Source: Pseudomonadota bacterium (lineage in GTDB: Bacteria; Pseudomonadota; Gammaproteobacteria; Pseudomonadales; Azotimanducaceae). From it: a stretch of 38,149 nt of DNA. Each line of letters begins with the position of its first letter. The stretch's first letter is position 1. The stretch is taken from contig JACZXW010000015.1 in the NCBI GenBank assembly GCA_022571415.1, positions 1-38,149 of the forward strand, read 5' to 3'. Positions 1 to 38,149 of the stretch are shown in pieces. The translations under genes and the position numbers were made by a program. A model generated the notes under the pieces. That model was not told where the DNA came from. It did no database searches and was given only the letters and a program-made list of their open reading frames with translations.

Positions 1-16
1 CTACCGGGCATGTCTA

Positions 17-388
17 ATGGCCGACCAGGGTTTTCCCGCTGCGAAGAGATTACAAAAATCCGAAGAATTTGACGCTGTTTTCAAGTGTAACCAGTACCGG
101 ATAAGCAAACCGGAATTTCTTTTACTCGCCCGCAGGAATAATGTGAAGCACAACAGATTGGGTATGGTCGTTCGAAAACGAGTCACACCGGGTGCGGTGA
201 AAAGAAACCGATTCAAGAGACTGATCAGGGAAGTCTTTAGAAAAACACCATTGGCATCGCTGGACTTTGTGGTGCTGACTCGGCCCGGGGCCAACGTCTT
301 GTCTAAGCACCTGCTCAGTGAAGTTTTATCAAACTCATTTTCGTCAATCATAAACAGGTCTCGCAAGGAGAACATTACTACATCATGA
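17..388 (+). CDS. rnpA: Ribonuclease P protein component
   Basis: Protein subunit of RNase P, which assists the catalytic RNA in removing 5' leaders from pre-tRNAs. The 123-residue product has the family length, the basic N-terminal PAAKRLQKSEEFDAVF opening and the signature RNR helix (KRNRFKRLIRE, about residues 63-73). The reading frame stays open to the window edge, so a start slightly upstream of ATG 17 cannot be excluded, and no ribosome-binding site is visible in the 16 bases present. The stop overlaps the yidD start (ATGA), and the downstream order yidD-yidC is the classic one. Family identity is certain; only the start is uncertain. Confidence 0.95.
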   Translation: MADQGFPAAKRLQKSEEFDAVFKCNQYRISKPEFLLLARRNNVKHNRLGMVVRKRVTPGAVKRNRFKRLIREVFRKTPLASLDFVVLTRPGANVLSKHLLSEVLSNSFSSIINRSRKENITTS

Positions 389-621
389 AGGCTGTTCTGC
401 TAAAGCTGATATGGCTCTACCAGGCCACCCTTAGCGGTTTTCTGGGGCAAAAATGCCGATTTTACCCCAGCTGTTCAAACTACGCTTTTGAATCAATTGA
501 AAGATTTGGATCGCTCCAAGGATCCAAGTTGGCGGTGAAGCGCCTGTGTAAATGTCACCCTTTTAACCCGGGTGGGGTCGATCTGGTACCGGTCAGTGTT
601 TACCAGGACCAAGAGAAATGA
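385..621 (+). CDS. yidD: YidD membrane protein insertion efficiency factor
   Basis: Small cytoplasmic membrane-associated protein that improves Sec/YidC-dependent insertion of inner-membrane proteins. The 78 residues show an N-terminal amphipathic segment (LLKLIWLYQATLSGFLG) and the conserved cysteine block CRFYPSCSNYA, then a C-terminal CKCHPFNPGGVDLVP motif. These are the diagnostic YidD (DUF37) features. The gene overlaps rnpA by 4 bases and yidC by 4 bases, implying translational coupling across rnpA-yidD-yidC. Confidence 0.96.
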   Translation: MKAVLLKLIWLYQATLSGFLGQKCRFYPSCSNYAFESIERFGSLQGSKLAVKRLCKCHPFNPGGVDLVPVSVYQDQEK

Positions 622-2297
622 TGGATATTCAGCGAATAATAATTTTGTTTGGACTCGCGGTCACCGCGTATTTACTAGTGCTCGCCTGGAATGAAGATTA
701 CAGCGGGAAAATTGATCTTTCCGAGCAAGGGTTCCTGAGCCAGACCACGGACTATCCTAATGTTTTAGATGACATGCCGCAAGCGTTAACTTCTAACGAT
801 GTTCCTGATGTTGTGCCGCAGCTTGATTCACAGGTCGTACAGGTAGAAACTTTCAGGAAACCGACCAAGAACCATTACGTTGTCGTTAGAACGGACGTCC
901 TGGATATTACAATAGATTTACTTGGAGGCGATATCGTTCGTGTTGCATTGCCAGCGTATCCCGCAATGCTTGATACGCCGGATATACCTTTTCTTCTCGT
1001 TGATCCGAGAAATTCATACTCTGCCCAGAGCGGTCTTATCGGTCCTGACGGAATAGATAAGTCGGGTGACCGACCTTTATTTACTTCTCAATTTAAACGC
1101 TACGATCTCGATGATGGTGAATTACTCAACGTGGATCTGTTCTATCGTTCAGAATCGGGCGTTAATATTACTAAACAGTTTGTGTTTCGGAAAGGGGATT
1201 ACCTTGTCGACGTCAGTTATCTCGTTGAAAACCAATCTCAGAGTGAATTACAGATCGCCTTCTTTTCTCAGATAAAAAGGGATGGGCAGGATCCACATGA
1301 TATTAATGGAAACAGCATGGGCTTAAAGCCGTTTGTGGGTGCGGCTACCCGATCTAACGATGAACTTTATAAAAAGCTGAGTTTCGATGATATTACTGAC
1401 GAGGCTTATAAGGCGAAGATTGTTGGTGGTTATATCGCCATGGTACAACATTATTTCGTTAGTGCATGGATACCGGACAGCGAAGAAAATGTGACTTATA
1501 GGGTAAGAAAGCTTGCCAATCAGGATATTTATTTGCTCGGTTTCACGTCCGCTCTGGTGAATATACCGGTAAATACTTCAAGACAAATTGGGGCGCAGTA
1601 TTATGCTGGGCCAAAGGATCAGTACAGATTGGAACAAATCGCTGAAGGCCTTAATCTTACTGTGGATTACGGCTTTCTCTGGTGGCTAGCACAGCCGTTA
1701 TTTTATTTGCTGACCCTTATTCACGGGTATTTTAACAACTGGGGTGTGGCGATTATTTTGCTTACTATTATCGTGAAAACCTTGTTGTTTCCGTTGTCTG
1801 CAGCAAGTTTTAAGTCGATGGCGAAGATGCGCAAACTGCAACCTGAAATGACGCGCTTAAAAGAAAGATATGGCGACGACAAGCAGAAATTTTCACAAGC
1901 AATGATGGAACTGTACAAAAAGGAAGGCGCAAATCCGTTGGGAGGCTGTTTTCCGATTTTACTGCAGATGCCGGTGTTTCTTGCACTATATTGGACATTA
2001 ATGGAAAGCGTTGAGTTGCGCCAGGCACCTTTTATGTTATGGATTGAAGACCTGTCAGTCATGGATCCATATTTCGTTTTACCGATTTTGATGGGTATTT
2101 CAATGTACCTGACTCAAATGCTCCAACCTGAACCACCAGATCCTATGCAGGCCAAGGTATTTAAAATGATGCCTATCATGTTTACTTTTTTCTTCCTTTG
2201 GTTCCCTTCCGGATTGGTTCTTTACTGGTTGGTTAACAACATACTTTCGATAATGCAGCAGTGGTTTGTAACACGGCAGATTGAAAAGGGTAGTTAA
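618..2297 (+). CDS. yidC: Membrane protein insertase YidC
   Basis: Inner-membrane insertase that works alone or with SecYEG, for example on the Fo c subunit encoded downstream. The 559 residues have the Gram-negative layout: TM1 at about residues 6-24, a large periplasmic beta domain (about 80-345), then five C-terminal TMs (about 352-550). Highly conserved stretches NPLGGCFPILLQMP and LWFPSGLVLYW are present. The hydrophilic-groove position that is Arg366 in E. coli is Lys387 here (IIVKTLLFPLS), which keeps the positive charge. Two adjacent ATGs (618 and 621) could start it; 618 overlaps the yidD stop. Confidence 0.97.
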   Translation: MMDIQRIIILFGLAVTAYLLVLAWNEDYSGKIDLSEQGFLSQTTDYPNVLDDMPQALTSNDVPDVVPQLDSQVVQVETFRKPTKNHYVVVRTDVLDITIDLLGGDIVRVALPAYPAMLDTPDIPFLLVDPRNSYSAQSGLIGPDGIDKSGDRPLFTSQFKRYDLDDGELLNVDLFYRSESGVNITKQFVFRKGDYLVDVSYLVENQSQSELQIAFFSQIKRDGQDPHDINGNSMGLKPFVGAATRSNDELYKKLSFDDITDEAYKAKIVGGYIAMVQHYFVSAWIPDSEENVTYRVRKLANQDIYLLGFTSALVNIPVNTSRQIGAQYYAGPKDQYRLEQIAEGLNLTVDYGFLWWLAQPLFYLLTLIHGYFNNWGVAIILLTIIVKTLLFPLSAASFKSMAKMRKLQPEMTRLKERYGDDKQKFSQAMMELYKKEGANPLGGCFPILLQMPVFLALYWTLMESVELRQAPFMLWIEDLSVMDPYFVLPILMGISMYLTQMLQPEPPDPMQAKVFKMMPIMFTFFFLWFPSGLVLYWLVNNILSIMQQWFVTRQIEKGS

Positions 2298-2310
2298 AGG
2301 TCGGGTAGTG

Positions 2311-3684
2311 ATGAGTGATCAGCCTCCTGTTTTCAAAGACACGATAGCGGCCAGGGCTACACCGTCAGGGAAAGGGGGAATAGGAGTAATTAGAGTTTCG
2401 GGTGATCGTGTTCCGATTATCTGCCGCGCCATTACAGGCTCGTTACCGAAACCAAGATTTGCTTCCTATACCAGCTTCCTTGATGCAGACGGTTCTGTTA
2501 TAGATAAGGGTCTGGCGATTTATTTTGTAGAACCTGCTTCCTTTACCGGGGAACCTGTCCTTGAATTACAGGGTCATGGAGGACCTGTTGTGATGGCAAT
2601 GTTGCTGGACAGGTGTGTGCAACTTGGAGCAAGGATAGCAGCGCCGGGTGAATTCACAGAACGCGCTTTTTTAAACAACAAGATCGATCTTTCCCAGGCG
2701 GAAGCCATTGCAGATCTGATAGACAGTGCCAGCAGTGCGGCGGCGAAAAGCGCGGTTCGCTCCATGCAGGGTGAATTTTCAGGTCTGGTAAGAGCCTTGA
2801 CTGAAAAATTGACGTCACTCCGAATATACGTGGAAGCAGCCATTGATTTTCCTGAGGAAGAGATCGACTTTCTCGCCGATGAGAAAGTAGAAGGAATGCT
2901 GGATAGCATTCTTGCGGAATTTGACAAGGTGACCAGGAAAGCTACTCAGGGTGCGCTGTTGAGAGAGGGGGTGAGCCTGGTTCTGGCAGGTCGTCCCAAT
3001 GCGGGTAAGTCCAGCCTGATGAATGTGCTCACAGGCAAAGATCTGTCTATCGTCACTGAAATCGCGGGTACCACCAGGGATGTTATCGATGATTATATTC
3101 ATCTGGATGGATTGCCTCTGCGCCTCATTGATACAGCCGGGCTTCGAACCCCGGGTGATGTGATAGAAAGGGAAGGCGTCAGGCGTGCTCAAAACGAAAT
3201 AAAAAACGCGGACCGAGTGCTGCTGATTGTTGATTGTTTTTCCACCAAAGGAGAAATAAAACACAAGGTTGGTGAATTACTCGGGGAAGTATCCTCGGAA
3301 ATACCAGTGACCGTGGTATTGAACAAGATAGACCTGAATCCTGACTGGCAACAGGAACTTGAGGACATCCCTGACAACTGGATCCCTGTGTCGGCGAAAA
3401 CAGGGGAGGGAATTGACCAGCTGCGGGAGCATCTGAAACAGGCCTTAGGTTACGTTGTGGTTGAGGAAGGGACTTTTCTCGCAAGGGCCCGCCATCTGGA
3501 CGCGTTGGCACGAGCCAGGGAATCGGTGGAAACTGGCCGCCAGCGTCTGATCATTGAGAAGGCGGGTGAGCTGCTGGCTGAAGAATTGAAACTAAGCCAG
3601 CAGGCACTTGGTGAAATTACGGGAATTGTTACCAGTGACGACCTGCTGGGCAGGATATTTTCCAGTTTTTGTATTGGTAAATAG
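2311..3684 (+). CDS. mnmE: tRNA modification GTPase MnmE
   Basis: GTPase that with MnmG makes the (carboxymethyl)aminomethyl modification at U34 of tRNAs. Domains in order: N-terminal tetrahydrofolate-binding domain (about 1-120), a helical domain split around the G domain, the G domain (about 215-380) with P-loop GRPNAGKSS, DTAGLR switch and NKID, and the C-terminal CIGK tetrapeptide holding the conserved Cys. I chose ATG 2311 (457 aa) over an upstream TTG at 2281, because AAAGG at 2296-2300 sits at the right distance and the TTG lies inside the yidC end. The two genes are probably cotranscribed. Confidence 0.96.
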   Translation: MSDQPPVFKDTIAARATPSGKGGIGVIRVSGDRVPIICRAITGSLPKPRFASYTSFLDADGSVIDKGLAIYFVEPASFTGEPVLELQGHGGPVVMAMLLDRCVQLGARIAAPGEFTERAFLNNKIDLSQAEAIADLIDSASSAAAKSAVRSMQGEFSGLVRALTEKLTSLRIYVEAAIDFPEEEIDFLADEKVEGMLDSILAEFDKVTRKATQGALLREGVSLVLAGRPNAGKSSLMNVLTGKDLSIVTEIAGTTRDVIDDYIHLDGLPLRLIDTAGLRTPGDVIEREGVRRAQNEIKNADRVLLIVDCFSTKGEIKHKVGELLGEVSSEIPVTVVLNKIDLNPDWQQELEDIPDNWIPVSAKTGEGIDQLREHLKQALGYVVVEEGTFLARARHLDALARARESVETGRQRLIIEKAGELLAEELKLSQQALGEITGIVTSDDLLGRIFSSFCIGK

Positions 3685-3822
3685 GAAAAGCGGTTAGCGA
3701 TCGTGAAAAACGATTCGTGCAACTACTTGCATGGACATTAATGATCCCAGTCGTATACTTGCGTTCCCGTCTTTTACTATAAAATAACAGGACACTATTG
3801 CTCGAATGGGGCATTGTTGATT

Positions 3823-5730
3823 ATGGTCAGCGCAACTAAATTTGACGTTATTGTCATCGGTGGAGGCCATGCCGGTACCGAGGCTGCACTGGCGGCTGCC
3901 CGCAGTGGTGCCAGTACTCTATTGGTGACACAGAACATTGAGACACTTGGCCAGATGTCTTGCAACCCGGCCATCGGGGGCATCGGCAAGAGTCACCTGG
4001 TGAAGGAAATTGATGCCCTTGGGGGCGTTATGGCGCTGGCAGCTGATTATGCCGGAATACACTTTCGTGTGCTCAATAGACGCAAAGGACCGGCTGTCAG
4101 GGCAACGAGAGCGCAGGCTGACCGGCAGCTGTACCGGGCTTATATTCGTCGCACCCTGGAAAATCAGCCAAACCTGAAGATTTTCCAGCAATCAGTGGAC
4201 GATCTGATTGTTCAGGATGAACGGGTCACCGGGGTGGTGACTGATATGGGATTGCGATTTGCGGCGACTTCCATCGTGCTTACCGTCGGGACGTTCCTGG
4301 GCGGGATTATCCATGTGGGCATGGACAAGCGACAGGGCGGTCGTGCTGGAGATGCGGCGTCAAATCGACTGGCAGATCGTCTCCGGGAATTACCGTTTTC
4401 CGTGGGTCGTCTGAAAACCGGGACCCCGCCGCGGATTGATGGCAACACCGTTGACTTTTCATTCCTTGAAGAACAGCCTGGTGATGAACCTCGACCCGTC
4501 ATGTCCTATCTGTCCTCGAACAAAGATCATCCGCGTCAGGTTTCCTGTTTTATCACCCACACCAACGAGAATACCCACGATCTGATTCGGGCAGGCCTGG
4601 ACCGTTCCCCCTTGTATACGGGCAAAATTGATGGCGTTGGTCCGCGCTATTGCCCTTCAATTGAAGACAAGATCGTGCGATTTGACGACAAGTCGTCGCA
4701 CCAGATTTTTATTGAACCTGAAGGGCTCGATACGGTAGAAATCTATCCCAATGGTATTTCCACCAGTTTGCCGTTCGATGTGCAGCAGCAATTCGTAAGA
4801 AGCATCAAGGGCTTCGAGGTGGCTCACATTACCAGGCCGGGTTACGCCATTGAGTACGATTTCTTCGAACCCAGGGATTTGAAGAATTCCCTAGAAACCC
4901 GGCATCTTTCAGGTTTGTATTTCGCCGGCCAGATCAACGGTACAACCGGATACGAAGAGGCTGCCGCACAAGGCCTGATCGCTGGAATCAATGCAGCCAG
5001 GGCCGCCCGCGGTGACGACGCCTGGTGTCCGCGAAGGAATGAGGCGTATATGGGGGTGCTGGTGGATGATCTGATTACGATGGGCACAACGGAGCCCTAT
5101 CGCATGTTTACCAGCCGCGCTGAGTACCGGCTGATATTACGCCAGGACAATGCCGACAGGCGGTTGACCGAGCAGGGAAGAAAACTGGGGTTGGTAGATG
5201 AAGTGCGATGGCGACGATATTGCGAGAAGCGCGACGCCATCAGCAGCCATGCACAGATATTGAACGAAACCTATGTACATCCGGGTGACACTGCTATCGA
5301 GGCTGTGTTGGGCCAGGAAATAAGTCGGGAATATAGCCTGATTGAACTGCTCAAGCGCCCTAAGGTTACTGTAGATAGCCTGATCCAGGCAGCCAGGCTT
5401 CCTTTTGTCAACAAGGAAGTCAATGAGCAAATTGAGATCGATTGTAAATATGAGGGTTATATTTCGAGACAGCAAGAAGAAATAGATCGCATCGCTGCAC
5501 AGCAGGAAATGCGGATACCCGATGTGATCGAATACCGCTCTATTCGCGGCTTATCGAATGAAGTGTGCGAGAAACTGGAGACGGTAAGACCCGGGACAAT
5601 TGGCCAGGCTGGAAGAATTTCAGGCGTCACCCCCGTTGCAGTCTCGCTGTTACTCATTTACCTGAAGAAACAGGACTTTTCGGCTGTTGGTAAAAAGCAG
5701 GGTAGATCCAGGTCACTTAAGTCGGCTTGA
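3823..5730 (+). CDS. mnmG: tRNA uridine 5-carboxymethylaminomethyl modification enzyme MnmG
   Basis: FAD/NADH-dependent partner of MnmE in wobble-uridine modification. The 635-residue product opens with the dinucleotide-binding motif [10 protein letters not shown], and has the [17 protein letters not shown] segment, the Cys-containing [11 protein letters not shown] motif, [18 protein letters not shown] and the C-terminal MnmE-binding helical domain. ATG 3823 matches the family N-terminus; two in-frame TTGs just upstream are less likely. A 138-base gap separates it from mnmE and could hold its own promoter, but I see no convincing -35/-10 pair. The stop overlaps the rsmG start. Confidence 0.97.
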
Positions 5731-6359
5731 TGCGGATTGTCGACCTGATTCGAGCGGGGCTGAGCCAATTTCCTTTTCCCACTGATGACGAATTGATCGA
5801 AAAATCAACCGCATTTATCGAGCAGCTCAGCCGGTGGAATAAAATATATAGCCTGACCTCAATTCGGGCGCCAGAGGATATGGTGGTGCAACACCTTTTC
5901 GATTCACTGTCGATAGCGCCTTATCTTACAGGCTCCCGGATTATTGATGTTGGCAGTGGCGCTGGTTTGCCTGGGATTCCGCTGGCGCTGCTCTACCCAG
6001 GCAAAGACTTTATGCTGCTGGACTCCAGCGGAAAGAAAACACGTTTCATGACGCAGGTGGCGATTGATCTGGAACTGGGCAACGTGGCGGTCGTTCAGTG
6101 CAGGGTGGAACAGTACAAAGAACAGCAATTTGACCATGTGCTGTGCCGGGCTTTTGCACCCCTGGAAAATATCGCGGGAAAGGTCTCACATCTGGTTCGC
6201 AATCAAGGTAACGTTCTCGCCATGAAAGGCAAACATCGACAGGACTCCACGCTGGAGCCGGGCTCAAGACTACTGGTAAACCAGGTGATCCCTATTTCGG
6301 TACCTTTACTGGATGCAGAACGTTGCTTGGTGGAACTTAAACTTCGGGAAAATACCTGA
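5730..6359 (+). CDS. rsmG: 16S rRNA (guanine527-N7)-methyltransferase RsmG
   Basis: SAM-dependent methyltransferase that modifies G527 of 16S rRNA (GidB). The 209 residues show the NKIYSLTSIR segment, HLFDSLSIAPYL, and the SAM-binding motif IIDVGSGAGLPGIPLALLYP, followed by DSSGKKTRFM. The start is ATG 5730, sharing its A with the mnmG stop (TGATG), which implies translational coupling. Its own stop overlaps the parA ATG in the same way. Length is normal for the family. Confidence 0.95.
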   Translation: MRIVDLIRAGLSQFPFPTDDELIEKSTAFIEQLSRWNKIYSLTSIRAPEDMVVQHLFDSLSIAPYLTGSRIIDVGSGAGLPGIPLALLYPGKDFMLLDSSGKKTRFMTQVAIDLELGNVAVVQCRVEQYKEQQFDHVLCRAFAPLENIAGKVSHLVRNQGNVLAMKGKHRQDSTLEPGSRLLVNQVIPISVPLLDAERCLVELKLRENT

Positions 6360-7141
6360 TGGGGGTGGTACTCGCGGTAACGAATCAGAAGGGCGGCGTC
6401 GGCAAGACAACGACCAGCGTTAACCTGGCTGCGTCCCTGGCGGCAATGAAGAGGAAAGTACTGCTGCTGGACCTGGACCCACAGGGGAATGCCACCATGG
6501 GCAGCGGTATAGACAAGCGTGACGTGGAAAACTCAGTGTATGAGGTCCTGGTTGGTTTAATGTCAGCAGACGAGGCCATGATCGATGCTGAAGCTGCCGG
6601 CTATCATTTGCTTGCCGCGAACAACGAGCTAACCGGGGCCGAAATTGAATTGCTTGATATGCCGGAGAGAGAATATTGCCTGAAGAAAGCTATTGATGAA
6701 ATCAAGCATGGGTACGATTTCATCATTATTGACTGTCCTCCGTCCTTGAGTCTGTTGACGGTGAATGCCCTGGTGGCGGCCGATGGTGTCGTGATCCCGA
6801 TGCAATGTGAGTACTATGCACTTGAAGGATTATCTGATTTGATCAATACCATTGGCAGAATCACTTCACAGTTAAACCCGGGTTTGTACATTGAGGGCAT
6901 TATTCGGACCATGTACGATCCAAGAAACAGCTTGACCCGGGATGTATCCGCGCAACTGACGAAACATTTTGGCGACAAGGTCTACAGGACTGTCATTCCG
7001 CGAAATGTTCGTCTTGCCGAAGCGCCAAGTTATGGCGTTCCGATCCTTTATTATGATAAACAGTCAAAAGGCGCCCTGTCTTATCTGGCATTGGCAGGTG
7101 AGGTTGTACGTCGTCGCGAGATAAGTGTCGAAGGAGTCTGA
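6359..7141 (+). CDS. parA: Chromosome partitioning ATPase ParA (Soj)
   Basis: Deviant Walker-A ATPase that drives segregation of the origin region with ParB-parS. The 260-residue protein starts with VTNQKGGVGKTTTSVNLA (deviant Walker A, residues 11-18), has the FIIIDCPPSLSLLT Walker B region, and the conserved VIPRNVRLAEAPSYG segment. It lacks an N-terminal HTH, so it is a chromosomal Soj-type ParA rather than a plasmid type. ATG 6359 overlaps the rsmG stop; parB follows after 1 base. Confidence 0.96.
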   Translation: MGVVLAVTNQKGGVGKTTTSVNLAASLAAMKRKVLLLDLDPQGNATMGSGIDKRDVENSVYEVLVGLMSADEAMIDAEAAGYHLLAANNELTGAEIELLDMPEREYCLKKAIDEIKHGYDFIIIDCPPSLSLLTVNALVAADGVVIPMQCEYYALEGLSDLINTIGRITSQLNPGLYIEGIIRTMYDPRNSLTRDVSAQLTKHFGDKVYRTVIPRNVRLAEAPSYGVPILYYDKQSKGALSYLALAGEVVRRREISVEGV

Positions 7142-7142
7142 A

Positions 7143-8012
7143 ATGGCGGCAAAAAAAAGAGGATTGGGCAGGGGTCTGGACGCACTTCTTGGACCGAAGG
7201 CGAAACCCGGTGACGGTGCGCCGCAACTGCTTCACGAGATACCCCTCGAATGGATACGCCCTGGAAGATACCAGCCTCGCAAAGGTTTTGATAAGGAGGG
7301 TCTGAATGAACTTGCCAGTTCGATCAGGTCCCAGGGCGTCATGCAACCGATCGTGTTACGTTCAATTGGCGATGACCGGTATGAGATCGTGGCGGGTGAA
7401 CGCCGCTGGCGAGCGGCCCAGCTGGCAGAGCTTGAAAAAATCCCGGCCATTATAAGACACCTGGATGATCAGGCGGCAGTGGTGGTGTCGCTGATCGAAA
7501 ATATTCAGAGGGAAGACCTGAATCCCTGGGAAGAATCCCTGGCGCTGCAACAGCTGGTTAGGGAATTCGATCTGACCCACCAGCAGGTCGCCGAGGCCGT
7601 GGGGAAAAGCAGAACGGCAGTGACGAATATGCTACGCCTGGCGAATTTGAGCCCCGGCGTCGTTCGCCTGTTGACATCCGGAGAAATTGAGATGGGGCAC
7701 GCCCGGGCCTTGCTGAGCCTTGATGATGCGCGCCAGGACAAGGCTGCCGGTGAAATAGTGAGCAGGCATCTCAATGTACGTCGGGCAGAAGCACTGGTGA
7801 GGAAATTACTGGCGAAAGATAGGGCCGGTTCGAAAAAATTGAAACAGGGGGTGGATACTGACACCCGGCGTTTGGAAGAACGGCTATCCCGGAAGCTGGG
7901 ACAAACGGTATCAATCAGGCACAGCGTAAAAGGGAGTGGTAAGTTGACGATCAGTTACAACAGCCTCGATGAACTGGACGGGATTCTCGGACGGTTTGGA
8001 GATTTGGATTAA
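7143..8012 (+). CDS. parB: Chromosome partitioning protein ParB (Spo0J)
   Basis: CTP-dependent DNA clamp that loads at parS and stimulates ParA. In the 289 residues: basic N-terminus (KKRGLGRGLDALLG, the ParA-interacting segment), QPR box near residue 44, the GERRWR CTP-binding motif at 85-90, the ENIQREDLNPWEES motif, an HTH at about 145-170, and a C-terminal dimerisation domain. ATG 7143 is preceded by AAGGAG at 7131-7136; an in-frame TTG at 7125 would overlap parA and is less likely. No full parS was recognised in the window. Confidence 0.96.
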   Translation: MAAKKRGLGRGLDALLGPKAKPGDGAPQLLHEIPLEWIRPGRYQPRKGFDKEGLNELASSIRSQGVMQPIVLRSIGDDRYEIVAGERRWRAAQLAELEKIPAIIRHLDDQAAVVVSLIENIQREDLNPWEESLALQQLVREFDLTHQQVAEAVGKSRTAVTNMLRLANLSPGVVRLLTSGEIEMGHARALLSLDDARQDKAAGEIVSRHLNVRRAEALVRKLLAKDRAGSKKLKQGVDTDTRRLEERLSRKLGQTVSIRHSVKGSGKLTISYNSLDELDGILGRFGDLD

Positions 8013-8037
8013 GGGGGTAAATTAGTGTGTCGTCAAG

Positions 8038-8066
8038 TTGAACGGCCAACCTTTAATCTCTATACT
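8038..8066 (+). promoter_or_regulatory. Probable sigma70 promoter of the atp operon
   Basis: TTGAAC (8038-8043) and TATACT (8061-8066) are separated by 17 bases, in the 68-base gap between parB and atpI. The -10 matches consensus at five of six positions. Transcription would start near 8073, which bears on the choice of atpI start. The prediction is by eye. Confidence 0.55.
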
Positions 8067-8104
8067 CAGCAGCCGCGAAAGTGGGTGGTATAGGCTTTAT
8101 TCCT

Positions 8105-8527
8105 GTGCGTTTTGGGATATTTTTGGACATTGAGCCACCGCTCAACCGAATAATCGTCACGCAGGCAGTTGCGACCGTTTTTATCGCCGGGATCTGCCTG
8201 TTTTTTAGTTTAGCGGCGGCGTATTCGGCGCTACTCGGCGGGCTTGTTTGTTTTGTTCCAGGCTATTTGGCAGCAAGGGTGGTAGTCGTAAAAAGAGATC
8301 GGCAAGATATATTGCTGGCTGACACAGGAATGCGCCCAGTTATTAGTAGTGTATTGAGAAAGTGGACGTTGAGTGTGATGTTGTTTATCGCCACGTTTAA
8401 ACTGGTAAAAACGCTTGAAGTCCTGTTTTTTTTCGGCGTGTTTATTGGATTGCAGCTGGTTTATGTTGCAGTACCTTTGATAGAAGCAAACCGCCTGCGC
8501 AGGGCAAAGGCAGGAAAAAACGGTTAA
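8105..8527 (+). CDS. atpI: ATP synthase subunit I (AtpI)
   Basis: Small membrane protein of the atp operon, thought to assist c-ring assembly or Mg2+ supply. The 140-residue product (from GTG 8105) has four hydrophobic segments in the usual two-hairpin arrangement, and a GGLVCFVPGYLAARV segment like that of gammaproteobacterial AtpI. A GTG at 8081 would add 8 residues, but the predicted transcription start near 8073 would leave that start an 8-base leader with no ribosome-binding site. GTG 8105 is preceded by the G-rich GTGGGTGGTATAGG. Weak conservation is normal for this subunit. Confidence 0.82.
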   Translation: MRFGIFLDIEPPLNRIIVTQAVATVFIAGICLFFSLAAAYSALLGGLVCFVPGYLAARVVVVKRDRQDILLADTGMRPVISSVLRKWTLSVMLFIATFKLVKTLEVLFFFGVFIGLQLVYVAVPLIEANRLRRAKAGKNG

Positions 8528-9391
<864 letters not shown>

Positions 9392-9414
9392 AACTCGACC
9401 ATAGAAACGATTAA

Positions 9415-9657
<243 letters not shown>

Positions 9658-9709
9658 GTTTGAAGGCGACCCGTTAACAGATTTATTAAGGCGAACCGGG
9701 GTGTGAACA

Positions 9710-10180
9710 GTGAATATTAACCTTACGATGCTTGGTCAGTTGATCTCATTCGTTATGTTTGTGCTCTTCTGCATGAAGTTTATCTGGCCGGTTTTGACAG
9801 AAGCTATGCGAGAGCGCCAGACGAAGATAGCCCAGGGGCTCGATTATGCAGCGGCAGCAGAAAAAAAATTGGCTCAGGCAAACGAGTCTGCATCTGGTGA
9901 GCTTGATGAAGCCAAGAAACAAGCTGCTGAATTGATAGTTCAGGCCAGAAACCGCGCTACTCAAATTGTCGAAGAAGCAAAAGGCCAGGGCAAGGAAGAG
10001 GCGGACCGTATTATTCATGGGGCGCAGGCGGAGATCAGCCAGGAAATCAGTCGAGCTAGGGAAGAATTGCGCTCGCGCGTGGGCGAACTCGCTGTCGAAG
10101 GCGCCGAGAAAATTCTGCAATCCAATATTGATCGTGAAGTTCACAGCGAAATGTTGAACCGGTTAGCAGCGGAGTTGTAA
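9710..10180 (+). CDS. atpF: F1Fo ATP synthase subunit b
   Basis: Peripheral stalk subunit b. The 156 residues have one N-terminal TM (LGQLISFVMFVLFCMKFIWP) followed by a long, charged, Ala-rich helix with coiled-coil character (about 30-150), the standard b architecture. The start is GTG 9710, matching the MNINLTMLGQ opening common in gammaproteobacteria. atpH follows 12 bases later. Confidence 0.96.
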   Translation: MNINLTMLGQLISFVMFVLFCMKFIWPVLTEAMRERQTKIAQGLDYAAAAEKKLAQANESASGELDEAKKQAAELIVQARNRATQIVEEAKGQGKEEADRIIHGAQAEISQEISRAREELRSRVGELAVEGAEKILQSNIDREVHSEMLNRLAAEL

Positions 10181-10192
10181 GGACACTGGAAG

Positions 10193-10735
10193 ATGGCGGA
10201 AGCAGAACTCGCAACAATTGCCAGACCCTACGCAAGAGCAGCATTTTCCTATGCGCTCGATCAGGATCAAGGATTGCAGGCATGGTCAAAAATGTTAGCG
10301 CTTCTTGCGGCCGCCTCGAGCGAAAAAATCGTGCAGGAAGCACTGGACGATCCAATGCTTTCTGGTACTGAAGAAGCCAAATTACTGATTGCAGTGCTTG
10401 GAGATGAACTTTCAGAGGCGGCGCAAAATTTTGTCACGGTGCTTTCCGGTTACGGGCGGATTGAACTTCTGCCCAATATTGTTGGCATGTTTGAACTTCT
10501 AAAGGCAAATCACGAAAAAACGATGGACGTGGAAGTTACCAGTGCTTTCGAAGTGACTGATAGTGAAAAAACCACTTTGTCAGAAGCGCTGCAGAAAATG
10601 CTGCAGCGGGAAATCAACCTGCAGACCAGCGTTGATCCGAGTTTACTGGGCGGGGTTGTGATCAAAGCAGAAGATACGGTCATTGATGATTCTGTGCGCG
10701 GTAAGTTACAGAAGTTATCCAATGCCCTTGTTTAG
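10193..10735 (+). CDS. atpH: F1Fo ATP synthase subunit delta
   Basis: OSCP-like delta subunit linking the F1 head to the b stalk. The 180-residue protein begins IARPYARAAFSYA, the conserved delta N-terminus, and ends with the DPSLLGGVVIKAEDTVIDDSVRGKL-type motif. It is normal in length and position. The 65-base gap before atpA is AT-rich and ends in TTGAGGAAC, the atpA ribosome-binding site. Confidence 0.96.
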   Translation: MAEAELATIARPYARAAFSYALDQDQGLQAWSKMLALLAAASSEKIVQEALDDPMLSGTEEAKLLIAVLGDELSEAAQNFVTVLSGYGRIELLPNIVGMFELLKANHEKTMDVEVTSAFEVTDSEKTTLSEALQKMLQREINLQTSVDPSLLGGVVIKAEDTVIDDSVRGKLQKLSNALV

Positions 10736-10800
10736 TAATGAAAAAGATAAATTTTGAAACTTTTAATTGGAATATTTAACTTTTCCTTGAGGAACAGTAC

Positions 10801-12345
10801 ATGCAACAACTGAATCCTTCCGAAATCAGTGAGATTATCAAGCAACGAATCGAAAAGCTTGATGTCTCTTCTGAAGCTCGTAACGAAGGTACGATCGTTA
10901 GTGTCGCGGACGGTATCGTACGTATCCACGGGCTGGCTGATGTGAAAAACCAGGAAATGATCGAGTTTCCAGACAATCTTTTTGGCTTCGCGCTGAACCT
11001 GAATAGAGATTCCGTTGGCGCTGTGGTGCTGGGTGATTACAAGTCTCTCAGGGAGGGGCAAACGGTCAGGTGTACCGGCAGAATTCTTGAGGTACCGACC
11101 GGGCCTGAACTGCTTGGGCGGGTTGTCGACGCCCTGGGCACTCCCATTGATGGTAAGGGCCCGCTGAATGCGTCAAGCTCATCCGCGGTTGAGAAGGTTG
11201 CGCCGGGTGTCATTGCCCGGCAACACGTGGATCAGCCGGTACAAACAGGGCTCAAGTGTATTGACTCGATGATCCCGGTTGGGCGCGGTCAGCGAGAACT
11301 CATTATTGGTGATCGCCAGACGGGTAAAACCGCGATTGCAATTGACACGATTATTAACCAGAAAGATTCAGGCATTAAGTGTATATACGTTGCTATTGGC
11401 CAGAAGTTTTCATCCGTTGCCAACGTCGTACGCACCCTTGAAGAACATGGCGCCATGGAAAATACCATTGTTGTTATCGCCGGTGCGGCAGATCCAGCGC
11501 CAATGCAATATATTTCTCCCTACTCCGGTTGTGCAATGGGTGAGTATTTTCGCGACCGCGGTGAGGACGCGTTGATTATTTATGATGACCTCACAAAGCA
11601 GGCGTGGGCGTATCGACAGATTTCGTTGCTATTGCGTCGTCCCCCGGGTCGGGAGGCTTATCCGGGTGATGTATTTTACCTGCATTCCCGTCTTCTTGAG
11701 CGGGCAGCCAGGGTGAATGCTGCCTACGTAGAGAAGGAGACTGGCGGCAAAGTTAAAGGAAAAACAGGGTCCCTGACCGCGTTGCCGATCATTGAAACAC
11801 AAGCGGGCGATGTTTCTGCATTCGTACCCACCAACGTCATTTCTATTACTGATGGCCAGATTTTCCTGGAAACGGACAAATTCAACGCGGGGGAACGACC
11901 TGCGATGAATCCGGGTATATCAGTGTCCCGTGTAGGCGGGGATGCACAGGTCAAGTTTATGTCCAAGATCTCAGGCGGCATCAAACTGGCGTTAGCCCAG
12001 TACAGGGAGCTGGCCGCGTTCTCCCAGTTTGCATCCGACCTTGATGAAGCCACCAGGCGTCAGCTCGCCCACGGTGAGCGGATTAATGAGTTGATGAAAC
12101 AGAAGCAGTATGCGCCCATGTCTGTCGCTGAAATGGGGGTCGTCCTTTTTGCCGCGAACGAAGGGCTGCTTGAAGATGTGGAAGTTGACAAGGTGCTGGA
12201 CTTTGAATCTGCGCTTGTCAGCTACATGAATTCTGAGCATACCGATTTTATGAACGAGGTTAATGAGCAAGGTGCCTTCACTGATGAAATAGTGGGAACC
12301 ATGAAGAAGGCGCTGGATACCTTCAAGTCGACACAAACCTGGTAA
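10801..12345 (+). CDS. atpA: F1Fo ATP synthase subunit alpha
   Basis: Non-catalytic nucleotide-binding subunit of F1. The 514 residues begin [17 protein letters not shown], and carry the P-loop GDRQTGKT (residues 170-177), the [32 protein letters not shown]-type region, and the family signature [17 protein letters not shown]. Length and sequence are typical of gammaproteobacteria. Confidence 0.98.
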
Positions 12346-12370
12346 ACCGGATCGTTACAGGGAAAAAGTA

Positions 12371-13231
12371 ATGGCGAACGCCAAAGAACTTAGAAAACAA
12401 ATCGGCAGTATCAAGAATACGCAGAAAATCACCCGCGCAATGGAGATGGTTGCGGCTAGCAAGATGCGAAAAGCCCAGGAAAGAATGGCCCGTGGTCGTC
12501 CTTACTCGCAACATATTCGTTCCGTCATCAGCCATGTGGCTAATGCCTCGCCGGAGTATCACCACCAGTTTATGGTGGAACGGGAGGTTCAACGAATTGG
12601 CTACATCGTTGTTACCACAGACAAGGGGTTGTGCGGCGGGCTGAATATCAACCTGCTGAAAACAACTGTCATGGATATTAAAAAGTGGGTAGATCAGGAT
12701 GTCGAAGTTGATCTCTGCCTGATTGGCAACAAGGGCGTCCAATTTTTTAAAAGTTATGGCGGCAATGTCGTGGCGGCAAGCAGTCATGTCAGCGAAACAC
12801 CTGCTATAAGTGATTTGATTGGCAGTATTAAAGTGATGTTGGATGCGTTTGAGGAAGGCAATGTTGACAAGATCTTCCTGGCAAACAATGTATTCGTTAA
12901 TACCATGACGCAAACGCCAACCATCAATCAGCTCATTCCCCTGGAACCGATCGATGAATCCAGTTTGAAACATCGCTGGGACTATATTTATGAACCGGAT
13001 GCCAGGCAGTTGATTGAAGGGCTGATCACGCGTTTCCTGGAATCACAGGTGTACCAGGCCGTGGTTGAAAATGTAGCCTGTGAACAAGCGGCGAAGATGA
13101 TTGCCATGAAGAGCGCGACGGATAACGCGGGAGATTTGATAGATGAGCTGGAACTCATCATGAACAAAGCGAGACAATCTGCGATTACACAGGAATTGTC
13201 GGAAATAGTCGGTGGTGCTGCGGCTGTCTAA
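12371..13231 (+). CDS. atpG: F1Fo ATP synthase subunit gamma
   Basis: Central rotor shaft of F1. The 286 residues start with [32 protein letters not shown], the near-invariant N-terminal coiled-coil helix, include the [10 protein letters not shown] motif, and end with the C-terminal helix ([10 protein letters not shown]... [19 protein letters not shown]). Start ATG 12371 is supported by homology. The large antisense frame at 12323-12973 is a shadow. Confidence 0.97.
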
Positions 13232-13268
13232 GCGAGCATCAATGGTCAGATTAAGTAAAGAGGATTAG

Positions 13269-14648
<1,380 letters not shown>

Positions 14649-14662
14649 AAAAGCGGCTGAAG

Positions 14663-14680
14663 GCTCTTAAAAAAAAGAGC
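14663..14680 (+). other. Hairpin between atpD and atpC
   Basis: GCTCTT (14663-14668) and AAGAGC (14675-14680) form a 6-bp stem around an all-A loop, immediately before the GAGGATT region used to start atpC. There is no U-tract after it, so it is not a canonical terminator. It could modulate epsilon-subunit expression. Confidence 0.4.
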
Positions 14681-14695
14681 TGAGGATTAATTGTT

Positions 14696-15118
14696 ATGGC
14701 ATCAACAGTACTTTGCAGCATAGTCAGCGCCGAGGAAGAGATTTTCTCAGGCCAAGTCGAGATGGTCATTGCGACCGGGACCATGGGTGAACTTGGTATT
14801 TTACCAGGGCATACAGCACTGTTAAGTGGTGTGAAGCCGGGGCCTATTCGTTTGATACTCGAGGGTGGCGAAGAGGAGATCTTTTTTGCATCAGGCGGTT
14901 ATATTGAAGTTCAACCGACGTCGATTACGATTCTGGCTGACACTGCGCTGCGGGCAGATGACCTGGATGAGGTCGCCGCACTGGAAGCGCAGAAAAAGGC
15001 GGAACGGGAACTTGTCGATCAGAAGTCGGATGTCGACTTTGCCAGGGTCTCCCTGGATCTGCAGGAACAGGCGGCAATGTTGCGCACTATCCGCAAATTT
15101 CGTGACAGGAAGGGATAA
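14696..15118 (+). CDS. atpC: F1Fo ATP synthase subunit epsilon
   Basis: Epsilon subunit of the F1 rotor, which regulates ATPase activity. The 140 residues contain the N-terminal beta-sandwich with the hallmark GELGILPGHTALLSGVKPG, followed by the two-helix C-terminal domain (ALEAQKKAERELVDQK and onward). It is the last gene of the operon, followed 20 bases later by an intrinsic terminator. Confidence 0.96.
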   Translation: MASTVLCSIVSAEEEIFSGQVEMVIATGTMGELGILPGHTALLSGVKPGPIRLILEGGEEEIFFASGGYIEVQPTSITILADTALRADDLDEVAALEAQKKAERELVDQKSDVDFARVSLDLQEQAAMLRTIRKFRDRKG

Positions 15119-15138
15119 TTTGAGACTAGCAGTAGAAT

Positions 15139-15162
15139 AAGGCGGCGTTAGCCGCCTTTTTT
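15139..15162 (+). terminator. Intrinsic terminator of the atp operon
   Basis: AAGGCGGC (15139-15146), loop GTTA, and GCCGCCTT (15151-15158) form an 8-bp GC-rich stem. The last bases of the stem begin a run of six T (15157-15162). This is a strong rho-independent terminator directly after atpC. Confidence 0.92.
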
Positions 15163-15165
15163 ACT

Positions 15166-15336
15166 TTGTTAAGGAACGTCTGATTAACAGGATATTTTCG
15201 TCAGAACAAGGAAGAGGCGCACGGAGAAAATTTGTTAACATGCTGTAAGTTAACAAAATTTTGAGTACGACTCTGACGCGGTTATGGCGGAAATAGTGGT
15301 GCACCATACCGACCCTAATCTGACGTTCCTTAACAA
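15166..15336. repeat. MITE-like element with 21-bp terminal inverted repeats
   Basis: The left end (15166-15186, starting TTGTTAAGGAACGTC) and right end (15316-15336) are inverted copies of each other, matching at 20 of 21 positions. Inside, AAATTTGTTAAC (from about 15229) pairs with GTTAACAAAATTT (from about 15248) around a 9-base loop. A further imperfect stem pairs roughly 15192-15206 with about 15280-15295. The whole 171 bp can therefore fold into one long interrupted hairpin. It has no coding capacity, and no target-site duplication is obvious. It lies immediately after the atp terminator, a neutral site. A small non-autonomous transposable element fits best; a structured RNA is the alternative. 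Confidence 0.6.
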
Positions 15337-15426
15337 CCCAGGCCCAGGCGCTTTTATCAAGAACGGCCCTTGGCGTTTTTATCAAGAACAGCCACAGGCG
15401 CTGTAAGAACAGCCACAGGCGTTTTT
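15337..15426. repeat. Degenerate tandem repeats (about 4 units of 21-25 bp)
   Basis: Units around the core AAGAACAGCCACAGGCG begin at about 15359, 15384 and 15405, with a more diverged copy before 15359. Unit tails alternate between TTTTTATC, CTGT and TTTTT. Together with the preceding inverted-repeat element they fill most of the 362-base gene-free gap. I see no gene and no convincing glmU promoter here. Confidence 0.6.
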
Positions 15427-15480
15427 GGGTCCTGTGCCTTTTGTGTAGGGGGACAGTCGATATAAAGGTAAACTCCGTAC

Positions 15481-16860
15481 ATGCCGGACAAAAACATTGA
15501 AGTCTGTATTCTTGCCGCTGGCCTGGGCACCAGGATGCATTCAAGTCGGCCCAAGGTCATGCAAAGACTGGCAGGGCGCCCACTGCTGGCTCATCTTCTG
15601 GACACACTCGATGTGCTGGAACCTGCAAAAATTCATCTAGTCATCGGCGAGGGCTCAGACCTCATTCAGGCCGCGTTTGCTGAGTCCAAAAATGTGAACT
15701 GGGTAATGCAGACAGAAAGACTCGGTACAGGTCATGCGGTGGCGCAGGCAGCTGAATATTTCTCTGCCACATCAAAGGTGATCATACTGCTCGGTGATGC
15801 GCCCTTGATTTCGGTTGAAACACTGACCGCCCTGGTGCAACTGGACTGTGATCTTGGTGTGTTGACGGTTGATGTGGATGATCCCGGCGATTATGGAAGA
15901 ATCATAAGAGATGCGCAGGGAAACCTGACCGCGATCGTGGAAGAACGCGATGCAAGCGTCGAGCAGAAGGTAATCCGGGAAATCAATACCGGAAGCATGG
16001 TGGCCAAGGTCTCATTGCTAAAGCAATGGTTGACCAGCCTCGATAACAAGAATGACCAAAAGGAATACCTGCTGACGGATATCGTCGCAATTGCAGCGGG
16101 TGCTGGATGCAGGGTGGCAGCCTATAAAACCCCGGAGGTGATGGAAGTGACAGGAATCAATACTTTTGAACAGCTGGCTTCATTGGAAAGAGAACACCAG
16201 GGGCGCAATGCGCGGAACCTGATGCGGCAAGGTGTTCATATTGTTGATCCGTCCAGGTTTGACCTCAGGGGAGAAGTGGTTGCCGGCAAGGATATAGTGA
16301 TAGATATCAATGTGATCCTTGAGGGGAAAGTGGAACTGGCAGATGGTGTGACCATCGGGGCTAATTGCATCATCAAGGACAGTAAAATCGGAGAAAATAC
16401 TGTGATCAAACCGAATTCGGTGATTGATGATGCGATTGTAGAAGCAGACTGCAGTGTCGGTCCATTTGCAAGACTTCGTCCCGGAACTCACTTGAAAAAA
16501 GCAGTGGCCATCGGAAATTTTGTCGAGGTGAAAAAGAGCACCCTGGGTGAGGGGAGCAAGGCGAGTCATTTAGCCTATCTCGGGGATGCCACCATCGGAA
16601 CTTCAGTCAACATCGGTGCCGGGACGATCACCTGCAATTATGATGGCGTGAGTAAACATGAGACGCATATAGAGGACAATGTTTTCGTTGGTTCAAATGC
16701 ATCGCTGGTAGCGCCAGTCACCATCGGTGAGGGTTCGACTATTGCCGCGGGTTCAACGATCACCAGGGATGTTGAATGCCATGTGCTGGCTGTTGGTCGT
16801 GGCAGACAAAAAATTATCAGCCACTGGCAAAGACCTTCGGCAAAAAGATCAGAAAAATAA
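15481..16860 (+). CDS. glmU: Bifunctional GlcNAc-1-P uridyltransferase / GlcN-1-P acetyltransferase
   Basis: Makes UDP-GlcNAc in two steps for peptidoglycan and LPS. Residues 1 to about 230 are the nucleotidyltransferase with LAAGLGTRMHSSRPKVMQ; a linker helix follows, then a left-handed beta-helix acetyltransferase (hexapeptide repeats from about 250 on) with the catalytic-His region KASHLAYLGD and NIGAGTITCNYDG. The 459-residue length is normal. ATG 15481 matches family starts. glmS follows after 44 bases, giving the usual glmU-glmS pair. Confidence 0.97.
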   Translation: MPDKNIEVCILAAGLGTRMHSSRPKVMQRLAGRPLLAHLLDTLDVLEPAKIHLVIGEGSDLIQAAFAESKNVNWVMQTERLGTGHAVAQAAEYFSATSKVIILLGDAPLISVETLTALVQLDCDLGVLTVDVDDPGDYGRIIRDAQGNLTAIVEERDASVEQKVIREINTGSMVAKVSLLKQWLTSLDNKNDQKEYLLTDIVAIAAGAGCRVAAYKTPEVMEVTGINTFEQLASLEREHQGRNARNLMRQGVHIVDPSRFDLRGEVVAGKDIVIDINVILEGKVELADGVTIGANCIIKDSKIGENTVIKPNSVIDDAIVEADCSVGPFARLRPGTHLKKAVAIGNFVEVKKSTLGEGSKASHLAYLGDATIGTSVNIGAGTITCNYDGVSKHETHIEDNVFVGSNASLVAPVTIGEGSTIAAGSTITRDVECHVLAVGRGRQKIISHWQRPSAKRSEK

Positions 16861-16904
16861 TGCCCTCTCGAATTTTTCAAGCTAACGCTGAATAGGCGAA
16901 CACC

Positions 16905-18737
16905 ATGTGTGGAATTGTTGCTGCAGTTACTCAAAGGGACGTAACGGATATTCTGCTGGAAGGCCTGCAGAGACTCGAATATCGAGGATATGATTCAGCC
17001 GGGCTCACTGTTTTCGGAGAGGCCGATGGTTTGCAGCGAGTACGCAGGCTTGGCAAGGTCAGTGAACTGCGTAGCGCTTGCGAGGAGCATAAGCCTTCAG
17101 GATTTGTTGGCATTGCCCACACGCGCTGGGCGACTCACGGTAAACCTTCCGAGAGCAATGCCCATCCACATGTTTCCGGCGACCAGGTGAGTGTCGTGCA
17201 TAACGGTATTGTCGAGAATCATGAGGAACTCCGTTCAAAGTTGCAAAGCCAGGGATATTCCTTTGTCTCTGAAACAGACACAGAAGTCATCGCCCACCTT
17301 CTGGCCCGGGAGATAGAAAAGTGCGGGGATTTTCGGGGCGGCGTAAACAGTGTTTTAGATATGCTTGAAGGGGCCTTCGCCATTGCCGTGCAGCATACCG
17401 GCTACCCGGATTTACTGGTCGCTGCCAGGGTGGGCAGCCCGTTGGTGGTCGGACTCGGAATTGGTGAAAATTTTCTTGCCTCAGACCCACGGGCCCTGCG
17501 CCCGGTGACAGATCGCTTTATCTTTCTTGAAGAAGGAGAGGTGGTTGAGCTCTCAGCAAAAGAGGTTTCTATTTTCGGTCGCAATCCTGCTTCCATTGAA
17601 AGCCGGACGGTCAAGCTGGACCAAGGACTGGAGGTTGGTGACAAGGGAAATTATCGCCACTTTATGCTGAAGGAAATCTTTGATCAGCCTGATGCGCTCC
17701 GACGTACACTTCAAGGACGAATCGTCGGGCACAAGGTGTTGGATAATGCCTTTGGGACCGGGGCAGCGGAACTATTCAGTCAGGTCAAAGCCGTACAGAT
17801 CGTGGCCTGCGGAAGCAGTTTCTATACGGGGCTGGTCGCCCGGTACTGGTTTGAACAGATTGCCCACATCCCCTGCAGTGTCGAGGTCGCAAGCGAACTG
17901 CGTTACAGGAAGGTAGCCGTTCTTAAGGACACATTGCTGGTGACCATCTCCCAATCGGGTGAAACGGCAGATACACTGGCTGCGTTACGAAATTCAACTG
18001 ACAATCATTACCTTGCCAGCCTTTGCCTTTGTAATGTGCCGGACAGCTCCTTGGTACGGGAATCAGATTTCAGCCTGATGACCGAAGCGGGTATAGAGAT
18101 TTGTGTTGCGTCGACCAAGGCATTTACCAACCAGTTGGCAGACCTGTTACTGCTGGTTATCGCGTTGGCTAAACACAATAATTCATCTGAGGCCGGATTA
18201 CAGGCGCTTGTCAAAGCTTTATCTGGCGCACCGGATGTCCTGGAGAAGGTTCTGAAGCTGGATGCTGAAATCGAAAATATCGCGCAGAGGTTTGTTGAAA
18301 AAAACCATGCTCTCTTTTTAGGCAGGGGGACCCATTACCCCATCGCCCTGGAAGGTGCACTGAAGCTAAAAGAGATCTCCTACATTCACGCCGAGGGCTA
18401 CCCGGCGGGTGAGCTGAAACATGGTCCGCTGGCGCTTGTGGACGACGACATGCCTGTGGTTGCGGTCGCGCCCGGTGATGAGTTGCTGGAAAAGCTCAAA
18501 TCAAATCTGCAGGAAGTCAGGGCGCGGGGCGGAGAGCTGTTTATTTTTGCGGATGAAGACAGCCGTTTTCCCGATGAACCCGGAACGACGATCTTGCGAA
18601 TACCAAGTTGTCATCAGGTTATTTCCCCACTTGTTTATGTGGTGCCCATGCAACTGTTGGCTTACCATGTAGCCGTATTCAAAGGCACGGATGTAGACCA
18701 ACCGCGCAATCTCGCCAAGTCCGTAACTGTCGAGTAG
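16905..18737 (+). CDS. glmS: Glutamine--fructose-6-phosphate aminotransferase (isomerizing)
   Basis: First committed enzyme of the hexosamine pathway: fructose-6-P plus glutamine gives glucosamine-6-P. The catalytic Cys2 directly follows Met (MCGIVAAV). The glutaminase domain (about 1-240) includes RWATHGKPSESNAHPH, and two SIS domains follow with ACGSSFYTG, ISQSGETADTLAAL and the C-terminal LAKSVTVE. Length is 610 residues. No glmS ribozyme is seen upstream, as expected outside Gram-positives. Confidence 0.97.
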   Translation: MCGIVAAVTQRDVTDILLEGLQRLEYRGYDSAGLTVFGEADGLQRVRRLGKVSELRSACEEHKPSGFVGIAHTRWATHGKPSESNAHPHVSGDQVSVVHNGIVENHEELRSKLQSQGYSFVSETDTEVIAHLLAREIEKCGDFRGGVNSVLDMLEGAFAIAVQHTGYPDLLVAARVGSPLVVGLGIGENFLASDPRALRPVTDRFIFLEEGEVVELSAKEVSIFGRNPASIESRTVKLDQGLEVGDKGNYRHFMLKEIFDQPDALRRTLQGRIVGHKVLDNAFGTGAAELFSQVKAVQIVACGSSFYTGLVARYWFEQIAHIPCSVEVASELRYRKVAVLKDTLLVTISQSGETADTLAALRNSTDNHYLASLCLCNVPDSSLVRESDFSLMTEAGIEICVASTKAFTNQLADLLLLVIALAKHNNSSEAGLQALVKALSGAPDVLEKVLKLDAEIENIAQRFVEKNHALFLGRGTHYPIALEGALKLKEISYIHAEGYPAGELKHGPLALVDDDMPVVAVAPGDELLEKLKSNLQEVRARGGELFIFADEDSRFPDEPGTTILRIPSCHQVISPLVYVVPMQLLAYHVAVFKGTDVDQPRNLAKSVTVE

Positions 18738-18824
18738 GCTCTTGACCCGCGCCCTGTTCAAACCACTTTCCGATTCCCTGGACGGTAGAAATTCCACTTC
18801 ATCCATGGAGTGTATGCACTGACA

Positions 18825-21068
18825 ATGGATGTTTCCCATATCCTTGATTCACTCAATGAAGCGCAAAGAGATGCCGTTGCGGGTCCTGTGGGAAGTGCGC
18901 TGATATTGGCAGGCGCCGGTAGCGGTAAAACCAGAGTGCTGACTCATCGTATAGCCTGGCTGATTCAAACCGAGGGTGTGTCGCCTTACAGCATTCTTGC
19001 GGTCACCTTTACCAATAGAGCCGCAGCAGAAATGCGAGGTCGCATTGAGTCCTTGCTGGCCATGCCAATACGTGGGATGTGGGTAGGCACATTTCATAGC
19101 ATCGCTCACCGATTATTGCGCATGCATTGGCAGGAAGCAGGCTTGCAGCAGAATTTCCAGATCCTGGATGCGGATGACCAATTGCGACTTGTTAAACGGG
19201 TGATGAAAAATCTCAACCTGGATGAAAAAAAGTGGCCCGCCAGACAGGCGGCCTGGTTCATCAATAACCAGAAAGATGAAGGTCTGCGACCAAAACATAT
19301 CGAAGACTATGGTGATATTTATATCAAGACCCACCTGCAGGTTTATCGGGCCTATGAAGAAGCTTGCGAACGCGGCGGCATGGTTGATTTTGCCGAATTA
19401 CTGCTTAGGGCCCATGAATTATGGCTGAACAATTCGCGCTTGCTGCAACACTATCAGGACAGGTTCACTACATTGCTGGTGGATGAATTCCAGGATACGA
19501 ATTCAATTCAATACGCGTGGCTTCAGGTCCTCGCTGGCGACAGGGACAACATTACTGTTGTAGGTGATGATGACCAGTCTATTTATGGCTGGCGTGGGGC
19601 AAAAATAGAGAATATCCAGCGTTTTACGAAGGACTTCCCGAAGGCTCGCACCATCAGGCTGGAGCAGAACTACCGGTCCACTGGAAATATCCTCAAAGCC
19701 GCGAATGGACTGATCAAGCAGAATGCAGGGAGACTAGGCAAGGAGCTATGGACGGATGGAAATGATGGGGATCTGATCAAACTGTACGCGGGTTACAACG
19801 AGATTGATGAGGCGCGGTATATTATTGAATGCGTTAAGCAATGGTCCAGGGAAGGTAATCGATTCTGTGATGCAGCTGTTCTCTATCGATCCAATGCGCA
19901 GTCGAGAGTCCTGGAAGAAGCATTGTTACGTTCGCGACTACCCTATCGAATATACGGCGGGCAACGATTTTTTGAAAGAGCGGAGATTAGAAATGCACTT
20001 GCCTATATGCGCCTTCTGGCTGGGCGGGATGCTGACGCCGCGTTTGAGAGAGTAGTTAATACACCGACCCGGGGTATTGGCGATCGCACGGTGGACCAGA
20101 TCCGTCTACTGGCGCGATCGAAAAATATCTCCATGTGGCGAGCCGCAAGTGCGATAGCTGAGGGAGATTCTCTGCCGTCGAGGAGTAGGAATGCGGTGGG
20201 TAACTTAATCGGACTCGTTAATTCGCTGGATGAGACGACCCGGGGAACCGACTTAGCTGGTCTCGTGGAAATCGTGGTGGAACAATCCGGGCTGAAAGCC
20301 TATTACGAGAAGGAGCGAGGAGAACGAGGGCAGGCGAGGTTGGAGAACCTGGCTGAGTTGGTAACAGCCGCGAGAACCTTTGACCCCGAGGATGTATTTG
20401 TCTTTGATAACGATGTTTTTGGCGAGCAGTCCCCTGAAGAAGTCGCGGAAACCGTGGAGCTATCCCTGCTGGAGCAATTTCTTAATCATGCAGCTTTGGA
20501 AGCCGGCGAGGGTCAGGGTGATGCAAATCAGGATTGTGTTCAACTGATGACAATGCATAGTGCCAAGGGACTGGAATTTCCGTTGGTTTTCCTGGCAGGA
20601 ATGGAAGAGGGATTGTTTCCCCACAGGATGTCCCTCGAAGAACCCGGGCGCCTGGAGGAGGAGCGACGGCTTTGCTACGTGGGTGTAACCAGGGCGATGA
20701 AGCAATTGTACCTGACCTATGCTGAGACCCGACGGATGCATGGCAGTGATACCTATAACCGTCCTTCCAGGTTTGTTGGCGAGATTCCCCAGGAACTGAT
20801 ACAGGAAGTCAGGTCACAAAATTCGCTGGTGAGACCCGCCGGCAGGTCAATGCGAGTGTCAGCGCGAGTCTCAACCATAGGAAAAGATCTGGAAATAGAA
20901 GGCACTGATCTGAAGCTGGGTCAGCGCGTGACCCATGCTAAATTCGGGGAAGGGGTGGTGGTGAACTATGAAGGCGAAGGCAAGCAAGCCAGGGTTCAGG
21001 TTAATTTCGTGGATGAAGGCAGTAAGTGGCTGATGACAGCCTACGCAAAGCTGGAGCCAGTTCCCTAA
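18825..21068 (+). CDS. uvrD: DNA helicase II (UvrD)
   Basis: SF1A 3'-5' helicase acting in nucleotide excision and mismatch repair. The 747-residue protein closely tracks E. coli UvrD from MDVSHILDSLNEAQRDAV onward. It has Walker A GAGSGKT (30-36), LLVDEFQDTN, VGDDDQSIYGWRGA, the LEQNYRS motif and the LMTMHSAKGLEFP and VGVTRA motifs, and ends with the UvrD-type C-terminal Tudor-like segment (KLGQRVTHAKFGEGVVVNYEG). That tail favours UvrD over Rep. ATG 18825 is chosen by homology; an in-frame GTG at 18810 is possible. I see no LexA box upstream. Confidence 0.95.
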   Translation: MDVSHILDSLNEAQRDAVAGPVGSALILAGAGSGKTRVLTHRIAWLIQTEGVSPYSILAVTFTNRAAAEMRGRIESLLAMPIRGMWVGTFHSIAHRLLRMHWQEAGLQQNFQILDADDQLRLVKRVMKNLNLDEKKWPARQAAWFINNQKDEGLRPKHIEDYGDIYIKTHLQVYRAYEEACERGGMVDFAELLLRAHELWLNNSRLLQHYQDRFTTLLVDEFQDTNSIQYAWLQVLAGDRDNITVVGDDDQSIYGWRGAKIENIQRFTKDFPKARTIRLEQNYRSTGNILKAANGLIKQNAGRLGKELWTDGNDGDLIKLYAGYNEIDEARYIIECVKQWSREGNRFCDAAVLYRSNAQSRVLEEALLRSRLPYRIYGGQRFFERAEIRNALAYMRLLAGRDADAAFERVVNTPTRGIGDRTVDQIRLLARSKNISMWRAASAIAEGDSLPSRSRNAVGNLIGLVNSLDETTRGTDLAGLVEIVVEQSGLKAYYEKERGERGQARLENLAELVTAARTFDPEDVFVFDNDVFGEQSPEEVAETVELSLLEQFLNHAALEAGEGQGDANQDCVQLMTMHSAKGLEFPLVFLAGMEEGLFPHRMSLEEPGRLEEERRLCYVGVTRAMKQLYLTYAETRRMHGSDTYNRPSRFVGEIPQELIQEVRSQNSLVRPAGRSMRVSARVSTIGKDLEIEGTDLKLGQRVTHAKFGEGVVVNYEGEGKQARVQVNFVDEGSKWLMTAYAKLEPVP

Positions 21069-21135
21069 TACAGGTTTCGGCAGCGGTAAACCGACAATAG
21101 ATTGGGCATTTCGCCCTGACAGGAAGGAACAAAAA

Positions 21136-22248
21136 GTGAAAATGAAGTATCTAGTGATAGTTGTCCTGATGATATTAAGTGGTTGTGGTGAAGCCGCCAA
21201 CGATATTGCTGAGGGTGATACAGCAAAGGTTAGACCCGCGCAAACCTATTCCTGGCGTATGGTGACCACCTGGCCCAAGAACTTGCCGGGGATGGGCGTT
21301 GCACCTGAGACCATCGCAAATATGATTCGTAAGATGAGCAATGGCAGGCTGGACATCAAGGTTTATGGTGCGGGTGAAATAGTGCCCGCCCTCGAGGTAT
21401 TTGAAGCGGTATCCCAGGGCGCTGTGCAGATGGGACATGGCGCTGCCTACTACTGGAAAGGAAAGATACCCATCGCCCAGTTTTTTACAACCGTGCCCTT
21501 TGGCCTCACCGCCCAGGAAATGAACGGCTGGCTGTTTCATGGTGGCGGCATGGAGCTGTGGCGGGAACTGTATGCCCGATACAACCTTGTCCCTTTTGCT
21601 GCAGGTAACACCGGCGTGCAGATGGCGGGCTGGTTCAACAAGGAGATCAATTCTCTTGAAGATATCAAAGGCATGAAAATGCGCATACCAGGTCTCGGTG
21701 GTGAGGTATTTAACAAAGCTGGCGGGACTGCGGTCAACCTGCCCGGCGGTGAGATATTCACCAGTTTACAAACAGGTGTCATAGACGCAACAGAGTGGGT
21801 CGGCCCCTATAACGACCTCGCATTCGGTCTACACCAGGTCGCCAAATATTACTACTATCCTGGCTGGCAGGAACCTGGCCCAACGCTTGAGGCAATAATA
21901 AACAAAGACGCATACGATTCATTGCCGGAAGATTTGCAGGAAATATTGAGAGCGGCGATCCTCACCGTTAACAACGATTTGCTGGCGGAATATACAGCCC
22001 GGAACAATGCGGCGTTGCGTGAATTGGTAGATGAGCATGGTGTTGAGTTAAGAAAATTACCTGACGATGTTATCAAGGCGCTCGGAAAGATTTCGATGGA
22101 AATGACAGCCTCGATTGTAGATGAGGATCCTTTGAGCCAGAAGATATTTAAATCGTATACGCGGTTTCGAAAAAACGTCATTGCATACGAGAAAATCTCA
22201 GAGCGTGCATACAGCGATGCCAGGTTACTCGTTGAGGGTGGCAGTTAG
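21136..22248 (+). CDS. dctP: TRAP transporter substrate-binding lipoprotein (DctP/TakP type)
   Basis: Extracytoplasmic solute receptor of a tripartite ATP-independent transporter. The 370 residues start with a lipoprotein signal ending in LSGC (Cys17), so it is probably anchored in the envelope. Conserved ligand features: GMKMRIPGLGGE with Arg183 (the carboxylate-binding Arg of DctP proteins) and ATEWVGPYND (Glu220-Trp221), like the metal/2-oxoacid site of TakP, followed by YYYYPGWQEPG. This suggests a carboxylate such as a 2-oxoacid, but the ligand is inferred. GTG 21136 has AGGAAGG at good spacing; ATG 21142 is an alternative. Its 3' end overlaps dctM tail to tail by 4 bases, so unusually it is not cotranscribed with the permeases. 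Confidence 0.9.
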   Translation: MKMKYLVIVVLMILSGCGEAANDIAEGDTAKVRPAQTYSWRMVTTWPKNLPGMGVAPETIANMIRKMSNGRLDIKVYGAGEIVPALEVFEAVSQGAVQMGHGAAYYWKGKIPIAQFFTTVPFGLTAQEMNGWLFHGGGMELWRELYARYNLVPFAAGNTGVQMAGWFNKEINSLEDIKGMKMRIPGLGGEVFNKAGGTAVNLPGGEIFTSLQTGVIDATEWVGPYNDLAFGLHQVAKYYYYPGWQEPGPTLEAIINKDAYDSLPEDLQEILRAAILTVNNDLLAEYTARNNAALRELVDEHGVELRKLPDDVIKALGKISMEMTASIVDEDPLSQKIFKSYTRFRKNVIAYEKISERAYSDARLLVEGGS

Positions 22249-23609
22249 TGGTAAAGCAGTGACGGCAGCCAGGTGGCGAGTTTCGGTTGCCATGCAACGA
22301 TCAACAACACAAACAGTTGAATAATGATAAAGGGAACGACGCCGCGATAAATTGCAGTTGTCGATACTTCCGGCGGTGCTACTCCACGCAGGTAAAACAA
22401 GGCAAATCCGAATGGCGGGGTCAGGAAAGAGGTTTGCAGGTTAATGGCGATCATGACTCCAAGCCAAACCGGGTCAAGACCCATCGCCATAAGCGCTGGG
22501 CCGACGATCGGAACCACGACAAACGTAATCTCAATAAAGTCGAGGACAAATCCCAGCAGGAAAATTACCAGCATGACGATGATGGTGGCTCCCACTATTC
22601 CCCCGGGCATATCCAGGAAAAGATTGCGTACCAGTTCGTCGCCTTCATAACCCCTGAAAACCAACGAGAACAGTGAAGCGCCAATCAGGATAAAAAATAC
22701 CATGGAAGTTGTTTGTGTGGTTGTCCGGGTAACGGCTTTCAATTTTTCGATGGACAGAGATTTCCTCGTCAGCGCAAGCAAAAATGCGCCCATAGCGCCC
22801 ACTCCCGCAGCTTCCGTGGGTGTCGCAATCCCCGCGAGGATGGAACCCAACACCGAAACGATAAGGATTAACGGAGGCGCCAGGCTACTGAAAATACTGG
22901 AGCTATCGTTCACTCGGACACTTGCCGGAGGCGCTTTTTCCGGTCTTGTAAGTGCAGTAATCCAGATATACAACGCATAAATCACCACCAGCATCAGCCC
23001 GGGAATGATGGCTCCCGCGAACAGATCTCCTACTGATACGGTACGCGGACTATAAATTCCCTGGCTCAACTGCGCCTGTTGGTAGGCGTTAGAAAGTACG
23101 TCCCCCAGGAGTACAAGTGCGATCGAGGGTGGAATGATTTGCCCCAGGGTTCCTGTTGCACATATTGTACCGGCCGCCAGGGCTGGATCATATTTGGCCT
23201 TCAGCATGCTGGGCAATGCCATCAATCCCATGGTCACTACCGTCGCACCAACAATCCCGGTACTGGCAGCCATCAGCATGCCAACAAATGTCACGGCCAG
23301 ACCGAGACCTCCCGGCAATGTACCGAACAGGGAACTCATGGAATCGAGCAGGTCTTCAGCAATTCTGGATTTCTCGAGGATCACGCCCATTAGCACAAAA
23401 AGTGGTACTGCAATCAGGGTCTGATTGGTCACGATACCGAACAAACGGCTTGGCATTGCGATGAGAAAAGAAGGCTCAAATGTGCCGGTTGCTATACCGA
23501 TTGCCGCGGAGATAAGCGCAGTTCCTGCCAGGGTCATGGCTACCGGATAACCAAGCAGCAATAGTGCGAACACGGCTGCGAACATGATGAAGGGTATGAA
23601 TTGAACCAC
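22245..23609 (-). CDS. dctM: TRAP transporter large permease (DctM)
   Basis: Large membrane subunit of the TRAP transporter, the sodium-driven transport channel. It has 454 residues and about 12 hydrophobic segments, with conserved DctM stretches such as LIAVPLFVLMGVILE, GATVVTMGLMALPSML, IIPPSIALVLLGD, and NLQTSFLTPPFGFALFYLRG near the end. The GTG start at 23609 immediately follows the stop of a 22-codon reading frame and has no clear ribosome-binding site of its own. Downstream of dctQ in the same operon, it converges on dctP. Confidence 0.93.
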   Translation of the reverse strand: MVQFIPFIMFAAVFALLLLGYPVAMTLAGTALISAAIGIATGTFEPSFLIAMPSRLFGIVTNQTLIAVPLFVLMGVILEKSRIAEDLLDSMSSLFGTLPGGLGLAVTFVGMLMAASTGIVGATVVTMGLMALPSMLKAKYDPALAAGTICATGTLGQIIPPSIALVLLGDVLSNAYQQAQLSQGIYSPRTVSVGDLFAGAIIPGLMLVVIYALYIWITALTRPEKAPPASVRVNDSSSIFSSLAPPLILIVSVLGSILAGIATPTEAAGVGAMGAFLLALTRKSLSIEKLKAVTRTTTQTTSMVFFILIGASLFSLVFRGYEGDELVRNLFLDMPGGIVGATIIVMLVIFLLGFVLDFIEITFVVVPIVGPALMAMGLDPVWLGVMIAINLQTSFLTPPFGFALFYLRGVAPPEVSTTAIYRGVVPFIIIQLFVLLIVAWQPKLATWLPSLLYH

Positions 23610-23678
23610 TCAGGTTGGACCGTCAGGACCAGTGGGTTCTCGCCAGGGGCCGGATTTCAAGCGGGCTAGTTCCTTCAT
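23610..23678 (-). CDS. Possible 22-residue peptide bridging dctQ and dctM
   Basis: Starting at ATG 23678, which overlaps the dctQ stop by one base (TGATG), a frame of 22 codons ends in TGA (23612-23610) directly abutting the dctM GTG. It encodes MKELARLKSGPWREPTGPDG and two more residues. Exact filling of the gap suggests translational coupling from dctQ to dctM. It is not known whether the peptide itself matters, and a frame this short could be coincidence. Confidence 0.3.
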   Translation of the reverse strand: MKELARLKSGPWREPTGPDGPT

Positions 23679-24202
23679 CAGTGATCGAATCTACCAGTTT
23701 CCGGAGAGGAACCTGTCAGGATGGAAATCGAGCGGCCTAATTCCGCCAACCCCTGAAGCAACAGCAGAAATGCCATTATGGGTATCAGCGTTTTCAAGGC
23801 GAATACGCCAGGTAATCCGCCAGGCTGGGCTGACCCTTCTGTTAGTGACCAGGAGAATGAAACATAGCTGAGGCTGCCGATTAGAAAAAATAGCCCAAGA
23901 GGAAAGAGAAACACCAGTGTACCCAGACAGTCGATGGCGGCCCTGGTCCTGGTAGAAAATCTGGCGTAGAAGATATCAACCCGAACATGCCCCTGATGCT
24001 TGAGGGTATAACCAATACCTAGCATAAACACGATGCCGTGCAGGTACATAACCGATTCCTGCAGGGCGATTGAACCGAGATTAAAGACGTACCTGGCGAC
24101 GACGACACTGCAGGTTACCAGCATCATCACCAAGGTTAACCAGGCGATTGAAGTGCCAACCAGCTCATTGACTGCATCGAGAAATCGTACGAAACGCATC
24201 AT
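23678..24202 (-). CDS. dctQ: TRAP transporter small permease (DctQ)
   Basis: Small four-TM subunit of the TRAP transporter. The 174 residues show four hydrophobic helices and the DctQ hallmark VARYVFNLGSIALQESVMYLHG followed by KHQGHVRVDIFY, of the mannitol/chloroaromatic-type TRAP subfamily, the same subfamily as the binding protein. Double ATG (24202, 24199) with no good ribosome-binding site. A well-led short frame (24251-24165) overlaps the start. Divergent from the PadR gene across an intergenic region with a large palindrome. Confidence 0.9.
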   Translation of the reverse strand: MMRFVRFLDAVNELVGTSIAWLTLVMMLVTCSVVVARYVFNLGSIALQESVMYLHGIVFMLGIGYTLKHQGHVRVDIFYARFSTRTRAAIDCLGTLVFLFPLGLFFLIGSLSYVSFSWSLTEGSAQPGGLPGVFALKTLIPIMAFLLLLQGLAELGRSISILTGSSPETGRFDH

Positions 24203-24251
24203 AGTGACAGGGCAAACGACCAGGTGAAAAGTCAGCTAGAAATACTAACAT
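24165..24251 (-). CDS. Possible 28-codon leader frame overlapping the dctQ start
   Basis: On the minus strand ATG 24251 is preceded by AGGAGGTGCAAGG, far stronger than anything before dctQ itself. The frame runs 28 codons and stops at 24165, about 35 bases inside dctQ in another frame. It may be a regulatory leader or chance; nothing in the peptide is recognisable. Confidence 0.22.
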   Translation of the reverse strand: MLVFLADFSPGRLPCHYDAFRTISRCSQ

Positions 24252-24344
24252 ATCGATACCTTGCACCTCCTGAAGGTAAAATCGGAACACGAATTTGACC
24301 TGGCAAACGGATGTATCGTTTGAATAAGCGGAATATTTAGCTTT

Positions 24345-24374
24345 ACTATATAGTATAGTACTATACTATATAGT
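24345..24374. promoter_or_regulatory. Perfect 30-bp palindrome, probable PadR operator
   Basis: Half-site ACTATATAGTATAGT (24345-24359) is followed by its exact reverse complement (24360-24374). It lies in the divergent dctQ/padR intergenic region, 44 bases before the padR ATG. A possible padR promoter (TTGAAT 24320-24325, TACTAT 24344-24349, 18-base spacer) places the -10 at the palindrome's left edge, the arrangement expected for autorepression. PadR-family operators are AT-rich inverted repeats, so the assignment is reasonable but inferred. Confidence 0.6.
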
Positions 24375-24417
24375 GCTATAGCTTATGGAGAAATGCCAGC
24401 CGCGAACGGGAGGAGAC

Positions 24418-24960
24418 ATGTCCACAGTCGATTTGATCATTTTGGGAATCTTGTCGGAAGCACCGATGAATGCTTATGAAGTCACCCATTACATTTCTGA
24501 GAAGCAGATAAGACGCCTCTTGAAGATAAGTGATCCCGCGGTTTACAAGAGCTGTAAAAGGATGCATCAGAACGGCTATCTCCGCGGGAAAACCATCAAA
24601 GAGAGCGGGCTTCCGGAAAAAACGATTTACAGCATCAACGCAAAAGGAAAGAAGAGACTAGTTGAATTGATGGAGCATTATTCTTCGAACTTCGTACCCT
24701 TCTTCATTGAATTTAACACGTTTATCTGGAATCTGGAGAAGATAGAGAAAAAACAGGCGCTCAGGATGTTGCACGATTTAACAGAAGAATTGAAGAACAT
24801 GAAAGGCTGGATCGTTGAACATGAGCGTGAGGCGCAGTCGTCGATAAGTTTCCCGGCGAAAATGATCGTCAAACAGTACTCAATGCTGATTTCGACTTTG
24901 GTTACCTGGAGTGAAGAGTTGATTCCAGAATACAAAAAAATAGCGGGTGCTAAGGAGTAG
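24418..24960 (+). CDS. PadR-family transcriptional regulator
   Basis: A winged-helix regulator, probably a ligand-responsive repressor of the ABC exporter behind it. The 180 residues begin STVDLIILGILSEAPMNAYEV, the standard PadR N-terminal helix, with a wing (KTIKESGLPEKTIYSINAKGKKRLVELM). A C-terminal helical dimerisation region follows (about 95-175), as in the longer PadR subfamily. ATG 24418 is chosen for the strong GGGAGGAG just upstream; an in-frame ATG at 24385 lacks one. The ABC ATPase gene begins 4 bases after its stop, so they form one operon. Confidence 0.88.
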   Translation: MSTVDLIILGILSEAPMNAYEVTHYISEKQIRRLLKISDPAVYKSCKRMHQNGYLRGKTIKESGLPEKTIYSINAKGKKRLVELMEHYSSNFVPFFIEFNTFIWNLEKIEKKQALRMLHDLTEELKNMKGWIVEHEREAQSSISFPAKMIVKQYSMLISTLVTWSEELIPEYKKIAGAKE

Positions 24961-24964
24961 AACG

Positions 24965-25645
24965 ATGTCCGGTTCATTTTTGCAGTTACGAGAGATAGAC
25001 AAAAGCTTCTCTTCGCCGGCAGGAGAATTTCATGCGCTTAAATCAGTCAACCTGGATTTCAGCGAGGGAGAGTATGCCGGTATTGTGGGCAAGTCAGGCA
25101 GTGGCAAGTCCACGCTTCTCAATCTTATTGCGGGCCTTGATCATCCAACCAGGGGTGAGATCACGATTGGTAACCAGACACTTGCATCCATGAACGAGTC
25201 CGCACTAAGTGCCTGGCGCGGCAAAAACATCGGCATCGTGTTTCAATTTTTTCAACTGATGCCTACGCTGACGATTGTTGAGAATCTGTTGTTACCAATG
25301 GACTTCGTCAACAAAATTGCCGCCCAGGAACGCAATGATCGTATCATTGGTCTCTTGGGCGAAGTTGGTATTGCACATCTGGGAAACAAACTCCCCGCCC
25401 AGCTCTCTGGAGGAGAACAGCAACGTGCGGCGATTGCCCGGGCCCTGGTTAACGATCCGCCCATCATCATTGCGGACGAACCGACAGGTAACCTGGATAG
25501 TGAGACTTCCATGAACATCATCAATCTCTTTGAAAGGCTGTCACGAAATGGGAAAACGGTCCTGATAGTGACACACGATACCAGCTATGAGTCCACCTTC
25601 GACCGGCTAGTCAGGTTGAAGGATGGAAGAATCGTATCCGCCTAG
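24965..25645 (+). CDS. ABC transporter ATP-binding protein (LolD/MacB type)
   Basis: Cytoplasmic ATPase of an FtsX-class (type VII) ABC system. The 226 residues contain Walker [10 protein letters not shown] (42-50), Q-loop Gln94 (FQFFQLMP), signature [15 protein letters not shown] (147-161), Walker [14 protein letters not shown] (167-179) and the H-loop HDT. The LSGGEQQR and EPTGNLDS pairing is typical of the LolD/MacB/FtsE group. ATG 24965 has AAGGAG seven bases upstream, inside the padR stop region. It pairs with the FtsX-like permease 50 bases downstream. Confidence 0.93.
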
Positions 25646-25695
25646 CGACACAGCCAGCGTCCTGGATCAACTGATTTAAGAAACGGGGAAGTATC

Positions 25696-28113
25696 ATGTC
25701 ACCGAAATTTATCAAGGCTGTGAGAGACCTTCAAGCGGATAAAACTCGTACCGCACTGGTCTTCTTTGCCTTGTTCCTCGGGCTTTGGAGCTTTGGCAAT
25801 GTCTTCCTGACCAACTATATTCTCAGCAGGGATCTGAACCAGAACTTTTTGAAGACGGAACCTGCCCATGCCATTTTGATATCGGATCAATTTGCAGCGA
25901 TCGGAATTGAGACTCTTGCCTTGATGCCAAGCGTTTCGAAATATGAATTCCGCGATTTTTCTCGTCACAGAATGGAAGTCGGGCTTGATGACTGGATACC
26001 TATGTGGTTATTTGGCGTGCGGGATTTCGAGAGGCAGTCAATCGCGCGGATCGCTGCGCAATCTGGCTTGTCAACGCCAACGCCTGGCTCACTGCTGGTG
26101 GAGCGTAACGTATTATTGATTTCAAACCTGCAGGTAGGCCAATCGTCGCGCATCAGAATCGGTAGCGTTGAATCGTCAATAGAAGTAACGGGTGTCGTCT
26201 TTGATCCGGGTCAGGCACCGGCGACCCAGGATCACTTTGTTTATGCTTACACCGATCAGCAAACATACGCTGATCTGACAGGCCTCGAAATTAATCGTCG
26301 GTTGCTGGTTCAATTTGAGGATGGAAATTCTCAGCAGCAGATCGACCAATATACCAATCAGCTTGTTGAGTGGTTGGCTCAGAATCGTGTTCAGGTTAGT
26401 TCGTTCAAGGTGCCGCAACTGAATCAGCATCCCCACCAGTGGCAGTTGGATACGCTTTTGTTTCTGGTTGGCAGTATCGGTCTGCTGGCGTTTCTAATGA
26501 GTAGTGTCATCGTGACGCAATTGATGTCATCCGTGATGGCCAAAGAGATCCGCCAGATTGGTGTGCTCAGGGCCATTGGGGCAACGAGTTCTCAGGTTGT
26601 TCGACTCTATGCCATCTATGTGTGTCTGATCACAGTGGCTGCCATGCTGGTCGCTTTTCCGCTTGCCTGGCTGACTTCGTATACATTCAGCTACTTTGTC
26701 GCCGGGATCCTGAATTTTGAAATTCTGACAACGACTCTGCCCTTATGGGTATTTGCCACGTGGGTAGCGGGTTCACTGTTGATACCGATGGTTTTCTCCA
26801 TGCCGATTATTATAAAAGGAGTGCAAATACCCGTTCTTAATGCATTGAATAGCCATGGTCTCTCTACCCTCACAGGAACCAGTAAAGTTGTTGGCCAGCC
26901 AACTGATTCGACAGTGACAATGACCCAGAGATTGTCCGGGAGATCAGCAATAACATTTACCTATGCGCTGAGAAATACGTTGAGGAACAAGAAAATGCTA
27001 ATGGGGACTCTCCTGACCATGGCATTGGGTATCGGCATATTCGGGACTGGTTTTAACATCAGACATTCATTGAGCGTCTTTCTGGCAAACATCGACACCA
27101 GCATGAAACATGATCTGCAGGTAGTATTGAACAAACCGGTTGCAGTTCGGGAGATCGAAAAAATTCTTTCTTCGGTGCAGGGGGTGAACAAGGCTGAATT
27201 CTGGAACGGCGGAACGGGCGCGTTGCAGACCAGGATATTCGGCACCAGCGATGGGATTGGTCTTGTCTCATTGCCAGTCGATACCAGTATGTATAGCCCG
27301 ATATTTACATCGGGGACCTGGATCTCCCGCGGTAATGTGGAGGATTCCAACATCCCGGAAGTGGTGATTAATCAGCAGGCAAGCGGGCAACTACAGGATC
27401 CGGAACTTGGCTCAATGTTTCCGATTACCTTCAACGGAAAATCCTATGACGTAAAACTTGTCGGGAAGATCAAGGAATTTGACAAGGCCAAGATGTATAT
27501 TTCGGAAAACTGGGTAACCGGTACGGTGGGCTTGGCCCATAAATACAATACCCTATTGATCAAATTGACGGATGACAGCCATGAAGCAGTATTGTCCGCC
27601 AAACGCGAGATTGAAAACGCTGTTTCAACGTCAGCGCTTGATGTCGCTTATGTAATGGCCCAGGCCGAGCGTGTAAAGATCATATACGATCATCTCAACA
27701 TCATCTTGTACACCATCCTGGTTCTCGCCTTTATCGTCCTTCTGGTCAGTGCGCTGGGAATGACCTCGGCAATGGCGATCGATATTATCAACCGTACCCG
27801 CGAAATTGGCGTACTCAGAGCAGTCGGTGCAACCCCGGGTCAGGTCATCAGATTGTTCGAGATCGAGGGCCTGATTGTTGTCCTTCTCAGCATCCTGCTG
27901 GGCCTGTCGATCTCCTATCCTTTAAGCCAGGTAGCCTCTGTCTTTTTTGGCTACCTGATGTTGGGTGAGGAGGCAGAGTTGGAACTGGTGTTTAGCAGCG
28001 CCGGTATCTGGGTCACCATAGTAGTTGCCATGACGTTTGGCTGGGTGGCGAGTCGCAGAACCGCGAAGTTAGCGTTTACTATCTCTACCAGGGAGGCATT
28101 AGCCTATGAATAG
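25696..28113 (+). CDS. ABC transporter permease with two FtsX-like domains
   Basis: An 805-residue permease of the MacB/FtsX superfamily in duplicated form. It has a first TM (about 20-40), an extracytoplasmic domain (about 45-250) and three TMs (about 255-380). A second repeat follows: TM about 430-455, extracytoplasmic domain about 460-660, three TMs about 670-800. Both repeats carry the FtsX motif after the second TM (IRQIGVLRAIGATSSQV and REIGVLRAVGATPGQV). Such proteins work as mechanotransmission machines in lipoprotein, antibiotic or peptide handling rather than classical substrate channels. With a PadR regulator, an antimicrobial or envelope-stress exporter is likely; the substrate is unknown. 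Confidence 0.88.
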   Translation: MSPKFIKAVRDLQADKTRTALVFFALFLGLWSFGNVFLTNYILSRDLNQNFLKTEPAHAILISDQFAAIGIETLALMPSVSKYEFRDFSRHRMEVGLDDWIPMWLFGVRDFERQSIARIAAQSGLSTPTPGSLLVERNVLLISNLQVGQSSRIRIGSVESSIEVTGVVFDPGQAPATQDHFVYAYTDQQTYADLTGLEINRRLLVQFEDGNSQQQIDQYTNQLVEWLAQNRVQVSSFKVPQLNQHPHQWQLDTLLFLVGSIGLLAFLMSSVIVTQLMSSVMAKEIRQIGVLRAIGATSSQVVRLYAIYVCLITVAAMLVAFPLAWLTSYTFSYFVAGILNFEILTTTLPLWVFATWVAGSLLIPMVFSMPIIIKGVQIPVLNALNSHGLSTLTGTSKVVGQPTDSTVTMTQRLSGRSAITFTYALRNTLRNKKMLMGTLLTMALGIGIFGTGFNIRHSLSVFLANIDTSMKHDLQVVLNKPVAVREIEKILSSVQGVNKAEFWNGGTGALQTRIFGTSDGIGLVSLPVDTSMYSPIFTSGTWISRGNVEDSNIPEVVINQQASGQLQDPELGSMFPITFNGKSYDVKLVGKIKEFDKAKMYISENWVTGTVGLAHKYNTLLIKLTDDSHEAVLSAKREIENAVSTSALDVAYVMAQAERVKIIYDHLNIILYTILVLAFIVLLVSALGMTSAMAIDIINRTREIGVLRAVGATPGQVIRLFEIEGLIVVLLSILLGLSISYPLSQVASVFFGYLMLGEEAELELVFSSAGIWVTIVVAMTFGWVASRRTAKLAFTISTREALAYE

Positions 28114-28155
28114 AAATGTTCGGTCGAGATGAGGGCTCACCTTGACTCCTGACCT

Positions 28156-28836
28156 TCACATAAACCGGCCCGATAACCGGTTGAGGGTTGCCATGGCATC
28201 TTCTTCAATAATGTCGCCATGGGTTACCACAATTCGATCGAACTGCCACTGCCCGATACGTTCCAGTGAATCCTTGAAGCCTGCTTTGTCTTTATGGAAA
28301 AAACCGAGTTTCAAGGGCGGCGCGATACAGATTCCCTTGAACCCGATAGGGCCAAGTACAAATTTTTGCATGAAGGTTTGCTTCGCTCCTACATAATTTT
28401 GAATATAGTCGGTGAGGATCAGGGACTTGCTTTTCTTGTGCAGAAAGACAGATTCATCGAAAAAATTAACGCCGGGCATATGGATACAGTCTAGATCCTC
28501 CGCCCAGATATTGTTGAAATCGGCATCCAACAGCTTGAATCCATCGATTAGCTTCAGCTTCTTGGGGATGCCGCTGCTGACAATCAGTTCTGCCTGAGGA
28601 AAAGCGGATACCCACTCTTTTAGAAACAGATTGTGAGCATTGTTAGGGCCGATGATGTAACCGACATCACCCAGCTCAATTGTTTGCGTGATAAGTTCAT
28701 CACTGATTGCTGTGGGTGAATGAATCCAGAGCTTGCCACTTGTCAAGCGAACCAACGTCATGCGCAGGGATAGGTTTGTACCTGGCAGTTTCAGTTCATC
28801 TTCATGAATCCAGATATCTTCTGACAGTTTTTCCAT
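28156..28836 (-). CDS. DUF4336 family protein (metallo-beta-lactamase-like fold)
   Basis: I recognise a DUF4336-type protein of 226 residues. It has MTLVRLTSGKLWIHSPTAIS near the N-terminus, YIIGPNNAHNLFLKEWVSAFPQA, the LILTDYIQN segment and VTHGDIIEE near the end. The family is related to metallo-beta-lactamase folds but lacks the canonical HxHxDH motif, so hydrolase activity is doubtful and the function is unknown. It lies 51 bases downstream of the merR-like gene on the same strand and may be cotranscribed with it. It converges on the ABC permease gene. Confidence 0.75.
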   Translation of the reverse strand: MEKLSEDIWIHEDELKLPGTNLSLRMTLVRLTSGKLWIHSPTAISDELITQTIELGDVGYIIGPNNAHNLFLKEWVSAFPQAELIVSSGIPKKLKLIDGFKLLDADFNNIWAEDLDCIHMPGVNFFDESVFLHKKSKSLILTDYIQNYVGAKQTFMQKFVLGPIGFKGICIAPPLKLGFFHKDKAGFKDSLERIGQWQFDRIVVTHGDIIEEDAMATLNRLSGRFM

Positions 28837-28887
28837 TCCTTGCTCTTTGTTAGATTATCAAGATAGACTTTAAAATGATCAGATCTG

Positions 28888-29304
28888 TCATTCACTATCC
28901 TGCTCGTGTCCGGGATCGCGATCAGGATCTGGTGCGAGACAGTCACTCAGTTTGAGGCACTTACAGGTTAAACCGCTGTTCAACATGTCACGCAGTTGAT
29001 TCGCGCGCAGAATTTGTTTTTCGATGTCTTCGAGTTTTACTCGCGCGAATTCACGCCAGATTTTGGTTGGCGCACTTTTTTCGGAGACTCCCTCAAACAG
29101 CCGTCTGATTTCATCCAGCGTGAAATCGAGAGATTTCGCAACGCTGATAATTTTCAGTCGATTCAGAATACCCATGCCATATTTACGCTGGCCGCTAACG
29201 CGGGTTGGAGCGGGTAGCAGGTCGATAGATTCGTAGTAGCGGACTGCAGAGGCGGCGACCCCGGCTCGCCTGGAAACTTCCCCAATAGATAATTGTTTCA
29301 TCAT
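28888..29304 (-). CDS. MerR-family regulator with CxC-x5-C metal/redox motif
   Basis: Dimeric transcription factor that untwists promoters with long spacers. The 138-residue product has the MerR winged HTH (SIGEVSRRAGVAASAVRYYESIDLLP), a long dimerisation helix and a C-terminal Cys cluster GLTCKCLKLSDC. Counting from ATG 29301 the cysteines are 113, 115 and 121. C113-x7-C121 matches CueR spacing, while CxC-x5-C matches the last three of SoxR's four cluster ligands. The Cys that marks divalent-metal MerR sensors at the start of the dimer helix is absent. A longer frame upstream to 29523 is spurious: it runs through the promoter. Divergent from the operon at 29399. Confidence 0.9.
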   Translation of the reverse strand: MMKQLSIGEVSRRAGVAASAVRYYESIDLLPAPTRVSGQRKYGMGILNRLKIISVAKSLDFTLDEIRRLFEGVSEKSAPTKIWREFARVKLEDIEKQILRANQLRDMLNSGLTCKCLKLSDCLAPDPDRDPGHEQDSE

Positions 29305-29315
29305 CGATTTCAAGC

Positions 29316-29346
29316 TTGACTTAAAGTTAACTTTAACTATTAGAAT
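29316..29346 (+). promoter_or_regulatory. MerR-type promoter with 19-bp spacer and central dyad
   Basis: TTGACT (29316-29321) and TAGAAT (29341-29346) are separated by 19 bases, the long spacer characteristic of MerR-activated promoters. Within it lies the perfect palindrome TTAAAGTTAACTTTAA (29321-29336), whose core AGTTAACT equals that of the soxS SoxR box. It sits between the divergent regulator gene and the operon starting at 29399. Confidence 0.75.
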
Positions 29347-29398
29347 AGCCAGCACGCCACATGAATTCAACTTGTGAAGTGACAGAAGGAATATCGAT

Positions 29399-29812
29399 AT
29401 GAGGCAAAAGCGGAAGGTGATCGCGGATCCGTCTGCCAGTGCTGCTGATGGTTCGTGTCCCGGCGGAACCGTACAGGACATCGTTAAGGAAGAACTGTCC
29501 TGCACGCTGGACCCGTCATCCATCCAGTTCGGGATTGCGCGCTGGCGACGGGTATTTAAAAATATACAGGACTATCGGCTCAGTTCCGCAGAAGCCAGGT
29601 TTGAATTTAACCATACGAAAGCATTGCGGACGGAACTGGAAGTGTTAATTAAACAGGAACAGATATGCTGTGCGCATGTATCCTGGTCACTCGATGTGAC
29701 GCCGGTTCGATTGATATTAACGCTGATTGCTGACAGTGAAGCGCTTAAGCCGATTGTTGATGCTTTCATGCCGCAAACAAGTATCGGACCAAACTCGGAA
29801 GCAGCTCAATGA
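29399..29812 (+). CDS. Small protein with vicinal Cys-Cys motif, MerR-linked
   Basis: Function unknown. The 137 residues contain SCTLDPSSIQFGIARWRRVF (Cys35), a charged middle section, and KQEQICCAHVSWSLDV with the vicinal pair Cys90-Cys91, followed by a LILTLIADSEALKPIVDAFM segment. I recall the general pattern (CTL... then EQxCCxFxxFxL... then a final helix) from small proteins near MerR-type regulators in other bacteria, but could not check. There is no TM or signal peptide, so it is probably cytosolic. Vicinal thiols suit soft-metal binding or transfer. It begins 52 bases after the MerR-type promoter, with AGAAGGA before the ATG, and its stop overlaps the next gene (ATGA). Confidence 0.7.
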   Translation: MRQKRKVIADPSASAADGSCPGGTVQDIVKEELSCTLDPSSIQFGIARWRRVFKNIQDYRLSSAEARFEFNHTKALRTELEVLIKQEQICCAHVSWSLDVTPVRLILTLIADSEALKPIVDAFMPQTSIGPNSEAAQ

Positions 29813-30033
29813 AACAGAATAAAATGTGGCTGATGGGTCTAGTAGGTGCCGCAATGGCCGGAGTAGCCTGTCTCCTGCCGATCATTCTGTTTGTATTGTT
29901 TGGTTCGGCTGTTCTGGCGTGGGTGCCTCCATGGTTGGACTATATTCTTGTTCCTGCCTTTCTGATCTTTAGCTCAATGGCCTTCACTGCCTGGTACCGA
30001 CGAAAGAAGCTGAACCAGACTCACTGGACGTAA
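29809..30033 (+). CDS. MerF-like two-TM membrane protein with a single cysteine
   Basis: A 74-residue inner-membrane protein with two TMs (about 7-34 and 40-62) and a basic C-terminal tail (RRKKLN). The order LVGAAMAGVACLLPIILFVLFG, then WLDYILVPAFLIF, follows the MerF mercuric-ion transporter pattern. However, the first-helix Cys-Cys-x-x-Pro motif is Ala-Cys-Leu-Leu-Pro here (Cys21 only), and the C-terminal pair of MerF is missing. It may carry a different cargo or hand over thiols with the preceding Cys-Cys protein. Translationally coupled to that gene by a 4-base overlap. The MerF resemblance is by eye. Confidence 0.65.
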   Translation: MKQNKMWLMGLVGAAMAGVACLLPIILFVLFGSAVLAWVPPWLDYILVPAFLIFSSMAFTAWYRRKKLNQTHWT

Positions 30034-30034
30034 A

Positions 30035-30376
30035 ATGATGACAATGTTCTTGCTTTACCTGTTAGCGGCGATATTTGAAATCGCAGGCTGTTATGCAATT
30101 TGGGCCTGGTTACGTTTAGATTACAGCCCATGGCTTGTTCTGCCCGCGCTGGTACTCCTGGCCGGGTTTGCAGCGATTTTAACCCTGGTGGACAGTCCTC
30201 TGGCCGGGCGAGCCTATGCTGCCTATGGAGGAATTTACGTTACCTCATCACTGCTCTGGCTGTTTTTGGTCGAACAACAGTTACCTGATCGCTGGGACCT
30301 GATCGGAGGGGCTGTGACGTTAGTCGGTGCGCTGATCATAATTTATGGACCACGAGCTGAGATTATTTCGGGCTGA
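30035..30376 (+). CDS. YnfA (UPF0060) family membrane protein
   Basis: A 113-residue four-TM protein with the YnfA hallmarks: YLLAAIFEIAGCYAIWAWL in helix 1, GRAYAAYGGIYVTSSLLWLFLVE in helix 3 and a terminal GALIIIYGPR. The family is related to small multidrug resistance (SMR) transporters and has been linked to drug efflux in some enterobacteria; its native role is unclear. The start has three nearby ATGs (30035, 30038, 30044), and it begins one base after the MerF-like stop, as third gene of the MerR-controlled operon. Confidence 0.88.
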   Translation: MMTMFLLYLLAAIFEIAGCYAIWAWLRLDYSPWLVLPALVLLAGFAAILTLVDSPLAGRAYAAYGGIYVTSSLLWLFLVEQQLPDRWDLIGGAVTLVGALIIIYGPRAEIISG

Positions 30377-30415
30377 AGATAAGTGTTTGGTGTCGCCGGC
30401 GCCGGACCGAACGGG

Positions 30416-31192
30416 TTATACCACCGCGACATCCAGAATAACTCGCGCTGCAGGCGATAACCTGGCAATGGTTTCTTTGCGCAGGTATTTTCGCTGGTCG
30501 GTTTGCTGGCTCTGGTGTCGGCGACAAAAATAACAGTGCATTGCCCTGCGTGGCGCATTGGTCTTGTTTAAAAGACCACCATGCCAGGTGTGCGAATTGA
30601 ATATAACAACCGAACCTGCCCTGGCTTCAATCAGAACCTGGTCAGAGTGATCGGCGGCAGGATCGTTCATCACATCCCATGGACGTTTGTCGTGTCTCTG
30701 TGTTCCCGGGATTATACGGGTGGCGTCGTTGTCTGCCGTAAAGTCGTCAAGCAACCAGATAGAATTGCAGTCCTGGTATTGCTCTTCCGGCACGGCTTCG
30801 TGCCAATCTGTATGCAGTGGCTGCAAACCTTGTCCGGGAAGGGCGGCACGGCTGTTCAGGGAAGAAAGTTTGAATTCGGCGTCCAGCACGTGACTGGCCG
30901 CAGCCAGCATCTTCGGGTGCGTAATACACTTCTCGAACATTGGGTCTTTATCAACCAGGTTGCTCAAGCGCACCGTCCCAGGCTCCTGATGCACCTCCTT
31001 CCCGGCGTTCTCCCCTTCCTGCTGCGCCAGCGCTTCCAGACGGTTATTGAAAGCCGCGACTTCTTCTGCAGACAAGATAACTTTCAGGGACAGGTAACCG
31101 TTTTCATCCAGGAACATTTTCTCCGAAGCCGTGAGTGTATCCTCGTGGACTCCCAGCGACAGCAGTGCCTCATCAAAATTCATGAGGATCAT
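30416..31192 (-). CDS. Phytanoyl-CoA dioxygenase (PhyH) family protein
   Basis: Predicted Fe(II)/2-oxoglutarate-dependent oxygenase of 258 residues. Iron ligands appear as His127 and Asp129 (LHTDWH) and the distal His204 (SHTWHGG); the 2-oxoglutarate-binding arginine is Arg215 or Arg216 (NAPRRAMHCYF). IPGTQRHDKRPWD is typical of PhyH proteins. The substrate is unknown. It begins one base after the ubiA stop on the same strand, so the pair is almost surely cotranscribed, raising the possibility of a quinone- or lipid-related role. ATG 31192 is chosen for AGGT upstream; ATG 31183 is possible. A 206-codon antisense frame across it is a shadow. Confidence 0.88.
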   Translation of the reverse strand: MILMNFDEALLSLGVHEDTLTASEKMFLDENGYLSLKVILSAEEVAAFNNRLEALAQQEGENAGKEVHQEPGTVRLSNLVDKDPMFEKCITHPKMLAAASHVLDAEFKLSSLNSRAALPGQGLQPLHTDWHEAVPEEQYQDCNSIWLLDDFTADNDATRIIPGTQRHDKRPWDVMNDPAADHSDQVLIEARAGSVVIFNSHTWHGGLLNKTNAPRRAMHCYFCRRHQSQQTDQRKYLRKETIARLSPAARVILDVAVV

Positions 31193-31193
31193 T

Positions 31194-32102
31194 TTACCTA
31201 AGCAGGTAGTGCCCGAACAGACCCAGAAATATGCCTAATCCCACCCAGTGGTTGTTAAGAAAAGCACTGAGACAGGCATCACGTTGGCGGTTTTGGAGCA
31301 GGAATCGCTGGTAGATGATCAGGCCGGCGGCTAAAGAGAGTCCCATGTAGAACGGCCAGGTGAGTGACTCGATTTTCGCCACCAGGAAAAGCGTCCCCAG
31401 AAATGTAATTTGTAGTGCTCCGATCGCCACCTTGTCCATATCGGCAAAGAGAATGGCGCTGGATTTAAGACCCAGGCGGATATCGTCGTCCCGATCTACC
31501 ATCGCGTACTCTGTATCGTAGGCGACCGTCCATACCAGGTTTGCAATAACCAGGAGCCAGGCCACCTGGGGAATGGAACCTTGAGTTGCTGTAAATGCCA
31601 TGGGTATACCGCAAGAGAAGGCAATACCCAAAATAACTTGTGGCATATAAGTATAACGTTTCATCAATGGGTAGATTGCCGCGATTGCTGCACCGAAAAC
31701 AGCAATCCCCAGGGTAAAGATGTTGGTACTTAACACCAGCAGGAGCGCACAGAAAACGAGGACCCCGAGAAACATGACGGCTTCCGGAACGGTTAATTGT
31801 CCGCTCACCAATGGTCTGTCTCGGGTCCGCTTGACCTGGCCATCAAATTTTATGTCCGCAATATCATTGATAATGCAACCGGCGGAACGAGTGAGAACCG
31901 TGCCTACCAGGAAAACCAGGAACAGGTGCCAACCAGCAAATCCTTCTGCTGCGATCCACAGCGCCCAGAGTGTTGGCCACAACAACAGGTAGATTCCGAT
32001 AGGGCGGTTGAGGCGCGCCAAAGAAATCAGATGAGGGATTTTAGGAAACCGGGAGACCAGTCGCGTTGTAAGCTGTTTGATCGCAAGTCTGGCAGGGTAC
32101 AT
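31194..32102 (-). CDS. ubiA: 4-hydroxybenzoate polyprenyltransferase
   Basis: Integral-membrane prenyltransferase that attaches the polyprenyl tail to 4-hydroxybenzoate in ubiquinone synthesis. The 302 residues show the first Asp-rich motif NDIADIKFDGQVKRTRDRPL, the second DTEYAMVDRDDD, the LARLNRPIGIYLLLWPTLWALW opening and about eight TMs. ubiC (chorismate lyase), the common neighbour, is absent here. It is divergent from the rubredoxin gene over 93 bases. Confidence 0.96.
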   Translation of the reverse strand: MYPARLAIKQLTTRLVSRFPKIPHLISLARLNRPIGIYLLLWPTLWALWIAAEGFAGWHLFLVFLVGTVLTRSAGCIINDIADIKFDGQVKRTRDRPLVSGQLTVPEAVMFLGVLVFCALLLVLSTNIFTLGIAVFGAAIAAIYPLMKRYTYMPQVILGIAFSCGIPMAFTATQGSIPQVAWLLVIANLVWTVAYDTEYAMVDRDDDIRLGLKSSAILFADMDKVAIGALQITFLGTLFLVAKIESLTWPFYMGLSLAAGLIIYQRFLLQNRQRDACLSAFLNNHWVGLGIFLGLFGHYLLR

Positions 32103-32195
32103 TTATATCGTGCTAGAAGTAAATCAGTTAGTATACGTTGCTTGTTCGAGCCTTCAACTCCACGTGTCAGCGGATATTAATTTTTTGGGATCTTA

Positions 32196-32363
32196 ATGAA
32201 GAAATGGCAATGCATGATATGTGGTTTTATCTATGATGAGGCTGAAGGACTTGAAGAAGAAGGCATCGCTCCCGGTACCCGTTGGGAAGACGTATCTGAC
32301 GACTGGGTTTGCCCGAACTGCGGAGCAACCAAAGAAGATTTTGAGATGGTGGAAGTAGACTAA
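32196..32363 (+). CDS. rubA: Rubredoxin
   Basis: Small electron-transfer protein with one iron bound by four cysteines. The 55 residues carry Cys6-x2-Cys9 (CMICG) and Cys39-x2-Cys42 (CPNCG), with the canonical [18 protein letters not shown] and DWVCPNCG segments. Rubredoxin next to ubiA is a recurring gammaproteobacterial arrangement. Its redox partner (rubredoxin reductase or a hydroxylase) is not in the window. The symporter gene starts 21 bases downstream. Confidence 0.96.
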
Positions 32364-32384
32364 TTCTGTTTATCCCTGAGTAAA

Positions 32385-33647
32385 ATGATGATGGATCGAG
32401 GTAAGTTAACCAGAAATATTCTTATTGCCATGGCTCTTGGGCTGGCTCTCGGGTCCGTGGTTCACATGATAGCCCCTGCGGATGATGGGATAGCCATGGT
32501 CTATTTCGTCAACGGGCTGTTCGATATCGGCGGCAAGATATTTATCGCCAGCTTGAAGTTAATGGTAGTACCATTGGTTTTTGTGTCTTTGGTTTGTGGC
32601 GCAAGCAACTTGTCTGACGGTTCTAGTATGGGGCGAATCGGTTTAAAGACTATAGGTCTTTATCTGATTACGACAGCGATCGCTATTTCACTGGCTTTAA
32701 TTGCCGCAACTACGATAAATCCTGGTGAAGGAATAAATCTGGCTACACAGACCGAGTTTGTAATCAAGGATAGTCCTTCTATCAAACAGGTGTTGATAAA
32801 TATTGTACCCACCAATCCGATACAGGCCATGGCCGAAGGTAATATGCTGCAGGTTATTGTGTTTGCCATACTTATTGGTATCGCGATTAACAAATGCGGT
32901 GAACCAGGTCAGCGGGTTCGGGCTACGCTCAACGATTGGGATGCAGTGATCATGCGTTTGGTCATGATGCTAATGACGGTAGCTCCCATCGGGGTTTTCT
33001 GTTTGATGGTGACATTGTTTGCCAATATGGGTTTCAGTGCGATTGGAGACCTGTTGAAGTATTTTCTCACTGTAGTTCTGGTCCTCTTGTTGCATTTTAC
33101 CGGGACCTTCAGTCTGTTAATCAGATTTGTCGCCAACCTTAACCCCATAACTTTCTATAAAAAATTCAGTCCGGTAATGGCTTATGCGTTCAGCACCGCA
33201 TCGAGCAATGCAACACTGCCTATTACGCTTGAAAATGTTGAGAAGCGTCTTGGTGTTAAGAATGAAGTGGCATCCTTCACCGTACCGCTGGGTGCGACGA
33301 TTAACATGGACGGTACTGCCATCATGCAAGGCGTTGCCACGGTATTTATTTCCCAGGCGTATAACATTGACATCTCCATGACCGGTTATCTCATGGTTGT
33401 GTTGACGGCGACACTGGCTTCAATCGGAACCGCCGGCGTTCCCGGGGTCGGGTTGATTACCCTTGCCATGGTGCTGACCCAGGTGGGTCTGCCGGTAGAA
33501 GGAATAGCCTTGATTATTGGTGTTGACCGGTTGCTGGACATGCTTAGAACTGCAGTCAATGTTACTGGTGACGCAACGGTATCCACGGTCGTTGCGCGCA
33601 GTGAAAATCAGTTTGATGAAGCTATCTTTAGGTCAAAGACTGGTTGA
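32385..33647 (+). CDS. Dicarboxylate/amino acid:cation symporter (DAACS family)
   Basis: Secondary transporter of the GltP/GltPh/DctA fold. The 420 residues carry the family landmarks: re-entrant loop HP1 with TASSNATLP, TM7 NMDGTAIMQG, HP2 GTAGVPGVGLITLAMV, and TM8 GVDRLLDMLRTAVNVTGDA, in which the Arg is the type that binds the side-chain carboxylate of glutamate/aspartate. Acidic amino acids or C4-dicarboxylates are therefore likely; the exact substrate is uncertain. Three tandem ATGs (32385, 32388, 32391). Its stop is directly next to the recG stop. Confidence 0.93.
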   Translation: MMMDRGKLTRNILIAMALGLALGSVVHMIAPADDGIAMVYFVNGLFDIGGKIFIASLKLMVVPLVFVSLVCGASNLSDGSSMGRIGLKTIGLYLITTAIAISLALIAATTINPGEGINLATQTEFVIKDSPSIKQVLINIVPTNPIQAMAEGNMLQVIVFAILIGIAINKCGEPGQRVRATLNDWDAVIMRLVMMLMTVAPIGVFCLMVTLFANMGFSAIGDLLKYFLTVVLVLLLHFTGTFSLLIRFVANLNPITFYKKFSPVMAYAFSTASSNATLPITLENVEKRLGVKNEVASFTVPLGATINMDGTAIMQGVATVFISQAYNIDISMTGYLMVVLTATLASIGTAGVPGVGLITLAMVLTQVGLPVEGIALIIGVDRLLDMLRTAVNVTGDATVSTVVARSENQFDEAIFRSKTG

Positions 33648-35711
33648 TTAAGCCTGGCTGAATTCCCCCGGGGAAGCTATCCAGCGTTCGATAATTGCTC
33701 TGGCCGCGGGGCGGTTGTCGACCAATAATTGTTGCGCGATCCGGGTGACTTCGTCAAGCATATGTCGATCGCGGACAAGATCGGCTATCTTAAATTGTAA
33801 ACTGCCGGATTGTCTGCTCCCGAACAGCTCTCCGGGCCCCCTGATTTTCAGGTCCTGCTCTGCAATGAGGAAGCCGTCATTGCTTTCGCGCAGCACATTT
33901 AACCGCTGCCTGCTGGTTTCGCCGAGAGGGGGGTGATACAACAACAGGCAATGGCTTTGCGCCTTGCCGCGACCGATGCGCCCCCGTAACTGATGCAGTT
34001 GCGCGAGCCCGAGTCTCTCTGAATTCTCGATGACCATCAGGCTTGCATTGGGGACATCAACGCCAACTTCTATCACCGTGGTGGCAACCAGAAGATCGAT
34101 CTCACCTGCTTTGAACCGGTTCATCGCCTCTACTTTATCGGCAGCGGACAGCCGTCCATGGATTAAGCCGACATTTAATTCTTGCAATTCCGCTGATAAA
34201 TCAGCGTGCGTGGCTTCGGCTGCCTGGCATTGAACCAGCTCAGACTCTTCCACCAGGGTGCACACCCAGTATGCCTGGGCGCCGGAACTGCAAGCTGACT
34301 TCACTCTTGCCACCACATCCTTGCGACGTGTGTCGGGAAGAACATTGGTCGTCACGGGTGACCTTCCTGGCGGTAACTCGTCAATGACAGAGCAATCCAT
34401 GTCCGCATACATGCTCATGGTGAGAGTTCTGGGAATCGGGGTCGCCGTCATGATCAACTGATGCGGCATAAATTTATTTTTCTTGCCCTTTTCCCTGAGT
34501 GCCAGTCTCTGGTGAACACCGAAGCGGTGTTGCTCATCGATAATAACCAGCCCCAGCTTGTCAAAATGTACGTCTTTTTGAAACAATGCGTGTGTGCCAA
34601 TGACTACCCGGGCTTCGCCGTTGGCGACAGACTTAAGTTCCTCCTCCCGTTTTTTACCTTTTACTTTTCCTGACAGCCATGCAGTGGTGATGCCTAATGG
34701 TGCGAGCCAGTTGGAAAGATTGATAAAGTGCTGTTCGGCCAGAATTTCGGTTGGCGCCATCAGGGCGCTCTGGTATCCGTTTTCATGGGCATGAACCGCG
34801 GACAGGGCAGCGATGACTGTTTTGCCTGAACCAACATCGCCCTGAACCAGTCGGAGTGTTGGCGATGTCCTGGCAAGATCGTCTGCAATTTCCTTGGCGA
34901 CTCGATGTTGGGCACCTGTAAGCTCGTACCCGAGCGAGGAGATAAGGGCAGAATAGTCGTCGCCAGGGCCTTTAAAGCTGGGCGCCGCAAGTTTATTGAT
35001 TTCTTGTCTCACCAGTCGCAGACTTGTCTGATGCGCTAACAATTCTTCAAAGGCGAGCCTTTGTTGCGCAACATGTTGTCCGGCAAGCAAAGCATCCAGG
35101 TCAACATCCTGTGGTGGATTGTGGACCAGGCTGAGGGCTTCGTTGATGTTTGTATCGAAAAGGGTTTCGATATTGCCGAGTAACTCAACCAACAGGTCGC
35201 CATTTTTCATCAGGCTGAGTACCTGGGATACGATATTGCGATAGCGTTGCTGGCTGATGCCCTCGGTACTTGGGTAGACCGGGGTAAAGTGGTCGGGGAG
35301 TTCTGTTGTGGCGGTTTGGCTGTATTCTGGATGGTAGATTTCAAGCCCCGCTGCGCCGCGTCTAACCTCACCAAAACAACGAATTGACCGGCCGGATGCA
35401 AGGTTACTCTGTTGTGCTTTAGTAAAGTGAAAAAACCTCAGTGCAATACGCCCTGTGCCGTCTTGCAGATATGCGAGCAAACTGCGCCTTCTCCCGTAGG
35501 CGATATTGCAAGCGATAATTTCTCCCTCAAGGACAACCGTTTCCCCCGGTGTTGCGGCTGCGATCGGTGTGATTTGTGTCCTGTCTTCGTAACGAAAAGG
35601 CAGATGGAACAGGACATCCTGGAGAGTATGAACGCCGATTTTGGCAAGTCTGCCTGCCAGAGCGGGACCTATTCCTTTCAGGGAATCTACGGGGGATTTG
35701 TCCAGTCCCAT
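33648..35711 (-). CDS. recG: ATP-dependent DNA helicase RecG
   Basis: Branch-migration helicase that regresses stalled forks and processes Holliday junctions. The 687 residues comprise an N-terminal wedge/OB domain (LKGIGPALAGRLAKIGVHTLQDVLFHLPFRYEDRT), the helicase core with Walker A QGDVGSGKT, IIDEQHRFGVHQR, MTATPIPRTL and VATTVIEVGVDVPNA, and the QLRGRIGRG motif. Length is normal. It is last in the minus-strand operon spoT-ridA-recG, 29 bases after ridA. Confidence 0.97.
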   Translation of the reverse strand: MGLDKSPVDSLKGIGPALAGRLAKIGVHTLQDVLFHLPFRYEDRTQITPIAAATPGETVVLEGEIIACNIAYGRRRSLLAYLQDGTGRIALRFFHFTKAQQSNLASGRSIRCFGEVRRGAAGLEIYHPEYSQTATTELPDHFTPVYPSTEGISQQRYRNIVSQVLSLMKNGDLLVELLGNIETLFDTNINEALSLVHNPPQDVDLDALLAGQHVAQQRLAFEELLAHQTSLRLVRQEINKLAAPSFKGPGDDYSALISSLGYELTGAQHRVAKEIADDLARTSPTLRLVQGDVGSGKTVIAALSAVHAHENGYQSALMAPTEILAEQHFINLSNWLAPLGITTAWLSGKVKGKKREEELKSVANGEARVVIGTHALFQKDVHFDKLGLVIIDEQHRFGVHQRLALREKGKKNKFMPHQLIMTATPIPRTLTMSMYADMDCSVIDELPPGRSPVTTNVLPDTRRKDVVARVKSACSSGAQAYWVCTLVEESELVQCQAAEATHADLSAELQELNVGLIHGRLSAADKVEAMNRFKAGEIDLLVATTVIEVGVDVPNASLMVIENSERLGLAQLHQLRGRIGRGKAQSHCLLLYHPPLGETSRQRLNVLRESNDGFLIAEQDLKIRGPGELFGSRQSGSLQFKIADLVRDRHMLDEVTRIAQQLLVDNRPAARAIIERWIASPGEFSQA

Positions 35712-35740
35712 GGGATATCTGCGTTGTCGATGGATGAGAT

Positions 35741-36121
35741 TTAGAGCGACATTATTGCGTCAATCTCCACCAGGGCGCCTTTTGGCAGGGCGGATACTTC
35801 GATGGCTGCACGGGCCGGGTAGGGTTTGTCCAGGTAGTTTTCCATCACGGTATTCACCGCTCCAAAATGGTCGAGGTTGGTCAGGTAGACCGTAAACTTA
35901 CACACAGAGTTGAGGTCTCCGCCTGCGGCTTCGCAGATGTTCCTTAGATTGGAGAATACCTGCTCGATCTGCGGACCGAAATCCTGGCTGACCAGTTCCA
36001 TCGTTTCAGGAACCAGCGGGATCTGGCCGCTGATGTAAACGGTTTTGTTGTGCACCACCGCCTGGGAGTATGTGCCGATAGCCCGTGGCGCAGCATTGGT
36101 GGAAATTTGTGTCCTCGTCAT
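35741..36121 (-). CDS. ridA: RidA family enamine/imine deaminase
   Basis: Small trimeric enzyme that hydrolyses reactive 2-aminoacrylate-type enamines/imines. The 126 residues have the RidA core: AIGTYSQAV, VYISGQIPL, the CKFTVYLTNLDHF segment and the substrate-binding arginine in YPARAAIEVSALPKGALVEIDAI. It lies 23 bases after spoT and 29 before recG. In E. coli trmH occupies this interval, so the RidA insertion follows the Pseudomonas-type arrangement. Confidence 0.95.
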   Translation of the reverse strand: MTRTQISTNAAPRAIGTYSQAVVHNKTVYISGQIPLVPETMELVSQDFGPQIEQVFSNLRNICEAAGGDLNSVCKFTVYLTNLDHFGAVNTVMENYLDKPYPARAAIEVSALPKGALVEIDAIMSL

Positions 36122-36144
36122 AGCTTTATCCTGTACAAACCGTG

Positions 36145-38149
36145 TCAGCTTCTTACCCTGATGATCTTGTTAGCCCCTTTGATGGTGCGCAACCGTCTGA
36201 TGACATTGGCCAGGTGAACCCTGTCCCTGACTGAAAGTACGATGTTGACCGTGCTGAGCCTGGCGTCTTTTTCGATCATGTTGATTCGTTCCACATTGGC
36301 ATCAGCCGTGGTAATGGTAGATGCGAGTATCGCGACAATACCTTTTTCATATTCCAGTTCTACTCGAAGCTCGACAGAAAACTCCTGCTCTACATTGGGA
36401 TCCCAGCGAGCTGACATAATTTCTTCCGGTTTTTTTCGTAGATCCTGCATGTTCTTGCAGGTTTCCGTATGGATGACGATGCCGCGACCTGCACTGATAT
36501 GCCCGATTATCGGGTCTCCTGGTATAGGCTTGCAGCAGCGGGCATAGTTAACCACCATGCCTTCGGTTCCGAGGATAGCAAGTGGGCCATGGTATTCGTT
36601 TTCATCGATATTGTGCGGCAGGGAGACCAGCTTTCCTGCTATAACATGCGCCATCTGGTTACCAAGGCCCACCTCGGCGAGCAAAGCCGGCAAGTCGGGA
36701 ACCTTGCGATCCTCCAGCACCTTCTTTAATTTGTCGGGGTCAATATCAGCCAGGGATTTCTGATAGGTTTGTAGCGTTCGCTCGAGCAGTCGTTTACCCA
36801 GGGCAACTGATTCGTTGTGTTGCTGGTTCTTTAGTGCATTCCGAATGCTGCTTCTTGCTTTGCCGGTTGTCACGAAACCCAACCAGGCAGGATTGGGTAG
36901 GGCCCCTGGGGCGGTGATGATTTGCACGGTTTGTCCACTCTCCAGCAATGCACTTAAAGGCGCGAGCTTGCGATCAATCCGGCAGGCAACGCAGGTGTTG
37001 CCAATGTCCGTATGCACGGCGTAACCAAAGTCGACAGGGGTCGAACCGTGAGGAAGTTCGTATATTTCGCCCCGTGGAGTAAACACATACACCTCGTCCG
37101 GGAACAGGTCACTTTTTACGCTTTCAATGAATTCGAGTGAACTACCGGCACTTTGTTGTAGTTCAAGGAGCCCTTGCATCCATTCCCTGGCTCGTCTGTG
37201 ACTCCCGGAAGCGGAATCGTCGTTGGATTTATACAACCAGTGACCGGCGATACCATTGTTGGCAACCAGCTCCATTTCAGGCGTCCGGATCTGTATTTCG
37301 ATGGGTATGCCGTGCATACCGAAAAGAGTCGTATGCAGCGACTGATAGCCGTTGGCTTTAGGAATTGCGATGTAGTCTTTAAACCTGCCAGCGACGGGTT
37401 TGTATAGGTTGTGTACTGCGCCGAGCGTGCGGTAGCAGGTATCTACGCTGGCAACGATAATCCTGAATGCGTAAACATCCATAATTTCATGAAAAGAGCG
37501 TCGTTTGGATTTCATCTTGTCGTAGATGCTATACAGATGTTTTTCCCGACCGAACACTTCTGCCTCGATTCCTTCACGTTCAAGACAGGCCGAGATGGAT
37601 TCCCTTACATTGGTCACGACCTCCTTTCGATTTCCCCGTGCTTTCTTGACAGCCCGTTCGATCATGGACGAACGCAAAGGGTACAAGGCTTTAAATCCCA
37701 GCTCCTCGAATTCAATGCGGATATCGTTCATGCCGAGCCGGTTGGCGATCGGGGCATATATCTCGAGGGTTTCACGTGCGATCCTACGGCGCTTTTCGGG
37801 GTCGAGAAAACTTAAAGTTCGCATGTTGTGCAGCCTGTCCGCCAGCTTGACCAGAATGACGCGAATGTCCTTTGCCATTGCGAGCGTCATTTTCTGAAAA
37901 TTTTCGGCTTGGGCTTCTGCCCGGGACTCGAACATGCTTGTCAGTTTGCTTACGCCGTCCACCAGCTCTGCAACCTGATCGTCAAACTCTTTCCCTAGCG
38001 TGTGCTTGGGAATTCCAGTGTCTTCGATCACATCATGCAACAGGGCCGCCATCAGACACTGATGATCCATATGCATGTCTGCCAGTATTGAGGCGACTGC
38101 AAGCGGGTGTGATATGTAGGGTTCGCCAGATCTTCGGGTCTGTCCCTGG
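36145..38149 (-). CDS. spoT: Bifunctional (p)ppGpp synthetase/hydrolase SpoT (5' end beyond window)
   Basis: Stringent-response enzyme that makes and degrades (p)ppGpp. The visible 668 codons begin mid-protein with GQTRRSGEPYISHPLAVA, so the N-terminal start lies past the right edge; ATG 38076 is internal. Domains: HD hydrolase with intact LLHDVIEDT and KLADRLHNMRTL, synthetase with AFRIIVASVDTCYRTLG and GRFKDYIAIPKANGYQSLHT, TGS (VYVFTPRGEIYELPHGSTPVDFGYAVH), and a C-terminal ACT. The RFKD motif and intact HD residues mark it as bifunctional SpoT-type rather than RelA. Confidence 0.96.
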   Translation of the reverse strand, partial: QGQTRRSGEPYISHPLAVASILADMHMDHQCLMAALLHDVIEDTGIPKHTLGKEFDDQVAELVDGVSKLTSMFESRAEAQAENFQKMTLAMAKDIRVILVKLADRLHNMRTLSFLDPEKRRRIARETLEIYAPIANRLGMNDIRIEFEELGFKALYPLRSSMIERAVKKARGNRKEVVTNVRESISACLEREGIEAEVFGREKHLYSIYDKMKSKRRSFHEIMDVYAFRIIVASVDTCYRTLGAVHNLYKPVAGRFKDYIAIPKANGYQSLHTTLFGMHGIPIEIQIRTPEMELVANNGIAGHWLYKSNDDSASGSHRRAREWMQGLLELQQSAGSSLEFIESVKSDLFPDEVYVFTPRGEIYELPHGSTPVDFGYAVHTDIGNTCVACRIDRKLAPLSALLESGQTVQIITAPGALPNPAWLGFVTTGKARSSIRNALKNQQHNESVALGKRLLERTLQTYQKSLADIDPDKLKKVLEDRKVPDLPALLAEVGLGNQMAHVIAGKLVSLPHNIDENEYHGPLAILGTEGMVVNYARCCKPIPGDPIIGHISAGRGIVIHTETCKNMQDLRKKPEEIMSARWDPNVEQEFSVELRVELEYEKGIVAILASTITTADANVERINMIEKDARLSTVNIVLSVRDRVHLANVIRRLRTIKGANKIIRVRS

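Follow-up and report, generated by a model that had tools for sequence, protein, structure and literature searches.

A MerR-controlled module of a three-cysteine protein, a MerF-like protein and YnfA as a candidate resistance system for thiophilic metal(loid)s

A stretch of 38,149 nucleotides from a gammaproteobacterium of the family Azotimanducaceae (hereafter the window) carries a MerR-type regulator gene divergent from three short genes, which encode a protein of a family without a name (CC), a MerF-like small membrane protein and YnfA (Table 1). By a small balance of probability, judged from sequence and gene context, this arrangement is an inducible resistance module for thiophilic metal(loid)s, with mercury/organomercury or arsenic/antimony as the most likely class, in which CC would cooperate with the MerF-like protein and an exporter. 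The assignment to the metal(loid) class as such is likely; a role of CC as a capture and hand-over protein has about an even chance, and export by YnfA, proposed since this protein is described as an SMR-type exporter, is plausible at somewhat less than that. The gene set with its operator recurs in other classes and phyla far above chance and is not a chance array.

Table 1. Features of the module in the window.
Feature	Position	Strand	Remarks
MerR regulator, SoxR-related	28888..29304	-	138 aa counted from ATG pair
Promoter/operator TTGACTTAAAGTTAACTTTAACTATTAGAAT, 19-bp spacer with dyad	29316..29346	+	MerR-type
CC, three-cysteine protein, family without name	29399..29812	+	137 aa
MerF-like small membrane protein	29809..30033	+	74 aa, single Cys C21 (ACLLP)
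YnfA/UPF0060, SMR-related membrane protein	30035..30376	+	113 aa

All four genes were found where the initial annotation had placed them, with three coupled genes on the plus strand divergent from the MerR gene. The start of the MerF-like gene overlaps the CC stop through an ATGA, and ynfA starts one base past the MerF-like stop. Chromosomal housekeeping genes (spoT-ridA-recG-ubiA) neighbour the module, and a DUF4336 gene (28156-28836, also on the minus strand) immediately follows the MerR gene in its direction of transcription. The module has no linked ars gene, and a check of the adjoining genes found no merA, merT or merP; together with a MerF-like protein devoid of a Cys pair, this agrees with the earlier statement that the locus is not a standard mer operon.

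The regulator matches Pfam MerR_1 and MerR-DNA-bind and shows the features of the MerR superfamily, namely an N-terminal HTH, a dimer helix and a promoter whose 19-bp spacer holds a dyad. Its top NCBIfam match is SoxR, at 81.2 bits and thus under the TIGR01950 cut-off of 116.9, and against the model of Hg-responsive MerR proteins (TIGR02051) it scores 65.2 bits where 150.85 are required and lacks a Cys equivalent to MerR C82. The CxC-x5-C motif reported for it is present as C114-x-C116-x5-C122. Two classes of MerR proteins serve CC modules: class A, which includes the window regulator, is SoxR-like, with an invariant W83, the cysteine triad in 12 of 12 members and nothing corresponding to C82 of MerR; in class B regulators that Cys is present, along with more C-terminal cysteines. 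Class A keeps three of the four SoxR cluster cysteines (CxxCxC-x5-C), and because the first is missing in all 12, the ligand set of the SoxR [2Fe-2S] cluster is incomplete.

The window promoter consists of TTGACT (29316) and TAGAAT (29341) separated by 19 bp, with the spacer dyad TTAAAGTTAACTTTAA. An operator of the form TTGACTTAAAGTnnACTTTAA, with a 19-bp spacer and at most two mismatches, precedes the module in 12/12 class A loci, which span Alphaproteobacteria, the class of the window and Bacillota (Paenibacillus, Peribacillus); class B operators resemble CTTCAAGTTACTTGAAG. Exactly one class A site was found per genome in the ten module genomes, and the control with the reversed pattern gave 0. 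An operator-first scan over 289 alphaproteobacterial genomes returned nine: five carry the module, another has its site at a genuine SoxR gene (L075), and the remaining three belong to a single genus. At L075 (G908:C62:3500-9500, site at 3030) the SoxR gene, with the motif CIGCGC, is divergent from a rubredoxin/MBL-fold gene and has the operator TTGACTTAAAGTTAACTTTAA, as at the module. In the genus with three genomes (G862, G966, G1054; L076-L081), which is AT-rich, several such operators occur per genome, preceding flavodoxin, reductase and MBL-fold genes with no MerR gene beside them.

The first protein of the operon, CC, is matched by no Pfam or NCBIfam model and by no meaningful PDB sequence. 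Searches by tblastn, with profiles and in genomes located relatives in Pseudomonadota; others are carried by plasmids from alpha- and betaproteobacteria, Mycobacterium, haloarchaea, Adhaeribacter, Paenibacillus, Peribacillus and Microbacterium. The plasmid matches came only from relatives used as queries, the window CC and MerF-like proteins giving none, and neither viral contigs nor phages yielded a relative with the CC and MerF-like queries. Across 28 aligned homologues, drawn from four bacterial phyla and from haloarchaea, the only fully invariant residues are C35, E87, C90 and C91, which locates the vicinal Cys pair of the initial annotation at C90-C91 and adds to it a third invariant cysteine and an invariant glutamate. 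An AlphaFold model built from two sequences predicts a core at residues 43-123 with the order alpha-beta-beta-alpha-beta-beta-alpha (pLDDT about 80-90); residues 1-39, where C35 falls, are of low confidence. For this two-sequence model no convincing fold match was found in the PDB (Z 7.8 at most). The ArgR C-terminal domain and LAGLIDADG nuclease folds returned by Foldseek/VIA were generic, with Z below 8, and were set aside; likenesses of CC to ArsD, MerB and glyoxalase had no profile support, and a match at L008 proved spurious, its reading frame being enoyl-CoA-hydratase-like.

The MerF-like protein scores 25.8 bits with PF11431 (cut-off 24.3) and 37.3 bits with the MerF equivalog NF033565 (cut-off 50), which makes it a borderline member. 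It had been described as MerF-like with altered cysteines, and a single one, C21 in VACLLP, is indeed left, without any vicinal, second or C-terminal Cys pair. A vicinal Cys pair in TM1 is essential for Hg(II) transport by MerT and MerF (PMC5500634). This pair is lost in the MerF-like proteins of the window, L004, L035 and L041, and is seen as C-x-x-CC in TM1 of fused or adjacent relatives, which also have Cys-rich tails as in MerT/MerF. A small MerF/T-like membrane protein accompanies CC in 15 of 32 loci, adjacent in nine and fused in six; fusions of the type TM-CC occur in Paracoccus, Sinorhizobium, two Rhizobium plasmids and Janthinobacterium, and the order CC-TM in G621. Fusion in both orders is strong evidence that CC and the MerF/T-like proteins act jointly. 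No membrane partner is seen in L037, L038, L040, L039 and L042. On a Cupriavidus plasmid (L017, 3711-3992) a MerF/T-like gene without annotation lies directly before CC.

YnfA, recognised as such from the start, is full-length and above the curated cut-offs (NF002586, 124.2 bits against 114; PF02694, 101.3 against 24.9, covering positions 1-107 of 107), and it is the sole copy in its genome. In Shigella it is described as an SMR-type drug exporter (PMC9295541). YnfA lies within about 2.5 kb in 10/32 CC loci (window, L014, L019, L023, L033, L037, L038, L040, L043, L044); at L033 (genome G621, about 4777-5150) it appears to carry a frameshift close to the start. Of 11 module genomes, six carry YnfA, one copy each, and it stands beside CC in five of the six, two of these five being of one genus. 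Among Alphaproteobacteria, YnfA is present in 54/289 genomes: five of the eight with CC against 49 of the 281 without (Fisher p 0.007). As a control, 30 other high-scoring alphaproteobacterial YnfA loci were read, with CC in 0/30 and a MerR gene within the retrieved flanking sequence in 5/30; YnfA thus also occurs outside the module. In a small and partly chosen plasmid sample, YnfA was seen in a Cu/CusA cluster and behind MerR genes. The same sample shows it inside an ars operon, between an arsenic transporter and arsN2 (L086, 3492-3815), and next to merA/merF with a Tn3 transposase nearby (L088, 3501-3830); these two contexts suggest a wider metal(loid) role for YnfA.

A conservation check in related genomes, proposed along with the initial annotation, showed that the gene set recurs, though close relatives mostly do not have it. 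An adjacent MerR gene was found in 23 of the 32 CC loci read, and CC stands under four unrelated types of regulator: the two MerR classes, an HxlR-type, and ArsR or an ars operon. In Paenibacillus, YnfA-MerR is divergent from TM-CC-DoxX. The neighbours of CC include merA-merP-merT-merR in Janthinobacterium, merA-merR1 in Peribacillus and merB in four haloarchaea. Haloarchaeal plasmids (L011, L021, L022, L048) carry a merB-like gene, an HxlR-type regulator and CC, variably with DoxX and an SBF permease. On two Adhaeribacter plasmids, ACR3-CC-YnfA closes an arsR-arsN2-arsM operon; ACR3-like permeases, scoring far under the ACR3 cut-off (47.8, 36.3 and 23.7 against 282.8 bits), neighbour CC in Sinorhizobium, Cupriavidus, Nitratireductor and Peribacillus, and arsH/arsN2 do so at a further locus. 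Thioredoxin, CcdA and redoxin genes occur near CC in Rhizobium, Sinorhizobium and Cupriavidus.

The distribution of the module is patchy, and the module is mobile. CC is absent from the four other genomes of the window's genus that were examined, and the sole other hit in its family is of another subtype. The window's CC and MerR proteins fall together with copies from Alphaproteobacteria (support 96/95 and 100/99); because the window copy nests among these, the module was probably acquired horizontally, and its GC content is not distinct.

Under the metal(loid) resistance reading, the toxicant would bridge the CxC-x5-C triad of the SoxR-derived MerR protein seated on the 19-bp-spacer promoter, and the regulator would then realign the promoter and switch on CC, the MerF-like protein and YnfA. 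CC, in the cytosol, could bind the toxicant through C35 and the C90-C91 pair and exchange it with the small MerF/MerT-like membrane protein, for which it may supply the thiols that the window version no longer has; removal would fall to an exporter, YnfA in the window and an ACR3-like permease at other loci. As to the substrate, mercury or organomercury is our foremost guess, at a credence somewhat short of even, favoured by the MerF/T-like partner, the merA and merB neighbours and the Hg-MerR-like class B regulators. Arsenic/antimony, favoured by the ACR3 operons and ACR3-like permeases, is a more tentative candidate, an electrophile or redox agent is rather unlikely, and another soft metal less likely again. 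A bolder proposal, which we regard as doubtful, is that CC founds a new class of three-thiolate (C-E-C-C) metal(loid) carriers in Bacteria and haloarchaea, supplying thiols in trans to MerF/T-like proteins that in some lineages, among them that of the window, no longer have a Cys pair, with YnfA as exporter and a SoxR-derived Cys3 MerR protein as sensor. The compact detoxification module envisaged in the initial annotation is well supported by the conservation, the CC-MerF/T fusions and the mer, merB, ars and ACR3 neighbours elsewhere; that reading, partly supported as a whole, was largely right in kind.

Several other explanations deserve to be weighed against this reading. The module could be a defence against electrophiles or redox stress, the SoxR-offshoot triad sensing thiol-reactive compounds, CC scavenging or relaying thiol adducts and YnfA exporting a drug-like compound. 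This is unlikely in our judgement, however the operator type, common to SoxR-like redox regulators, keeps it alive: the best profile match of the regulator is SoxR, and the operator also stands before a genuine SoxR gene and, in one other genus, before flavodoxin, reductase and MBL-fold genes. Drug efflux by Shigella YnfA and the thioredoxin-related neighbours point the same way. The loss of the first cluster cysteine throughout class A argues against it, as do the merA, merB, ACR3 and ars genes near CC elsewhere and the Hg-MerR-like regulators of CC, which carry a Cys where MerR has C82. An arsenic/antimony module, which is the arsenic branch of the preferred explanation listed apart, would have CC carrying As(III) in the manner of ArsD and delivering it to ACR3-like permeases or YnfA. 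Sites with three thiolates are well suited to As(III), and both the Adhaeribacter operons and the permeases beside CC are in line with such a role, as is YnfA inside the ars operon of Sphingomonas aliaeris; yet most loci are under MerR rather than ArsR, merA and merB are among the neighbours, the permeases fall far under the ACR3 cut-off and the window module has no ars gene. Taken separately, this version too appears improbable.

Still less probable is a divergent mercury uptake operon, in which the MerF-like protein would import Hg(II) or RHg(I), with CC handing the imported mercury on to a reductase that is unlinked. Simple Hg(II) import is unlikely in the window since its MerF-like protein has one Cys and not a vicinal pair, and import to MerA is unlikely since no protein of its own genome reaches the MerA cut-off (best 322.9 against 454.45 bits, in an assembly about 94% complete); the loss of the pair in L004, L035 and L041 and the lack of merP and merT weigh in the same direction, against a Pfam MerF score above cut-off, the C-x-x-CC motifs and Cys-rich tails of the fused or adjacent relatives, and the merA and merB genes near CC. 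That the four genes are ordinary neighbours with no joint function is very improbable: the MerF-like and YnfA genes are each missing from several related loci, but the same-strand coupling, the CC fusions in both orders, the single-copy operator at the module in 10/10 genomes and the sole YnfA beside CC in 5/6 would then be hard to account for.

If the metal(loid) resistance reading is true, MerR biology would gain a further system of this kind, a protein family nameless in Pfam and NCBIfam would acquire a role, and YnfA, which the papers found present solely as a drug exporter, would receive a concrete function; as the operator is single-copy, one reporter suffices to test the inducer directly. 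No described system matching the module was found in the libraries searched or in a literature search of open-licence papers. The mer operon resembles it in the MerR-controlled divergent promoter with a 19-bp spacer, the small MerF/MerT-like protein and a presumed hand-over between cysteines, whereas the window module has no linked MerA, MerP or MerT, has lost the MerF Cys pair, and has CC and YnfA. SoxR is the nearest regulator by profile, its W and C-terminal CxC-x5-C align, and the operator is shared with a SoxR gene in another genome; the window regulator differs in the missing first cluster cysteine, a score under the cut-off and one target site per genome, at the module. The YnfA/UPF0060 proteins of the SMR superfamily include the window protein at full length and above curated cut-offs, but the drug efflux role described in Shigella (PMC9295541) differs from its link here with a regulator of metal type and with a Cys3 protein. 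Finally, the Adhaeribacter ars operon with ACR3 ends in CC and YnfA, while the window module is without an ars gene and is controlled by MerR.
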